Assembly: GCF_018474005.1 (NCBI RefSeq)
Contig: NZ_JAHCSH010000007.1
Coordinates: 1-64,000, forward strand
Direction of reading: 5' to 3'
Origin: Curvibacter sp. CHRR-16
GTDB lineage: Bacteria > Pseudomonadota > Gammaproteobacteria > Burkholderiales > Burkholderiaceae_C
DNA length: 64,000 bases
Shown here: positions 1 through 64,000 of the stretch, in pieces
Position numbering within the stretch: the stretch's first letter is position 1
Layout: each line of letters begins with the position of its first letter
Notes under the pieces: generated by a model
What the model saw: only the letters and a program-made list of their open reading frames with translations
Databases searched by the model: none
What the model was told of the DNA's origin: nothing
Made by a program: the position numbers and the translations under genes

Positions 1-99
1 CGAGTCATTGCAGATTGGATTGGTTTCTACAACCACCGGCGCCCACATCAGGCACTGGGGATGAAAACACCTGCTGAGGCCTACGCATTAGCAGCATGA
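1..99 (+). pseudogene. IS3-family transposase OrfB, C-terminal end (cut by window edge)
   Basis: The reading frame is open from base 1 and gives the typical end of an IS3-family DDE transposase, with the motif YNHRRPHQALG followed by a TPAEAY-like tail and a TGA stop at 97-99. Only 32 residues are in the window, so I cannot tell whether the full gene is intact. It belongs to the outermost element of a nested stack: its terminal repeat follows at once, and beyond that lies the interior of a different element on the other strand. Confidence 0.8.
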
Positions 100-122
100 C
101 CTGTGCAGTTTCCGCTGGGTCA
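100..122 (+). repeat. Right terminal inverted repeat of the first IS3 element
   Basis: The 23 bases right after the OrfB stop read, on the minus strand, TGACCCAGCGG..., a common IS3-family terminus. At base 123 the sequence changes abruptly to the interior of another transposase gene on the minus strand, which marks 122 as the element end. The partner end is outside the window, so a target duplication cannot be tested. Confidence 0.6.
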
Positions 123-327
123 ATACACGATAGCCAAACCGCCTGCGCTCAAGCGTGGTCTGTCGGATTCTCTCCTCAAGGCTGGCGTTGAGTGCACTGG
201 CCACGGGTGGGTGGCGGTAGCTGTCTCGGGATAGCCCCACAAGGCGGCAGGCGTTGCGTTCTGAGAGGTGGTGCTCCAGCACCATCATGCGCACTGCCTC
301 ACGCTTGTCTTGTGGGGCTAACGCTTT
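123..327 (-). pseudogene. IS3-family transposase OrfB, N-terminal fragment
   Basis: The frame that starts by -1 overlap with the OrfA end reads KALAPQDKREAVR and then the helix-turn-helix-like stretch typical of the OrfB start, including NACRLVGLSRDSYR and RRRFGYRVL. It is cut at base 123 by the end of the neighbouring insertion sequence, so the DDE catalytic core is missing. An intact IS3 element would make this protein by programmed -1 frameshifting from OrfA; here only about 68 residues remain. Confidence 0.75.
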
Positions 328-593
328 ACCCCGAAGACGCTCTTGAGCGCATGGATGTCCAAGTGCGCCTCGGCCAGTAGGCGCTTGAGTTTGGCGTTCT
401 CCGATTCAAGTTCGCGCAGGCGCTGGGCGTCCGAGACCTGCATGCCGCCGTACTTGGCACGCCACTTGTAAAACGTGGCCTGACTGAAGCCACCGCTGCG
501 GCACAGCTCGGGGATGACCATGCCCGCTTCGGCTTGGCGCAGAAAACCAATGATTTGCTCTTCGCTGAATCTGCTCTTCTTCATGTCCGTCAT
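318..593 (-). CDS. IS3-family transposase OrfA
   Basis: This 91-residue protein has the usual OrfA layout: an N-terminal helix-turn-helix (SRFSEEQIIGFLRQAEAG..., ATFYKW) and a leucine-zipper-like region (LRELESENAKLKRLLAEAHLD) ending in ALKSVFGVKR. OrfA binds the terminal repeats and supplies the N-terminus of the frameshifted OrfAB transposase. The gene looks intact but its OrfB partner is truncated after about 68 codons, so the element should not move by itself. The 59 bases upstream to the terminus at 652 would carry its promoter. Confidence 0.85.
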   Translation of the reverse strand: MTDMKKSRFSEEQIIGFLRQAEAGMVIPELCRSGGFSQATFYKWRAKYGGMQVSDAQRLRELESENAKLKRLLAEAHLDIHALKSVFGVKR

Positions 594-652
594 TCTCCTG
601 GGTTGACGGACTTCTCTCGTTTACCGTGGTAAGGCTGGCAGGGGGCAGGTCA

Positions 653-1667
653 AAACCTGTCGCGGCCATGGAGTTAGCGAGCCTACCTATTACAAATGGA
701 AAAGCCAGTTCTCGGGCATGACGGTGCCGCACCTGTCACAACTGCGTGAATTGCAGGATGAAAAAGTCCGTCTCAAGCGCATGTACGCTGAGCTAGCCTT
801 GATGCACAACGCCTTAAAGGATGTTGTGTGCGAAGCGCTAGCCAAAGCTCTGACCCCGCAGCGTCGCGAGATGGTTGTCCAATCACTGATGGCCGACCAC
901 GGTATGAGCCAGGACCGAGCCTGCAGTGCCAGCGGCATTGCCCGCTCCACGCTGCGCTACCAGCCTGTACCACGCGACGACTGCGGGGTTATCACCTTCA
1001 TTCAGAACCACATGGCACTGAACCCGCGCCATGGATTTGACCTGCTCTATGACAGCGCCCGCCACCAGAAACAGCTTTGGGGCAAGACAGTGCTGTGACG
1101 CGTGTACTGCCGAACCTGCCACGATGCGGCAAGAAGCGCCTGCCTGCACGAATCAAGCAGCCTCTGGAGACAGCGAGCCAGCCGAACCAGGGCTGGAGCT
1201 GCGACTTCATGTCCGATGTGCTGTGGTCAGGGCGGCGCTTCAGGACGTTCAACGTCATTGATGAATACAACCGGGAGGGGCTGCGTATTGAAATCGACAC
1301 AAGCTTGCCAGCAGCGAGAATGATACGTGCATTGAATGAATTGGTCAAAGTACGTGGAGCGCCGCAGTCCATTCGCTAGGACAACGGCCCCGAGTTCATC
1401 GCCCATGCATTGTCTAAATGGGCGCAATCCTAGGGCATTGCTCTCAACCATATCCAACCCGGAAAGCCTACGCAGAACGCCTATGTCGAAATATTCAACA
1501 AGACCTACCGAACTGAGGTGCTGGACTGCTACGTGTTTGATTCCCTGCAGGAAGTGCGTGATATGACCGAGGTCTGGCTGCACTGATACAACCACCAGCG
1601 ACCCCATGAGTCGCTGGGCCGTATTCCGCCGATCGAGTACCGTGTGAAACAATTGCCAAACCTCTAG
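653..1667 (+). pseudogene. Broken IS3-family transposase (copy A)
   Basis: The conceptual product covers the C-terminal half of OrfA and the whole OrfB, but it has a TGA at 1096-1098, a frameshift just after it, TAGs at 1377-1379 and 1431-1433, and a TGA at 1584-1586. The DDE pieces can still be read: CDFMSD, then DNGPEF directly after the first TAG, then [12 protein letters not shown]. Every lesion is also in copy B at the same relative place, so the decay came before the duplication or the copies have been homogenised. Confidence 0.85.
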
Positions 1668-1700
1668 TTCTGACTAGTTCAGGAATTCGAGGGGGCTTCA
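653..1700 (+). mobile_element. Decayed IS3-family element, copy A (5' truncated)
   Basis: Bases 653-1700 match 3025-4072 with a constant offset of 2372; I noticed one difference, a GTC/GCC codon near 766. The left part of the element is missing because the second IS ends at 652. The right terminal repeat TTCGAGGGGGCTTCA is present and ends at 1700. It lies in the same orientation as copy B, with galE between them. Confidence 0.85.
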
Positions 1701-1731
1701 CCGGGGCGATTCAGATTTCAAACCGCTCAGT

Positions 1732-2748
1732 TTATTCTGCTTTGAAACCATGGGGATTCATGGACTGCCAGCGCCATGTATCACGCATCATTACCTCTAG
1801 GTCACGCTTAGCCTTCCAACCCAGTTCACGCTCTGCTTTGCTTGGGTCTGCATAGCAAGTAGCAATATCACCTGGCCGACGCGGAGCCACACGATAAGGC
1901 ACTGGTCGGCCACTGGCCTTTTCAAAAGCACGCACTGCGTCCAGCACGCCATAGCCCCGCCCTGTCCCCAGATTCCATACGTGGGCACCGATATAGGTAT
2001 GTAAGGCCTCCAAGGCACACAAATGACCTTCTGCCAAATCCACCACGTGGATGTAGTCGCGCACTCCAGTGCCGTCTGGCGTGGGGTAGTCGTTACCGTA
2101 CACAGCCAATTCCGGCAGTTTGCCGACAGCCACCTGCGCAATATAAGGCAGCAGATTATTGGGAATATCATTCGGATCTTCGCCGATGAGGCCACTTTCA
2201 TGGGCACCCACTGGATTAAAGTACCGCAGTATGGCAATACGCCACTGGGAATCGGCCGCCGCTAAGCCCCGCAGTATGTCTTCCACCATCAGTTTGCTGC
2301 GACCATAGGGATTGGTGGGCTGGCTAACGGGACAAGTCTCTGCTACGGGCATTTGCGCCTGCTCACCATACACCGTGGCCGATGAGCTAAACACAAAGTT
2401 GAACACCCCCGCCTCAGCACATGCCTGCAGCAACACTTGACTGCCGTGGACATTGTTGTCGTAGTAGATCTGCGGTTGCGTCAAGCTTTCGCCTACCGAC
2501 TTGAGGGCCGCAAAGTGCAGCACGGTATCTATCGCATGGTCTGCCAACAAGCAGTCTAGTAGTACACGGTCACGAATGTCTCCGTGCACAAAGATCGGTG
2601 CCCGACCTGCCAGACGCGCAACCCGCGTGAGAGACTCGGCTGTGCTGTTGCAAAGGTTGTCCAACACAAGCACCTCAAAACCGGCTTGCAGCAGAGTAAG
2701 TGTCGTGTGAGAACCGATGTAGCCAGCACCGCCAGTGACAAGTATCAT
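1732..2748 (-). CDS. galE: UDP-glucose 4-epimerase
   Basis: This 338-residue protein, the same length as E. coli GalE, interconverts UDP-glucose and UDP-galactose with bound NAD and so supplies UDP-galactose for surface polysaccharides. The N-terminal Rossmann motif GGAGYIGSH, the SSSATVYGE segment and the catalytic YGRSK (Y-x3-K) are all intact. It is the only intact gene between two direct copies of a decayed IS3 element, with 31 bases on the downstream side before copy A ends. Its normal appearance and codon use suggest a resident gene that the insertion sequences have flanked, though movement as a cassette cannot be excluded. Confidence 0.95.
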   Translation of the reverse strand: MILVTGGAGYIGSHTTLTLLQAGFEVLVLDNLCNSTAESLTRVARLAGRAPIFVHGDIRDRVLLDCLLADHAIDTVLHFAALKSVGESLTQPQIYYDNNVHGSQVLLQACAEAGVFNFVFSSSATVYGEQAQMPVAETCPVSQPTNPYGRSKLMVEDILRGLAAADSQWRIAILRYFNPVGAHESGLIGEDPNDIPNNLLPYIAQVAVGKLPELAVYGNDYPTPDGTGVRDYIHVVDLAEGHLCALEALHTYIGAHVWNLGTGRGYGVLDAVRAFEKASGRPVPYRVAPRRPGDIATCYADPSKAERELGWKAKRDLEVMMRDTWRWQSMNPHGFKAE

Positions 2749-2789
2749 CTTTCTATCAGAGAATAATTAAGCAAATTAATTATCACATC

Positions 2790-2885
2790 CTAGACGATCA
2801 TATGGCTGTTTCGCAAATAAATGAGGGCGTCATGCCAAGCCTTCATCGCCTGCATAGGGGTTTTGCTCTTAAGTGAGGACTGTGC
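2790..2885 (-). pseudogene. IS481-type transposase, C-terminal remnant
   Basis: The minus strand reads SLKSKTPMQAMKAWHDA up to a TAG at 2790-2792, which is the characteristic C-terminal tail of IS481-type integrase-core transposases. The catalytic part of the same gene lies on the far side of IS copy B (4073-4472). About 40 codons that should join the two parts are absent, so target DNA was lost when, or after, the IS inserted. Confidence 0.6.
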
Positions 2886-4072
2886 TGAAGCCCCCTCGAA
2901 AACCTGAGCCAGCCGGAAGTAGAGAATTCCAACCAACGCAGTCTCTACATGAAGAAATCCAGATTCAGTGAAAGCCAGATTGTTGCCATCCTCAAGGAGG
3001 TCGAACTGGGAGCAAAGGTCGGCGAAACCTGTCGCGGCCATGGAGTTAGCGAGCCTACCTATTACAAATGGAAAAGCCAGTTCTCGGGCATGACGGTGCC
3101 GCACCTGTCACAACTGCGTGAATTGCAGGATGAAAAAGCCCGTCTCAAGCGCATGTACGCTGAGCTAGCCTTGATGCACAACGCCTTAAAGGATGTTGTG
3201 TGCGAAGCGCTAGCCAAAGCTCTGACCCCGCAGCGTCGCGAGATGGTTGTCCAATCACTGATGGCCGACCACGGTATGAGCCAGGACCGAGCCTGCAGTG
3301 CCAGCGGCATTGCCCGCTCCACGCTGCGCTACCAGCCTGTACCACGCGACGACTGCGGGGTTATCACCTTCATTCAGAACCACATGGCACTGAACCCGCG
3401 CCATGGATTTGACCTGCTCTATGACAGCGCCCGCCACCAGAAACAGCTTTGGGGCAAGACAGTGCTGTGACGCGTGTACTGCCGAACCTGCCACGATGCG
3501 GCAAGAAGCGCCTGCCTGCACGAATCAAGCAGCCTCTGGAGACAGCGAGCCAGCCGAACCAGGGCTGGAGCTGCGACTTCATGTCCGATGTGCTGTGGTC
3601 AGGGCGGCGCTTCAGGACGTTCAACGTCATTGATGAATACAACCGGGAGGGGCTGCGTATTGAAATCGACACAAGCTTGCCAGCAGCGAGAATGATACGT
3701 GCATTGAATGAATTGGTCAAAGTACGTGGAGCGCCGCAGTCCATTCGCTAGGACAACGGCCCCGAGTTCATCGCCCATGCATTGTCTAAATGGGCGCAAT
3801 CCTAGGGCATTGCTCTCAACCATATCCAACCCGGAAAGCCTACGCAGAACGCCTATGTCGAAATATTCAACAAGACCTACCGAACTGAGGTGCTGGACTG
3901 CTACGTGTTTGATTCCCTGCAGGAAGTGCGTGATATGACCGAGGTCTGGCTGCACTGATACAACCACCAGCGACCCCATGAGTCGCTGGGCCGTATTCCG
4001 CCGATCGAGTACCGTGTGAAACAATTGCCAAACCTCTAGTTCTGACTAGTTCAGGAATTCGAGGGGGCTTCA
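2886..4072 (+). mobile_element. IS3-family element, copy B (both ends present)
   Basis: This 1187-bp element has perfect 15-bp terminal inverted repeats, TGAAGCCCCCTCGAA at 2886-2900 and its complement at 4058-4072. It contains a decayed OrfA/OrfB gene. The flanks are GTGC on the left and GTTG on the right, so no target duplication is visible. It interrupts a minus-strand IS481-type transposase gene. Because both ends are intact it could in principle be moved in trans by a related transposase. Confidence 0.85.
2949..4039 (+). pseudogene. Broken IS3-family transposase OrfAB (copy B)
   Basis: The first 173 codons (2949-3470) are open and carry the OrfA helix-turn-helix (SESQIVAILKEVELGAKVGE), the zipper and then the OrfB start in the same frame, without the usual -1 shift. 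A TGA (3468-3470) stands where tryptophan is normal, followed by a small frameshift. The DDE core then continues with TAGs at 3749-3751 and 3803-3805 and a TGA at 3956-3958 before the natural end at 4039. The catalytic motifs remain recognisable, but no functional transposase can be made without repeated readthrough. Confidence 0.85.
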
Positions 4073-4472
4073 GTTGGTCTTGGGCGTTCGAGACTGTGTC
4101 AGGCGGCGCTCAATGCCCAAGACCTGACAAGAGTTGGTCAAACTCATGATTGCCCGTAGCTTGGCGTGCACAGCTTACAAATAGCCTGTTATTAAACTCC
4201 TTGCCGTTGTCGGTGAGTATCTTCTATATCCGTATAGAACAAGCCTTGTGCAGAGCATTCAAAAACAAACGTACAGCTTCGGCTATCTCATGGCTTTTGA
4301 CCTGCACAAACACCCAGCGTGTAGCCTTATCAATGGCCGCAAACAGATAGCGCCTGTTGGTTTCATCTGGCATCTGACGCAGATAGTTCACATCCACGTG
4401 CATAAAGCCTGGTTCGTAGCTATTGAAAGCTTGATAGGGGTCTTTAGGCTTGAGGGAGTTGAGGTTATCCAT
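4073..4472 (-). pseudogene. IS481-type transposase, catalytic-core remnant
   Basis: The minus strand encodes the integrase core of an IS481-type transposase: the first Asp in EPGFMHVDV, then DETNRRYLFAAIDKATRWVF, and the second Asp in LTDNGKEF. The N-terminal helix-turn-helix is missing; the recognisable part starts near 4472, next to the acnB terminator. A frameshift near 4115 separates EFDQLLSG from LGIERRLTQSRTPKTN. The catalytic Glu region was lost at the junction with IS copy B. Confidence 0.75.
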
Positions 4473-4487
4473 TCCGTCCTCACAACA

Positions 4488-4516
4488 AAAACGGCCCCGA
4501 AGGGCCGTTTTACATG
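4488..4516 (-). terminator. Intrinsic terminator of acnB
   Basis: A 10-bp perfect stem (AAAACGGCCC at 4488-4497 with GGGCCGTTTT at 4502-4511) closes a four-base loop. Read on the minus strand the stem ends in a run of T. It lies 23 bases after the acnB stop and so should end the mdh / CitE-like / acnB transcript. Confidence 0.85.
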
Positions 4517-4533
4517 GCTAGCCAAGAAGCAAC

Positions 4534-7125
4534 TCAGGCCACGGTCTTGGCGGTTTCTGCATACTCCTCGATCTGGTCGAAGTTCATGTAGCGGTACACA
4601 CTGGCCTTGTCGGCGTCGATGATGCCCATTTCCTTGAGGTATTCCTCTTTGGTGGGCAAGCGACCCAAGCGCGATGCGATGGCAGCCAACTCGGCAGACC
4701 CTAAGAACACATTGGTGTTCTTACCCAAACGGTTGGGGAAGTTGCGGGTCGAGGTGGATATGACGGTGGCCCCTTCACGCACTTGGGCTTGGTTGCCCAT
4801 GCACAGGCTGCAACCAGGCATTTCAGTGCGCGCACCAGCGGTGCCGAATGCAGCGTAATGGCCTTCTTTGATCAGCTCACTTTGGTCCATCTTGGTCGGT
4901 GGAGCGACCCACAGCTTGACCGGAATGTCACGCTGGCCGCCCAGCAGTTTGGCGGCGGCGCGGAAGTGACCGATGTTGGTCATGCACGAGCCGATGAAGG
5001 CCTCGTCGATCTTGGTGCCGGCGACGTCGGACAAGAACTTGGCATCATCCGGATCGTTGGGACAGCAGACGATGGGTTCCTTGATGTCAGCCAAATCGAT
5101 CTCGATGACGGCTGCGTACTCGGCATCCTTGTCGGCTTCCAGCAGGTCGGGCTTGGCCAACCAGGCTTCCACCTTCTCGATGCGGCGCTGCAAGGTTTTG
5201 GCGTCGGCATAACCGTCGGCGATCATGTTCTTCATCAGCACGACGTTGCTGGTGAGGTATTCCTTGATCGGCTCGGGGTTGAGCTTGATCGTGCAGCCTG
5301 CAGCAGAACGCTCGGCCGATGCGTCGGACAACTCAAACGCTTGCTCAACCTTCAGGTCTGGCAGACCTTCGATTTCCAAAATACGGCCCGAGAAGATGTT
5401 CTTCTTACCCGCTTTGGCCACGGTCAAAAGACCGGCTTTGATGGCGTACAGCGGAATGGCGTGCACCAAGTCGCGCAGTGTCACACCGGGTTGCAAATTA
5501 CCCTTGAAGCGCACCAAGACCGACTCGGGCATGTCCAGAGGCATCACGCCTGTTGCCGCGCCAAAGGCCACCAAGCCAGAACCGGCGGGGAACGAGATAC
5601 CGATGGGGAAACGGGTGTGGCTATCGCCACCAGTGCCCACGGTATCGGGCAACAGCAAACGGTTGAGCCAGCTGTGGATCACGCCGTCACCGGGGCGCAG
5701 GGCCACGCCGCCACGGTTGGAGATGAAAGCAGGCAGCTCGCGGTGGGTTTTCACATCCACAGGCTTGGGGTAGGCGGCAGTGTGGCAGAAGGACTGCATC
5801 ACCAAGTCAGCGCTAAAGCCCAAGCAGGCCAAGTCTTTCAACTCGTCACGGGTCATGGGGCCTGTGGTGTCCTGCGAGCCCACGGTGGTCATCTTGGGTT
5901 CGCAATACGTGCCGGGGCGAATGCCTTGGCCTTCGGGCATGCCGCACGCACGGCCGACCATTTTTTGTGCCAAGGTGAAACCCTTGCCACTGTCCTTGGG
6001 GGCCACAGGCAGGCGGAAAGCGGTAGAGGCTGGCAAGCCCAGGAATTCACGGGCCTTGGCGGTCAACGAACGGCCAATGATCAGGTTGATACGGCCACCA
6101 GCGCGCACTTCGTCCAGCAGCACATCGCTCTTGAGCTGGAACTCGGCGATGGTTTGACCGGCTTTGACGACCTTGCCGTCGTAGGGCAACACGTCCACCA
6201 CATCACCCATTTCGAGCTTGCTCACATCCACTTCAATGGGCAAAGAGCCAGAATCTTCTTGCGTGTTGAAGAAGATGGGCGCGATCTTGCCGCCCAAAGT
6301 CACACCGCCAAAGCGCTTGTTGGGCACAAAGGGGATGTCTTGGCCAGTGGCCCAGATCACGCTGTTGGTAGCGGATTTGCGACTGGAACCGGTGCCCACT
6401 ACGTCACCCACATACGCCACCAAGTGGCCTTTTTTCTTCAGGTCGTCGATGAACTGCATGGGGCCGCGCTTGCCATCTTCCTCGGGCTTGAAAGCCGCGT
6501 CGGGACGGGTGTTCTTGAGCATGGCCAAGTAGTGCAGCGGAATGTCGGGACGGCTCCACGCATCGGGTGCGGGAGACAGGTCGTCGGTATTGGTTTCACC
6601 GGGGACTTTGAAGACCGTGATGGTGATGCTCTTGGGCACTTCGGGACGGGTGGTGAACCACTCGGCATCGGCCCAGCTTTGAATCACTTCTTGGGCCTTG
6701 GCATTGCCTGCCTTGGCCTTGGTGGCCACATCGTTGAAGTAGTCGAACATCAGCAAGGTCTTTTTCAGACCTTCAGCAGCCACAGAGGCCACCTCGGCAT
6801 CGTCGAGCAGCTCGATCAGGGGGTGCACGTTGTAGCCACCCACCATGGTGCCCAGCAGCTCAGTGGCTTTGGCCTTGGAAACCAAGCCCACCTGAATGTC
6901 ACCGTGAGCGACAGCAGCCAAGAAGCTGGCTTTGACTTTGGCCGCATCGTCCACACCGGGAGGAACACGATGCGTCAGCAAGTCCAGCAAGAAGGCGTCT
7001 TCGCCAGCGGGAGGATTTTTGATCAGTTCGATCAGCTCGGCTACTTGCTTGGCATCCAGCGGCAGCGGTGGAATGCCCAATGCAGCGCGCTCGGCGGCAT
7101 GTTGGCGGTAGGCTTGCAGCATCAT
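4534..7125 (-). CDS. acnB: Aconitate hydratase B / 2-methylisocitrate dehydratase
   Basis: This 863-residue enzyme (E. coli AcnB has 865) isomerises citrate and isocitrate through a [4Fe-4S] cluster in the TCA cycle and can act on methylisocitrate. It has the AcnB order: HEAT-like N-terminus, swivel domain, then the catalytic domains. Cluster cysteines are visible in [11 protein letters not shown] and [10 protein letters not shown]. Two ATGs are adjacent at the start; with AAGGAG upstream the second (7122) has the better spacing. It is the last gene of a minus-strand set with mdh and a CitE-like gene, 34 bases after the latter. Confidence 0.97.
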
Positions 7126-7159
7126 TTTCTCCTTACAAAAAATCGGTCTTCAATCGTTT

Positions 7160-8206
7160 TTACGCGAAATAACTCTGGGCATGTGCGGGCATCACGCGTC
7201 CGCCATGGTGGGCGCGTTGCAGCACATGCCAAAAATAGCGGTAACTGGCCCTGTCATGCAGGCGACCCTGCACGGCAATAGGCGCCCAATCTGCCGCCTG
7301 CGCTATGCGCAGCACGTCAGCCGCTTGGGCAATCTCATCGTCACTGGGCGCAAAGGCCTGAACGATGGGTTCTATCTGGTCGGGATGGATGCTCCACATG
7401 CGGCTATAGCCCAATGCCCTATGGGCATGGCTGGCAGCGGCACGCAGCACATCGGGACGGCGAAACTCGGTCACCACGCAGTGCGACGGCACCTTGCCAT
7501 ACGCGTGGCAAGCACTGGCAATCTCCAGCTTGGCGCGCAGCACCAGGGGGTGGTGGAATTGATCCAGATCGGTCGAACCCAACCCCGCCACGCCCATGGC
7601 CGACTGGGGAATGGCTCCACCGTGGGCCGACACAAAATCCATCAAACCAAAGCTGACCGATTGCACGCGGGGATGGGCGGCAATCTCCCACACATGGCGC
7701 ACTGCCAGCGGGGACTCGATCAGCACATGCAGGGGCAAAGGCGCTGCCAAAACGGCACCTGCTGCAATCACAGCGGCATCGATATGCGCCACTGCCGTTT
7801 GCACGTCGCGCACCGACTCCACCTTGGGCACCATGACGTAGGCCAAGTGCCCGCCTACAGCCCCGACAATGGTCTGTACATCATGGGCAAAGGCCGGGTG
7901 ATCCAAGGCGTGCACCCGCACACCAATGCGAGGCACTTGCTCAATTGCTACAAATTCAGGAGCAGTCACAGCAGACTGGATAAGCTCTACAACGGTTTTT
8001 GCATGCCTAAGCTCATCCCCTACCGGCGCACCATCTTCGCAATCGAGCGTGACATCGAACACGCACACGCCCATGCGGGCCGCCCACTGCGCCTGCAATT
8101 GCAGGCTTTTTTCCATGCGCGCCGGAACGCCGCTGTAGTGGTCGCACACCGGCAAGACATGCGAGCCGCCTTGGGCTTGTAGCAGTACGTCTTGCGGATG
8201 GGTCAC
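7160..8206 (-). CDS. HpcH/HpaI aldolase / citrate lyase beta (CitE-like) family protein
   Basis: This 348-residue TIM-barrel protein has CitE family landmarks: LDCEDGAPVGDE near residue 55, RIGVRVHAL, the Mg-binding LIESPLAVRHVWEIAAH and SVSFGLMDFVSAHGG. Members cleave or thiolytically process malyl-CoA- or citramalyl-CoA-like substrates; the substrate here cannot be read from sequence. It starts with GTG and sits between mdh (25 bases) and acnB (34 bases), which suggests a role tied to C4/C6 acid metabolism. A short stretch before RIGVRV (bases about 7930-8010) looks like a dispersed repeat absorbed into the gene. Confidence 0.85.
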   Translation of the reverse strand: MTHPQDVLLQAQGGSHVLPVCDHYSGVPARMEKSLQLQAQWAARMGVCVFDVTLDCEDGAPVGDELRHAKTVVELIQSAVTAPEFVAIEQVPRIGVRVHALDHPAFAHDVQTIVGAVGGHLAYVMVPKVESVRDVQTAVAHIDAAVIAAGAVLAAPLPLHVLIESPLAVRHVWEIAAHPRVQSVSFGLMDFVSAHGGAIPQSAMGVAGLGSTDLDQFHHPLVLRAKLEIASACHAYGKVPSHCVVTEFRRPDVLRAAASHAHRALGYSRMWSIHPDQIEPIVQAFAPSDDEIAQAADVLRIAQAADWAPIAVQGRLHDRASYRYFWHVLQRAHHGGRVMPAHAQSYFA

Positions 8207-8231
8207 GCCAGCGGCTCCGGGTTGCTAGGGC

Positions 8232-9218
8232 TTACAGCAAGTGCTTGACGCCGTCTTTTTCGCCTTCGAGCTCAGCCAAAGTCTTGTTGATGCACTCTTG
8301 GCTGAAGGCATCGATAGGCAAGCCTTCGACGATTTTGTACTCGCCGTTGGCGCAGGTGACGGGGTAACCAAACATAACTTCCTTGGGAATACCGTATTCG
8401 CCATTGGAAGGAATGCCCATAGTGACCCACTTGCCGTTGGTGCCCAAGGCCCAGTCGCGCATGTGGTCGATGGCGGCGTTGGCAGCCGAAGCAGCCGAGG
8501 ACAGACCACGTGCAGCGATGATGGCGGCGCCACGCTTGCCGACGGTGGGCAAGAAGAAGTCGCGGTTCCAAACGTCGTCGTTGATGGTTTCTTTGACCGA
8601 CTTGCCGTTCACAGTGGCAAAGCGGTAGTCAGCGTACATGGTGGGAGAGTGGTTGCCCCAGACAGCCAGCTTCTCGATATCGCCCACAGCGCAACCAATC
8701 TTGGTGGCGATTTGGGACGCAGCGCGGTTGTGATCCAAACGCAGCATGGCGGTGAAATTCTTGGCTGGCAGATCGGGGGCCGACTTCATGGCGATGTAGG
8801 CGTTGGTGTTGGCAGGGTTGCCGACCACCAGCACCTTGACGTTGCGCGAAGCCACGGCATTGAGCGCCTTGCCTTGGGCGGTGAAAATTTGGGCGTTGGC
8901 GGCCAACAAGTCAGCACGTTCCATACCGGGACCACGGGGACGGGCGCCGACCAGCAAAGCGTAGTCAGTGTCTTTGAAAGCCGTCATGGGGTCGCTGTGC
9001 GCCTCGATGCCAGCCAGCAGCGGGAAAGCGCAGTCTTCCAATTCCATGATCACGCCCTTCAAGGCGTTTTGGGCTTTTTCATCGGGAATCTCGAGCAGTT
9101 GCAGGATGACGGGTTGATCCTTGCCCAGCATCTCGCCAGAGGCGATACGGAACAGCAGGGCGTAACCGATTTGACCAGCAGCGCCAGTAACGGCAACACG
9201 CACGGGTTTCTTGCTCAT
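8232..9218 (-). CDS. mdh: Malate dehydrogenase
   Basis: This 328-residue NAD-dependent enzyme oxidises malate to oxaloacetate in the TCA cycle. The N-terminal Rossmann fold ([19 protein letters not shown]), the substrate arginines in [14 protein letters not shown] and the catalytic histidine in [13 protein letters not shown] are all present, as in the cytosolic-type bacterial MDH. I chose the ATG at 9218 rather than the in-frame TTG at 9230, because GGAG lies at good distance before the ATG and [12 protein letters not shown] is the family start. It is the first gene of the mdh / CitE-like / acnB unit and diverges from a GntR regulator. Confidence 0.97.
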
Positions 9219-9244
9219 GATGAACTCCAATGAATGAGTAGTAG

Positions 9245-9286
9245 GAATAACAGCGTAGAAGTGTACCTGCGAACGAATAACAGCGT
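9245..9286. repeat. Direct repeat GAATAACAGCGT x2 in the mdh-gntR promoter region
   Basis: The 12-mer occurs at 9245-9256 and 9275-9286, exactly 30 bases (about three helical turns) apart, between the mdh start and the gntR start. Such same-face spacing suits a regulator binding twice. Which protein binds is unknown. Confidence 0.5.
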
Positions 9287-9292
9287 CAATTT

Positions 9293-9313
9293 ATCTTATG
9301 TCTGATATAAGAT
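9293..9313. promoter_or_regulatory. Inverted repeat ATCTTAT-N7-ATAAGAT, candidate GntR operator
   Basis: Seven-base perfect arms (9293-9299 and 9307-9313) lie in the divergent intergenic region, 31 bases before the gntR ATG. GntR-family repressors commonly bind AT-rich inverted repeats and often control their own gene and its neighbour. Binding by the adjacent regulator is inference from position. Confidence 0.5.
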
Positions 9314-9344
9314 ATGATTCCAGTGACCCCTATCCTCTACAGAC

Positions 9345-10148
9345 ATGGCCAGCACACCCCCACCCTCCCACAACGCCAGCAACCCTGTTGCTGCAGGGGA
9401 TGCTTTGCCAGCCAGCAGTGGCTTGGGCACCCCTGCATTCAGCCCTTTGTACCAACAAATCAAGGCGCTACTGTTACAAAGCTTGCAAAGTGGTGAATGG
9501 AAACCCAGCACCGCTATCCCGAGCGAAATAGAACTGGCTGGGCGCTACAAAGTCAGCCAAGGAACAGTGCGCAAAGCCATTGATGAACTGGCCGCCGAAA
9601 ACCTGCTGGTGCGCCGCCAAGGCAAAGGCACATTTGTAGCTACCCATGCCGAGCAGCACGTGCGCTACCGATTTCTGCGCCTGATTGCCAACAATGGCGA
9701 CACCGAAGGCCCGGCCGAGCGCCGCATCGTGGACTGCAAGCGCCTGCGTGCCAGCACTGAAATAGCCAAGGCACTGGCTATCAAACCCAGCGACAGCGTG
9801 CTGCAAATCCGCCGCGTACTCTCTTTTGCCGGACAGCCCACCATTTTGGAAGACGTTTGGCTGCCCGCAGCCCCCTTTAAAGGCCTCACTGCCGAGCGCT
9901 TGACCGCCTACCAAGGCGCGATGTACGAACTGTTTGAAAAAGAATTTGGCGTGCACATGGTGCGAGCGGAAGAAAAAATCCGCGCCGTACTGCCCGATGC
10001 GGAGCAAGAAAAACTGTTACATATCAACAGCCCAACCCCCTTGCTCAGCGTAGAACGCATCGCCTATACCTACAACGATGCGCCCATGGAATTCCGCCGC
10101 GGTCTTTACCTGACTGATACGCACTACTATCGCAACGAATTGAGCTAG
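9345..10148 (+). CDS. GntR-family transcriptional regulator (HutC/UTRA type)
   Basis: This 267-residue protein has an N-terminal winged helix (LYQQIKALLLQSLQSGEWKP, IPSEIELAGRYKVSQGTVRKAIDEL, GKGTFVA) and a C-terminal UTRA effector domain (RIVDCKRLRAS..., ILEDVWLPAAPF, MEFRRGLYLTDTHYYRNEL). The first 35 or so residues are low-complexity Ala/Pro/Ser, so the true start may lie further in. It stands between divergent TCA-cycle units (mdh-acnB and sdh-gltA), a conserved position in Burkholderiales, and probably controls one or both in response to a metabolite that cannot be named from sequence. Confidence 0.9.
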   Translation: MASTPPPSHNASNPVAAGDALPASSGLGTPAFSPLYQQIKALLLQSLQSGEWKPSTAIPSEIELAGRYKVSQGTVRKAIDELAAENLLVRRQGKGTFVATHAEQHVRYRFLRLIANNGDTEGPAERRIVDCKRLRASTEIAKALAIKPSDSVLQIRRVLSFAGQPTILEDVWLPAAPFKGLTAERLTAYQGAMYELFEKEFGVHMVRAEEKIRAVLPDAEQEKLLHINSPTPLLSVERIAYTYNDAPMEFRRGLYLTDTHYYRNELS

Positions 10149-10221
10149 CGGCATGCAATAAAATTTTGCCCCGTTGCCATGCGCAATTACCTATCAGTTA
10201 CATAAACCCTGAAAGTACTTC

Positions 10222-10665
10222 ATGTCCGAAACCACTCTTGCAACCAAGTCTTCCCGACCTGAGTTCCGCAACATCAACGCCCTGAAGGATTTGCCGACTT
10301 ACCGCTTTCCAGCGGCCAGCATCGTCTCCATCCTGCACCGCATCAGCGGCGTCATCATGTTTGCATTGCTCCCTTTCATCATCTGGATGTTCGACACCTC
10401 GGTGTCTTCCGAGATTTCGTTCATGCGCTTTACCAGCCTGTTTGCTGCAGGCGTGGGTTTTGTGCCCGGCTGGTTCTTCAAGCTGGTGGCTTTGGCCATC
10501 ATCTGGGCTTACCTGCACCACCTGATTGCTGGTTTGCGCCACCTGTACATGGATGCGACCCATTCCGTGAGCAAAGAGTTTGGTCGCTCCTCGGCCATCG
10601 TTGTATTGGCCAGTAGCCTGCTGCTTACCGCCTTGCTGGCGCTCAAGCTCTTTGGCGTGTATTAA
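10222..10665 (+). CDS. sdhC: Succinate dehydrogenase cytochrome b556 subunit
   Basis: This 147-residue protein has three hydrophobic helices and the SdhC motif SILHRISGVIMF, where the conserved SxxHR residues serve quinone and haem binding, followed by HHLIAGLRHLYMD with the axial haem histidine. With SdhD it anchors complex II in the inner membrane and passes electrons to ubiquinone. It is the first gene of sdhCDAB-sdhE-gltA and lies 73 bases after gntR. That gap has no clear Shine-Dalgarno close to the ATG. Confidence 0.95.
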   Translation: MSETTLATKSSRPEFRNINALKDLPTYRFPAASIVSILHRISGVIMFALLPFIIWMFDTSVSSEISFMRFTSLFAAGVGFVPGWFFKLVALAIIWAYLHHLIAGLRHLYMDATHSVSKEFGRSSAIVVLASSLLLTALLALKLFGVY

Positions 10666-10682
10666 TTCGAAAGGGATTCCCA

Positions 10683-11048
10683 ATGGCTGTTAATTACGGA
10701 TCCAAGCGCACCGTTGTCGGTGCAGGTTACGGCATGCGCGACTGGTTGGCTCAGCGCGTGACCGCGGTGCTCATGGCCCTCTTTACCGTGCTGGTATTGG
10801 CCCAATTGCTGTTTAGCCGTGGCCCTATTGGCTACGACACATGGGCTGGCATCTTCTCCAATCAATTCATGAAGACCGTGACTTTCGCGGTGATCGTCGC
10901 CTTGGCCTACCACGTGTGGGTGGGCGTGCGCGATGTCTGGATGGACTATGTCCAGCCTGTGGGCATCCGCTTGGCATTGCACGTGCTGACCATCGTCTGG
11001 CTGCTGGGCTGCGCAGGCTGGGGCGTGCAAGTTTTGTGGCGCCTCTGA
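10683..11048 (+). CDS. sdhD: Succinate dehydrogenase membrane anchor subunit
   Basis: This 121-residue protein has three membrane helices and the SdhD signature RDWLAQRVTAVLMALFT, then AYHVWVGVRDVWMDY, whose histidine region lies near the haem. It completes the b-type haem and quinone pocket with SdhC. An AAAGGGA Shine-Dalgarno precedes the ATG, and the gene starts 17 bases after sdhC, so the two are cotranscribed. Confidence 0.95.
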   Translation: MAVNYGSKRTVVGAGYGMRDWLAQRVTAVLMALFTVLVLAQLLFSRGPIGYDTWAGIFSNQFMKTVTFAVIVALAYHVWVGVRDVWMDYVQPVGIRLALHVLTIVWLLGCAGWGVQVLWRL

Positions 11049-11084
11049 TCCCCTTCACCCGACCCATTTACGGACACATCTCTC

Positions 11085-12881
11085 ATGTCGCAAAAAATCT
11101 CCAAACGCAAATTTGACGTCGTGATCGTCGGTGCCGGTGGCTCAGGCATGCGCGCCTCGCTGCAACTGGCACGCGCTGGTCTGAACGTCGCCGTTCTCTC
11201 CAAAGTATTCCCCACCCGCTCCCACACCGTGGCTGCGCAAGGTGGCGTGTCGGCATCTTTGGGCAACATGTCCGAAGACAGCTGGGAATACCACTTCTAT
11301 GACACCGTCAAGGGCTCCGACTGGCTGGGCGACCAAGACGCCATCGAATTCATGTGCCGCGAAGCACCCAAGGTGGTGTACGAGCTGGAGCACATGGGCA
11401 TGCCGTTTGACCGCAACCCTGACGGCACCATTTACCAGCGTCCGTTCGGCGGCCATACCGCCAACTACGGCGAAAAACCCGTGCAACGCGCTTGCGCAGC
11501 CGCTGACCGCACGGGCCACGCCATGCTGCACACGCTGTACCAAGCCAACGTATCGGCCCGCACCTCGTTCTTGGTGGAATGGATGGCGCTGGATCTGATC
11601 CGCAACCCTGCAGGCGATGTAGTGGGCGTGACCGCGCTGGAAATGGAAACCGGCGACGTCTACGTGCTGCAAGCCAAGACCGTGCTGCTGGCCACTGGCG
11701 GCGCAGGCCGCATCTACCAATCGTCCACCAACGCCTTCATCAACACCGGTGACGGCTTGGGCATGGCTGCCCGCGCAGGCATCCCGCTGCAAGACATGGA
11801 ATTCTGGCAATTCCACCCCACTGGCGTGGCCGGTGCTGGCGTGTTGCTGACCGAAGGTTGCCGTGGCGAAGGCGCGATTTTGCTCAACAGCAACGGCGAG
11901 CGCTTCATGGAACGCTATGCCCCCACACTGAAGGATTTGGCACCGCGCGACTTCGTATCCCGCTGCATGGGCCAAGAAATCTTGGAAGGCCGTGGCTGTG
12001 GCCCCAATAAAGACTACATCCACATGAAGCTGGATCACTTGGGTGCCGAAACCATCCACAAGCGCCTGCCCTCGGTCTACGAAATCGGCATCAACTTTGC
12101 CAACGTCGACATCACCAAGCAGCCTATTCCCGTGGTGCCCACCATCCACTACCAAATGGGCGGTATTCCGACCAACATCAATGGCCAAGTGGTTGAGCGC
12201 TCGGGTGGCGAAGACAAGCCCATCAATGGCCTGTATGCCGTGGGCGAGTGCTCCTGCGTGTCGGTGCACGGTGCCAACCGTTTGGGCACCAACTCCTTGC
12301 TGGACTTGCTGGTGTTCGGCAAAGCCGCTGGCAACCACATCGTGGCCAACGTCAAGCCTAGCCAAGAACACCAAGACTTGCCCGCCAACGCGGCCGACTT
12401 CACCCTGTCACGCTTGGCCCGTTTGGACAACTGCAAAAACGGCGAGTACGCGCAAGACGTGGCCAACGACATGCGTGCAGCAATGCAAGTTCACGCAGGC
12501 GTGTTCCGCAGCCAAGAGTCTATGGATGAAGGCGTCAAGAAGATCGCCGCCCTGCGCGAGCGCGTGGCCAATATCGGGCTGAAAGACAACTCCAAGGTGT
12601 TCAACACCGCGCGCATTGAAGCGCTGGAAGTAGAAAACCTGATGGAAGTGGCACAAGCCACCATGGAAAGTGCCGCAGCCCGTACCGAATGCCGTGGTGC
12701 CCACTTGGTGCGCGACTACGAACACGACATCAACCACGCCACCTGCCCACTGGGTCGTAACGATGCTGAATGGATGAAGCACACCCTCTGGTACTCCGAA
12801 GGCAACCGCCTGGACTACAAGCCCGTGCGCAGCAAGCCTCTGACCGCAGAGACTGTTCCACCCAAGCCCCGCACATTCTGA
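11085..12881 (+). CDS. sdhA: Succinate dehydrogenase flavoprotein subunit
   Basis: This 598-residue catalytic subunit oxidises succinate to fumarate with covalently bound FAD. Visible are the dinucleotide motif [18 protein letters not shown] near the start, [12 protein letters not shown] with the FAD-linking histidine, the active-site [21 protein letters not shown], and [23 protein letters not shown]. Length matches the proteobacterial family. It follows sdhD by 36 bases and precedes sdhB; the FAD is attached with help from SdhE, encoded two genes on. Confidence 0.97.
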
Positions 12882-12909
12882 TCGCAGCGCGACGCAAAGG
12901 ATTTACAAA

Positions 12910-13614
12910 ATGGAAAAACGTACCTTCCACATCTACCGCTACGACCCCGATAAGGACGCCAAGCCCTACATGCAAACCATCGAGTTGGAGCTCGAAGGCA
13001 ACGAACGCATGCTGCTGGACGCACTGATCAAACTCAAGGCTGTAGACCCCACCTTGTCGTATCGCCGCTCCTGCCGTGAAGGCGTGTGCGGATCGGACGC
13101 CATGAACATCAACGGCAAGAACGGTCTGGCCTGCTTGACCAACTTGCGCACGCTCAAGGGTGATATCACCCTCAAGCCACTACCAGGCCTGCCCGTGGTG
13201 CGCGACTTGATCGTGGACATGACCCAGTTCTTCAAGCAGTACCACTCGATCAAGCCCTACCTGATCAACCAGACTCCTGCGCCCCAGAAAGAGCGTCTGC
13301 AGTCCCCCGAAGAGCGCGACGAGCTCAACGGCCTGTATGAGTGCATCTTGTGCGCTAGCTGCTCTACCAGCTGCCCTAGCTTCTGGTGGAACCCCGACAA
13401 GTTCGTCGGCCCGGCTGGTTTGTTGCAAGCCTATCGCTTCATTGCCGATAGCCGCGACGACGCCACCGGTGAGCGCTTGGACAATCTGGAAGACCCCTAC
13501 CGCTTGTTCCGCTGCCACACCATCATGAACTGCGTTGACGTATGTCCCAAGGGGCTCAACCCCACCAAGGCCATCGGCAAAATCAAGGAACTGATGGTGC
13601 GTCGCGCCATCTAA
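12910..13614 (+). CDS. sdhB: Succinate dehydrogenase iron-sulfur subunit
   Basis: This 234-residue subunit carries electrons from FAD to quinone. The ferredoxin-like domain has the [2Fe-2S] ligands in [21 protein letters not shown], split as C-x4-C-x2-D and a later C. The C-terminal domain holds the [4Fe-4S] and [3Fe-4S] ligands in [16 protein letters not shown] and [17 protein letters not shown]. The length is usual for the family. It lies between sdhA and sdhE in one transcription unit. Confidence 0.97.
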
Positions 13615-13629
13615 CAAAGGCTACGCGAT

Positions 13630-13911
13630 ATGACTGCTGTGCTGGATGAGCAAGACATCAATAGGCTGCGCTGGCGCTGCCGCCGCGGCTTATTGGAGAA
13701 CGACATCTTCATTGAGCGTTTTTTTGCCAACCATGCACAGCAGCTCACTCGCCCACAGGCCGATGCCCTGCTGGCACTGATGGAGCTTAGTGACAACGAC
13801 CTGCTGGACTTGCACCTGGAACGCAAAGCCCTGCAGGACGTGGCCCCGCAGCTAGATCACTCCGACGTCCGAGATGTTCTAACAAAGTTGAGACAACCAC
13901 TTCTAACCTGA
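13630..13911 (+). CDS. sdhE: FAD assembly factor SdhE
   Basis: This 93-residue helical protein has the family features RLRWRCRRGLLENDIFIERFF, with the RG(x)xE motif needed for flavinylation, and LLALMELSDNDLLDL. It chaperones covalent attachment of FAD to SdhA. The gene lies 15 bases after sdhB and 9 bases before gltA, so the maturation factor is made with its client. Confidence 0.93.
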   Translation: MTAVLDEQDINRLRWRCRRGLLENDIFIERFFANHAQQLTRPQADALLALMELSDNDLLDLHLERKALQDVAPQLDHSDVRDVLTKLRQPLLT

Positions 13912-13920
13912 AAGGCACCT

Positions 13921-15231
13921 ATGAAACTCGCTGACAACAAAGCCACCCTGTCATTTAGCAACGGAAGCCCCAGTGTCGAATTGCCGGTGTACCAAGGCAA
14001 TATCGGCCCCGACGTGATCGACATCCGTAAGCTTTATGCCCAGACAGGCATGTTCACTTACGACCCTGGCTTCTTGTCCACAGCGTCGTGCCAATCGGCC
14101 ATCACCTACATCGACGGCGACAAGGGCGAGTTGCTCTACCGTGGCTATCCCATCGAGCAACTGGCGACCCAGTGTGACTTCATGGAAACCTGTTACTTGC
14201 TGCTCAAAGGCGAGTTGCCCAACGCCACCCAAAAAACCGAATTCACCAAGACCGTGACCATGCACACCATGGTCAACGAGCAAATGCAGTTCTTCCTGCG
14301 TGGTTTCCGCCGCGATGCCCACCCCATGGCCGTGTTGACCGGCCTGATCGGTGCCATGTCGGCCTTCTACCACGACAGCACGGACATCAACAACGCCGAA
14401 CACCGTGAGATCGCTGCTATCCGCCTGATCGCCAAGCTGCCCACCTTGGTAGCCATGGCGTACAAGTACGGCATTGGCCAGCCTTACATGTACCCCCGCA
14501 ACGACTTGTCCTACTCGGGCAACTTCTTGCGCATGATGTTTGGCACACCGTGCGAAGACTACAAGGTCAACCCCGTGATTGAGCGTGCGATCGACCGCAT
14601 CTTCATCTTGCACGCAGACCACGAGCAAAACGCCTCTACCTCCACCGTGCGTTTGTGCGGCTCTTCTGGCACCAACCCGTTTGCCGCTATCGCCGCTGGC
14701 GTGGCTTGCTTGTGGGGCCCTGCCCACGGCGGTGCCAACGAAGCCTGCCTGAACATGCTGGAAGAAATCCAAGCCATGGGTGGTGTAGCCAAGGTGGGCG
14801 AATTCATGGAAAAGGTCAAGGACAAGAACTCCGGCGTCAAGCTCATGGGCTTTGGTCACCGCGTGTACAAGAACTACGACCCCCGCGCCAAGCTGATGCA
14901 AGAAACTTGCAACGAAGTGCTGGCCGCTCTGGGCTTGGAAAAAGACCCACTGTTCGCATTGGCCAAGCAGCTGGAAAAGATCGCGCTGGAAGACGACTAC
15001 TTCGTCCAACGCAAGCTCTACCCCAACGTAGACTTCTACTCCGGCATCGTGCAACGCGCCATTGGCATCCCTGTAAACCTGTTCACCGGTATCTTTGCCT
15101 TGGCCCGTACCGTGGGTTGGATTGCCCAACTCAACGAAATGATTGCCGACCCCGAGTACAAGATTGGCCGTCCACGCCAGCTGTTCGTGGGCTCCGTCAA
15201 ACGCGACGTCACCCCCATCGGCAAGCGCTAA
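13921..15231 (+). CDS. gltA: Citrate synthase (type II)
   Basis: This 436-residue enzyme condenses acetyl-CoA and oxaloacetate to citrate. Catalytic residues sit in [25 protein letters not shown] and [14 protein letters not shown], and the length fits the hexameric, NADH-sensitive proteobacterial type. It is the last gene of the sdh unit and is followed by an intrinsic terminator, so the sdhC-gltA block makes a self-contained transcript beside mdh and acnB. Confidence 0.97.
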
Positions 15232-15252
15232 TCCAGCGCGCCATCGGCTCCC

Positions 15253-15284
15253 AGCCCCACTGCCTCGGCACTGGGGCTTTTTTA
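15253..15284 (+). terminator. Intrinsic terminator after gltA
   Basis: AGCCCCA (15253-15259) pairs with TGGGGCT (15272-15278), with further G/C pairing inside, and a T run follows to 15283. It begins 21 bases past the gltA stop. Confidence 0.85.
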
Positions 15285-15303
15285 TTCCACACTCCCCCAA
15301 TCC

Positions 15304-16190
15304 GTGCATTCAGACCCTTCCTTGCGCCCCGTCATGGTCGCTGCCATGGGCGTAGCCCTGTTCTCGGCACTCGATGCCATGATGAAAGCCATCGCCAGTA
15401 CCTATCCCCTGGCGCAGTCCACTGGCATGCGCTACTGGGCTGGGGCCTTGGTGGCTGCAATGTTCTACCGTTGGACCAGCAAAGAGTGGCCCAGCCAACA
15501 AGCGCTGGTGCGCAGCATCCCCCGCGCCATCGTCAACCTGATGGCGGGGACAAGTTTCTTTCTAGCGGTCTCTCGCCTGCCCTTGGTCGATACGATTGCC
15601 TTGACCTTTTTATCGCCCCTGTTTTTGGCTGCGTGGGGGCGGATTTTTCTGCACGAACACTTGCACCCCCAAGCGTTACTGGCCATGCTGGTGGGCTTGG
15701 TCGGCGTGGGCGTGGTGGCGTATGGACAGGGTGCTGGGCAAGGGGCCATCCAAGGGCAGCCACTCGACCTGCTGGGCCTAGGTGCGGCGATTGCCACGGC
15801 GGCCCTGTACGCCCCCTTTCCTTGGTCATGACCCGGGGTCACAGCAGCCAAGACTCTTTGGGCACCTTGGTGCTATTGCCTTACCTAGTAGGGGCACTCC
15901 TGACCACGCCTACTATGCTGCTGGCGTGGCAACCCGTCCCGCTGGAGCACGTGGCACTGTTGGTCGGTATAGGCGTAGTGGGCACTGCAGGCTTTGCATG
16001 CATGGCATGGGCATACTCCAACGCGCACGTCAACCGCTTGGGCTTGCTGGACTACACCGGTTTGGTGTGGGCTTTGGTCTGGGGCTATTGCTTTTTCGCA
16101 GAACTGCCATCCCTCTGGACACTGGCTGGTGCAGCCTTGATCATGGCAGCTTGCGCCTCCACCCTGAACCTTGCCAAAACCACCGATTGA
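15304..16190 (+). pseudogene. EamA/DMT-family transporter, frameshifted
   Basis: Two halves of a ten-helix drug/metabolite transporter are in different frames. The first (GTG at 15304, or ATG at 15334) runs through YPLAQSTGMRYWAGAL and FFLAVSRLPLVDTIALTFLSP to AALYAPF and stops at 15831. The second resumes as LSLVMTRGHSSQD, continues through WAYSNAHVNRLGLLDYTGLVWALVWGY and ends at 16190. The switch falls at a run of five C (near 15812-15817); one more C restores the frame. This may be a real inactivation, a variable homopolymer or a sequencing error. The substrate is unknown. Confidence 0.8.
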
Positions 16191-16322
16191 GCAGCAGACT
16201 GGCCCACCACCAAGCCACGGCCTACTAGCCACGACTGGAAAATAACGAAGAAAGCCATCGTCAAATGCGAATGCAAAATCCATCACTTAGTTGGAAAATA
16301 GCAAAATACATCGCCATTTACG

Positions 16323-17255
16323 ATGACTACGACCCGCAACCTCAGCCGCCATCTGGATCTCACGACGCTGCAGCTCTTTGCTGCCGTGTGTGAGCTGGGC
16401 AGCATTGGCAAAGCGGCGGAGCGGGAGCTGATCGCCCCGTCGGCCCTGAGCAAGCGGCTCAGCGATTTAGAGGCCACGCTGGGCACCCCGTTGCTGGAAC
16501 GCCATTCACGTGGCGTGCACCCTACCCCTGCCGGGCACAACCTGCTGCACCACGCCCGCAGCATGCTCTTTAGCCTAGAGCGCATGCAAGCCGAACTGAG
16601 CGAGTACGCCCATGGCGTGCGCGGCCAGGTGCGGGTGCATGCCAGCATTTCGGCCACGGTGCAGTTCTTGCCCGAAGACTTGGGCACTTTTGTGCAGGTG
16701 CACCAAGGCATCAAGATCGATTTGGAAGAACACCTGAGCAGCGAAGTCCTGCGCGCCGTGCAAGAAGGGGCAGCCGACTTTGGCGTGTGCAACACCGCCG
16801 ACGGCGTGGGCGAGCTGCAAACCCGCCCCTACCGCCAAGACCAGTTGGTGCTGATTGCCCCCAGCGCACACCCGTTGGCGCAACAAGAGCGCATCGCCTT
16901 TGCCGAGGCACTGGCGTACGACCACGTGGGCTTGCACTCCAACAGCTCCATCTACCTGGCCATGCGCCAAGCCGCCACCGCCTTGGGCCAGACCATCAAA
17001 CTGCGCATCCAAGTCACGGGCTTGGATGCCATGTGCCGCATGATCCACAACGGCTTAGGTCTAGGCGTGATGCCCCTGCAAGCCTTTACCCTCATGCACA
17101 GCACCAGCGACCTGCGCGCCATAGCCCTGACAGACAGCTGGGCGACCCGCCGCATCGACCTCGTCGCCCGCGACTTCCATACCCTGCCGCGCTCGGCGCG
17201 TTTGCTGGTGGAACATTTGACCGCCATGACGCCTCCAAGCAGCAGCAGGGGGTAA
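16323..17255 (+). CDS. LysR-family transcriptional regulator
   Basis: This 310-residue protein begins with the LysR winged helix ([61 protein letters not shown]) and continues as a periplasmic-binding-like effector domain. It lies 40 bases before leuC, in the same direction, which is a common LysR position in Burkholderiales. LysR genes more often diverge from their targets, so control of leuCDB is only a suggestion. The gap upstream holds two GGAAAATA repeats (16237-16244 and 16293-16300) that could be an autoregulatory site. Confidence 0.9.
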
Positions 17256-17269
17256 CACCCGCCTCTCCT

Positions 17270-17275
17270 ACAATC
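17270..17275 (+). promoter_or_regulatory. Candidate -10 box TACAAT before leuC
   Basis: TACAAT lies 20 bases before the leuC ATG and just after the LysR stop. The same hexamer precedes the asd leader (23954) and lysS (near 34713) in this window, as expected for housekeeping promoters in this order. No convincing -35 was seen. Confidence 0.4.
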
Positions 17276-17295
17276 GATTTGCAACAAGGAAAACC

Positions 17296-18744
17296 ATGGG
17301 ACGCACCCTCTACGACAAACTCTGGGACGAACACGTCGTCCACACCGAGGAAGATGGCACCGCCATCCTCTACATCGACCGCCATTTGGTGCACGAAGTC
17401 ACCAGCCCGCAGGCTTTTGAAGGCCTGCGCCAAGCCGGTCGCAAGGTCTGGCGCGTCAGTTCCATCGTCGCCACGGCTGACCACAACACCCCCACCACGG
17501 GCTGGGAACAGGGCTACGACGGCATTGCCGACCCCATCAGCAAAGAGCAGATCACCACACTGGACAGCAACATCGCCGAGTTCGGCGCGGCGGCTTTCTT
17601 CCCCTTCATGAGCAAGCGCCAAGGCATCGTGCACGTGATGGGCCCAGAAAACGGTGCCACCCTGCCCGGCATGACCGTGGTCTGCGGCGACAGCCACACC
17701 AGCACCCACGGTGCATTTGGTGCGCTGGCACACGGTATTGGAACCAGCGAGGTGGAACACGTCATGGCCACCCAAACCCTGCTGGCCAAAAAAGCCAAGA
17801 ACATGCTCGTCAAGGTGGAAGGCCAATGCGCCCCCGGCGTGACGGCCAAGGACATCGTGCTGGCCATCATCGGCAAGATCGGCACCGCAGGCGGTACGGG
17901 CTACACCATTGAGTTTGCTGGTTCGGCCATCCGCGCCCTGTCCATGGAAGGCCGCATGACGGTGTGCAACATGGCCATCGAAGCCGGTGCCCGTGCGGGC
18001 TTGGTGGCCGTGGATGACAAGACCATCGACTATGTAAAAGGCCGCCCCTTGGCCCCCGGCTACAACGCACCCAGCGCAGAGGCCGCCGCACTGGAATGGG
18101 AGCAAGCCGTGGCCCACTGGCGCACCCTGCACTCTGACGCAGACGCCCACTTTGATGCCGTAGTGGAACTGCGCGCCGAGGACATCGTGCCGCAAGTCAC
18201 TTGGGGCACATCGCCCGAGATGGTGCTGGGCGTCGATGGCCGAGTGCCCGACCCCGACAAAGAGAAAGACCCCGTCAAACGCGGTGCCATGGAGCGCGCC
18301 CTGCAGTACATGGGCTTGGAACCGGGCAAAGCGCTGAACGACATTTTTGTGGACAAAGTGTTCATCGGCTCGTGCACCAACAGCCGCATCGAAGACATCC
18401 GCGAAGCCGCTGCCGTGGTGCAAAAGCTGGGCCAACGCGTGGCAGGCAACGTCAAGCAAGCGCTGGTGGTACCTGGCTCCGGTTTGGTCAAAGAGCAAGC
18501 CGAGCGCGAAGGCTTGGACGCCATCTTCAAGGCCGCTGGTTTTGAATGGCGCGAACCCGGCTGCTCCATGTGCTTGGCCATGAACGCCGACCGCTTGGAC
18601 AGTGGCGAGCGCTGCGCATCGACCAGCAACCGCAACTTTGAAGGCCGCCAAGGCGCGGGTGGTCGCACCCACTTGGTCAGCCCCGCCATGGCCGCAGCCG
18701 CTGCCATCCACGGGCATTTTGTGGATATCCGTCGTTTCGCCTGA
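17296..18744 (+). CDS. leuC: 3-isopropylmalate dehydratase large subunit
   Basis: This 482-residue aconitase-family protein, with LeuD, isomerises 2- to 3-isopropylmalate in leucine synthesis. The [4Fe-4S] cysteines are in [12 protein letters not shown] and [32 protein letters not shown] and the N-terminal [13 protein letters not shown] are typical. Length is close to 470 residues. AAGGAAAA precedes the ATG. It heads leuC / lipoprotein / leuD / leuB. Confidence 0.97.
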
Positions 18745-18771
18745 ATGGGCTTTAAGCACTAGGAGTTTGGT

Positions 18772-18903
18772 ATGAAATCCCTGTTGACTGTCGTATGCGC
18801 TGCAGCCCTGCTGGCTTTGGCTGGCTGCAACACCATGAAAGGCATGGGCCAAGACATCCAAAAGGCCGGCGAAAAAATAGAAAACGCAGCGAGCAAGAAA
18901 TGA
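18772..18903 (+). CDS. Entericidin-like small lipoprotein
   Basis: This 43-residue ORF begins [19 protein letters not shown], a complete lipoprotein signal peptide with lipobox LAGC, then [24 protein letters not shown], the short amphipathic tail typical of the entericidin A/B family. AGGAG lies just before the ATG. Its TGA overlaps the leuD ATG (ATGA at 18900-18903), so it is translationally coupled into the leu operon. Entericidins form a toxin/antidote pair in E. coli; a single copy in a biosynthetic operon says nothing clear about function. It is easily missed by size cut-offs. Confidence 0.85.
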
Positions 18904-19550
18904 AACAATTCACCGTAGAAAAGGGGCTTGTCGCCCCCATGGATCGGGAAAACGTCGATACCGACGCCATCATCCCCAAGCAGTTCCTCAAATCCATCCG
19001 CAAGACCGGCTTTGGCCCCAACTTGTTTGACGAATGGCGCTACTTGGACGCGGGCTACCCCGGCCAAGACCCCGCCTCGCGCCGTCCCAACCCGGACTTT
19101 GTGCTCAATCAGCCGCGCTACCAAGGTGCCAGCATTTTGCTGGCGCGCCAAAACTTTGGCTGCGGCTCCAGCCGCGAGCACGCCCCCTGGGCGCTGGACC
19201 AGTACGGCTTTCGCGCCATCATCGCGCCCAGCTTTGCCGACATTTTCTTTAACAACTGCTTCAAGAACGGCCTGCTGCCCATCGTGCTGAGCGAGACACA
19301 GGTGGACGCGCTGTTCAACGAATGCGCCGCCTTCCCCGGCTACCAGTTGACGATCGACTTGGAGCGCCAGCTCATCGTCAAGCCGTCCGGCGACAGCATC
19401 CCGTTTGAGGTGCAAGAGTTCCGCAAATACTGCTTGCTCAATGGCTTTGACGACATTGGCCTGACCCTGCGCCAAGCCGACAAGATCAAAGCATTCGAAG
19501 CCCAACGTTTGGCACAAAAACCCTGGCTAGCCCGCACCATGCAAGCTTGA
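18900..19550 (+). CDS. leuD: 3-isopropylmalate dehydratase small subunit
   Basis: This 216-residue swivel-domain partner of LeuC is recognised by [18 protein letters not shown] near the start and by [15 protein letters not shown] and [17 protein letters not shown], the substrate-binding loop. The start at 18900 follows from alignment of the family start and from the ATGA overlap with the lipoprotein gene. An upstream in-frame extension exists but lies wholly inside the lipoprotein gene. Confidence 0.96.
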
Positions 19551-19553
19551 CAA

Positions 19554-19570
19554 GCTATCAAAACCATAGC
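19554..19570. repeat. GCTAT-N7-ATAGC dispersed repeat
   Basis: GCTATCAAAACCATAGC sits between leuD and leuB. Nearly the same sequence, with one base changed in the loop, occurs after accD at 34025-34041, and a related GCTATC..GATAGC hairpin is at 49680-49696. Confidence 0.6.
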
Positions 19571-19579
19571 AAACACATT

Positions 19580-20653
19580 ATGAAAATCGCAATTTTGCCG
19601 GGTGACGGCATTGGTACAGAAATCATGGCCGAGGCGGTCAAGGTGCTCAAGGCGCTGAACCTGCCGCTGGAAATGGAAACCGCCTTGGTAGGCGGCGCTG
19701 CCTACGAGGCGCACGGCCACCCCCTGCCCGAGTCCACCCTGAACCTGGCCAAGTCGGCCGACGCCGTGCTGTTTGGCGCGGTGGGCGACTGGAAATACGA
19801 CAAGCTGGAGCGCCACCTGCGACCCGAGCAAGCCATTTTGGGCCTGCGCAAGCACATGGGCCTGTTTGCCAACTTCCGCCCCGCCATTTGCTACGAGCAG
19901 CTGGTGGGTGCTTCCAGCCTCAAGCCGGAGCTGATTGCGGGCTTGGACATCCTCATCATCCGCGAGCTGACGGGCGATATTTACTTTGGCACCCCACGCG
20001 GTCGCCGCACAGCCACCGACGGCCTGTTCCCCGGCACCGAGGAAGCGTTTGACACCATGCGCTACAGCCGCCCCGAGATTGAGCGCATTGCCCACGTGGC
20101 CTTCCAAGCCGCCCGCAAGCGCAACAAAAAAGTGACCAGCGTGGACAAGAACAACGTGCTGGAAACCTCGCAACTGTGGAAAGACGTGATGGTCGAAATC
20201 GGCCAGCAGTACCCCGATGTGGAGCTGGAGCACATGCTGGTGGACAACGCCGCCATGCAACTGGTCAAAGCGCCCAAGAAGTTCGACGTGCTGGTGACTG
20301 GCAATATGTTTGGCGACATCCTGAGCGATGAAGCCTCCATGCTGACAGGCTCCATTGGCATGCTGCCCAGCGCCAGTCTGAACAGCAAAAACCAAGGCCT
20401 GTACGAGCCCAGCCACGGCAGCGCACCGGACATCGCAGGCAAAGGCATTGCCAACCCACTGGCCACCATCCTGTCCGCCGCCATGATGCTGCGCTTTAGC
20501 CTGAACCAAGAGGCTGCCGCCCAGCGCATCGAAGCCGCTGTGCAAACGGTGCTGCAACAAGGCCTGCGCACCGCCGACATCTACAGCGAAGGCACCACCA
20601 AAGTCAGCACCAGCCAGATGGGTGATGCGGTGGTGAAAGCGCTAGCAGCCTGA
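19580..20653 (+). CDS. leuB: 3-isopropylmalate dehydrogenase
   Basis: This 357-residue NAD-dependent enzyme oxidises and decarboxylates 3-isopropylmalate, the third step specific to leucine synthesis. It opens with [20 protein letters not shown], keeps the substrate arginines and the metal-site aspartates ([29 protein letters not shown]), and has the NAD-specificity loop [17 protein letters not shown]. The ATG at 19580 gives the usual start; an in-frame GTG upstream would overlap leuD. It ends the leu operon and is followed by a terminator-like hairpin. Confidence 0.97.
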
Positions 20654-20676
20654 AACTTTTAGGGTACTACCGTAAC

Positions 20677-20716
20677 AAGGCAGAATGCAGGCCCACAGGC
20701 TTGCTTCTGCCTTTCT
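20677..20716 (+). terminator. Hairpin terminator after leuB
   Basis: AAGGCAGAA (20677-20685) pairs perfectly with TTCTGCCTT (20705-20713), with partial inner pairing (GCAGGCC with GGC-TTGC), and a T-rich stretch follows. The macA start is only 13 bases further on, so the macA promoter must lie in or before this hairpin. Confidence 0.7.
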
Positions 20717-20728
20717 TGTATCTGCACC

Positions 20729-21922
20729 ATGAAACGTTGGTTCACACTCCCCAAAATCATTCTGGCCGTGGTCGTCATGGCCATCGCAGCGGTACTGCTG
20801 CAACGCTGGTTAGCCCCAGCCCCCAATGCGCCCCAAGTCAATACCTCTGCGGTGGACAAAGGCAATTTGGAAGAAACCGTGCTGGCCACTGGCACGTTTG
20901 CCGCCATCAAGCAGGTGAACGTGGGGGCCCGTGTATCGGGGCAGATCAAAACCCTGCGCGTGAAGCTGGGTGATGCGGTGAAAAAGGGGGATCTGATTGC
21001 CGAGATCGACTCCACCACCCAGGAAAACACGCTGCGCGACGCGCAGGCCTCGCTGCAAAGTGCGCAAGCTGTGCTCAAGGTCAAGCAAACCACGCTGCGT
21101 CAAGCAGAACTCACCGCCAAACGCCAACGCGATCTGCTAGCGGCACAAGCAGGAACCCAGGCCGATGTAGAGACAGCCGAAGCCGCGCTGGACACGGCTA
21201 GGGCCGAATTGACCGCGCAAGAAGCCACAGTCCAGCAAGCGCGCATTACCGTGGACACGGCGCAAGCCAACTTGGCCTACTGCACCATCACCGCGCCCAT
21301 GGATGGCACCATCGTGGCGGTAGCGATTGAACAGGGACAGACCGTCAACGCCAACCAGTCCTCACCCACCATCGTCAAACTGGCGCAACTGGGCACCATG
21401 CTCATCAAAGCCAAAATTTCAGAAGCCGACATTCCCCGCGTAAAGCCGGGCATGCGAGCCACCTTCTCCCTGCTGGGCGACCCCGATAAGCAATGGAACA
21501 CCAAGGTCTACGCCATAGAACCGGGCGACACCACCACCACCGATACCAGCACCACCACGACCAGTAGCTCCTCCAGTAGTTCTGCCATCTACTACAACGC
21601 ACTCTTCCAAGTAGCCAACCCCGAACAAGACTTGCGCATCAACATGACCGCGCAAATAAGCATTGTTCTGGCCGAAGCCAAGGAGTCCCTGCTCATACCC
21701 AGCACGGCACTGGGCAAACCGCTTGGCAATGGGTGGTATGAGGTGAAAGTACAGACCAACGACCAGCAGCTGCAAATGCGCAAAGTGCGTATTGGCCTGA
21801 ACAACCGAGTGCGCGCCCAAGTGTTGGAAGGCCTGCAGGCGGGCGAGAGGGTCGTCACGAGCGAAGCCAAGGCGGGTAACAAAAGCACTAACCAACGCGG
21901 CGGCCCACCCGGATTCTTCTGA
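20729..21922 (+). CDS. macA: MacA-like periplasmic adaptor (membrane fusion protein)
   Basis: This 397-residue protein has one N-terminal membrane anchor (IILAVVVMAIAAVLLQRWL), a lipoyl/barrel-sandwich domain (ATGTFAAIKQVNVGARVSGQIKTLRVKLGD in pieces), a long alpha-helical hairpin rich in Ala/Gln/Lys (residues about 95-185), and beta-barrel and membrane-proximal domains. It would join the inner-membrane ATPase MacB to an outer-membrane channel for export of macrolides, peptides or other amphiphiles. A Thr/Ser-rich loop (about residues 266-285) is an unusual insertion. macB follows after 2 bases. Confidence 0.9.
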   Translation: MKRWFTLPKIILAVVVMAIAAVLLQRWLAPAPNAPQVNTSAVDKGNLEETVLATGTFAAIKQVNVGARVSGQIKTLRVKLGDAVKKGDLIAEIDSTTQENTLRDAQASLQSAQAVLKVKQTTLRQAELTAKRQRDLLAAQAGTQADVETAEAALDTARAELTAQEATVQQARITVDTAQANLAYCTITAPMDGTIVAVAIEQGQTVNANQSSPTIVKLAQLGTMLIKAKISEADIPRVKPGMRATFSLLGDPDKQWNTKVYAIEPGDTTTTDTSTTTTSSSSSSSAIYYNALFQVANPEQDLRINMTAQISIVLAEAKESLLIPSTALGKPLGNGWYEVKVQTNDQQLQMRKVRIGLNNRVRAQVLEGLQAGERVVTSEAKAGNKSTNQRGGPPGFF

Positions 21923-21924
21923 GC

Positions 21925-23916
21925 ATGAGCGATCTTCTCGTCTTATCCGACCTGTGGCGTGAATTCCCCGCAGGCGACAGCACCGTGGCGGTGCTGCGCG
22001 AAGTGAACCTGACCATACGCGCAGGGGAAATGGTGGCCATCATGGGGCCATCGGGTTCGGGCAAATCCACGCTCATGAACATTCTGGGCTGCTTGGACAA
22101 ACCCAACCGTGGCACCTACCGCGTCGCGGGCAAAAACACGGCGGACATGCAGCCCGATGAGCTGGCACAACTGCGGCGTGAATACTTTGGCTTCATCTTC
22201 CAGCGTTACCAACTATTGGGCGATATGACGGCTTTGGGCAATGTGGAAATGCCTGCCATTTACGCTGGCTTATCCGCACCCAATCGCCACGCGCGTGCCA
22301 AAGCCTTGCTGGAGCGCTTGGGTTTGGGCGAACGCCTAGGGCACCGCCCAGGCCAACTATCAGGGGGGCAGCAACAGCGGGTATCGATTGCCCGTGCCTT
22401 GATGAATGGCGGCAAGGTCATCCTGGCTGATGAGCCCACAGGCGCGCTCGACCAAGCCAGTGGCCGGGAAGTCATGACCATTTTGAAAGAGCTGCATGCG
22501 CAGGGCCACACCATTATTTTGGTCACGCACGATGCGCATGTAGCGCAGCACGCTGATCGCATCATCGAGATTCGCGATGGCCGCATCGTGGCCGATCAAC
22601 GCAAGGAATCGAGCACTACCACAGCCACAGCGATCCGCACACCCGACACATCTCCGCCACCTGCACAGGGTAGTGCCCCCCGCCCTTGGTGGCAGCACTG
22701 GGGAAACTGGTGGCAATCCCAAGCCTTACTGGAAGCAGCACAGATGGCAGTGCGCGCCATGCTGGGCCACAAGTTGCGCACCCTGCTCACCATGCTGGGC
22801 ATCATCATTGGCATCGCCTCGGTGGTGTCGGTGGTGGGCTTGGGAGAAGGCTCCAAGCAAAAAGTGCTCTCCAACATCAGCTCCTTGGGCACCAACACCA
22901 TCAGCATCATGCCAGGCAAAGGCTTTGGCGACCGCACGGCAGGGCGCATCCGCACCCTGCGCAATCGCGATGCCATCGCCATACGCCAGCTGGACTATGT
23001 AGACAGCGTGACCCCGGTAGTCACCATCAGCAGTGGTCTGCGCTACCGCGATACCGATGTATCGGCTTCCATCAGTGGCGTGGGTGAAGACTTTTTCCGT
23101 GTGCGCGGCTACACCTTGGAGCAAGGCCAAGGCTTCTCTACCGAATCGGTGCGCCGCCAAATGCTGGAGGCCGTCATCGACAGCAATACCTACAAAAGCC
23201 TCTTTCCTTACGGCGACGAGGCTTTGGGTCAAGTGATTGTGGTGGACACAGTGCCCGTGGTCATCGTGGGTGTCACCGCCCCCAAAAGCAGCCCCATGGG
23301 TAACGATGACTCGCTCAACATCTGGGTGCCCTACACCACGGCCATGTCGCGCATGACAGGGCGCGACTACCTGAGCAGCATCACGGTGCGCATCAACAGC
23401 AAGGCATCCAGCGCTGCCGCTGAACAAGGCATTTACGATCTGCTGGCACAACGGCACGGCAAGGTGGACTTTTTCTTGATGAACAGCGATAGCATTCGCC
23501 AAACCATCGAAGAGACTTCGATGACCATCACTTTGCTCATCTCCGCCATTGCCTTCATTTCCTTGCTGGTGGGTGGCATTGGAGTGATGAACATCATGCT
23601 GGTGTCGGTGACCGAACGAACCGGCGAAATTGGCATTCGCATGGCAGTGGGTGCACGGCAAAGCGATATCCTGCGTCAGTTCCTCATTGAAGCCACGCTG
23701 GTGTGCATCATCGGCGGCACCATGGGCCTGCTGTTGGCCTTGGGTGCTGGACTGGCGTTCGCCTATTTCTCGAGCAACAATTTCAGCATGGTGATTTCCA
23801 CCACCGCAGTGGCAGGAGCTCTGGGCGTTTCCACAGCAATTGGAATGATTTTTGGCCTACTGCCAGCCCGCAGTGCCGCCAAACTCGACCCAGTCGAAGC
23901 CCTCGCTAGGCCTTGA
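21925..23916 (+). CDS. macB: MacB-like ABC exporter (ATPase-permease fusion)
   Basis: This 663-residue protein is an N-terminal ABC ATPase (Walker A GPSGSGKST, signature LSGGQQQR, Walker B VILADEPTGALD, H-loop LVTHD) fused to a four-helix FtsX/MacB permease. Its first helix is near residue 285, the large periplasmic domain follows, and the last three helices follow VGGIGVMNIMLVSVTERTGEIGIRMAVGA. It works with MacA as a mechanotransmission exporter. No outer-membrane partner is next to it; the nearest candidate is the NodT-type gene at 31549. The substrate cannot be told. Confidence 0.93.
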   Translation: MSDLLVLSDLWREFPAGDSTVAVLREVNLTIRAGEMVAIMGPSGSGKSTLMNILGCLDKPNRGTYRVAGKNTADMQPDELAQLRREYFGFIFQRYQLLGDMTALGNVEMPAIYAGLSAPNRHARAKALLERLGLGERLGHRPGQLSGGQQQRVSIARALMNGGKVILADEPTGALDQASGREVMTILKELHAQGHTIILVTHDAHVAQHADRIIEIRDGRIVADQRKESSTTTATAIRTPDTSPPPAQGSAPRPWWQHWGNWWQSQALLEAAQMAVRAMLGHKLRTLLTMLGIIIGIASVVSVVGLGEGSKQKVLSNISSLGTNTISIMPGKGFGDRTAGRIRTLRNRDAIAIRQLDYVDSVTPVVTISSGLRYRDTDVSASISGVGEDFFRVRGYTLEQGQGFSTESVRRQMLEAVIDSNTYKSLFPYGDEALGQVIVVDTVPVVIVGVTAPKSSPMGNDDSLNIWVPYTTAMSRMTGRDYLSSITVRINSKASSAAAEQGIYDLLAQRHGKVDFFLMNSDSIRQTIEETSMTITLLISAIAFISLLVGGIGVMNIMLVSVTERTGEIGIRMAVGARQSDILRQFLIEATLVCIIGGTMGLLLALGAGLAFAYFSSNNFSMVISTTAVAGALGVSTAIGMIFGLLPARSAAKLDPVEALARP

Positions 23917-23953
23917 TGCATGGGGGCCGAGAGGCGTTTTGCGAATCCCCCGC

Positions 23954-23959
23954 TACAAT
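23954..23959 (+). promoter_or_regulatory. Candidate -10 box before the asd leader
   Basis: TACAAT lies seven bases before the ATG of the short leader ORF, which would place the transcription start at or near that ATG. No good -35 is visible, so this is a weak call. Confidence 0.35.
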
Positions 23960-23965
23960 GGGGGC

Positions 23966-24067
23966 ATGTTTGCCGTGAGCCCCCTCTCCCCTAAGACCAG
24001 CAAAATAGCTTGCTTGGCTGTGGCTCAGTGCGCAACCATCTCCAAAACCACGACGATTAAGGGCTAG
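23966..24067 (+). promoter_or_regulatory. Thr/Ile-rich leader ORF and hairpin before asd (candidate attenuator)
   Basis: A 33-codon ORF ends in CATISKTTTIKG before a TAG, so consecutive Thr-Thr-Thr-Ile codons (24047-24058) lie close to the stop. These codons overlap CACGACGA (24049-24056), which pairs perfectly with TCGTCGTG (24079-24086). Asd makes the precursor of Thr, Ile, Met and Lys. A cluster of regulatory codons inside the first strand of a hairpin is the hallmark of transcription attenuation. A five-T stretch lies at 24137-24141, but I see no strong hairpin directly before it, so the terminator part is not proven. Confidence 0.45.
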
Positions 24068-24160
24068 CTCAGCCTGGTTCGTCGTGCGCCCTCCCCGGCC
24101 AGACGAGCCGGGCAAGCAGGCCCCTTACGTGGACTGTTTTTAACTTGAAAGGGCGTTGAT

Positions 24161-25291
24161 ATGAGCAAGTTGGTAGGTTTGGTCGGCTGGCGTGGCATGG
24201 TCGGCTCTGTGTTGATGGATCGCATGGCCGCCGAGCGCGATTTCGATCTGATTGAACCGGTTTTCTTTTCCACTTCCAATGCAGGCGGCGCAGCCCCCGC
24301 AATGGCCAAAAACGAAACCAAGCTGCAAGATGCGCACGACATCAACGCCCTCAAGCGCTGCGACATCATCATCAGCTGCCAAGGCGGTGACTACACCACC
24401 GAAGTATTCCCCCAACTGCGCGCAGCAGGCTGGAATGGCCACTGGATTGACGCTGCATCGACCCTGCGCATGAAAGACGACGCTGTCATCGTGCTCGACC
24501 CCGTGAACCTGAATGTCATCAAAGACTCTCTGTCCAAAGGCGGCAAGAACTGGATTGGCGGCAACTGCACCGTGAGTTGTATGCTGATGGGCGTGGGTGC
24601 TTTGTACAAGGCCGGTCTGGTGGAGTGGATGTCCACCCAAACTTACCAAGCGGCGTCTGGTGGTGGTGCGCAGCACATGCGCGAACTGCTGACCCAGTTC
24701 GGCACCCTCAACAGCGAAGTCAAAGCCTTGCTGGACGACCCCAAGAGCGCCATTTTGGAAATCGATCGCAAGATCATCGCCAAACAACGCAGTCTGAGCG
24801 CCGCTGAAACCGCCAACTTCGGTGTGCCACTGGGTGGCTCTTTGATCCCTTGGATCGACAAGGACATGGGCAATGGCGTGAGCCGCGAAGAATGGAAGGG
24901 CATGGCCGAGACCAACAAGATCCTGGGCCAAGGCGAAGGCTTTAACAGTGCAGCCATTCCAGTGGATGGTTTCTGCGTGCGCATCGGCGCCATGCGCTGC
25001 CACAGCCAAGCATTGACCTTCAAGCTCAAAAAAGACGTGCCCGTGGCTGATATCGAAGCCATGATCGCCGCCGACAACCAGTGGGTCAAAGTGGTGCCCA
25101 ATACCCGTGAGGCCACCGTCCAAGACCTGACACCTGTAGCAGTCACTGGCACTCTGACAATCCCCGTTGGTCGTGTACGCAAAATGGCCATGGGCCCTGA
25201 GTACGTTGGTGCCTTCACCATCGGCGACCAGTTGCTGTGGGGGGCCGCTGAACCCCTGCGCCGCATGTTGCGCATTTTGTTGGACGCGTAA
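24161..25291 (+). CDS. asd: Aspartate-semialdehyde dehydrogenase
   Basis: This 376-residue enzyme reduces aspartyl phosphate to aspartate semialdehyde, the branch point to lysine/diaminopimelate, threonine, isoleucine and methionine. It is of the Gram-negative E. coli type: [18 protein letters not shown] at the start, catalytic cysteine in [12 protein letters not shown], and [17 protein letters not shown] with the catalytic histidine. A TTGAAAGGG Shine-Dalgarno precedes the ATG. It sits between macB and fimV, with a 244-base leader that contains a possible attenuator. Confidence 0.97.
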
Positions 25292-25307
25292 TCTGGCACA
25301 TCCCTAA

Positions 25308-25348
25308 CCGTGCTTGTGCGTTGTCACAGGACAACATTGCAAGCACGG
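25308..25348. terminator. Long hairpin after asd
   Basis: CCGTGCTTG (25308-25316) pairs with CAAGCACGG (25340-25348), and inside it TTGTC pairs with GACAA around a four-base loop. It starts 17 bases after the asd stop. No T run follows, so it may be an RNA-stabilising 3' structure or a factor-dependent terminator. Confidence 0.5.
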
Positions 25349-25389
25349 CACACCAACAATCCCCGCCTTGCCAGACATAAAGTCCTGCC

Positions 25390-25406
25390 TTAGCTTGTCA
25401 AGCTAA
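25390..25406. repeat. Short perfect hairpin TTAGCTT-GTC-AAGCTAA in the asd-fimV gap
   Basis: Seven-base perfect arms flank a three-base loop, about 100 bases before the fimV start. It could be an operator or a small RNA hairpin. Nothing else in the gap decides between these. Confidence 0.35.
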
Positions 25407-25506
25407 AACATTGCTGTTATGGTACTTTTGGTATGTATTTACTCAAGCCCCGGAGCATCTATGCGCCATTTAATCCACAGGCTTGAGGCTGTCGGAGGCT
25501 TTTAAA

Positions 25507-27894
25507 TTGAATTCCATGTCCCCTCGTTGGCAAAAAAGTGCTGTCGCCATCGCGACTTTCATGGTTCTGGGCCTTCCCAATGCGCATGCACTGTCTTTGG
25601 GCAGATTGACCGTGCTTTCTGGCTTGGGCGAACCTCTGCGCGCAGAGATTGACATCGCAGAACTCAGTCCCGAAGAAGCCGAAACCCTCAAGGTAGGGCC
25701 AGCTTCTCCCAACGCATTTGTTGCTGCAGGCATGGAATACAACCCAGCCATGACCAACTTGCAGGTTTCCTTGCAACGCAAGGCAGATGGCAAACCATAC
25801 TTGCGGCTGAGCAGCGACAAAATGGTCAACGAACCTTTTGTGGATTTGTTGCTGGAAACTACTTGGGCCTCTGGGCGCATCGTCAGAGACTATGTGATGC
25901 TGTTTGACCCCCCGCATCTGCGAGCCAATGCTGCACCAACCTTGGCACAAGCCACCACCGCTGCACCCCCTGCAACAAGCAGTGCAGGTGCAGCCAAAGA
26001 CAACGGCAAGCCCAACAACAGCACCGCCAACGCCAGTGCGACAGCACGTGCAAATACCAACAGCAAACCAGCTACAGCCAAGAGCCCTACCGCATCTGAT
26101 ACGCCACCAGTCAATAGCAAATCGGCCCCTGCCAGCAGCGGTGATGCGGTGACGGTAAAAAATGGTGACACGGCCATCAAGATTGCCGAACGAACCAAGG
26201 CTGATGGTGTTTCTTTGGATCAAATGTTGGTTGCACTGTTGCAAACCAATCCCAATGCCTTTGTTGCATCCAACCTCAACCGTTTGCGCAGTGGCGCTGT
26301 ACTGAACATTCCCAGCAGTGAAACCGCACAGTCTGTCAGTCCTGCTGAAGCCCGCAAAATTGTGGTGGCGCACAGCAAGGACTTCGACAGCTACCGCCAA
26401 GGTGTGGCAGCCAAGGCTTCCGAGGTTGCTACGGAGTCTGCTGGGCGCGAAGCTTCCGGCACTATCAAGTCGCAAATAGAAGACAAAAAGTCAAACACGA
26501 CCCCCGACAAACTCACCTTGTCAAAAGGCTCTGTACAAACACAAGCAGCGGACAAAATTGCCAAAGAAAAAGAAAGCAAACAACTCAACGAACGCAATTC
26601 TGAGCTCAATAAAAACATTGAAGAGTTGAACAAAATCAGTGCTGCTGCAGGCACCTCTGCACCTGCCAAAGCACCAGCCCCCCCCACACCCGCTCCTGCA
26701 CCAGCGGTAACAGCAAGCCCAGCACCTGCCCCAGCTGAGCCACCTCCTGCGCCAGCGGCACCCCCTGCACCCGTTACCCCTGAGGCAGCTCCGACACCAC
26801 CCAAAGTAGTAGCGCCTCCTCCGCCCCCTCCTGCTGAGGAACCATCCCTTGTAGACACATTGCTAGAAGATCCATTGATCCCCGCTGCAGGCGCAGGTCT
26901 GCTGGCGTTGATCGGTGGCTATATTGCTTTTCGCATCCGCCAAAAAAAGAAAAGTGAGCAAGGCAATGACAGCTCCTTCCTAGAAAGCCGTCTTCAACCC
27001 GACTCCTTCTTTGGTTCCACTGGTGGTCAAAAAATTGACACCAACCAAGAGGCAGCAGCCTCGTCCATGGTTTATTCCCCCAGTCAATTAGATGCCGCTG
27101 ACGATGTGGATCCTGTGGCTGAAGCCGATGTGTATTTGGCCTATGGCCGTGACTTGCAGGCCGAAGAAATCCTCAAAGAAGCTGCACAAACCCAACCCGG
27201 CCGCATCGCCGTCTACACCAAACTGATGGATATTTATGCCAAACGCAAAGATGTCCAAAGCTTGGAAGCAACGGCTCGCGAATTGCTCAAGTACACAGGT
27301 CAACAAGGCGATGATTGGGCGCATGCCTGCAAACTGGGTCTGTCGGTGGACCCCAACAATCCGCTGTACCAAACCACCGATGTCGACACCATCGACATCG
27401 ATGTCCCCCCCGCACTTGACGCAGATGAAGGATTCAGCAGTACCAAAGGCAATACCGGCTCAGCGCCACTGAGCTCGGTGGATTTGGATTTGGATTTGGA
27501 CTTTTCACCTGAAACCGCCGCCAAGAGCAGCGCAGCCCCCAGCAACCAAGTGGAATTCACTATGGATGCGCCCGATATCCTCTTGGATGAACCGGAAGAA
27601 CCCAGCCCAGCATCAAACGATAGCAAGTCCACATCGCCAATCGAGTTGCCATCTACCTTCATGGATCTAGACATGGCCGGCATGTCGCTGGATCTGAACA
27701 GCGCGCCAGCCCCGTTGGCATCAGCACCAGACTCCGTGTCCGACAACCCACTGGAAACCAAACTGGCTTTGGCCGATGAATTCATGTCCATCGGCGATGA
27801 AGATGGTGCCCGCGCATTGATCGAAGAAGTGCTGGCGGAAGCCTCTGGGGATATGCGCAGCAAAGCCCAACAAGCGTTGGCCAACCTCAAGTAA
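25507..27894 (+). CDS. fimV: FimV-like pilus assembly / polar scaffold protein
   Basis: This protein of about 795 residues has the FimV plan: a signal peptide ending near NAHA, the N-terminal FimV domain (LSLGRLTVLSGLGEPLRAEIDIAELSPEE in pieces), a LysM peptidoglycan-binding domain (VKNGDTAIKIAERTKADGVSLDQML), a Pro/Ala-rich linker, one membrane helix (IPAAGAGLLALIGGYIAFRI), an acidic cytoplasmic part with a TPR-like region and the C-terminal DEFMSIGDEDGARALIEEVL motif. It supports polar localisation and type IV pili. I favour TTG at 25507, 8 bases after GGAGG; the ATG at 25516 is too far from it. Confidence 0.9.
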   Translation: MNSMSPRWQKSAVAIATFMVLGLPNAHALSLGRLTVLSGLGEPLRAEIDIAELSPEEAETLKVGPASPNAFVAAGMEYNPAMTNLQVSLQRKADGKPYLRLSSDKMVNEPFVDLLLETTWASGRIVRDYVMLFDPPHLRANAAPTLAQATTAAPPATSSAGAAKDNGKPNNSTANASATARANTNSKPATAKSPTASDTPPVNSKSAPASSGDAVTVKNGDTAIKIAERTKADGVSLDQMLVALLQTNPNAFVASNLNRLRSGAVLNIPSSETAQSVSPAEARKIVVAHSKDFDSYRQGVAAKASEVATESAGREASGTIKSQIEDKKSNTTPDKLTLSKGSVQTQAADKIAKEKESKQLNERNSELNKNIEELNKISAAAGTSAPAKAPAPPTPAPAPAVTASPAPAPAEPPPAPAAPPAPVTPEAAPTPPKVVAPPPPPPAEEPSLVDTLLEDPLIPAAGAGLLALIGGYIAFRIRQKKKSEQGNDSSFLESRLQPDSFFGSTGGQKIDTNQEAAASSMVYSPSQLDAADDVDPVAEADVYLAYGRDLQAEEILKEAAQTQPGRIAVYTKLMDIYAKRKDVQSLEATARELLKYTGQQGDDWAHACKLGLSVDPNNPLYQTTDVDTIDIDVPPALDADEGFSSTKGNTGSAPLSSVDLDLDLDFSPETAAKSSAAPSNQVEFTMDAPDILLDEPEEPSPASNDSKSTSPIELPSTFMDLDMAGMSLDLNSAPAPLASAPDSVSDNPLETKLALADEFMSIGDEDGARALIEEVLAEASGDMRSKAQQALANLK

Positions 27895-27900
27895 CACTGC

Positions 27901-28683
27901 GTGAGGGTTGCGTTAGGAGTTAGCTACCAAGGCCAGGCATACAGGGGTTGGCAAAGCCAACCCAATGTGCCGACGGTGCAAGATGCACTGGAAAAGGCTT
28001 TGGGTCGTTTCACATCCACCAAAATCGGTACCCTGTGCGCAGGGCGTACCGATGCGGGCGTGCACGCCCTGATGCAGGTGGTTCACTTCGATACCGACTG
28101 CGAACGCACTCCCTATTCGTGGATACGCGGCACGAATGCCAACTTGCCTCGGGACATAGCGGTGCAATGGGCCGTCATCACCAACGAAGGCTTTCATTGC
28201 CGTGCCAGCGCACTGTCTCGCCGCTATGCCTATGTGCTACTGGACTCTCCCATTCGCCCCAGCATGGAGCAAGGTCGAGTCGGCTGGACCTTCAATCCAC
28301 TGGACGCCGAAGCAATGCGCCAAGCAGCCCAACACTTGCTGGGTGAGCACGACTTCAGCTCTTTCCGGGCCGCCGAATGCCAAGCCATCAGCCCCATCAA
28401 AACCATGCTGGAAATCAGCATAGACAAACGCGGCGCCTACTGGCGGTTTGAGTTTGAAGCCAATGCCTTTTTGCACCACATGATCCGCAACATCATGGGG
28501 TGTTTGGTCATGATTGGCCAAGGCAAGCGCCCCCCCAGTTGGATGCTGGAGGTACTGCAAGCCCGTGACCGCAAAGTGGCAGCCCCCACCTTCTCCCCCG
28601 ATGGTTTGTACTTCCTAGGCCCGCGCTACGCCCCCGAATGGGACATGCCAGAGCGCACCCCGGCTTTTGACTACCTGCCATAA
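27901..28683 (+). CDS. truA: tRNA pseudouridine(38-40) synthase
   Basis: This 260-residue enzyme isomerises uridines 38-40 in the tRNA anticodon arm. The catalytic aspartate is in AGRTDAGVHALMQVVHF; RYAYVLLDSPIRPSMEQGRVGW and NAFLHHMIRNIMGCLV are also characteristic. The start is GTG, 6 bases after the fimV stop, with no other suitable start before VALGVSYQGQAYRGWQSQ. It continues the fimV-truA-trpF order typical of Burkholderiales. Confidence 0.95.
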   Translation: MRVALGVSYQGQAYRGWQSQPNVPTVQDALEKALGRFTSTKIGTLCAGRTDAGVHALMQVVHFDTDCERTPYSWIRGTNANLPRDIAVQWAVITNEGFHCRASALSRRYAYVLLDSPIRPSMEQGRVGWTFNPLDAEAMRQAAQHLLGEHDFSSFRAAECQAISPIKTMLEISIDKRGAYWRFEFEANAFLHHMIRNIMGCLVMIGQGKRPPSWMLEVLQARDRKVAAPTFSPDGLYFLGPRYAPEWDMPERTPAFDYLP

Positions 28684-28702
28684 AAACGCCAGAACACACA
28701 CC

Positions 28703-29392
28703 ATGACGCAGCGCACCCGTATCAAGATTTGTGGCTTGACCCGTGAAGCCGATGTGGACGCAGCAGTTGCGGCAGGGGCCGATGCACTGGGTTTTGTGCT
28801 CTACGCCAAAAGTCCCCGCGCAGTCAGTTTGGAGCGCGCCCAAAAATTGGTACGCCGCCTGCCACCCTTCGTCACTCCCGTACTGCTGTTTGTGAACGCC
28901 TCAGTGGATGAAGTACAACAAGCCCTGCAGGCGATACCCCACGCTTGTTTGCAATTCCACGGTGACGAAACACCAGCGGACTGCCAAGTGCTGACAAACC
29001 AGTACCGCCATCCCTTCATACGCGCAGCCCGTATTCCGTTGGGCGATGCGGCCAGCGGCTTTAACCTCGTACAATTTGCGCAAGATTATTCGCATGCACA
29101 AGCCATACTGCTCGACGCCTTGGTAGACGGGTACGGTGGCGGTGGAAAGACATTCAATTGGTCACTGCTTCCAACAAACGTGGACGCTCCCCTCGTCTTG
29201 AGTGGTGGGCTCACACCTGCAAACGTGGGCGATGGCATAGCCCAGCTCAAGCCACGCTGTAAAGCGCTGGCTGTGGACATCAGCTCGGGCGTAGAAGCCA
29301 CAGACGCTGATGGCAAACCCCTCAAAGGCATCAAAGATGCCAGCAAAATTCACCAATTCGTAGCTGCCGTTCGCGCTGCCGACGCCTTGTAA
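28703..29392 (+). CDS. trpF: Phosphoribosylanthranilate isomerase
   Basis: This 229-residue TIM barrel carries out the Amadori rearrangement of phosphoribosylanthranilate in tryptophan synthesis. Catalytic Cys and Asp are seen in KICGLTREADVDAAV and ILLDALVDGYGGGGKTFNW; the phosphate site is VLSGGLTPANVGDGI and AVDISSGVE. The ATG at 28703 gives the family start TRIKICG; an upstream in-frame start would overlap truA. It leads trpF-trpB-trpA. Confidence 0.96.
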   Translation: MTQRTRIKICGLTREADVDAAVAAGADALGFVLYAKSPRAVSLERAQKLVRRLPPFVTPVLLFVNASVDEVQQALQAIPHACLQFHGDETPADCQVLTNQYRHPFIRAARIPLGDAASGFNLVQFAQDYSHAQAILLDALVDGYGGGGKTFNWSLLPTNVDAPLVLSGGLTPANVGDGIAQLKPRCKALAVDISSGVEATDADGKPLKGIKDASKIHQFVAAVRAADAL

Positions 29393-29439
29393 TCACCTAA
29401 GGCCGCAGTCCGTGCGTGCAGCCCTGCAGGAGTTGCACC

Positions 29440-30735
29440 ATGTTTGAATACCAACAACCCGACCTCAAAGGCCACTTTGGCCCCTACGGTGGCAGTTTTG
29501 TCTCCGAGACACTGACACACGCCATCAAAGAGCTCAAAGATGCTTATGCGCGCTACCAGAACGACCCGGCATTCCTGGCCGAGTTCCAAGACGAGCTGGC
29601 GCACTTTGTAGGCCGTCCTTCCCCCGTGTACCACGCTGCACGCACCAGCCGCGAAGTGGGTGGCGCGCAAATTTTCCTCAAGCGCGAAGACCTCAACCAC
29701 ACCGGGGCACACAAGATCAACAACGTGATCGGCCAAGCCTTGCTGGCCAAGCGCATGGGCAAACCCCGTGTGATCGCCGAAACCGGCGCTGGCCAGCACG
29801 GTGTGGCCACCGCTACCATTTGCGCCCGCTATGGTTTGGAATGCGTGGTCTACATGGGCAGCGAGGACGTGAAACGCCAAAGCCCCAACGTGTACCGCAT
29901 GAAACTCTTGGGCGCCACCGTCGTGCCCGTAGAAAGCGGCAGCAAGACGCTGAAAGACGCGCTCAACGAGGCCATGCGCGACTGGGTGGCTAATGTGGAC
30001 AACACCTTCTACATCATCGGCACGGTGGCCGGCCCCCACCCTTACCCGATGATGGTGCGGGATTTCCAAAGCGTCATCGGCAACGAATGCCTAGTGCAAA
30101 TGCCCGAGATGCTGGCGCGCGCTGGCTGCCAAACCGAGCAACCCGATACCGTGGTCGCTTGCGTGGGGGGCGGTAGCAATGCCATGGGCATTTTCTACCC
30201 CTATATCGGCCACGAGGCGACCAAACTGTACGGCGTAGAAGCTGCTGGTGAAGGGCTGGACAGCGGCAAGCACTCGGCCAGCATCCAGCGCGGTGCACCC
30301 GGCGTTTTGCACGGCAACCGCACCTATGTGCTGCAAGACGACAACGGGCAAGTGACCGAAACCCACAGCATCAGCGCGGGCCTCGATTACCCCGGCGTCG
30401 GCCCGGAGCACGCCTACCTGGCCGATATTCAGCGTGCCCAGTACGTTGGCATCACCGACCAAGAGGCGCTACAAGCCTTCCACTACCTGTGCCGAACCGA
30501 GGGCATCATCCCCGCGCTGGAAAGCAGTCACGCCGTGGCCTACGGCATGAAACTGGCCAAAACCATGCGCCCGGATCAGTCCGTGCTGATCAACCTATCT
30601 GGCCGTGGCGACAAAGACATCGGAACCGTGGCTGACTTGTCCAAGGCCGACTTCTACTGTCGCCCCAGCTGCCGTGGCCAATCGGTCAAAGGCGGCGAAG
30701 CCCCCATCACCATCGTGCCAGGAGCATCCGCATGA
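29440..30735 (+). CDS. trpB: Tryptophan synthase beta chain
   Basis: This 431-residue PLP enzyme joins indole and serine. The PLP lysine is in HTGAHKINN, the phosphate loop in [15 protein letters not shown], and the catalytic glutamate follows [15 protein letters not shown] precedes the ATG at 29440, and the start [18 protein letters not shown] is typical. Its stop overlaps the trpA start (ATGA at 30732-30735), which couples synthesis of the two subunits. Confidence 0.97.
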
Positions 30736-31562
30736 GCCGCATTGCCAACACTTTCCAAAACCTGCAAGCGCAAGGCCGCAAAGCACTCATCCCCTTTGTG
30801 ACTGCGGGCTTTCCGTATGCCGACATCACGCCCGAACTGATGCACGCCATGGTGGCCGGTGGTGCTGACGTGATCGAGCTGGGTGTGCCCTTCTCCGACC
30901 CCAGCGCTGACGGCCCGGTGATCCAGCAAGCCGGCGACAAAGCCTTGGCTTTTGGCATTGGCTTGGTGCAAGTGCTGGACATGGTGCGCCTATTCCGCCA
31001 AACCAATACCAGTACACCCGTGGTGCTGATGGGCTATGCCAACCCGGTAGAGCGCTACGACCAAAAACACGCGACAGCCGGTGTGCCTAGCGCCTTCGTG
31101 CGCGATGCAGCAGAGGCAGGCGTCGATGGCGTGCTGATCGTGGACTATCCACCCGAGGAATGCGAAGCATTCGCTGCCAACTTGCGCGCCCATGGCATGG
31201 ATTTGATCTTCTTGCTCGCTCCCACCAGCACCGATGAGCGCATGGCCCAAGTGGCCCGCATCGCCAGTGGCTATGTGTACTACGTATCGCTCAAAGGCGT
31301 GACGGGTGCTGGCACCTTGGACACCGCAGCGGTGCAAGCCATGCTGCCCCGCATTCGCAAGCACATCCATATCCCAGTGGGTGTAGGTTTTGGCATCCGC
31401 GATGCGCACACCGCCCAGGCCATCGGATCGGTGGCCGATGCGGTGGTCATAGGCAGCCGCATCATCCAGTTGATTGGTGACAAAAACCGTGCAGAGGTAG
31501 CCCCTACAGCCCAGACGTTTATGCAGGGGATTCGCACCGCATTGGACAATGCATCGTCGTAA
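30732..31562 (+). CDS. trpA: Tryptophan synthase alpha chain
   Basis: This 276-residue TIM barrel cleaves indole-3-glycerol phosphate and channels indole to TrpB. Catalytic Glu and Asp are in [19 protein letters not shown] and [10 protein letters not shown]; the phosphate site is VGVGFGIRD and VIGSRII. The start overlaps trpB by 4 bases. The last 14 bases overlap the largest possible frame of the next gene, an outer-membrane efflux lipoprotein. Confidence 0.96.
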
Positions 31563-33024
31563 ACCACTGAGCACCCCATCGTCTATGCCCAAGCCCACAT
31601 TGCCACAGTCAGTACCAACATACCGCATGCGCTCCTGCTTTGGGGCTGTGGGCTTGGCTTGGGGGCTTGGGATAGCAGCACTTGGCTTGAGCGCCTGCGC
31701 CAGCCGTGCTCCGGCCACTTTGAGCGAGTCAGTGCCACAAGGCAGTGCCATTCCTGACCAGTTAGGCCCCGCCGACGGCCCCGTTGCCACCCTGAGCCCC
31801 ACTGCATGGCGCGACATCGTGACCGATCCACGTTTGGTACAACTGGTCGAACAAGCCCTGCAAAACAACTTGGACTTGCGCACCGCAGCCCTGAACATCG
31901 ATGCCGCCCGCGCCAGTTACCGCATCAGCGAAGCCAACCAGCTGCCTACGCTCAATGCCTCGGCATCGGTCACCCGCTCGGCTACCGGTGATGCATCGCC
32001 CACCAACCGCTACAACGTGTCCTTGGGCCTTGCCTCGTGGGAGATCGACCTGTGGGGACGCCTTGGCCAACTCAAGGCCGCTGCCTTGGCCAGCTACATG
32101 GCTACCGAAGAAACCAAGGCCAGTGTGCAAACCACCCTCATTACCGAGGTGGTGCAGGCTTGGCTGACCCTGGCAGCCGACCAATCGCTGGCACGCCTGT
32201 CCCAAGAAACCTTGGCAGCCCGCCAGTCCACCTTGGAACTCACGCAGCGCAAAGTGGACTTGGGAGCCGCCTCGCAATTGGATTGGGCCACCGCCCGCGC
32301 CAGTGTCGAGACCGCCCGCGCCTCCTTGGCATCGGCCCAGTCCCAAGTGGAACAAGACCGCAATGCCCTGCGTTTGCTGCTGGGCAGTGAGCCCGCAGCC
32401 AAACTGCTGCCCACCGACCATGAAGACACCCAGCTCGTGGCCCTGCCACCTGTGCCAGCCAACTTGGCATCCACCGTGCTGCTGCGCCGCCCAGATGTGC
32501 GCTCTGCCGAGCGCAGCCTGCAAGCCCAGCAGGCCAACTTGGCCGCTGCACGCGCCGCGTTGCTGCCCACCATCAGCCTGACCAGTTCGATAGGCCAATC
32601 CAGCAGCACACTGGAAGACCTGATGAAAGACAGCGCCCGCACTTGGAGCATTGCCCCATCCATCAGCTTGCCGATTTTTGATGGCGGTACCAGCCGCGCC
32701 AACGTTCAAGCAGCTGATGTGAAGCAACAACTGGCGCTGACCAGCTACCAAAAAACGCTGCAAAACGCCTTCCAAGAAACCGCCGATGCCTTGGCCGTGC
32801 GCCGACATCTGGGCGAACGCTTAGCCGCGCAGCAAGCCCAAGTGCAAGCTTACGAGACCGTGCTGCGCCTGACCGAGAAGCAGCGCGAACTGGGGGCGGC
32901 ATCCACCGCCGCTGTGCTGACCGCCCAGCTCAACCTGTTTTCCGCCCAGCAAAGCCTGATCAGCCTGCGCCTGACCGAACAGAGCAACCGCCTCACGCTC
33001 TACAAGGTCATGGGCGGCGTCTAA
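31549..33024 (+). CDS. NodT-family outer-membrane efflux lipoprotein (TolC-like)
   Basis: The product has two outer-membrane efflux domains with the repeated tunnel helices ([21 protein letters not shown] in pieces; [62 protein letters not shown]). A lipoprotein signal with LSAC follows [20 protein letters not shown], so the true start may be the ATG at 31585 or 31627 rather than 31549. It would form the outer-membrane channel of a tripartite pump. It lies between trpA and accD, genes that are usually adjacent here, and no adaptor or pump gene is beside it; MacAB lies about 8 kb upstream. Confidence 0.88.
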
Positions 33025-33099
33025 AAGCCATGCGGCATAATTCGCCCCTTCCGATTGCAACGGGCGCAAGGTGCCCAGCACTTCCAGGAGTACCTATAT

Positions 33100-33972
33100 A
33101 TGAGTTGGCTTGAGAAACTGCTTCCCCCCAAAATCCAACACACCGATCCGGCTGACCGCCGGGGTGTCCCCGAGGGGTTGTGGATCAAGTGCCCCAGCTG
33201 CGAGAGCGTGCTGTACAAAACCGACCTGGAGCAAAACCAGAACGTCTGCCCCACCTGCTCGCACCACCACCGCATTGGTGCCCGCGCCCGTTTGGACGCC
33301 TTTTTGGACGCTGAAGGCCGCTACGAAATCGGCCAAGAGGTGCTGCCAGTGGATGCGCTCAAGTTCAAAGACAGCCGCAAATACCCTGAGCGCCTCAAAG
33401 AGGCCATGGACAACACCGGCGAGACCGACTCCCTGATCGTGATGGGTGGTGCGGTGCACGGCATCAGCTTGGTGGCGGCGTGCTTCGAGTTCGAATTCAT
33501 GGGCGGCTCCATGGGCTCGGTAGTGGGTGAGCGTTTTGTACGGGGCGTGGAAACCGCCATCGAGCAAAAAGTGCCCTTCCTGTGCTTTACCGCAACAGGT
33601 GGCGCGCGCATGCAAGAAGGTCTGCTGTCCCTGATGCAAATGGCCAAAACCAACGCCGCGCTGACGCGCCTGGCCAAAAAAGGCCTGCCCTACATCAGCG
33701 TGCTGACCGACCCCACCATGGGCGGCGTCAGCGCGGGCTTTGCCTTTGTGGGGGATATCGTGATTGCCGAGCCCAAGGCCTTGATCGGCTTTGCGGGCCC
33801 GCGCGTGATCGAGAGCACCGTGCGCGTGAAACTGCCCGAAGGCTTCCAACGCGCCGAATTCCTGCAAGAAAAAGGTGCCGTGGACTTTATTTGCGATCGC
33901 CGCGAACTGCGCAAAACCGTGGCCGACTCGCTGGCCATGCTGCAACGCCTGCCCGCCGACGCGGTGATGTAA
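33100..33972 (+). CDS. accD: Acetyl-CoA carboxylase carboxyltransferase subunit beta
   Basis: This 290-residue subunit, with AccA, transfers CO2 from biotin to acetyl-CoA to make malonyl-CoA for fatty acids. The N-terminal zinc ribbon is CPSC...CPTC, and the crotonase-like fold has [30 protein letters not shown] and [17 protein letters not shown]. The ATG at 33100 follows AGGAG at good distance and gives the family start [12 protein letters not shown]. Two hairpins follow it. Confidence 0.96.
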
Positions 33973-33988
33973 AGCGATTTACCCATAA

Positions 33989-34010
33989 AAATGGGCCGCA
34001 AGGCCCATGC
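33989..34010 (-). terminator. Intrinsic terminator for the YggT gene (minus strand)
   Basis: ATGGGCC (33991-33997) pairs with GGCCCAT (34002-34008) around GCAA. On the minus strand the stem is followed by a short T run, so it fits termination of the YggT transcript coming from the right. Confidence 0.6.
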
Positions 34011-34016
34011 AATAAG

Positions 34017-34055
34017 CTGGAGCAGCTATAAAAACCATAGCACTCCAGTTTTTTT
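34017..34055 (+). terminator. Terminator of accD built on a GCTAT..ATAGC repeat
   Basis: CTGGAG (34017-34022) pairs with CTCCAG (34043-34048), the inner arms GCTAT and ATAGC pair as well, and seven T follow (34049-34055). The inner part is the dispersed GCTAT-N7-ATAGC element also found between leuD and leuB. Confidence 0.8.
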
Positions 34056-34075
34056 ATGCGCCGTACTCGGCCCTA

Positions 34076-34645
34076 TCAAGCCAAGCGCATCAGCACTTCG
34101 GCCTGCAGGTACTGCTGCACCAATAAGGCAATTTGCAGCAGTACCAGCAAGGCCAAGGGCGACAAATCCACTCCCCCCATCAAGGGCAGCACTCGGCGAA
34201 TGGGGGCCAACAACGGTGCCACCAAACGCTGCAGCACATCTGTCCACGGCGACTGGGTGGGCACCCACGAGAGCACAGCGTGCATGAGCGTGAGCACCAC
34301 CAAGCCAGTCAGTGCCAAGCGCAACAGCCCCATGAGGGCCAACCACGGCAGCGACACGGCGTGGGCCTGCAGGCCTTGGAGCAACCACAACACCGCATAC
34401 TCGACCAACTGCGCCAAGAAAGCGGCCAGCAAGCTGGCCATATCCGAACGCCCCACGGCAGGGATCACGCGGCGCAGGGGCAGCACGATCCAATTGGTCA
34501 GTGCAAAGATCAACCCCGCCAAGGGATTGCCCGAGCGCACCGACAGCGGAATGTGCTGCCACTGCATGTACCAGCGCAGCAAGCACAGGGAGGTAAAGAG
34601 GCCGATGACCACTTCAAGCAAGAGATTGGCTATGGAGTACAGCAT
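34076..34645 (-). CDS. YggT family membrane protein
   Basis: This 189-residue protein has two YGGT domains, each a pair of helices: ANLLLEVVIGLFTSLCLLRWYMQW, NWIVLPLRRVIPAVGRSD, then VLTLMHAVLSWVPTQSPW and APIRRVLPLMGGVDLSPLALLVLLQ (quoted in pieces). The repeated arginine motif (P-x-RR-x-x-P) is the family signature. YggT proteins are linked to membrane or osmotic functions, but the molecular role is not established. It is transcribed towards accD and shares the accD 3' region for termination. Confidence 0.85.
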   Translation of the reverse strand: MLYSIANLLLEVVIGLFTSLCLLRWYMQWQHIPLSVRSGNPLAGLIFALTNWIVLPLRRVIPAVGRSDMASLLAAFLAQLVEYAVLWLLQGLQAHAVSLPWLALMGLLRLALTGLVVLTLMHAVLSWVPTQSPWTDVLQRLVAPLLAPIRRVLPLMGGVDLSPLALLVLLQIALLVQQYLQAEVLMRLA

Positions 34646-34762
34646 GGCTTAGCAAGCAAAACAGTGCATGGAAGGTTGCGCATCATACGGCGGCTGCGCA
34701 CAGCCCCACTTACAATGGTGGGTTCGATTGCTAGTCCCTAGCCCCAACCTTTGTACACCGCC

Positions 34763-36304
34763 ATGACCGATACCACACAGACCCCTGTTGTCGATGAAAA
34801 CCAGCTGATCCACGAACGCCGCGAAAAACTCAAGGCCTTGCGCGAGGCTCAGGCTGCCGGTCAGGGCGTGGCTTTCCCCAACGACTTTGCGCCCACCCAC
34901 AAAGCGCAAGAATTGTTCGAGGCGTGGAATGACAAAACCCCCGAAGAACTGACCGCCAGCTCGGTGAGCGTGAAAGTGGCTGGCCGCATGATGCTCAAGC
35001 GCGTCATGGGCAAAGCCAGCTTCTGTACCGTGCAAGACGCCTCCTTTGGCGTCAGCGGTGGTCGCATCCAGCTCTACGTACGCGGTGAAGACGTGGGCGC
35101 AGAGGTGTATGCCGCCTTCAAGCACTGGGATTTGGGCGACATCGTGGCCGCAGAAGGCACGCTGTTCAAAACCAAAACAGGCGAACTCTCCATCCACGCC
35201 ACCAGCATCCGCCTGCTGACCAAAAGTCTGCGCCCCATGCCCGACAAGTTCCACGGCATGACCGATCAGGAGCAGAAATACCGCCAACGCTACGTGGACT
35301 TGATGACCGACGTGGACGCCCGCAAGCGCTTCGTGGCGCGCAGCAAGGCCGTGAGCGGCATGCGTGAATTCATGGTGCAGCACGGCTTTTTGGAAGTCGA
35401 AACGCCCATGCTGCACCCCATTCCCGGTGGAGCCAACGCCAAGCCCTTCATCACCCACCACAACGCGCTGGACCAAGAAATGTTCCTGCGCATCGCGCCC
35501 GAGCTCTACCTCAAGCGCCTGATCGTCGGTGGCTTTGACCGCGTGTTCGAAATCAACCGCAACTTCCGCAACGAAGGCATCTCGGTGCGCCACAACCCCG
35601 AGTTCACCATGATGGAGTTCTACGCGGCCTACTGGAACTACCGCGACCTGATGGATTTCACCGAAGCCTTGGTGCGCGATGCCGCACAAAAAGCCGTGGG
35701 CACCTTGCAGCTGACCTACGGTGGCAAGAGCGTGGATTTGGCGCAGCCCTTTGAGCGCCTGACCATCGTGGACGCCATCCGCAAGTACACCGAAGCGGGC
35801 GACAACGTGCTCAGCAGCGCATGGCTGATCGAGGCCCTCAAGAAACTGGGCATGAGCGAAGAGAAAGACCGCCTCTCCACCCGCAGCTTGGCCAGCCTGC
35901 AAGTGCTGTACTTTGAGGAAGTGGTGGAAGAAAAGCTGTGGCAGCCCACTTTCATCATGGAGCACCCCACCGAGATCAGCCCCTTGGCACGCGCCAACGA
36001 CCAGCGCCCCGAAGTGACCGAGCGCTTTGAGCTCTACATCACCGGACGCGAATTCGGCAACGGATTCTCCGAACTCAACGATGCCGAAGACCAAGCCGCC
36101 CGCTTCCAAGCCCAGGTGGCTGCCAAAGACAGCGGCGACGACGAGGCCATGTACTACGACCACGACTACGTGCGTGCGCTCGAATACGGCCTGCCGCCCA
36201 CCGGCGGCTGTGGCATTGGCATCGACCGCTTGATGATGCTCTTGACCGACAGTGCCAGCATCCGCGACATCATTTTGTTCCCTGCCCTGCGCCGCGAAGC
36301 CTGA
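34763..36304 (+). CDS. lysS: Lysyl-tRNA synthetase (class II)
   Basis: This 513-residue class II synthetase charges tRNA-Lys. It has an N-terminal OB-fold anticodon-binding domain ([23 protein letters not shown] in pieces) and the catalytic core with [20 protein letters not shown] (motif 2) and [15 protein letters not shown] (motif 3). TACAAT at about 34713 is a likely -10. The gene is 18 bases before a large NRPS-like gene, so the two are probably cotranscribed, which matters because that enzyme resembles poly-lysine synthetases. Confidence 0.97.
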
Positions 36305-36322
36305 AACTACCACGCAAACTGC

Positions 36323-39300
36323 ATGGAGCCCTCTGCCGCACTGAGCAGACAAGCCGGGCCCGATAGACCAGACCTCCTGCGCCAGGAGGTACTGGCCGAT
36401 ATCTTCGAGACCACGGCTGCACGCTGCCCAGAACACACCGCTTTGCTGTGGCAAGGCCAAGCCCTGCGCTATGCCGAGTTGAACCAGCGCGCTGACCGCG
36501 TTGCCCACCATCTGCTGGCCGCAGGCGTGCAAGCCGGTGACGTGCTGGGCCTGTACCTGCAACGCGGTATCGACCTGCTCACGCTGCAGTTGGGCATTGC
36601 CAAAACCGGGGCAGCATGGTTGGCGCTGGATGCCGATACGCCCGCAGAGCGCATCCACACCTGCCTACAAGATGCCAACGCCCGGGCCTTGCTCAGCCAC
36701 CATGCCCAACGAGACAAGCTACAAGGGGATAGCGCGCCCCTGCCCTGCCCCACTTGGTGGGCAGAAGACTTGCTAGCACCACCCCAGCCGCCAACAACAC
36801 CGCTGCTGCGCCGCAATGGCAACCCATCCACCACCGTGCGGGGCCACCACCCGGCCTACCTGATCTACACCTCTGGCTCTACGGGCAAGCCCAAGGGCAT
36901 TGCCATCAGCCAAGCCAGCATTTGCCACTTTCTGCGCAGTGAAAACAGCCAATTGGGCGTGCGGGCCGATGACACGGTCTACCAAGGCTTCTCGGTCGCG
37001 TTTGACATGTCGTTCGAGGAAATCTGGATCAGCTACCTCGTAGGGGCCACGTTGTGGATAGCCCCCAAAGACATCGCCACCGACGCACAGCGCCTGCCGC
37101 AAGCCCTGCGCGACAACGGTATCAGCGTGCTGCACGCCGTGCCCACGCTGCTGTCGCTGTTCCAAGACGATGTGCCCAACCTGCGCCTCATCAACCTCGG
37201 TGGTGAGATGTGCCCGCCAGCGCTGGTAGAGCGCTGGGCCCAACCGGGGCGGCAGATTTTCAATACCTATGGCCCCACCGAAGCCACGGTATCGGCCAGC
37301 TTGGCCCTGTTGCAAGCGGGCCAAGCCGTGACCATTGGCCAGGCGCTACCCAACTACGAGCTGTTGGTCATCCGCCACCCCATGCCCGAAAACGGCGTAC
37401 CCACCCTGCTGCCCCAAGGTGAAGTCGGCGAGCTGTGCATCAGCGGCCCCGGTTTGGCGATTGGCTACGTAGGCCGCCCTGAGCTCACCGCCGAGAAGTT
37501 CGCCCTCAACCCCTTTGCTACTGGCGAGCACAACCAACGCCTGTACCGCACAGGCGACTTGGCCCGCTTGGTCGAGCACGGCCAAGTGCACTGCTTAGGC
37601 CGTACGGATGACCAAGTGAAGATACGCGGCTTCCGTGTCGAACTGGGTGAGATTGAGGCCGTGTTGGCCGCCCAAGCCGGTGTAGGCGCTGCCGCCGTGC
37701 AACTGCGCCGCGACAAGGACATCGAACTGCTGGTGGCGTTTGTGGCACTCGATGGCCAAGCAACAGCCCAAACAGCCCAGCTAACCCCAGCATGGCGGCG
37801 TGCTTTGGCAACCCAGTTGCCCAGCTATATGGTGCCCAGCCACTACGAAGTGCTGGATGTTTTGCCACGACTGACATCGGGCAAGATAGACCGCAACGCC
37901 CTCAAGCAATTGCCGCTACGCCCTGCCACCCCAGAGGACGACAACGCCAACGATGCTCCACACAGCGCAACAGAAGCGGCGTTGTTTGGCGTGCTGCACT
38001 CCCTCTTCCCTGGTCAAAGCTTGCGCCGCACTGCGGACTTTTTCGATGACTTGGGCGGTCACTCTCTGCTGGCCGCCCGCGTCGCTTCTGCGCTGCGGGC
38101 GCAGCCAGGCTTGGGCCATGTGGCCGTGCGCCATATCTACCAACACCGCACTCTGGGCGCTATAGCAGCTGCCATTGAGGCCAGTGCCCCCCCATATGCA
38201 CCCGATGCAACAGCACCCGCAGGCCAAACCGGCAATGGCACCAGCTCGGCCCCAGAAGGCGCAGCAGCATGGCAACCCACCCGCGCTTTGGTGTGGCGTC
38301 GTGTGGCCTGCGGTGGCGGCCAGTTGCTGGTGCTGCCACTGCTGATTTGCTTGCGTATGGCGCAGTGGTTGGCGCCTTTTTTCACCTACCACATGTACAC
38401 CGGTGACCCCGGTGACTCCACCCCACGCGCCATTGGCTTGGCGGTAGCAGCTTTTTTGGCCAGCACGCTGCTCGAATTCGGCGTGGCCATTGCCGCCAAA
38501 TGGCTGCTGCTGGGACGCCTGCGAACTGGCCGCTACCCGCTGTGGGGGTGGTTGTATTTCCGCTGGTGGCTGGCAGACAGGCTGATCGAATCAGCGCCCG
38601 CCTATTTATTCAGCGGCTCCAGTTTGTACGCACTGTGGTTGCGTTTGCTAGGAGCCCATATTGGGCGCGATGTACTGATTGGCTCGGCGGTTGTGCGGGC
38701 ACCAGATTTACTGCACGCGGCCGATGGTGTGAGCCTGGGCAATGCCGTGAGTCTGGAAAATGTGCGCGTGCACCACGGCGAATTCATTGTCGGCCCCATC
38801 GTGCTGGAACGCGATGCCTACGTGGGCTCTTATGCCGTGCTGCAAGAAAACACCCGCTTAGGCGAATCTGCCCATTTGCAAGGCCAGTCTTGCCTGCTCA
38901 GCGGTCAACGCATACCAGACCAACGGGTGTGGCAAGGCTCTCCAGCCCAGGACTGCGGTGCTTTTGACTTAGCCCAAGCCCCTGCCCGCCCAGACTGCAG
39001 CCCTGTACGCCGCGCACTGGAGGGGGCTTACTACCTGCTAGGCGCTTTGCTCATGGCCACGCTGTTTTTCATACCGGTTTTCCCCACTTTTGTGCTGATC
39101 GACTGGTTGGACGAATACGAGTTGCCCCTAGGCTGGCTCGGTGATGGCGTGAGCTACCAATTGGTGAAATACTTTGTGCTCTCCTTCCCGGCGGCTGCGG
39201 TACTCATCGTCTGCACGGCTTTGCTCTCGGCCGCCATTCGCTGGCTGGTCTTGCCACGCCTGCGCCCTGGTTGCTGGTCGGTGCACAGCAGCGTGTACCT

Positions 39301-40432
39301 GCGCAAATGGTTGGTGAACCAAATCCAAGAAAACAGCTTGAATGTGCTGCACGGCATTTACGCCACGCTGTACTCGCCATGGTGGTATCGGCTGCTGGGT
39401 GCCAAGGTTGGGCGCGAGGCGGAAATATCCTCCGCCTTGGGCTTGGTACCCGACATGCTGACGCTGGGCGATGAAACCTTTATTGCCGATGCCGTGATGC
39501 TGGGCGATGAAGAGATCGACCGCGGCTGGATGCGCATGCAGCCCACTGTCATTGGCCAGCGCAGCTTTGTGGGCAATGGCGCTTACATCCCTGATGGCAC
39601 CACCTTGCCCGACAACGTGCTGGTGGGCGTGCTCTCCACCGCCCCCGCCAACACGCAAATGCGCAGCGGCCAAACATGGCTGGGCTCCCCGCCCATGCAC
39701 CTGCCTGCACGTGAGCAAACCCAAGGTTATCCAGCACACCTGACTTTTGCTCCCTTGCTGTGGCGACGCCTAGCGCGTGGGGCCATCGAGGCTTTTCGCA
39801 TCGTGGCACCGCATGCCATCGTGATATCGGTGGGCTACACCATGGTGCTGGATATTCTGCCCATTGCGGCCGATGGTGATTGGCTCACCACGCTGAGCTA
39901 TCTGGCTGCATGTGGTTTGCTATATGGCTGCGGCGCTCTCATTTTTGTAGCAGCGTTGAAATGGATGCTGATCGGGCGCTACCGCCCACGCAATGCGCCC
40001 ATGTGGACGCTTTTTGTCTGGATTTCAGAAGCCATCACCAGCTTGTATGAAGGCTTTGCCATCCCCAACTTCATGCGCTATCTGCGTGGCACCCCATGGC
40101 TGCCATGGGCCATGCGCATACTGGGGGTGCGCATTGGCAAGCATGTGTACATGGACACGACGGATATCACCGAATTCGACTGCGTACAAATCGGCGACTT
40201 CAGCGAGCTCAATGGCCAGTGCTGCCCCCAAACGCACCTGTTTGAAGACCGTGTGATGAAAGTCGATCACGTTCAGCTTGGCTCTTTTACAACATTAGAT
40301 GCGCGCAGCATCGTGCTTTACGGTGCCCATGTGCAAGAAGGTGCCCACGTCGGGCCACTTACCTTGGTCATGAAAGGCGAAAGCCTGCCTGCCAATACAC
40401 GCTGGCAAGGTTGTCCTGCAACCATCGCATAA
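36323..40432 (+). CDS. Pls/PosA-type non-ribosomal peptide synthetase (poly-amino-acid synthetase-like)
   Basis: This 1369-residue protein has an adenylation domain (YLIYTSGSTGKPKG near 180, FDMSFEEIW near 228, NTYGPTEATVS near 314, YRTGDLAR near 408, GKIDRNAL near 520), a carrier domain (FFDDLGGHSLLAARV, Ser near 578) and then six membrane helices in three pairs (about 660-735, 900-977, 1160-1215). Each pair is followed by a left-handed beta-helix, acyltransferase-like domain. This is the plan of epsilon-poly-lysine synthetase, in which the beta-helix domains join monomers. There is no thioesterase or condensation domain. By eye the pocket reads about D-M-E-H-N-G-T-V-S-K; the acidic residue would suit a basic amino acid, but the substrate is inference. 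Confidence 0.85.
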   Translation: MEPSAALSRQAGPDRPDLLRQEVLADIFETTAARCPEHTALLWQGQALRYAELNQRADRVAHHLLAAGVQAGDVLGLYLQRGIDLLTLQLGIAKTGAAWLALDADTPAERIHTCLQDANARALLSHHAQRDKLQGDSAPLPCPTWWAEDLLAPPQPPTTPLLRRNGNPSTTVRGHHPAYLIYTSGSTGKPKGIAISQASICHFLRSENSQLGVRADDTVYQGFSVAFDMSFEEIWISYLVGATLWIAPKDIATDAQRLPQALRDNGISVLHAVPTLLSLFQDDVPNLRLINLGGEMCPPALVERWAQPGRQIFNTYGPTEATVSASLALLQAGQAVTIGQALPNYELLVIRHPMPENGVPTLLPQGEVGELCISGPGLAIGYVGRPELTAEKFALNPFATGEHNQRLYRTGDLARLVEHGQVHCLGRTDDQVKIRGFRVELGEIEAVLAAQAGVGAAAVQLRRDKDIELLVAFVALDGQATAQTAQLTPAWRRALATQLPSYMVPSHYEVLDVLPRLTSGKIDRNALKQLPLRPATPEDDNANDAPHSATEAALFGVLHSLFPGQSLRRTADFFDDLGGHSLLAARVASALRAQPGLGHVAVRHIYQHRTLGAIAAAIEASAPPYAPDATAPAGQTGNGTSSAPEGAAAWQPTRALVWRRVACGGGQLLVLPLLICLRMAQWLAPFFTYHMYTGDPGDSTPRAIGLAVAAFLASTLLEFGVAIAAKWLLLGRLRTGRYPLWGWLYFRWWLADRLIESAPAYLFSGSSLYALWLRLLGAHIGRDVLIGSAVVRAPDLLHAADGVSLGNAVSLENVRVHHGEFIVGPIVLERDAYVGSYAVLQENTRLGESAHLQGQSCLLSGQRIPDQRVWQGSPAQDCGAFDLAQAPARPDCSPVRRALEGAYYLLGALLMATLFFIPVFPTFVLIDWLDEYELPLGWLGDGVSYQLVKYFVLSFPAAAVLIVCTALLSAAIRWLVLPRLRPGCWSVHSSVYLRKWLVNQIQENSLNVLHGIYATLYSPWWYRLLGAKVGREAEISSALGLVPDMLTLGDETFIADAVMLGDEEIDRGWMRMQPTVIGQRSFVGNGAYIPDGTTLPDNVLVGVLSTAPANTQMRSGQTWLGSPPMHLPAREQTQGYPAHLTFAPLLWRRLARGAIEAFRIVAPHAIVISVGYTMVLDILPIAADGDWLTTLSYLAACGLLYGCGALIFVAALKWMLIGRYRPRNAPMWTLFVWISEAITSLYEGFAIPNFMRYLRGTPWLPWAMRILGVRIGKHVYMDTTDITEFDCVQIGDFSELNGQCCPQTHLFEDRVMKVDHVQLGSFTTLDARSIVLYGAHVQEGAHVGPLTLVMKGESLPANTRWQGCPATIA

Positions 40433-40545
40433 CGATATACGTTTAACGCTCGCATTCACTATGCGAATGCAATTCATTATTAAAAAAAAGTTACTGTCTT
40501 ATACACCTGTCATGAAATAGCGCTACATTTGCAAAAATACAAAAT

Positions 40546-40571
40546 CCCAATTGACATATCACGCAATTGGG
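40546..40571. promoter_or_regulatory. Inverted repeat CCCAATTG-N10-CAATTGGG before the patatin-like gene
   Basis: Eight-base perfect arms (40546-40553 and 40564-40571) lie 30 bases before the chosen ATG. TTGACA, a perfect -35 hexamer, starts at 40551 and overlaps the left arm, so a protein bound here would block the promoter. A smaller repeat, GGGA-CAT-TCCC, overlaps the right arm. Confidence 0.5.
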
Positions 40572-40600
40572 ACATTCCCCTAACTTTCGTTGGATGCACT

Positions 40601-41716
40601 ATGACTAACACCTTAGGCAATGGGAAAACAGCCCTTATTCTTGGCGGGGGAGCACCGAACTCCACCCTGATAGCAGGTGCATTGGCTGCGTTTGTCGACT
40701 ACGAATTGGAGTTCGACGTCATTTCTGCATCGGGTGCCGGCGTCCTGATGGGCTTGCTTTACACAGCCCCCAAAGATGGCAACCCACGCGAAGCACTAGA
40801 GCGCTGGGCTGACGTTGGGGTTAGCGACAACCTCTACAAGCTATTCCCCGTTAATTACAAGGTTTTCCAAAAACCTGGCAACCAAGCCGAGGGGTTTCGC
40901 TCCGCTCTATCCCCGCTGATGGCGGGCCACAACACATCCCCCCTAGAGCACCCCATGTTGGGCATGCTGACCCAACCCATGCAAGCCATGGCCGGGGCTT
41001 GGAGTGACTGGGCACAGCTCATGTTTAGCGCCATGTCACCCAGCAACCTGAGCTCCAAAAGTTTGGGGCTGTGCGCACACTTGCCGTTCTTAGAGCAATC
41101 CGTCAACTTTGATGCAGTCTCCCGCATGGGGCCCGAGTTCTACATCAACGCCTTCAACATCGAGCAAGGCCAGATGACGATTTGGAACAAGCAAGAAATC
41201 ACACCGCTCCACGTACGGGCGGCACTGTCCTTTCCTTTTTTGTACGCCCCCACTGAAATCGATGGTGAGCACTACATCGAAGGTGCGGCGCTCGACACCC
41301 TGAACTTTGAGCCCTTCACCACCGACGCCAAGGGCCAGCAACGCCACCCCGAAGTGGACACTTTGGTGGTGCTAGACATTCTGGGGGACCACCGCTTTAT
41401 ACGCAAACCCCGCAATCTGTACGACGCCTGGGTGCGTTCCATCATCACGCCGTTGGTGAAAATTTCCAAGGCTGAGCAGCGTTTGTTCGAGCTTGAACAC
41501 AACCGTGATCCCCTTACGGGCAATAGCAAGCGCCAAATACTGCGCGTTGATTTGCTCGATCGCATTCCAAAAAAACACTGGCCTTCGGTATTGGACTGGT
41601 CGACATCCAATATGCAAACCCTCTTCCAAGTAGGCTACCAAGCTGGCTTGGACTTCTGCCGTGAGCACGGCTCCTCGCTCGGTGCCATCAACGCACCCCC
41701 TTCTTTGGCTGCATAA
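40601..41716 (+). CDS. Patatin-like phospholipase family protein
   Basis: This 371-residue protein starts MTNTLGNGKTALILGGGAPN, the glycine-rich oxyanion loop of the patatin fold, followed by FDVISASGAGVLMGLLY at the nucleophile-elbow position and YIEGAALDTLNFEPF where patatins carry D-G-G/A. The elbow reads S-A-S-G-A-G rather than G-x-S-x-G, and the expected Asp is replaced by Glu, so activity is uncertain. I prefer the ATG at 40601 to an in-frame TTG at 40529, which would place an inverted repeat inside the gene. No signal peptide is seen, so it is probably cytoplasmic. Confidence 0.75.
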   Translation: MTNTLGNGKTALILGGGAPNSTLIAGALAAFVDYELEFDVISASGAGVLMGLLYTAPKDGNPREALERWADVGVSDNLYKLFPVNYKVFQKPGNQAEGFRSALSPLMAGHNTSPLEHPMLGMLTQPMQAMAGAWSDWAQLMFSAMSPSNLSSKSLGLCAHLPFLEQSVNFDAVSRMGPEFYINAFNIEQGQMTIWNKQEITPLHVRAALSFPFLYAPTEIDGEHYIEGAALDTLNFEPFTTDAKGQQRHPEVDTLVVLDILGDHRFIRKPRNLYDAWVRSIITPLVKISKAEQRLFELEHNRDPLTGNSKRQILRVDLLDRIPKKHWPSVLDWSTSNMQTLFQVGYQAGLDFCREHGSSLGAINAPPSLAA

Positions 41717-41748
41717 CTTTTACATCTACAAAACTCGTTGGATTAGCC

Positions 41749-43293
41749 ATGACCATTGTCAGAAAACTTGCTATTACCCTTCTCATAGCCCTTGCAGGCC
41801 TGCTGTTCGTAGGCTTGGATGGTTTGATCAAACTAAAAAATGCCGAACAGCGCTTGAGCCTGATCCAAGAACGCTTGATACCGAGCATGGAAACCATCAA
41901 TGCCGCCAAAGGGTATCTGGCTGACACACGTTTGGCAGGGTATCGCCTCTCGGTGTTCTCCAACCTGCCCGACAAATCGGCCTTGGACAAAGCCTTGGCC
42001 GATGCCAACAAGGCACTCGATGACGCCATGGAGAAATACGAAAACGAGCGCATTTACGACGAAACCGATCGCAAATTGCTGCAAGAAGATAAAGCCAACA
42101 TCGCGGCTTACCGCCAAGCGCTCATTCCCTTCTTTGCAGCAGCCCATGCCGGCGACATGGACGGGGTGCGCGCCACCCTGTTGGCCGGCACCCCGCTAGC
42201 CCTGTCTGCAGCAGCCGTGAAAAAAGGGTTTGACAAGCACGTGGAATACAACCGCAAGCTGATAGAAGAAGTGCGCCATGAGAGCCAAGAGGCCTACGAC
42301 TTTGCCTTCAATACCTTGATTGCTTCTGTCGTATTGGCAATTGCCATCACCGGTGTGCTGGGCTACTCCATCCATCGCAACATCAGCACAGGCTTGAGCA
42401 GCATGCAAGCGGGGTTTGAGTACATTGGCCAGACCTTGGATTTATCGCGTCCCTTGGCCATTGATCGCATGGACGAGATTGGTCAGACCGCCAATGCATT
42501 TAACCAACTGCGCCAACGCATGATCGATGTCATCCACACGGTACGCAGCGGTTCTGACTCCGTCACTGTGGCAGCCAGTCAAATTGCTGCTGGCAATACC
42601 GATTTGGCGTCTCGTACCGAAGAGCAAGCATCGTCGCTAGAACAAACAGCCGCCAGTTTGGAGCAACTGACCGACGCGGTGCGTTTGAACACCGACAACG
42701 CACGCCAAGCCAATCAACTGGTGCAAGAAACATCCCAGCTAGCCTCACAAGGCGGCAATGCCGTGCGCCAGGTGGTGGAGACCATGAACTCCATCAACGT
42801 GTCATCGCGCAAGATTGTGGACATCATCAGCGTCATCGATGGCATTGCCTTCCAAACCAACATCTTGGCCCTGAACGCTGCGGTGGAAGCAGCCCGCGCA
42901 GGTGAGCAAGGTCGGGGCTTTGCAGTAGTGGCCAGCGAGGTGCGCAGCTTGGCGGGTCGCAGTGCAGTAGCGGCCAAAGAAATCACCGATCTCATCAACG
43001 ACTCCGTTCACCAGATCGAAAGCGGCACGCAATTGGTCGAGCAAGCCGGTGTGACCATGCAAGGCATTGTGGATGGAGTGCAGAAAGTCACCACGGTAGT
43101 GGGCAAAATCCACACGGCCAGTGAAGATCAAAGCATGGGAATCTCTGAAGTGAACAACGCCGTCAAACTCATGGACCGTGTAACCCAGCAAAATGCTGCA
43201 CTGGTCGAAGAAGCAGCGGCGGCAGCCAAAGCCCTGGAATCCCAAGCCACGACGCTGGAACATGCCGTTGGCGTGTTCAAAGTAGTCGCTTAA
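41749..43293 (+). CDS. Methyl-accepting chemotaxis protein (four-helix-bundle sensor)
   Basis: This 514-residue chemoreceptor has a first membrane helix (ITLLIALAGLLFVGLDGLI), a periplasmic four-helix-bundle region, a second helix near residues 190-208 (LIASVVLAIAITGVLGYSI), a HAMP domain, and the signalling tip [20 protein letters not shown] followed by [20 protein letters not shown]. It would pass ligand signals to CheA/CheW. It ends VGVFKVVA and lacks the WETF tail of the two receptors at 57 and 59 kb. No other che gene is in the window. The ligand is unknown. Confidence 0.93.
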   Translation: MTIVRKLAITLLIALAGLLFVGLDGLIKLKNAEQRLSLIQERLIPSMETINAAKGYLADTRLAGYRLSVFSNLPDKSALDKALADANKALDDAMEKYENERIYDETDRKLLQEDKANIAAYRQALIPFFAAAHAGDMDGVRATLLAGTPLALSAAAVKKGFDKHVEYNRKLIEEVRHESQEAYDFAFNTLIASVVLAIAITGVLGYSIHRNISTGLSSMQAGFEYIGQTLDLSRPLAIDRMDEIGQTANAFNQLRQRMIDVIHTVRSGSDSVTVAASQIAAGNTDLASRTEEQASSLEQTAASLEQLTDAVRLNTDNARQANQLVQETSQLASQGGNAVRQVVETMNSINVSSRKIVDIISVIDGIAFQTNILALNAAVEAARAGEQGRGFAVVASEVRSLAGRSAVAAKEITDLINDSVHQIESGTQLVEQAGVTMQGIVDGVQKVTTVVGKIHTASEDQSMGISEVNNAVKLMDRVTQQNAALVEEAAAAAKALESQATTLEHAVGVFKVVA

Positions 43294-43298
43294 GTCGC

Positions 43299-43384
43299 CT
43301 AAGCCTGCCCAGTACATCTGGGGCAGGCTTAGTGCCACAAGAGGCTAGACCACTGGCATTGTTGTGTTGGGCGACAACAATGCC
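43299..43384. terminator. Two strong hairpins between convergent genes
   Basis: The first has 12-bp perfect arms (CTAAGCCTGCCC at 43299-43310, GGGCAGGCTTAG at 43321-43332). The second has 11-bp arms (GGCATTGTTGT at 43355-43365, ACAACAATGCC at 43374-43384). They separate the chemoreceptor from the convergent galactanase gene and probably end both transcripts, although neither has a T run. Confidence 0.6.
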
Positions 43385-43388
43385 CCCA

Positions 43389-44429
43389 TCAAAATGGATC
43401 CAAGGCTGCAGTGAAGCGGCCCGATCCATTGAGTGCCCCTAAGGTGTATTGCTGCCAACCCGGATAGGCTTCGGGCTCCCAGTACAGCACACCCAAACCA
43501 TTGCCCCCCAAGGCTGAAACGCGGCTAATCAGGTCTGTGATCATGGATTTGGCAGCCGCTGCTTGCTGCCAGTCCATGCCCGTTTCAGCCACCACCACCG
43601 GCTTGCCGTAGCGCGACACCATATCGGCCATATTGGTAGAGAGCGACGCATTCAAGCTCGTCCAGTTACTGGCGGTGGGGTAATGGGACATGCCAATAAC
43701 GTCGTACTTGGCACCATTGGTTTTCATGCCATCAAAAAACCAACGGAAAGTGGTGTTGTCGTGCCCGTTGGCCAAGTGCAATATCACCTTGGCACTGGGG
43801 AAAACCGCTTTGACGGCGTTGTAGCCACTGTTGATGAGTTGAACCAGATTGCCAAAACTCGATCCCGACGCCTTGCCTTCAGGCCACAACATGCCACTGT
43901 TGATTTCGTTGCCCACCTGTACCCAATCAACCGTCACACCATTGGTTTTGAGGTAATTCAAAATACCTTGGGTGTGTGAATACACATCGGTGGCGAGTTC
44001 ACTGATGGTTTTATGACTACTCCATGCAGAAGGTTTGGTTTGGTGCCCGGGATCAGCCCACGTGTCGCTGTAATGGAAAGTGAGCATGATTTTTTGCCCC
44101 ATGGCCAAAGCCCGCTTGGCTTTGTAGAGCGTATCAGCCCCATCACACCAGCCCCCCGAGGGATTGACCCACACGCGCAGGCGTATCACGTTCACGCCCA
44201 AATCGGCCAACAAGCGAAAGGGATCTGTCTTGACACCGGAAGCGTTGTAAAACGAATAACCTGCTGATTCCTGTTGACTGACCCAACTGACATCAGCCCC
44301 TTTGATAAAGGTCGCTGCAGCAGCGGGCTTGGCCACCAACAGGGCCGCTGCCGCTCCAGCATTAAAGCCAATCCAGTCACGGCGCGTCCAACTGCGCGGG
44401 GTTTTGCATGCATTGTGTTGTGCTGCCAT
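43389..44429 (-). CDS. Arabinogalactan endo-beta-1,4-galactanase (GH53)
   Basis: This 346-residue secreted glycosidase cuts beta-1,4-galactan side chains of plant pectin. The GH53 core begins FIKGADVSWVSQQESAG; the acid/base glutamate is in WVQVGNEINSGMLW and the nucleophile in PVVVAETGMDW. The N-terminus (TPRSWTRRDWIGFNAGAAAALLVAKPAAAA in pieces) has twin arginines and a hydrophobic stretch, so export by Tat is plausible. AGGAG precedes the ATG at 44429. No galactose uptake gene is close; galE is 41 kb away. A perfect palindrome lies 57 bases upstream. Confidence 0.92.
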   Translation of the reverse strand: MAAQHNACKTPRSWTRRDWIGFNAGAAAALLVAKPAAAATFIKGADVSWVSQQESAGYSFYNASGVKTDPFRLLADLGVNVIRLRVWVNPSGGWCDGADTLYKAKRALAMGQKIMLTFHYSDTWADPGHQTKPSAWSSHKTISELATDVYSHTQGILNYLKTNGVTVDWVQVGNEINSGMLWPEGKASGSSFGNLVQLINSGYNAVKAVFPSAKVILHLANGHDNTTFRWFFDGMKTNGAKYDVIGMSHYPTASNWTSLNASLSTNMADMVSRYGKPVVVAETGMDWQQAAAAKSMITDLISRVSALGGNGLGVLYWEPEAYPGWQQYTLGALNGSGRFTAALDPF

Positions 44430-44485
44430 TTCCCTTGTCTCCTTTCTATGTTGTGGAGGGAATGGCAGAAATTGTAGGCAGTGTA

Positions 44486-44501
44486 GATAAAACGTTTTAT
44501 C
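44486..44501. promoter_or_regulatory. Perfect palindrome GATAAAACGTTTTATC, LacI-type operator candidate
   Basis: The 16-bp sequence is its own reverse complement with a central CG, the symmetry typical of LacI/GalR-family operators. It lies upstream of the galactanase gene and its last two bases fall in the stop codon of the preceding rbgA gene. A LacI-type repressor is not in the window, so the regulator would be encoded elsewhere. Confidence 0.6.
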
Positions 44502-45516
44502 AAGGGAAACGAGGATCTCGTTTACCCGGTATCGACGGGCGTTTACTGCCTTTTTCAGGGTTGCGTCCATCGGGCCGCGGCACTTTTTTGAAACGAATCG
44601 CACGATCCAATTCGATCGCTTCTTTGCGCAACTGCCGTTCGGCATCGAGTTTCTTGCCCTCAACCAGCCATTGGTCGAACTGCTCAGGCGTTTCCAGCGA
44701 AATGCGCCCCAAAAGTCCACTGCGAAAGTCGTGAATCAGCAGTTCAGCCGCTTTTTGCTCGTTGACCACCCCACCCGATTGCAAGGCTCCCCGGGCGCGG
44801 CCTACCGCTTGCAGCCAGTCTTCGTCTTTCCAGTCCATGCACTGCTCGGGGCTGACCTTGTAGCGCGCCTGTAGCTGCGGGGCGTAATGCACGCGCAGGT
44901 AGTTGAGCATTTCCAGCGCCACCTCTTGGTCGTCAAAAGCATTGCGTCCCACCGCGCCACTGGCGGCCAGGTTGTAACCACTTTGCGCCACGATGATGCG
45001 CGGCCACAGCACACCGGGGGTGTCAAAGAGGTAGAAATCATCGGCAATGGTGATGCGCTGCTCGGTGCGCGTCACCCCCGCTTCATCGCCTGTTTTGGCC
45101 GCACGGCGGCCTTTGAGGGTGTTAATGAGCGTGCTCTTGCCCACGTTGGGAATGCCACAAATGAGCACCCGCATGGGTTTGCTCATACCGCCCCGGTTGG
45201 GGGCTAGCTCAAAGCACGCGGCTGTCAGTGCCTTGGCCGGGCCCGCCATACTGGCATCGAGCGCAATGGCGCGCATACCGGGTTGGGTGTTGTAGTGGGC
45301 CAGCCAAGCCTTGGTGCGCTCCGGGTCGGCCAAATCTTGCTTGTTGAGCACCTTCAGATTGGGGCGGTCTTTGGTGACGTGCTTGAGCATGGGGTTGGCG
45401 CTGGAGCCAGGCAAGCGGGCATCCAGCATCTCGATCACCACATCAATGTGCTTGATGCGATCCTCAATCGCTTTGCGCGTGAGGTGCATATGTCCGGGGA
45501 ACCACTGTACTGCCAT
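44500..45516 (-). CDS. rbgA: Ribosome biogenesis GTPase YlqF/RbgA
   Basis: This 338-residue protein is a circularly permuted GTPase: the G4 motif (LKVLNKQDLADP) comes before G1 (GIPNVGKSTLINTLKG) and G3 (LFDTPGVLWP). The N-terminus MAVQWFPGHMHLTRKAIEDRI is the family signature. Such proteins help late assembly of the large ribosomal subunit. The C-terminal region has the usual ANTAR-like helical extension and a basic tail. It is transcribed towards the galactanase gene, and its stop overlaps a palindromic operator candidate. Confidence 0.93.
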   Translation of the reverse strand: MAVQWFPGHMHLTRKAIEDRIKHIDVVIEMLDARLPGSSANPMLKHVTKDRPNLKVLNKQDLADPERTKAWLAHYNTQPGMRAIALDASMAGPAKALTAACFELAPNRGGMSKPMRVLICGIPNVGKSTLINTLKGRRAAKTGDEAGVTRTEQRITIADDFYLFDTPGVLWPRIIVAQSGYNLAASGAVGRNAFDDQEVALEMLNYLRVHYAPQLQARYKVSPEQCMDWKDEDWLQAVGRARGALQSGGVVNEQKAAELLIHDFRSGLLGRISLETPEQFDQWLVEGKKLDAERQLRKEAIELDRAIRFKKVPRPDGRNPEKGSKRPSIPGKRDPRFP

Positions 45517-45574
45517 GCCTACTGTCCTGTGCTACTGGCGCGGCGCGCCAAAAAAGGCGCTCATTGTCCCCTAA

Positions 45575-46702
45575 TCAGCGTCGCACGCGCCCATCACCGC
45601 TGAGCATGGACAACTCCACAAACTTGGACGCCACGTGGTTGCTGCTGCTAAACCCCACAGCAAAACCGCCCACAGAGATGTTGTTGAGCGACTCCAAGCC
45701 GGCAATAAGCCCCTCGGGCGACAGCGGTTTGGCCAACTTCAAGCCTTCGATCAACACCCGCGCAGCGATATAACCTTCCATGCTGGAATAGTTGGGTTTG
45801 GCATCGCCCGCGTATTTGCGCAAAGCGTCTTGGTATTCCTTGACGATGGGCAAAATAGGCGCATACGGATAGGGCATGACTTGGGTGACCCGCACACCGG
45901 CTCCTTCTGACCCCAGTTCATCGGCCAGCGCCTGCGTGCCCACGAACGAGATATTGAAAAACACGCCGCCATACCCACCCTTGCGGGCCGCACGGATGAA
46001 CTCGGCGCAGGCCTTGTACACACTGACCTGCACCACCGCATCGGGTTTGGATGCCAGCACATCCTTCACGGCTGCGGCCACATCCAAGCTGTTGCGCTCG
46101 ACTCGGCCTATGCCCACAGGTGCCAATCCGCGTGCTTGCAAGGCCTTGGTCACACCGCTGAGCCCCGCTTCGCCGTAGGCGTCGTTTTGCATAAAAACGG
46201 CGATGCGCTTGAGGCCCAGATTGGTCAGTTGCTTGATGATTTCTTCGGTTTCCTGGTCATACGAGGCGCGCACGTGGAACACATTTTTGAGCCGTGGCTC
46301 GCGCAGCGACATAGCCCCTGTGAACGGCCCCAAAAATGGTTTACGGCTGTCTTTGATCAAGGGCAATGCGGCCACCGTAGTAGGCGTGCCCACATAGCCG
46401 AACAAGGCAAACACATCGTCTGCAATGAACTTGGCCGTATTGGCCTTGCAGCGCTCGGGGTCGTAGCCATCGTCCAAGGTGCGCAATTCAATCGTGGTGC
46501 CGTTGATACCGCCTGCAGCGTTGAAGGCATCAAAACAGGCTTTGGCACCCAGCGCCATCTGAATACCCAACTGAGCAGAAGGGCCGGACATAGCCGCCGA
46601 TTGCCCCAGCACAATGCGCCCCCCTGAGGCACGACTGGCCCAAGGAAGCGCGAAACCTGTGGCTCCCAGCCACTGAAGAACTTGACGGCGATTACTCTGC
46701 AT
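45575..46702 (-). CDS. ABC transporter substrate-binding protein (LivJ / Peripla_BP_6 type)
   Basis: This 375-residue protein has an N-terminal export signal with NRRQVLQWLGATGFALPW (twin arginine possible) and the type I periplasmic-binding fold: IVLGQSAAMSGPSAQLGIQMALGAKACFDAFNAAGGI, GYVGTPTTVAALPLI and FFNISFVGTQALADELG (in pieces). The family binds branched-chain amino acids, amides, urea or aromatic acids. No permease or ATPase gene is beside it, so it is an orphan or works with a distant transporter. It diverges from the ModE-like gene; a 14-bp palindrome lies between them. Confidence 0.88.
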   Translation of the reverse strand: MQSNRRQVLQWLGATGFALPWASRASGGRIVLGQSAAMSGPSAQLGIQMALGAKACFDAFNAAGGINGTTIELRTLDDGYDPERCKANTAKFIADDVFALFGYVGTPTTVAALPLIKDSRKPFLGPFTGAMSLREPRLKNVFHVRASYDQETEEIIKQLTNLGLKRIAVFMQNDAYGEAGLSGVTKALQARGLAPVGIGRVERNSLDVAAAVKDVLASKPDAVVQVSVYKACAEFIRAARKGGYGGVFFNISFVGTQALADELGSEGAGVRVTQVMPYPYAPILPIVKEYQDALRKYAGDAKPNYSSMEGYIAARVLIEGLKLAKPLSPEGLIAGLESLNNISVGGFAVGFSSSNHVASKFVELSMLSGDGRVRR

Positions 46703-46732
46703 GCAGCACCTGTTTGTTATTGGTTAATAGTG

Positions 46733-46746
46733 GGGCAACGTTGCCC
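46733..46746. promoter_or_regulatory. Perfect palindrome GGGCAACGTTGCCC
   Basis: The 14-bp palindrome lies 30 bases upstream of the substrate-binding protein gene, with central AACGTT as in the galactanase palindrome. A second, looser repeat (GGTTC-N11-GAACC) is at 46765-46785. Both fit an operator in the divergent promoter region. Confidence 0.5.
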
Positions 46747-46852
46747 TTTAGAAAAGGCTTGCGCGGTTCAAGAATGTCAAGAACCATGCCAACGAACTGT
46801 TTCATCATAGCCATGCATCGGCAAAATACCAGAAGACTGAAAGTTTTTGCAT

Positions 46853-47203
46853 ATGCACACACAACGCTTCAAATTCCGCGCCCGTTTGACGGTAGGCGAT
46901 GCCATCGCCCTAGGCCCAGGCAAAGTGGCGCTGCTTGAGGCGTTGCAGCAATACGGTTCCATCTCAGCGGCCGCCCAGTCTTTGGGCATGTCCTACCGCA
47001 GGGCGTGGTTGCTCATTGATGAACTCAATCGCTGCCTGCGCGAGCCAGCGGTGCAGTCTGCAACAGGCGGAAGCAAAGGCGGAGGCAGCCAACTCACCCC
47101 GACAGGTTTGGCCATCGTGGCGCTTTACCGTCGCATTGAAGCAACAGCCGAACAAGCCTGCACGGACGATATCGCCGCCTTGAAAGCCTTCATGCAGTCC
47201 TGA
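46853..47203 (+). CDS. ModE-like molybdate-responsive regulator, DNA-binding domain only
   Basis: This 116-residue protein has the winged helix of ModE: FKFRARLTVGDAIALGPGKVALLEAL, then GSISAAAQSLGMSYRRAWLLIDELN and LTPTGLAIVALYRRIEA (in pieces). Full ModE has a C-terminal pair of molybdate-binding (TOBE/mop) domains; here there are none. It may sense molybdate through a partner or act as a simple repressor. The ATG at 46853 is preferred to a TTG two codons earlier. It precedes modABC, and a ModE-like box lies between. Confidence 0.9.
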   Translation: MHTQRFKFRARLTVGDAIALGPGKVALLEALQQYGSISAAAQSLGMSYRRAWLLIDELNRCLREPAVQSATGGSKGGGSQLTPTGLAIVALYRRIEATAEQACTDDIAALKAFMQS

Positions 47204-47245
47204 GATAGACCTGCATGCTGCCGTTGCGAGGCCTTTCGGCGCATG

Positions 47246-47269
47246 CGTTATATTCGCATAAATATTTCG
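47246..47269 (+). promoter_or_regulatory. ModE-like binding box before modA
   Basis: CGTTATATT (47246-47254) faces AAATATTTCG (47260-47269), close to the known ModE consensus of CGTTATATT and AATATAACG half-sites. It lies 19 bases before the modA start at 47288, where a bound protein would block transcription. Confidence 0.6.
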
Positions 47270-47287
47270 ACTTAGCCAAGGACTGCC

Positions 47288-48151
47288 ATGCACGCTCCCA
47301 CGACCAAAGTGCCCATGTACCGCCTACTGCGGGCCATACGGCAGCACTCAGACTGGTTCCGCATGGCGTGTATGGCATGCGCAGTCAGCTTGCCTTGGCT
47401 ACTGAGCACCCATGTCTGGGCGCAGAACAACACGGCGTCTCGCAGCATCACCGTATCGGCGGCCGCCAGCCTGACCAATGCCTTCAAAGACTTGGCCGTT
47501 GACTTTGAAGCCAGCCATCCGGGTGTGAAAGTGCAATTGCAGTTCGCTGCCTCCGATGTGCTGCTGGCCCAAATCGCCAAAGGTGCTCCCGTGGATGCGT
47601 TCGCCAGCGCCGACCAAGACACCATGGACAAGGCCCAAGAACAGCAACTGCTGATGGCAGGCACACGCCGCACCTTTGCCCGCAACACGCTGGTGCTGAT
47701 CACCCCCATCAATCCCAGCGTGGTCGTAAAAACCCCACAAGACCTGCAGCGAAATGCCGTGCAGCGCTTTGCCATGGGCAAGCCCGAGACCGTGCCCGCT
47801 GGCCGCTACACGCAAAACGCGCTACAAGCCAGTGGCCTGTGGCCCGCTGTGCAAGCCAAAGCCATCTACGCCCAAAACGTGCGCCAAGCCTTGGACTACG
47901 TAGCACGCGGCGAAGTAGAGGCCGGCTTTGTGTACGGCAGCGATGCCGTGGCCCTGCGCGACAAGGTGCAAGCCGTAGCCACCGTGCCCACGCCACAAGC
48001 CATCCTCTACCCCGTGGCGTTGGTCAAAAACAGTACCACCACCCCAGCCGCCGACCAAGCCCGCGCAGCACTGGCCCAGCAATGGCTGGACTACGTGACC
48101 AGCCCCAGCGCATGGCCCGTACTGCAGCGCTACGGCTTTAGCCGCCCTTGA
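47288..48151 (+). CDS. modA: Molybdate ABC transporter substrate-binding protein
   Basis: This 287-residue protein has a long N-terminus with a signal-like segment ending LSTHVWAQ, then the ModA fold: ITVSAAASLTNAFKDLA, LQFAASDVLLAQIAKGAPVDAFASADQ and RYTQNALQASGLW (in pieces). The serines in SAAASL and in the FAASD region bind the oxyanion. It captures molybdate or tungstate in the periplasm for ModBC. The ATG may be further in, near MYRLLRAIRQ, since the first ten residues look dispensable. Confidence 0.93.
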   Translation: MHAPTTKVPMYRLLRAIRQHSDWFRMACMACAVSLPWLLSTHVWAQNNTASRSITVSAAASLTNAFKDLAVDFEASHPGVKVQLQFAASDVLLAQIAKGAPVDAFASADQDTMDKAQEQQLLMAGTRRTFARNTLVLITPINPSVVVKTPQDLQRNAVQRFAMGKPETVPAGRYTQNALQASGLWPAVQAKAIYAQNVRQALDYVARGEVEAGFVYGSDAVALRDKVQAVATVPTPQAILYPVALVKNSTTTPAADQARAALAQQWLDYVTSPSAWPVLQRYGFSRP

Positions 48152-48181
48152 TCAACCCAAGCCCCACTGCAGGACGCGCTG

Positions 48182-48883
48182 TTGCTCTCCGCCTCTTCCG
48201 CCCTTACGGTCCTCTCTACCAGTAGCACCATCTGGCCCGCGCTGAGCCTGTCCCTGCAAGTGGCGCTGAGCGCCACTGCCATCAACCTGCTGCTGGGTGT
48301 GGCCGTGGGCTGGCTGCTGGCGCGCTACCGCTTTCGGGGGCGCGAACTGCTCGATGCACTGCTCACCCTGCCCATGGTGCTGCCGCCCACCGTGTTGGGC
48401 TACTACCTGCTGGTGCTGTGGGGCAAACAGGGCTGGCTGGGGCAGTGGCTGCACCAGTGGTTGGGCGTGCAGCTCATCTTCACCCGCAGCGCCGCCATCA
48501 TGGCGGCCACGGTGGTGACCTTTCCACTCATCATGAAAGCCGCCCGCACCGCATTGGAGCAAGTGCCTGCCCCGCTGGAAAACGCTGGGCGTGTGCTGGG
48601 CCTGGGCGAATGGGCGGTGTTCTGGCGCATCAGTCTGCCACTGGCATGGCGCGGCATTTTGGCGGGCAGCTTGCTGGCACTGGCCCGTGCGCTGGGCGAA
48701 TTTGGCGCCACGCTCATGGTGGCAGGCAGCATTGCGGGCCAGACGCAAACCCTGTCGATTGCCATTTACGAAGCCGTGCAGGCCGGGCAAGACGATGCAG
48801 CACACCTGATGGTGCTGGTCATTTCCGCCACCTGCGTGGCACTGCTCCTGCTGGCACGCCGACTGGCACCTGAGCGCCTGTAA
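48182..48883 (+). CDS. modB: Molybdate ABC transporter permease
   Basis: This 233-residue membrane protein has five or six helices and the permease loop RVLGLGEWAVFWRISLPLAWRGILAG, which docks on ModC, then ALARALGEFGATLMVAGSI. The start is a TTG at 48182, preceded by GCAGGA; no ATG or GTG gives a better start without losing the first helix. It lies between modA (30 bases) and modC (32 bases). Confidence 0.92.
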   Translation: MLSASSALTVLSTSSTIWPALSLSLQVALSATAINLLLGVAVGWLLARYRFRGRELLDALLTLPMVLPPTVLGYYLLVLWGKQGWLGQWLHQWLGVQLIFTRSAAIMAATVVTFPLIMKAARTALEQVPAPLENAGRVLGLGEWAVFWRISLPLAWRGILAGSLLALARALGEFGATLMVAGSIAGQTQTLSIAIYEAVQAGQDDAAHLMVLVISATCVALLLLARRLAPERL

Positions 48884-48915
48884 AACCAGCCAACTCCCCC
48901 TGCGAGCCCTGCCCC

Positions 48916-49674
48916 ATGCCCACCGACCACCCTAGTCCCGCCCCCCACAGCAGCGCTGCCCCCCCGGTGTGGCAAGTTGCCGTGCACGCCGATGGCGCGG
49001 CTGGCCTGCACAGCGCGCTGGATGTGGTCTTTAGCAGCCCAAGCCAGTGCACGGTACTGCACGGCCCATCGGGCGCAGGCAAAAGCCTGACCCTGCAAGC
49101 CATAGCCGGGCTACTGCCGCTCAAAGCACACCCAGCAAACAGCACCAGCCGCCCGAGCCGCATTGCCAGCCAAGGCCGCCTGCTGCTCGATAGCGCGCAG
49201 GGCCTGTGCCTGCCCGCACGCCAACGGCATATGGGCTATGTGTTCCAAGACTACGCCCTGTTTCCACACCTCTCGGTGCGGCAAAACGTGGCCTTTGGCC
49301 TGCCGGACAGGCTGCACCTGCTCAACCCCAGCCCACGCCTGCGCCACCCACAGGTAGAGCACTGGCTGGACACACTGGGCCTGCAAGACGTGGCCGGGCA
49401 ATACCCAGCCACCCTGTCTGGCGGGCAGCGCCAGCGCACGGCATTGGCCCGTGCGCTGTGTGCCCAAGCGCGTGCGTTGCTGCTGGACGAACCCTTTGCC
49501 GCACTGGATGCCACCCTGCGCCAGCAACTGCGCGCCGAGCTGCTGGCCCTGCTGGATCGCACCGGCATACCGCTGCTGCTGGTCACCCACGATGCCGACG
49601 ACCTGGCCTGCTTTGGCCAAACCCGGGTGCGGCTGGAACACGGGCGCGTGCAAGACATTGCCCACACGTCATAA
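48916..49674 (+). CDS. modC: Molybdate ABC transporter ATP-binding protein
   Basis: This 252-residue ATPase has Walker A (GPSGAGKS), Q-loop (MGYVFQDYALFPHLSVRQNV), signature (LSGGQRQR), Walker B (ALLLDEPFAALD) and H-loop (LLVTHDADD). Standard ModC has about 350 residues with a C-terminal mop domain; this one stops after the ATPase domain, so molybdate feedback at ModC is absent, which matches the mop-less ModE. It completes modABC. Confidence 0.92.
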   Translation: MPTDHPSPAPHSSAAPPVWQVAVHADGAAGLHSALDVVFSSPSQCTVLHGPSGAGKSLTLQAIAGLLPLKAHPANSTSRPSRIASQGRLLLDSAQGLCLPARQRHMGYVFQDYALFPHLSVRQNVAFGLPDRLHLLNPSPRLRHPQVEHWLDTLGLQDVAGQYPATLSGGQRQRTALARALCAQARALLLDEPFAALDATLRQQLRAELLALLDRTGIPLLLVTHDADDLACFGQTRVRLEHGRVQDIAHTS

Positions 49675-49679
49675 AGCCT

Positions 49680-49696
49680 GCTATCAATTTGATAGC
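49680..49696. repeat. Hairpin GCTATC-N5-GATAGC after modC
   Basis: Six-base perfect arms flank AATTT, 6 bases after the modC stop. It resembles the GCTAT..ATAGC elements at 19554 and 34025 and probably acts as the modABC 3' hairpin. The following GCTGCCACAGCAAT also looks like part of a dispersed repeat. Confidence 0.55.
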
Positions 49697-49809
49697 TGCC
49701 ACAGCAATACCAGCAAGCTGTTGCGGCTTATTGTCAACATATCCGCAGTGGGCTACGTTACACCAACACCCTGCTTGGGCACCGCCCCACACCTGAACCA
49801 AAGGCCTGT

Positions 49810-51360
49810 ATGCGTTCGTATCCGTCACTGCGTTTCTCTTTGCGCCTCACTGCAGGCGCTGTGCTCTGCGCCACCCTGTCCACGGCCCAAGCCCAAACCC
49901 AGCCCCCGGCGATCAACAGCAGCCAAGACGACCAGCACGCCCTGGCCATCACCATTTACAACGAGAACCTGGCCTTGGTGAAAGACCAACGCCAAATCCA
50001 CCTGCCCAGTGGCACCAGCACGCTGGCGCTGGGCGATGTGAGCGCCCGCATCCGCCCCGAAACCGCGCTGCTGCGCCACCTGCAGCAGGCCGATGCCCTG
50101 CGCGTGCTGGAGCAAAACTTCGACTTTGACCTGCTCACCCCGCAAAAGCTGCTGGACAAATCGATGGGCCGCAGCGTGCGCGTGCTGCGCACCAACCCCG
50201 CCACCGGGGCCGACACAACGGAAACCGCCACCGTGCTCTCCACCCAAGACGGGCTGGTGCTGCAGTACGCCGACCAACGCATAGAAAACAGCCTGCCCGC
50301 CAACGCCCGCGTGGTGTTTGCCGACGTGCCCAGCACCCTGCGCAGCCGCCCCACCTTGTCCATGCTGGTGAACATGCAGGCCAATAACCGCGCCACCAAT
50401 CAGGCCTACACCCCGCACACCCCGCAGGACGTGGAACTGAGCTACCTGACCAGCGGCCTAGGCTGGAAGGCCGACTACGTGGTCGAACTCAGCCCCGACA
50501 CCCACGCCAGCGGGCCACAGCTCAACCTCTCGGGCTGGGTGACGCTGACCAACACCAGCGGCACCAGCTACCGCAACGCGCGCCTGCAACTGGTAGCGGG
50601 CGACGTGAACCAAGTCGCCCCACCCGAGCGCCAACTGCGCACCTTGGCCATGGCGGCGACCACCGCCAAAGTGGCCGATGGGGTGCGCGAAGAGTCGCTC
50701 TTTGAATACCACCTGTACTCACTCCAGCGCCCCACCACGCTGGAGAACAACCAAACCAAGCAAGTGGCCCTGCTATCGGCCAGCGGCGTGCCTGCGCGCA
50801 AGGTGCTGCTGCTGCAAGGCCAAGACTATTACTACCTAGACGGCGTGGTGGGCAATGCAGGCGCGAGCAACACCAACTTGGGCGAGCGGTTCAAGGTGAG
50901 CGCTTGGCTGGAGTTTGACAACACCGAACGCGCCCAGCTCGGGCTGCCACTGCCCAAAGGCGTGGTGCGCGTGTACCAACGCGATGCGGCGGGCAGCGCC
51001 CAATTTCTTGGCGAAGACCGCATAGACCACACCCCCGCCCAGCAGACCGTGCGCTTGCGCTTGGGCAACGCCTTTGACGTGACCGCCGACAAAAAGCAAA
51101 CCGACTTCAAGAAACTGCCCGCCAACGCCGCTGGCAGCAAGTACCGCTACAGCTACGAGAGCGCCTACGAGCTGGTGCTGAAAAACGCAAAAAAAGAAGC
51201 CGTGACCGTGACCGTGCAAGAGCCCGTCCCCGGCGACTGGCAGATCATCCACAGCAACCTGCCCAGCACCAAGGGCAACGCCCACACCGCCACCTGGAGC
51301 GTGACCGTGCCTGCGCAAGGGCAGGCGACGTTGAGCTATCGGGTGGTAGTGAGGATGTGA
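49810..51360 (+). CDS. DUF4139 domain-containing exported protein
   Basis: This 516-residue protein has a signal peptide (MRSYPSLRFSLRLTAGAVLC, cleavage near AQA) and a long beta-rich DUF4139 domain; typical segments are ITIYNENLALVKDQRQ, LSYLTSGLGWKADYVVEL, LSGWVTLTNTSGTSY and VTVQEPVPGDWQI. The molecular function of the family is unknown; it is predicted to be periplasmic or surface-associated. It ends 3 bases before the convergent lipoprotein gene, with no terminator between them. Confidence 0.85.
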   Translation: MRSYPSLRFSLRLTAGAVLCATLSTAQAQTQPPAINSSQDDQHALAITIYNENLALVKDQRQIHLPSGTSTLALGDVSARIRPETALLRHLQQADALRVLEQNFDFDLLTPQKLLDKSMGRSVRVLRTNPATGADTTETATVLSTQDGLVLQYADQRIENSLPANARVVFADVPSTLRSRPTLSMLVNMQANNRATNQAYTPHTPQDVELSYLTSGLGWKADYVVELSPDTHASGPQLNLSGWVTLTNTSGTSYRNARLQLVAGDVNQVAPPERQLRTLAMAATTAKVADGVREESLFEYHLYSLQRPTTLENNQTKQVALLSASGVPARKVLLLQGQDYYYLDGVVGNAGASNTNLGERFKVSAWLEFDNTERAQLGLPLPKGVVRVYQRDAAGSAQFLGEDRIDHTPAQQTVRLRLGNAFDVTADKKQTDFKKLPANAAGSKYRYSYESAYELVLKNAKKEAVTVTVQEPVPGDWQIIHSNLPSTKGNAHTATWSVTVPAQGQATLSYRVVVRM

Positions 51361-51363
51361 GGC

Positions 51364-52206
51364 TTAGCTGCTAGTGCGGCTGCAACTCCAGGAGCCCGAA
51401 TATGTGGTCGAGGAGATTGTGTTAGTCCACGTTCCAGAAGCACTGCCCACTTGGGTAAAGCTGCCAGAGAAAGTGGCCCCGGATGACGCAGCGCCAGACC
51501 CCGTAATCGAGGCAGTCCCTGTAGAACTGAGAGTGCCACTCACGGTAAAGGTGAAGTTAGAAAATTTGCTGCTGCTACCACTGCCCGAAACACTGCCATT
51601 GCTCACGGTCATGCTCACGGTGCCATTGTCCGTACCACTGTAGGTGCAGCTGTAGGTGCCATTCATCAAGGCTTTCAAGCTGCTTTGCAAATGGCTTGCA
51701 GCATCAGTGGCCGTAACCAAGGTAGAAGACGAATTCACTTTGCTGACCAAGGTTTGTGCATCTGTATCAAACGAGGCACTGCTGAAGTCCAAGGTATCGC
51801 TGCTCAAGGTGGTGCCCGAGGTGCCCAAGCCAATGCCATTGCTTGCATCACCGTCGGTGTCCAATGTCATCAAGAAACGAACAATGTTTTGAACGGTTGA
51901 GTTCGTCTCGTCTGATGCGCCAGACACCAAGCTAACTGGGGTCACCACCGCTTTGGCTGTGCTGCTACCCAAGGTGACACCGCCGACTTTGAACGTACAA
52001 GTACTGCCTGCAACGTAAGAAAAATTGCCGCTGGCATTGGTTTGACCACTTTGCGTCCCACAGGTGTAGCTCAGGCCTTGAACTTTGGCATCCACAAAAG
52101 TGCCCGTGAGGACATTGCTGGAACTGCTGCTATCGCCACCGCCACCGCAAGCAGTCAGTACAGCAGCCACAACTCCCAAAAGCGTAAAACGACTCCAATT
52201 CATCAT
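51364..52206 (-). CDS. Ser/Thr/Gly-rich lipoprotein of unknown function
   Basis: This 280-residue protein has a lipoprotein signal (WSRFTLLGVVAAVLTAC) with lipobox LTAC, a Gly/Ser linker (GGGGDSSSSS), then TGTFVDAKVQGLSYTCG and GNFSYVAGSTCTFKVGGVTLG, a cysteine pair found in many predicted surface lipoproteins. The C-terminal 100 residues are mostly Ser, Thr and Gly in short beta-type repeats. It is probably anchored at the outer membrane, but no function can be assigned. Its promoter region has a 9-bp inverted repeat. Confidence 0.8.
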   Translation of the reverse strand: MMNWSRFTLLGVVAAVLTACGGGGDSSSSSNVLTGTFVDAKVQGLSYTCGTQSGQTNASGNFSYVAGSTCTFKVGGVTLGSSTAKAVVTPVSLVSGASDETNSTVQNIVRFLMTLDTDGDASNGIGLGTSGTTLSSDTLDFSSASFDTDAQTLVSKVNSSSTLVTATDAASHLQSSLKALMNGTYSCTYSGTDNGTVSMTVSNGSVSGSGSSSKFSNFTFTVSGTLSSTGTASITGSGAASSGATFSGSFTQVGSASGTWTNTISSTTYSGSWSCSRTSS

Positions 52207-52240
52207 TTCCCCCTAGCAAAAACCCTTATTCTATTTTAAA

Positions 52241-52267
52241 TGTATCAAATTGGAATGTTTTGATACA
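52241..52267. promoter_or_regulatory. Inverted repeat TGTATCAAA-N9-TTTGATACA before the lipoprotein gene
   Basis: Nine-base perfect arms (52241-52249 and 52259-52267) lie 34 bases upstream of the lipoprotein start. The symmetry, AT-rich arms and position suit an operator. No T run supports a terminator reading. Confidence 0.55.
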
Positions 52268-52586
52268 AATGAAATCACAGTTAACGTCCGCCTCCAAGCC
52301 CTGTAGCGAACTGGTCGGGCTGCAGGCGGTTATCTAGGGCACGAGCCCCCTCGGACAAAGCGGTAAACGAAAATCTGTAGGCATTGGGATGCATCTGTGC
52401 AGTTCCAACTCCGGCATTTTTAGTGCCTTGGGTATGCCCAATGCATATCAACATAAATTGGGTTAGCACTTTTTATTAACAGTGATACACACTGGAACAG
52501 CTACAGGACTCACACGGCGCGAGTTGGCCGGCGCTGCAGCCGAGGTAAATGCTCGGCTACAGTGCGATAAATCCCATAGAGCCCTT
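52268..52586. other. Gene-free stretch with an attC-like hairpin
   Basis: I see no gene supported here. At 52279-52336, GTTAACGTCCGCCT..AAGCCC faces GGGCT..AGGCGGTTATCT, with CCGCCT/AGGCGG and AGCCC/GGGCT pairing and offset bulges. This resembles an integron attC site, but the core ends fit RYYYAAC/GTTRRRY only partly. The rest holds no clear promoter, though the upstream region of the next gene must lie here. Confidence 0.35.
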
Positions 52587-53156
52587 ATGCACATCAGTCA
52601 CATCAGCCGCATGCGCCACTTAGCATTGGCCGGTATTTTGTTCTGCTTCGCCTCAGTAACTACCGCAGAGCCAGAGGGTGGCGCCAGCCTTCTTAAACGC
52701 GACCAGTCAGTCATCAATGCATTCCAAGTCATGTGCACGCTAGAGCTGCCCAAGTTTGAGACGATTGCAACTAAGGCTGAGGCCATGCAGATGCGACCTG
52801 TAACTGAGAACAAACTCCCCGCACCGGGGGGAGTCATCGCACGGCTCAAGGTATGGAGCAATGGCCTGACAACTGGAGCAGTTGTACTCACACTCGAGGA
52901 AGTAACCGGCCCCAAAGGAACCGTGACAAGCTGCGCCGTAGTAGCAGATATTCAAGACACAGAAGCTCTGCGAAATGAAGCGATCAACACCCTGAAACTA
53001 ACCGCCATAAAGTCACCGGAATCAGATCGCGATGGCAGGCGTTCATTTATCTGGGAAGGTGCGTATGGATCAGAAACTACGGTGGTTATTCAAGACTTCA
53101 AGCCATCTGGAAAGCCGGGCATCATGCTCAAACTTGAATCAAGGCAAAAGCCATAA
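52587..53156 (+). CDS. Hypothetical exported protein
   Basis: This 189-residue protein has a signal peptide (HISRMRHLALAGILFCFASVTTAEPE, quoted in part) and a mature domain with no motif that I recognise. It has two cysteines (VMCTLELPKFET and VTSCAVVADIQD) that could form a disulfide. The ATG at 52587, or the later one before RHLALAGILF, is chosen because the upstream in-frame extension is unlike a protein. It lies 30 bases before a GNAT gene in the same direction. The periplasmic location is inference. Confidence 0.65.
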   Translation: MHISHISRMRHLALAGILFCFASVTTAEPEGGASLLKRDQSVINAFQVMCTLELPKFETIATKAEAMQMRPVTENKLPAPGGVIARLKVWSNGLTTGAVVLTLEEVTGPKGTVTSCAVVADIQDTEALRNEAINTLKLTAIKSPESDRDGRRSFIWEGAYGSETTVVIQDFKPSGKPGIMLKLESRQKP

Positions 53157-53186
53157 CCCCCTCGAATCCAGACTGACTCACGCACG

Positions 53187-53729
53187 ATGCACGTTGTCAC
53201 CCTCTCCGCCCAAGATGCCCCGCGCTACAGAGCGCTGATGCTGCACGCTTACGAAGCGGCTGCCGATGCCTTCACATCCACAGCTGAAGAGAGAGCTACT
53301 GAGCCTGAATCGTGGTGGATCATGCGCCTTGCTGACCCCAAGGCCATGAGCGTTGCCTTTGGCGCTATAGACAATGGGAAATTAGTCGGCACCGTTACGA
53401 TTGAATTTTCAAGCAAGCCCAAGACTAGGCACAAGGCGCACCTCATCGGCATGTTTGTCATGGAGTACGCCAGAGGCACTGGCGCAGGCAAGGCACTGCT
53501 TGCAGCCGCACTCGAAGCGGCCAAGGTCAGACCTGAGGTACAAGTCATCACCCTGACCGTTACTGAGGGCAACTTACCTGCAACGCGTCTGTACGAATCC
53601 GCAGGGTTCAAGGTGTTTGGTGTGGAACCCATGGCGGTTGCCACGCCGGGCGGATTCAAGTCAAAGGTGCATATGTGGCTTGAGCTGCCGCACTCCCCTC
53701 ACGCCACCAAACTCTCCGGTGCCAGATAG
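53187..53729 (+). CDS. GNAT family N-acetyltransferase
   Basis: This 180-residue protein has the GNAT fold: LSAQDAPRYRALMLHAY at the start, VGTVTIEF for strands 2-3, HLIGMFVMEYARGTGAGKALLAAAL with the acetyl-CoA-binding R/Q-x-x-G-x-G/A loop (ARGTGAGKA), and TVTEGNLPATRLYESAGFKVFG at the end. The acceptor substrate is unknown. Its 3' end overlaps the 3' end of gshA on the other strand by 31 bases. Confidence 0.88.
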   Translation: MHVVTLSAQDAPRYRALMLHAYEAAADAFTSTAEERATEPESWWIMRLADPKAMSVAFGAIDNGKLVGTVTIEFSSKPKTRHKAHLIGMFVMEYARGTGAGKALLAAALEAAKVRPEVQVITLTVTEGNLPATRLYESAGFKVFGVEPMAVATPGGFKSKVHMWLELPHSPHATKLSGAR

Positions 53730-55237
53730 TGCTGCAAATACTCGTCAAACGGCAGCGTGTCGGCGGCCTCTATGGCGCGCTGTTTCTCCAATGACTGCTC
53801 TGCGCTGGCTTGCCAGTGCGCCAGTTCGTCGGGGGCGAGTGCTGGCTCGGTCATGGCCGCATGCGTGCGGGCAGACTGGGCTTGCACCCACTCTGTGTGC
53901 GATGCGCCCTGCTGCTGCATGCCGGCTAGAACTTGGGCCGATGGCAGTTGCTCGGGCGTGTCCATCAGGCGGCTGGCGGCTTGCCATGCTGGCACGTAGC
54001 CCGCGTCCACACCCTCCATAGCCTGGGCCAGTGGCTGCAAGGCTTGCAGCACGCTGTGCGCCCAGTCGCGCAGCAGCACGCTCTGGCCGTTGCGCTGCAG
54101 GGTGAGCTGCGGGTCGCGCCCGCGCTCGGCCACGGCTTGCTGGTTGGCCAGCAGGTCGGCTATCTCTTGCGGACTGTCGGGTGCACTGGGCGTGGTGGCG
54201 CAGTGCAGCAAGAACAGGTCGATGAGGCGCAGCGCTTGCGCGTCTATGCCCAGTGGCAGCAGCGGGTTGAGGTCGAGCAGGCGCACCTCCACGTACTCCA
54301 CCCCGCTTTGGCGCAGGGCGTGCAGCGGGCGCTGGCCCGGACGGGTGACGCGCTTGGGGCGGATGGTGCTGTAAAACTCGTTTTCTATTTGCAGCAGGCT
54401 GGTGGCCAGTTGCTGGTATTGGCCGTTGGCGTCTTGCACACCGTGTGCGGCGTAGGCCGCGTAAGGCCGGGTCAGCGCTTGCTCCAGGCTGTGGGCATAG
54501 CCTTCCAGACTGTTGTAGCTGACGCGCAGGCTGGCTTGTGCATCGCTCTGGTAGCCCAAGCGGCCCATGCGCAGCGACGTGGCGTGCGGCAGGTACAGGG
54601 TGGTGTCGGGCGCAGCCGGAAAAGGCTGCAGCACGTGCTGGCGTCCGGCCACAAAACTGCTGCACACAGCAGGCGATGCGCCCAGCAAATACAGCAGCAC
54701 AAAGGCATGGCGGCGGAAATTGCGGATGAGGGCGAAATAGTCCGCACTGCTCAGGCCGGGCAAGGACCAGTTGTAGTGAATGCCCGATATGGTTTGCATG
54801 CGCCGCCCGTAGCGCAGACCCAAACCATGGCGGTACACGGTTTTGGAGCGGCCACTATTGGACGTGCCGTAGTAGCCCAGTGGTATTTGGTCGTCTGTTG
54901 GCAGGCAACAGGGCATGCTGGAGACCCATATCTGCTCGCCCTGAGGCAACTGCTGGCACACAAAGCGCTGCACGCGCTCCAGCTCGGCCAAGCACGACTC
55001 CACCGTGGGGTGCACACCGGTGATGAGTTCGAGCTGGGATTCGCTGAAGTCGGTGGTGATGTGCGGGTGCGTGAGGGCCGAACCCAGCGCCACGGGGTGG
55101 GGTGTTTGGGCCAAGGCAGGCAGCGGGCCGCGCGCGTCCACGCGCAGGCTTTCCTTCTCCAGCCCTCGGCGCATGCCGCGCAGGCGCTCGGTGGACAGCA
55201 GGCTTACATCGGGGGTGAATTCGGTAGGGGTCAGCAT
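53699..55237 (-). CDS. gshA: Glutamate-cysteine ligase
   Basis: This 512-residue enzyme joins glutamate and cysteine, the first step of glutathione synthesis. It is of the class I gammaproteobacterial type (E. coli 518 residues): RGLEKESLRV, TDFSESQLELITG, the ATP-site YYGTSNSGRSKTVYRHGLGLRYG, and SGIHYNWSLP. The ATG at 55237 gives the normal start; an in-frame extension upstream overlaps the SDR gene. Many Burkholderiales carry a different GshA type, so this form is mildly unusual. Confidence 0.92.
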   Translation of the reverse strand: MLTPTEFTPDVSLLSTERLRGMRRGLEKESLRVDARGPLPALAQTPHPVALGSALTHPHITTDFSESQLELITGVHPTVESCLAELERVQRFVCQQLPQGEQIWVSSMPCCLPTDDQIPLGYYGTSNSGRSKTVYRHGLGLRYGRRMQTISGIHYNWSLPGLSSADYFALIRNFRRHAFVLLYLLGASPAVCSSFVAGRQHVLQPFPAAPDTTLYLPHATSLRMGRLGYQSDAQASLRVSYNSLEGYAHSLEQALTRPYAAYAAHGVQDANGQYQQLATSLLQIENEFYSTIRPKRVTRPGQRPLHALRQSGVEYVEVRLLDLNPLLPLGIDAQALRLIDLFLLHCATTPSAPDSPQEIADLLANQQAVAERGRDPQLTLQRNGQSVLLRDWAHSVLQALQPLAQAMEGVDAGYVPAWQAASRLMDTPEQLPSAQVLAGMQQQGASHTEWVQAQSARTHAAMTEPALAPDELAHWQASAEQSLEKQRAIEAADTLPFDEYLQHYLAPESLVA

Positions 55238-55298
55238 AGGGGGGCGAACGGTAACACCATGGGCACAACCTTGCCAGAGCAAGGTTTCGCGAAAGGCT

Positions 55299-56255
55299 TT
55301 AGCCAGCAGTTTGCCGTTTACGGGCTGTGGTAGCGGCGGCGGCCACACGCATGGCGGCTTGCAGTTCGTGCTGACCTTGCTCCATGCCTTGGCTGGGCAC
55401 CATGTCTTGGGTCCGCTCCAGCACGTGGCTGAGCTGCTGTTGCAAGCGCTCGGGCGCGGCACCATCCATGCCTATCCATTGCCCTTGCGTGAGGGTGATA
55501 TGCGCCGCCTCCACATGGCCAGCCCCGGCGCACAAGATGGTGCGCGTGGGCGCAGACGGTGCCAGCAGGGTGAGCACGGCGGGCACCACGGCTTCGGGCT
55601 GCAGGTGGGCCAGCATGGCCTCGGGCAGCAAGCCTTGGGTCATACCAGTAGCGGCAGTGGGGGCAATGCTGTTCACATGAATGTGGTGTTTGTGCCCCTC
55701 CAGTGCCAAGGTTTGCATGAGGCCGACCAGTGCCATCTTGGCGGCGCTGTAGTTGCTTTGGCCAAAGTTGCCATACAAACCGCTGGATGAGGTCGTCATG
55801 ACGATGCGGCCGTAGTTTTGCGCCTGCATGATGGGCCACACGGCTTTGCAGCAGTGCACGCTGCCCATGAGGTGCACGTCGAGCACGAGGCGAAAGTCCT
55901 CCAACTCCATCTTGGCAAAGCTTTTGTCGCGCAATATGCCCGCGTTATTGACCAACATGTCCACCCTGCCCCAACGCTGCACCACTTGCTCCACCATGGC
56001 TTGCACGGCGGCGAAATCGGTCACCGACGCAATTGGGGCCATGGCCTGACCGCCTGCGGCTTCTATGTCAGCCACCACAGCATGGGCGGCATCGCCCACG
56101 TCGTTGACCACCACTTTGGCCCCTCGGGATGCTAGCGCCAGCGCATAAGCACGCCCTAGGCCTGCACCCGCGCCAGTCACAATGGCCACTTGCCCGGCAA
56201 AGTCGATACGATCACTGCGGTGTTCGCTTTGGGTATCGGTTATCACGCTTGTCAC
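55299..56255 (-). CDS. Short-chain dehydrogenase/reductase (3-hydroxyacyl-CoA dehydrogenase-like)
   Basis: This 318-residue protein has the classical SDR motifs: AIVTGAGAGLGRAYALALASRG for NAD(P), DMLVNNAGILRDKSF, catalytic Ser in TTSSSGLYGNFGQ, and YSAAK. The sequence resembles the dehydrogenase part of multifunctional beta-oxidation enzymes, with a C-terminal extension of about 60 residues. The start is GTG at 56255, six bases after AAGGAG. The Nudix gene starts only 18 bases away in the other direction, so the promoter must lie within that gene. Confidence 0.88.
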   Translation of the reverse strand: MTSVITDTQSEHRSDRIDFAGQVAIVTGAGAGLGRAYALALASRGAKVVVNDVGDAAHAVVADIEAAGGQAMAPIASVTDFAAVQAMVEQVVQRWGRVDMLVNNAGILRDKSFAKMELEDFRLVLDVHLMGSVHCCKAVWPIMQAQNYGRIVMTTSSSGLYGNFGQSNYSAAKMALVGLMQTLALEGHKHHIHVNSIAPTAATGMTQGLLPEAMLAHLQPEAVVPAVLTLLAPSAPTRTILCAGAGHVEAAHITLTQGQWIGMDGAAPERLQQQLSHVLERTQDMVPSQGMEQGQHELQAAMRVAAAATTARKRQTAG

Positions 56256-56273
56256 ACAGATCTCCTTGTATTT

Positions 56274-57044
56274 ATGCCTGCACACTGTAACCCCGACCAC
56301 CACGGCAGCACCGCCACGGCCCCCATAGTTCCCCGGCTTGCCGCTAGCGTTGTGCTGCTGCGTGACAGCCCAGAGGGTTTGCAGGTGCTCATGCAACGCC
56401 GCCCCAACGATGCAGCTGTACTGGGTGGTATTTGGGTGTTTCCGGGTGGTAAGGTGGATGCGACAGACTGTGTAGGCGACAGCACCGCCAACGGCCTTGC
56501 CACTTTGGCCTGCGCAGCAGTGCGCGAACTGCAAGAAGAAGCCGGCGTTTTTTTGCCCGATACCAGCCCGCACAGTCTGCGCCCTTGGGCCCGTTGGGTC
56601 ACACCTGAGCGGCCCACCATGGGATCCTATCGCTACGACACGCAGTTTTTTGTAGCACCTATGCCCACTGGGCAAGAAGCTGGTTGCGCCAACCATGAAA
56701 GCGAAGAAACGCGCTGGATCAGCCCACGCCAAGCACTGCAAAGCCATGACTCGGGCGACTTTGCACTGATGCCACCACAATATGTAATGCTGCTAGAGCT
56801 AGCAGCGCACCCCGACACCGCCAGCGCTTGGGCCCATGCCCTTATGCGGACTAGCTGGGCAAGTCAAGCCATCTTGCCAACCGCTGGCACCACTACCTGT
56901 GCAGTGGTGGTGCAAATGCCTGCTTGGCTGACTGCAATGCCAAGCATACCGACGGCACTGAGACTGCAACGCCAGGCTGATTATTGGCATATCACTGCAT
57001 GCTTTGAAACAGAACTTTACGAAAATAGCATTAACGTTTTTTAA
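56274..57044 (+). CDS. Nudix hydrolase
   Basis: This 256-residue protein has the Nudix box, here interrupted by a short insertion between the first glycines (VFPGGKVDATD) and the metal-binding end AAVRELQEEAGVFLPD. The length, the insertion and WARWVTPERPTMGSYRYDTQFF resemble NUDT19-like enzymes that hydrolyse CoA derivatives, which would suit the adjacent acyl-CoA-type SDR. Substrate assignment is inference. The ATG at 56274 has no clear Shine-Dalgarno; an earlier in-frame start would overlap the SDR gene. Confidence 0.85.
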   Translation: MPAHCNPDHHGSTATAPIVPRLAASVVLLRDSPEGLQVLMQRRPNDAAVLGGIWVFPGGKVDATDCVGDSTANGLATLACAAVRELQEEAGVFLPDTSPHSLRPWARWVTPERPTMGSYRYDTQFFVAPMPTGQEAGCANHESEETRWISPRQALQSHDSGDFALMPPQYVMLLELAAHPDTASAWAHALMRTSWASQAILPTAGTTTCAVVVQMPAWLTAMPSIPTALRLQRQADYWHITACFETELYENSINVF

Positions 57045-57139
57045 CGTAATAAAGGATAAATTTAGCAATCACCGCACAAAACTCGCGAATCTTTGGCAGA
57101 TACTGGCTAGAGTAAAAACAGAACAGTTGGAGATTGCAT

Positions 57140-58828
57140 ATGCTGCGCAACGCACGAATTGGCACCAAGTTGGGCTTAACCATGGGAGTGGTGATTGTGC
57201 TGGGATGGCTTAGCACAGCATTCAGCCTCTACCAACTGGTACAGATCAGTGATAACGCCCACACTATCTTGCAAGACCCTCTGAAGGTGGAGCGCTTGAT
57301 CAGTGACTGGTATCGCAACACTTATGCAGGGGTCAAACGCACAGCGGCGATTGTCAAATCCAGCGACGACAGCCTGATGCAATACTTCGCGCAAGAGCAA
57401 GCAGAGTCCAGCAAGACCATTGATGAAATCCAAAAGGCCGTACAAGGCTTTATCAACACCCCAGCTGAAACAAAGCTCTACGAAGAGATTGCGGACAAAC
57501 GCAAAGCTTATCTAGCAGCGCGCAACAGCATCTTGGCGCTCAAAAAAGAAGGCAAATTCGACGAGGCCAACCAAGTGTTCAACAGCCAGTTTGAGCCGTA
57601 TTCCAAGGAATACATTGCCAAGGTGCAAGACTTGACCGAAATGCAACGGCAAACGGTCAACGACTTGGAGAAGGAACTGCAGCAGCAACGCAGTTTGGCA
57701 ATCAGCGTCGCCCTTGCATGCCTGCTGCTCAGTTCAGTACTGAGCCTAGTATTCGCTTGGCTATTTGCCAAAGGCTTACTGCGCCCGCTGTATGCATCAC
57801 AAGCCTTTGTGGAAAAAATTGAGCAAGGCGACCTGACCGCCTCCATCCATATCCAATCGGGTGATGAAATTGGCAAATTAACCCAATCCATGCAGCGCAT
57901 GCAAAAGGCGCTGATTGGTCTGATCAGCACTGTACGCACAGGCTCAGAAAACGTGGCGGGCGCGAGTGCCGAAATCGCACAAGGCAATCAAGACTTGAGC
58001 ATCCGTACTGAAAAGCAAGCCACATCGCTGCAAAGCACCGCCAGTGCTATGGAGCAACTGTCCTCTACCGTGCAATTGAACGCCGACAATGCCCAGCAAG
58101 CCAACCAACTGGCAGTGAGTGCGTCCAACATCGCAACCGAGGGGGGTGATGTGGTGCATGAAGTGGTGCAAACCATGCGCGGCATCCACGAAGCCAGTCA
58201 AAAGATAGCGGACATCATTGGTGTTATCGATGGCATTGCGTTCCAAACCAATATCCTGGCCCTCAATGCAGCAGTAGAAGCCGCCCGCGCTGGCGAACAA
58301 GGCCGTGGCTTTGCGGTGGTTGCCAGTGAGGTTCGCAGCTTGGCGCAACGCAGTGCCGATGCGGCCAAAGAAATCAAACAACTCATCCAAACCAGCGTAG
58401 ACCGCGTTGAGCAAGGCACCGCACTGGTCGACAAAGCGGGGCAAACCATGGATGAGGTGGTCAGCAGTATCCGCCGCGTAACCGATATCGTGGGAGAAAT
58501 CAGTGCTGCCAGCAAAGAGCAAAGCACTGGGGTCAACATGGTGGGCGATGCGGTGGTGCAAATGGATCAAACCACCCAACAAAATGCCGCTTTGGTGGAG
58601 GAAATGGCTGCGGCTGCTTCCAGCCTGAAAAACCAAGCCTTGGAGTTGGTGCAAGCTGCGGGTAGCTTCAAATTGCCCAACCAATTGGCCCACAGCACAA
58701 CCCAAACCCAATGGGATAAACCGAAAATCATTCCATCGGCTCAAACTAGCAAGCGATCTGCAATCACCCCATCTGCCCGACCAGTTGCCATGCAACACGC
58801 AACAGAAGGCTCATGGGAAACTTTCTAA
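57140..58828 (+). CDS. Methyl-accepting chemotaxis protein with WETF tail
   Basis: This 562-residue receptor has an N-terminal membrane helix ([20 protein letters not shown]), a four-helix-bundle periplasmic domain, a second helix near residues 190-213 ([21 protein letters not shown]), HAMP, and the signalling tip [20 protein letters not shown]. It ends GSWETF, matching the NWETF tail by which E. coli Tar and Tsr dock CheR and CheB, so adaptation by methylation is expected. TGGAG lies 7 bases before the ATG. Ligand unknown. Confidence 0.94.
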
Positions 58829-58920
58829 GCCCCTCTATTAACCGGAAGTTACTGATCTTTATCGCTAAAGGAATTGAATTTGCCTCACAATAGTTTCCGC
58901 ATATAGGTTGTCGTTTGGAT

Positions 58921-58947
58921 TCAAGGATTCCTTGGACAAGCCGATAG
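58921..58947 (+). promoter_or_regulatory. Candidate sigma-28 (FliA) promoter before the third chemoreceptor
   Basis: TCAAGGAT (58921-58928), 11 bases, then GCCGATAG (58940-58947) closely match the FliA consensus TAAAGTTT-N11-GCCGATAA, with seven of eight bases in the -10. It lies 21 bases before the receptor ATG. A flagellar-class promoter suits a chemoreceptor gene. Confidence 0.65.
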
Positions 58948-58968
58948 ATTCCAAGAAGGAGACTAGAG

Positions 58969-60753
58969 ATGGGTAACTTGAAAATCAAGACGCGCCTTTT
59001 TGGCGGTTTTATTTTTGTGTTGTTGTTGGGCCTAATTCTCAGCACTTACAGCGTTGTACAAATGAAAGGTCTCTCCAAAGACCTCAACGCGCTGGCCAGT
59101 GATGGAATGATCAAAAACAAGCAGTTCAACGAGATCAAAAACCACATGCAAGATGTGGCGCGGTGGTCGCGTGAGTACATGATGTACGAAGAGCCCGCCG
59201 TGATTGAGGCGTTGAAAAAGCAAATTGCCACAGCGCGGGCTGAAAACAGCAAACTCATCAAAGAGTTGGAAAGTAGCGTCACCAATCCAGAGATTCAGGC
59301 ACTGCTAGAAAAAATCAAAGACAGCAGTAAAAAGTACGACGATGGCTTGGATTCATTGCTTTTGGCTGCTGACAACTCCTTCCGAGCAGGTGCCATTGCC
59401 ATCATGGCTACCACGCAAAAGCAGATGCAAGATGCGATGTTCAAAGCCATCGATGAAGCCATCTCGCTGCAAAACAACATTGCCAACGACTTGGCTACTG
59501 GCGGTGAAAACACGGCCAACATTTCCACAGGCATCATTGGTGTGGGCGTTGCTGTGATGCTGATTGCAGGCCTTTTGATGGCCTACACCACCACACAAGC
59601 CATCGTATCCGCCCTCAAACAAGCGGCAGAAGCAGCCAGCCACATTGCCAAAGGCGACTTGAGCCACCAAATTGTGAACAACCGCCGCGATGAACTGGGT
59701 GAATTGTTAGATGCCATGGCGGCTATGCAAGCGTCCTTGACGAGCTTGGTCACCGCTGTGCGTACTGGCGCGGACTCGGTAGCCACTGCCAGTAGTGAAA
59801 TTGCCCAAGGCAACCACGATTTGTCTGCCCGCACCGAACAACAGGCCAGCGCATTGGAGAAAACTTCCTCCAACATGCAAAACCTCAACTCCACTGTGCA
59901 GCAAAACGCCGACAACGCACGCCAAGCTAACCAGTTGGCACAAAACGCCAGCTCTGTTGCGGTAAACGGTGGCGATGTGGTGTCCCAAGTAATTGAGACC
60001 ATGAAGGGCATCAACGAGGCCAGCCGCAAGATTGCTGACATCATCAGTGTGATTGATGGCATTGCGTTCCAAACCAACATCTTGGCTCTGAACGCCGCGG
60101 TAGAGGCCGCCCGTGCTGGCGAACAAGGCCGCGGCTTTGCGGTCGTAGCCAGTGAAGTGCGCAGTTTGGCAGGGCGATCGGCCGAGGCAGCCAAAGAAAT
60201 CAAAACACTGATTGGCAACAGCGTTGAGCGGGTAGAAAAAGGCTCGACCCAAGTCGATCAGGCGGGACAGATCATGCAAGATGTGGTTGCCAGCATCCGC
60301 CGCGTCACCGATATCATGGGCGAAATCAGTGCTGCCAGTATTGAACAAAGCACTGGCGTATCGCAAATTGGGCAAACCATCAGCAGCATGGATTTGACCA
60401 CCCAACAAAATGCCGCCTTGGTGGAAGAAATGGCTGCGGCAGCATCCAGCCTCAAAAGCCAATCGGGTGAGTTGGTCAATGCGGTGAGTGTCTTCAAAAT
60501 CAGTGGTCACCACACGCCCGTCCAGATCAGTAGCCCCAGCAAGCCAGCAACCAGCGCTGCTGGCCCCAGCAGTGCAGCCAAAGCCCCCCCAGCAGTGGCA
60601 AGCAAAACCAGCTCAAGTTCTATTAGCAGCAAGCTGCCTATTCGACCTGTGACAACCAGCCGCATTAGCAAGCCAGCTCCTGCTCCTGCCCCTGCGAGCT
60701 TGCCCAAACCATTGGCTACCACTGCCTCCGAAGATGACTGGGAAACGTTTTAA
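58969..60753 (+). CDS. Methyl-accepting chemotaxis protein with WETF tail
   Basis: This 594-residue receptor has the same plan as its upstream neighbour: first helix ([20 protein letters not shown]), four-helix-bundle sensor, second helix near residues 187-206 ([20 protein letters not shown]), HAMP and the conserved tip [20 protein letters not shown]. After the tip a Ser/Pro/Ala-rich linker of about 80 residues leads to the terminal DDWETF, a CheR/CheB docking tail on a flexible tether. GAAGGAGA precedes the ATG. Its stop overlaps the convergent dusC stop. Confidence 0.94.
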
Positions 60754-61784
60754 GGTTTGATATGGGTTTGCAGCCACGCGTCCATGTCACTGGGACGCGT
60801 GAGTGTGCGAACCGCATCAAAAGCCGTTTGGGCTTCGGGGTAGTGGCGGCGCAAATACAACAGCCATTGCTTCACACGCCCCGCTTGTTGACGCTGCTCC
60901 AATCGCGTCGTGGCCACTGTCCAAAAAGCATGCATCAATGGTGCCAAATCCTGCCACGACCAATCAGGCCCAGGCTGCCCCAAGTTGCCGCTAGCACTGC
61001 CTAGCTCGGCCAATATATTGCGCGCCAGTGCAGGTCTGGCCACCATGCCACGCCCCAACATCAAGGTATAGCAACCACTTTCTTGCACTGCTTGGCAGGC
61101 GTCATGGGGTGTCCACATCTCCCCATTGACCACAACAGGTATGCGTACCGCTTGACGCACATCTGCCACCCTATGCCAGTAAGCCGGCGGTTTGTACCCT
61201 TGGGCTTTGGTACGGGCATGCACCACCAATTCAGCAGCGCCTCCCGCTTCCAGAGCCTGTGCACAATCCAACGCCAACGCATCATCCATGTAACCCAAAC
61301 GCATCTTGGCCGTTACAGGAATGCTCCTAGGCACCGCCTGCCGCACGGCATCTACGATGCGCTGCAACTGGTCTGGAAACTGCAGCAACATGGCCCCACC
61401 ACCGTGGCGATTGACCACTTTGGCGGGGCAACCGAAATTCAAATCGATGCCCGGTGCCCCCATCTGGGCCAAGCGCGCCGCATTGTCGGCCATGCAAATG
61501 GGGTCAGAACCCAATAATTGGGGCCACACAGGAACCCCAGCGGGCGTGCACGCACCAAACTCCAGTTCAGGCACGGTACGCAGCAAGGATTTTTCAGGTT
61601 GCAGGCAATTGGTGATGCGAATGAATTCCGATACACACTTTTCCACCCCACCGACGCGGGTCAAGATGTCGCGCAACACAAAGTCCAGCAAACCCTCCAT
61701 TGGGGCCAGATAAATGCGAACCGGTAACCCTAGTCCGATTGGACTATTGGGTTTGCTTTCGGATACAGCTACCATGGAGTCCAT
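60750..61784 (-). CDS. dusC: tRNA-dihydrouridine(16) synthase
   Basis: This 344-residue flavoprotein reduces a uridine in the tRNA D-loop. It has the Dus features [40 protein letters not shown] with the catalytic cysteine, and [20 protein letters not shown] with [13 protein letters not shown] (in pieces). The sequence is closest to DusC rather than DusA or DusB because of the [11 protein letters not shown] and LRRHYPEA segments. The first ATG (61784) is followed by another three codons later. Confidence 0.92.
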
Positions 61785-61811
61785 TCATAAAATTTCTGTA
61801 AGGGAAACGGC

Positions 61812-62858
61812 ATGCGCCACAACATTTTGCGCACTATGACAGTGGCTGCTATGGCAGCGATTGTTCCATGGGGAGTCCATGCCGCTGGATTGTCCTTCAG
61901 CGAAGGGTTGAGCCAATTCAACGTGATTGTCCTCGGCGATGCACAGGTCAACTCCCACGTGGATGGTCGTACTTATGTAGGAGGTAACCTGACGGGTACC
62001 GGTGACTTTGTACAACACCCCAACGGCTTGGCATCCTCCAGCTACTCTGGCCTGACGGTCATGGGCAATGCCAAGTTCAACAGCGTCAATGGTTTGGGAA
62101 CCTATGTTGGTGGTAATTTAACGGGTGGAAACGTCAACAGTGGTGCTGCTCGCATTAAAGGCAATGTGAGCAACTCCAACATCAATGGCAGCAGCAAAGC
62201 GGCTATTGGTGGAACCATCAAATCCAGCAACATCAACGCAGGCCAACTCTCCGGCAGCAACAAGACCTCTGCGCTCAATAGCGCTGCTGCCGTCGCCAGT
62301 TCAACCGACTTCAGCACAGTGTTCAATCAAGGTTCCAGCTTCTTGAGTGGACTCAAAGACACGGGTGGCAGCGTTGTGTTTAGCAACAACAACTCCAAAG
62401 TCACCTTCAACGCCAAAGCGGGGGCTGATGGCTTGGCAGTTTTCAACTTGAGCAGCATTGATGACAAAGTTTTCGCAGCTGGCGAGTTTTCCTTCAATCT
62501 GAATGGTGCTAAGGGCATCATCTTCAACAGCGACAACGCGAAAATCACCATTTCTGCGAACTTTTTGAATGGCTCGGCTAGTTTGGGCAACCAAATGCTG
62601 TGGAATTTCTACAAAGCCACTGATGTGACGCTGAACAACCAATTTGGTGGCAGCATCGTGGCTACCAATGCCAAGTTGACCAACAACAACAACATCGAAG
62701 GTACCGTGGTCGTCAAAACCTTGTACCAGAATGGAGAGATCCACTCCGATCCTTTCTGCGAACCCATTCCCTCGATTCCAGAACCTTCCACTTACGCCCT
62801 CATGGCTTTGGGCGTAGCGATGGTTTCTTTGGTCGCAGCCAAGCGCCGTTCTGCATAA
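61812..62858 (+). CDS. Choice-of-anchor A family protein with PEP-CTERM sorting signal
   Basis: This 348-residue protein has a signal peptide (MRHNILRTMTVAAMAAIVPW, cleavage near VHA), a beta-rich collagen-binding-type domain (LGDAQVNSHVDGRTYVGGNL, LTVMGNAKFNSVNGLGTYVG), and a C-terminal PEP-CTERM tail: PEPSTYALMALG, a hydrophobic helix and KRRSA. The tail is recognised by an exosortase, so the host should make an exopolysaccharide and encode an EpsH-type exosortase elsewhere. The protein is probably surface or matrix associated. It ends at a strong terminator. Confidence 0.9.
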   Translation: MRHNILRTMTVAAMAAIVPWGVHAAGLSFSEGLSQFNVIVLGDAQVNSHVDGRTYVGGNLTGTGDFVQHPNGLASSSYSGLTVMGNAKFNSVNGLGTYVGGNLTGGNVNSGAARIKGNVSNSNINGSSKAAIGGTIKSSNINAGQLSGSNKTSALNSAAAVASSTDFSTVFNQGSSFLSGLKDTGGSVVFSNNNSKVTFNAKAGADGLAVFNLSSIDDKVFAAGEFSFNLNGAKGIIFNSDNAKITISANFLNGSASLGNQMLWNFYKATDVTLNNQFGGSIVATNAKLTNNNNIEGTVVVKTLYQNGEIHSDPFCEPIPSIPEPSTYALMALGVAMVSLVAAKRRSA

Positions 62859-62876
62859 AAACATCGTCAGCGCTAC

Positions 62877-62907
62877 AAAAAAAAGCCACCGCAAGGTGGC
62901 TTTTTTA
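62877..62907. terminator. Bidirectional intrinsic terminator
   Basis: AAAAAAGCCACC (62879-62890) pairs perfectly with GGTGGCTTTTTT (62895-62906) around GCAA. T runs follow on both strands, so it serves the PEP-CTERM gene and the convergent ahpF. Confidence 0.9.
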
Positions 62908-62945
62908 CTGGAACAAGCGAATGCCCTAGCGCCATCGCGTCGCCA

Positions 62946-64000
62946 TCAGTGGCGAATCAGGTGATCAAAGGCAGACAGCGCAGCCTTGGCTCCATCACCT
63001 GCAGCGATGATGATTTGCTTGTAAGGCACAGTGGTGCAGTCACCCGCCGCAAACACGCCTGGCAGATTGGTCTGGCCCTTGGCATCGACCACGATTTCGC
63101 CAAACTTGCTCAACTCCACCGTGCCTTTGAGGAACTCGGTGTTGGGCACCAAACCAATTTGCACAAACACGCCCGCCAGTGGCACGGTGTGCTCGGTGCC
63201 ATCGGCACGGCTCTTGTACTTCAGACCATTGACCTTGCCATCGGCACCCGTGATTTCGGTCGTCTGCGCATTGGTATGGATGGTCACATTGGGCAAACTC
63301 TGGAGCTTGTTGACCAACACGGCATCGGCCTTGAGCTGGTCATTGAACTCGATCAATGTCACGTGCTTGACCACACCTGCCAAGTCAATAGCCGCTTCCA
63401 CCCCCGAGTTACCGCCACCAATCACCGCCGTGTCCTTGCCCTTGAAGAGCGGGCCATCACAGTGCGGGCAATAGGCTACACCCTTGGTTTTGTACTCGGC
63501 TTCGCCGGGCACGTTCACATTGCGCCAGCGGGCACCGGTGGACAAAATGACGGTCTTGCTCTTGAGCACACCACCGCCAGTGAGCTGCACCTCGATCAAA
63601 CCACCGGGCTGGTTGGCTGGAATCAGCTTGGCCACGGTTTGCAGCGTCATCACATCCACGCCATATTGACGGGTATGGGCTTCCAACGCGGTGGACAGTT
63701 TGGGGCCATCAGTCTCCAAGATGGAGATGTAATTCTCAATCGACAGGGTGTCGTTCACCTGTCCGCCAAAGCGCTCGGCCACCACGCCAACGCGGATGCC
63801 TTTGCGCGCTGCATACACCGCAGCGGCTGCCCCAGCAGGGCCACCACCGACCACCAGCACGTCATACGGTGCTTTGGCGCTGAGCTTTTCGGCTTCGCGT
63901 TGGGCGGCACCGGTGTCGAGCTTGGCGACGATTTCTTCCACGCTCATGCGGCCAGAGCCAAACACTTGGCCGTTGAGGTAGACCATGGGCACCGCCATGA
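62946..64000 (-). CDS. ahpF: Alkyl hydroperoxide reductase subunit F (5' end beyond window)
   Basis: The visible 350 residues are the middle and C-terminal parts of AhpF, the flavoprotein that passes electrons from NADH to the peroxiredoxin AhpC. The end of the thioredoxin-like domain is [28 protein letters not shown] (in pieces), then the FAD fold begins [20 protein letters not shown], the redox pair is [14 protein letters not shown] binding is [16 protein letters not shown], and [13 protein letters not shown] and [14 protein letters not shown] close it. TrxB would lack the N-terminal part, so ahpF is preferred; its start is outside the window. Confidence 0.92.

Follow-up and report, generated by a model that had tools for sequence, protein, structure and literature searches.

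The window, the whole 64,000-nucleotide stretch of Curvibacter sp. CHRR-16 DNA analysed here, carries a posA-like gene whose membrane-bound product very probably strings ornithine, not lysine, into a short cationic chain, since its predicted adenylation pocket is identical to that of Acinetobacter baumannii PosA, a proven delta-poly-L-ornithine synthetase (PMC10522769). Judged by its sequence, the gene is a member of a family of which another bacterium has supplied a characterised example, and we regard it as likely to be a delta-poly-L-ornithine synthetase acting by the PosA-like mechanism proposed below. The likely monomer, which a sequence-only reading had proposed to be lysine, is thereby corrected to ornithine.

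Domain plan and adenylation pocket

The open reading frame (36323-40432, + strand) starts with ATG and runs for 1369 codons with no internal stop. AMP-binding (residues 28-382), AMP-binding C-terminal (443-521) and PP-binding (565-618) matches are followed by NRPS_term_dom (TIGR02353, Pls/PosA family) at residues 667-1366, which covers positions 3-695 of the 695 in the model with 817.1 bits, against a curated cut-off of 423.1 bits. The protein holds one adenylation domain, a carrier with its phosphopantetheine serine and, by prediction only, three tandem repeats with three membrane helix pairs. This reading frame and domain plan are far beyond chance. The earlier assignment to the Pls/PosA-type poly-amino-acid synthetases, with adenylation, carrier and three helix-pair/beta-helix repeats, is confirmed by domain search, hydropathy and AlphaFold2, and the carrier serine, in LGGHSL, is intact. 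The features of the gene are as follows.

36323..40432, + strand: posA-like gene, predicted delta-poly-L-ornithine synthetase (1369 aa)
36380..37912, + strand: adenylation domain, about residues 20-530 (AMP-binding and AMP-binding_C)
37004..37294, + strand: stretch with nine of the ten code residues, D228, M229, E232, H271, N291, G293, T315, V323 and S324 (alignment to 8g95)
38015..38176, + strand: carrier (PP-binding) domain, residues 565-618, with Ser581 in LGGHSL as attachment site (domain match and motif)
38279..38512, + strand: membrane helix pair 1, residues 653-691 and 700-730 (AlphaFold2 helices, hydropathy)
38687..38962, + strand: beta-helix lobe 1, about residues 789-880 (AlphaFold2)
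39002..39250, + strand: membrane helix pair 2, residues 894-930 and 943-976 (hydropathy, AlphaFold2)
39401..39703, + strand: beta-helix lobe 2, about residues 1027-1127 (AlphaFold2; Hexapep match at 1074-1102)
39758..39973, + strand: membrane helix pair 3, residues 1146-1183 and 1187-1217 (hydropathy, AlphaFold2)
40124..40429, + strand: beta-helix lobe 3, about residues 1268-1369, with invariant E1284, Q1303, H1305 and E1353 (AlphaFold2, HHalign, alignment)

Nine residues of the pocket code were mapped from 8g95 with the crystal-structure numbering of PMC10522769 and the tenth, K521, which falls outside 37004..37294, by motif; the mapping was repeated on full-length relatives. The resulting code, DMEHNGTVSK, is identical to that of PosA and recurs in a full-length A. 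baumannii relative, with D217, M218, E221, T304 and S313 of PosA corresponding to D228, M229, E232, T315 and S324. PosA (PDB 8g95-8g98) has the same domain plan; 8g95 gave the best E-value among 208 matched solved sequences, with 59% identity over 399 residues of the adenylation domain (58-59% across comparisons), and overall identity is 53% to the A. baumannii protein versus 34% to an annotated epsilon-poly-L-lysine synthetase, Pls (Streptomyces sp. NBC_01454, WP_329142456.1). The latter also has an adenylation domain, a carrier and a three-repeat C-terminal domain, but differs in its code, DAESIGTVVK, and in the M1 peptidase encoded downstream; its small residue at code position 2, Ala, is Met229 in the window enzyme. 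The acidic pocket residue expected for a basic monomer is present (E232), and the pocket is not that of a neutral amino acid, but lysine as monomer is rejected on the pocket code.

In the published account of PosA, ornithine is preferred over lysine more than 160-fold, and the enzyme, which had been treated with the 4'-phosphopantetheinyl transferase (PPTase) Sfp, makes delta-poly-L-ornithine chains 7-12 units long but does not polymerise lysine (PMC10522769). This polymer having been described in 2023 in the same account, the expectation of an undescribed product does not hold.

The code is common to 83 of 84 aligned rows (the window and 83 others, with two or more second copies among them; L081, which has no clean open frame, was left out), the exception being a T to S change, and the carrier serine is found in 84/84. 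A wider set contains three divergent rows with the code DFECISAVTK. Such members share family and plan with the window enzyme but differ at code position 2, where Phe has been linked to diaminopropionate and diaminobutyrate (PMC10522769); in three rows of the window's family the carrier motif is GANS or GAHS, and two plasmid copies adjoin diaminobutyrate transaminase genes.

The C-terminal domain and a candidate polymerase centre

Modelled with AlphaFold2 (mean pLDDT 85.4, pTM 0.89), residues 641-1369 form three membrane helix pairs, each followed by a strand-rich lobe; family-averaged hydropathy also gives three helix pairs, and the three repeats are mutually homologous (HHalign probability 96-99%). 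Lobe 3 is modelled with lower confidence, in blocks of 54-83. The nearest solved folds are hexapeptide-repeat acyltransferases, among them the acetyltransferases for maltose, galactoside and serine; these enzymes and gamma carbonic anhydrases share the left-handed beta-helix lobe. In contrast to the window enzyme, they are single soluble lobes with no membrane pairs or carrier, and they match single lobes only (TM-score over the whole query 0.09-0.16 in the 50 rows listed).

Gln1303, His1305 and Glu1284 are invariant in 32/32 aligned members, and the annotated Streptomyces Pls, included among them, shares the Q1303/H1305 motif. No other lobe carries the invariant Gln-x-His motif, which makes the third the likeliest catalytic centre, with His1305 as candidate catalytic residue.

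By analogy with PosA, the adenylation domain would activate L-ornithine with ATP, as its identical pocket suggests, and the phosphopantetheine arm on Ser581 would receive the ornithyl group. This arm may be placed by a PPTase encoded elsewhere in the genome, because the usual linked gene is missing. The C-terminal domain, with its helix pairs and hexapeptide-type lobes, would then hold both the thioester and the chain as it grows, and would link the units by delta-isopeptide bonds, so that a short cationic polymer arises at the inner membrane, with catalysis likeliest at the Gln-x-His motif of lobe 3.

Genomic neighbourhood and carrier activation

Two neighbours on the same strand bear on this reading.

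34751..36304, + strand: lysS, lysyl-tRNA synthetase, upstream neighbour (651 bits to TIGR00499 lysS_bact)
40529..41716, + strand: patatin-like gene (domain match; listed from a TTG at 40529)

The lysS gene is listed from a TTG, its true start not being settled, and an in-frame ATG at 40601 is a possible alternative start of the patatin-like gene. The lysS stop ends at 36304, which confirms a gap of exactly 18 bases. Because of this gap, and with no terminator-like site seen between them, lysS and the posA-like gene are probably co-transcribed, without lysS being judged part of the pathway. The scan found no promoter-like site 5' of the posA-like gene, its promoter and terminator counts being no higher than in shuffles (within about one standard deviation), and no clear ribosome-binding site was seen for this gene.

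A linkage to lysS beyond this strain does exist, yet only as a loose neighbourhood within the genus: lysS lies upstream in 9/11 posA genomes, but in eight of these nine cases at 3.2-5.3 kb with at least one gene between, direct adjacency being seen only in the window, and it was not found near posA in 88 further loci, each with at least 5 kb upstream. On distance and distribution, lysS as a functional partner is rejected; the neighbourhood looks like a shared chromosome position, not a shared function or a lysine operon. An epsilon-poly-L-lysine synthetase tied to lysS by a common need for lysine would fit the identical domain plan, E232, the 18-base gap and the recurrence of lysS in the genus. 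We nevertheless consider it very improbable: code position 2 is Met as in PosA and not Ala as in the annotated Pls, PosA discriminates strongly against lysine and makes no polymer of it, lysS was not found in those 88 loci, and a tRNA synthetase consumes lysine and does not supply it.

The recurrent partner is instead a PPTase gene, found downstream in 80 of 107 posA-family genes. A filter, using a profile derived from matches in the same loci, counted 68 (65 adjacent, three at 1.5-1.7 kb), and 12 loci were added by hand (L070, L072, L076, L077, L078, L081, L090, L093, L094, L104, L158 and L165), all with the gene downstream on the same strand and missed because the stop-to-stop frame runs back into posA. 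L181 had been dropped as a duplicate before the 107 were counted, and L111, L113 and L180, second copies of L063, L031 and L033, were not entered. In the genus, strong matches to the linked PPTase occur in 10/11 posA genomes and in 0/92 others; Rhodoferax bucti is one congener with the linked gene.

No linked PPTase was found downstream of the window gene, whose genome encodes, besides AcpS, two other PPTases of 219 and 281 aa. The window gene resembles PosA in this respect: posA of A. baumannii has been described as a single-gene operon (PMC10522769), and posA of L185 has no same-strand ORF of at least 90 aa starting within 1.1 kb downstream. There are 27 genes with no linked PPTase; with the window and the three DFECISAVTK rows left out, 23 genomes were tested, and 20 have at least two PF01648 matches. 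The other three (G086, G213 and G438) have only one, which speaks against a simple account in which another PPTase is present wherever the linked one is absent. Where a linked PPTase exists, 17/22 searched loci (from 23 that we chose among the 80) have no more than two PF01648 matches altogether.

The patatin-like gene, 96 bases downstream of the posA-like gene, occupies the place of the PPTase in most relatives. The pocket code predicts adenylation, not the polymer, and a different acceptor could serve the C-terminal domain. Ornithine might be activated and the chain joined to a lipid, sugar or envelope acceptor, possibly with the patatin-like protein; a Pls/PosA-like module has been described in a hybrid lipid cluster of Ottowia thiooxydans, Burkholderiales (PMC13291983). 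Such a modified or mixed product seems very unlikely to us, as patatin was near posA in 0/104 other loci and is not retained as a partner, a hairpin-like site lies between it and the posA-like gene (a kind of site no commoner here than in shuffles), and 159 C-terminal invariant columns are kept and four broken. MCP was likewise rejected as a partner, its matches being scattered.

Descent and predicted role

Unlike PosA, the predicted delta-poly-L-ornithine synthetase of the window is betaproteobacterial, lies behind lysS and has a long branch, at 0.97-1.08 changes per column versus a median of about 0.2, so that some shift of function is possible; its product, too, is a prediction. A first tree, with the outgroup and two other long branches included, placed the window at a fork that it did not resolve, and a second, with these removed, placed it inside the same-genus group (SH-aLRT 89; 95 in a 6-row set), both being quick searches. 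This placement argues against independent arrival by transfer, and we lean, not firmly, towards vertical descent. A plasmid origin was rejected, a DNA search of plasmids having matched six records, each over at most 8% of the query.

The long branch, the missing downstream PPTase and the failure to find in the window genome the gene that in congeners comes after lysS would also suit a remnant that looks intact but is silent or decaying, its intervening genes lost and its sequence drifted. This is improbable in our view: all 1369 codons are open, of the 324 columns that do not vary among 101 relatives 317 are kept, the seven broken ones (as many as in the open relative L160) spare the pocket, carrier and Q1303/H1305, every lobe-3 motif residue is kept, and the genome has its two other PPTases. 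Decay is not supported.

Relatives with the PosA code have already been reported as widespread (PMC10522769), and the betaproteobacterial set agrees with that report. The recurrent linked PPTase and the Gln-x-His motif of lobe 3 as candidate polymerase centre, neither found in the literature searched, are testable points. For the organism, the role is probably antifungal or competitive, or surface-related, a weakly supported proposal. More speculatively, and on balance unlikely as a whole, many proteobacterial poly-ornithine synthetases may be part of two-gene systems, each with a dedicated activating PPTase; here the switch would have been lost, activation taken over by one of the two other PPTases and the gene set behind a housekeeping gene, leading to a constitutive polycation, fast divergence and perhaps a new envelope role, and lobe 3 with His1305 would be where all members of the family polymerise, epsilon-poly-lysine synthetase included.

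Domain plan and predicted monomer of the synthetase

The two genes at the centre of the analysis are as follows.

34751-36304, plus strand, lysS, the upstream neighbour
36323-40432, plus strand, posA, Pls/PosA-type poly-amino-acid synthetase

The sequence-only reading had placed such a synthetase immediately after lysS, and both the identity and the spacing were borne out. The lysS stop ends at 36304, leaving 18 bases in which the terminator scan listed no terminator-like site, and the posA product (1369 residues, without internal stop) scores 817 bits against TIGR02353 (Pls/PosA family, NRPS_term_dom; cut-off 423). NCBIfam also recognizes an amino-acid adenylation domain in this protein (385 bits) and lysS itself (651 bits), while Pfam assigns AMP-binding, its C-terminal part, a carrier domain and hexapeptide repeats. 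The carrier serine, whose loss had been named as a point against the proposal, is intact (Ser581, within LGGHSL) and kept in all 84 aligned rows. The window posA lies on a long branch in the trees, and seven of 324 columns invariant in 101 relatives are altered in its product, one other relative also altering seven. Despite this long branch, the protein looks functional. In another genome, two Pls/PosA-type matches lie ~12 kb apart (G075:C1:448349-462292), the second in a shorter open frame of 872 aa.

Among solved structures, the adenylation domain is best matched by PosA of Acinetobacter baumannii (8g95; 59% identity over 399 residues). The ten pocket residues mapped by alignment are D228, M229, E232, H271, N291, G293, T315, V323, S324 and K521, of which the sixth is taken to be the Gly at the second position after Asn291, the tenth presumably being the Lys of the SGKIDR motif. 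E232 confirms the acidic pocket residue that had been read by eye. All ten letters are those of the PosA code, DMEHNGTVSK (PMC10522769). In the available text of that study, crystal structures and mutants identify D217, M218, E221, T304 and S313 as ornithine contacts, L-ornithine is favoured over L-lysine >160-fold, and the product is delta-poly-L-ornithine of 7-12-mers, no lysine polymer being made. The window code is common to 83 of the 84 rows, the remaining one having Ser instead of Thr. In an alignment of 32 members, DAESIGTVVK is the code of the annotated Streptomyces Pls and of one Kitasatospora copy, DMEHNGTVTK that of a Sphingomonas copy, and the remaining branches have Phe or Leu at position 2. 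Since the window code equals that of PosA and differs from that of annotated Pls, the earlier suggestion of lysine as monomer was not upheld and lysine appears unlikely; the gene product is very probably, as predicted from its pocket, a PosA-type poly-ornithine synthetase.

Other monomers may be used elsewhere in the family. Three divergent members from the same family as the window genome (L166, L167 and L168) have the code DFECISAVTK and the carrier motif GANS/GAHS and, with Phe at position 2, may activate a shorter diamino acid. Two plasmid-borne genes (L191 and L194) adjoin diaminobutyrate transaminase genes, one of which bears the name ectB, an arrangement that would fit a poly-diaminobutyrate product.

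A candidate centre in the C-terminal domain

The three repeats of a membrane-helix pair followed by a beta-helix, as initially described, are supported, at the level of prediction, by three approaches. Family-averaged hydropathy delineates six membrane-like segments in three pairs; AlphaFold2, run on residues 641-1369 with 45 relatives (mean pLDDT 85.4, pTM 0.89), predicts a unit of helix pair, strand, helices and beta-helix that occurs three times, with least certainty in the third lobe; and HHalign relates the repeats to one another with probabilities of 96-99%. The predicted fold agrees with the PosA model in the available text of PMC10522769. Of the 50 solved structures listed by Foldseek, none is related over the full length, and single lobes match hexapeptide acyltransferases.

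Invariance was assessed on the 32 aligned members, a set that reaches from PosA of A. baumannii to the Pls of Streptomyces; 20 are betaproteobacterial or closely related, and 12 belong to different classes or phyla. Unchanging C-terminal residues include R747, D1056, N1085, E1236, E1284, Q1303, H1305 and E1353. As read from the HHalign pairings, Val stands opposite His1305 in repeat 1 (consensus Ala) and, via repeat 1, Glu in repeat 2, so that the Q-x-H motif is confined to repeat 3. By analogy with the His that hexapeptide acyltransferases employ between their lobes, lobe 3 is proposed as the candidate polymerase centre. In open-licence papers on the catalytic or hexapeptide nature of this domain and on poly-ornithine synthetases, no statement of such a centre was found.

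Chromosomal place beside lysS

Within the genus group (103 genomes including the window's, 51 of them >=90% complete and <=5% contaminated), 11 have a TIGR02353 gene above cut-off, compared with 22 of 299 in a wider family sample. lysS lies upstream on the same strand in nine of these 11; in G378 it is absent from the ~7.6 kb upstream of posA, and in G393 the contig ends inside posA. The proposed linkage thus extends beyond this strain to eight congeners, at ~3.2-5.3 kb rather than 18 bases. Of 105 loci surveyed, 96 include 5 kb or more of upstream sequence; lysS was present in eight of these (six places, two of them represented twice, all in the genus group) and not found in the other 88, most offering only ~6 kb, so that a farther lysS would escape.

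In all eight congeners one and the same gene follows lysS. A search of the window genome did not recover this gene, which fits a loss of the stretch between lysS and posA. In nine of the 10 other posA genomes of the genus, the strand opposite posA carries an AcpS-like gene 1.9-4.3 kb downstream, so that posA, with its phosphopantetheinyl transferase (PPTase), sits there between lysS and acpS; the AcpS-like gene of the window genome is located on a different contig. Collectively, the genus-limited linkage, these distances and the position before acpS indicate, from gene order, a common chromosomal place. Also in the window, the gene for a TolC-like outer membrane efflux protein (OEP; 31549-33024) lies ~30 bases before accD; weak OEP relatives occur near posA in only two of 85 loci.

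A phosphopantetheinyl transferase linked to posA

Neighbour clustering revealed a frequent gene directly downstream of posA on the same strand, a 4'-phosphopantetheinyl transferase (PF01648 in three of three tested; G-x-D and W-x(3)-E-A-x-L-K kept in 11 of 11 aligned). Among 107 distinct genes of the posA family, it accompanies 80 (adjacent to 65, at 1.5-1.7 kb from three, and added by hand for 12 with backing from the neighbourhood survey) and is absent beside 27, the window's among them. From 67 plasmid records with a match, 12 were inspected and 11 were annotated; the pair is annotated on three (Rhizobium, Sphingomonas and Shinella) and, the gene table being incomplete, not on eight (two Streptomyces, Kitasatospora, Rhodococcus, Azospirillum, Skermanella, Phyllobacterium and Pseudonocardia).

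In the genus group, with 30 candidates scored per genome, matches are strong (242-290 bits) in the 10 other posA genomes and in no further genome, although these scores are high by construction, as the profile was built partly from the same ten genomes. Across the 92 genomes without posA no score is above 48 bits; weak matches in six of them (28-48 bits) are read as other PPTases. Besides the AcpS-like gene, the linked PPTase is the sole PF01648 match in nine of these 10 genomes, G365 having a third.

The window genome, lacking the linked gene, holds the AcpS-like gene and two other PPTases. One adjoins an NRPS, an esterase and a TonB receptor, a group read as a siderophore cluster, and the other adjoins beta-ketoacyl synthases. 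In the simplest account, the linked PPTase would load the synthetase carrier and the window synthetase would be served by another PPTase. In PMC10522769, Sfp, a PPTase, was applied to full-length PosA ahead of the assay. Wider PF01648 counts give this account mixed support: of 23 genomes that lack the linked gene, 20 have two or more matches and three have one; of 22 searched genomes with it, 17 have at most two.

Peptidase genes are further neighbours. In six loci of congeners (L031, L033, L063, L112, L178 and L179), the PPTase is followed by a subtilase gene (Peptidase_S8 with a PKD-like tail, as called by Pfam for L063 and L033), whose product might trim the polymer or confer resistance against it. 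In Sphingomonas, an S8 peptidase lies two genes after the PPTase, and M1 peptidases adjoin Pls-type genes in Streptomyces and Kitasatospora.

In Ottowia thiooxydans, a hybrid lipid cluster has been reported to include a Pls/PosA-like module (PMC13291983). The accessible portions of PMC4361855 and PMC11078359 do not mention a PPTase gene beside the synthetase, and in open-licence papers on PPTases with Pls or NAPAA and on poly-ornithine synthetases no statement of such a linkage was found. The association of a PPTase with posA is of modest interest.
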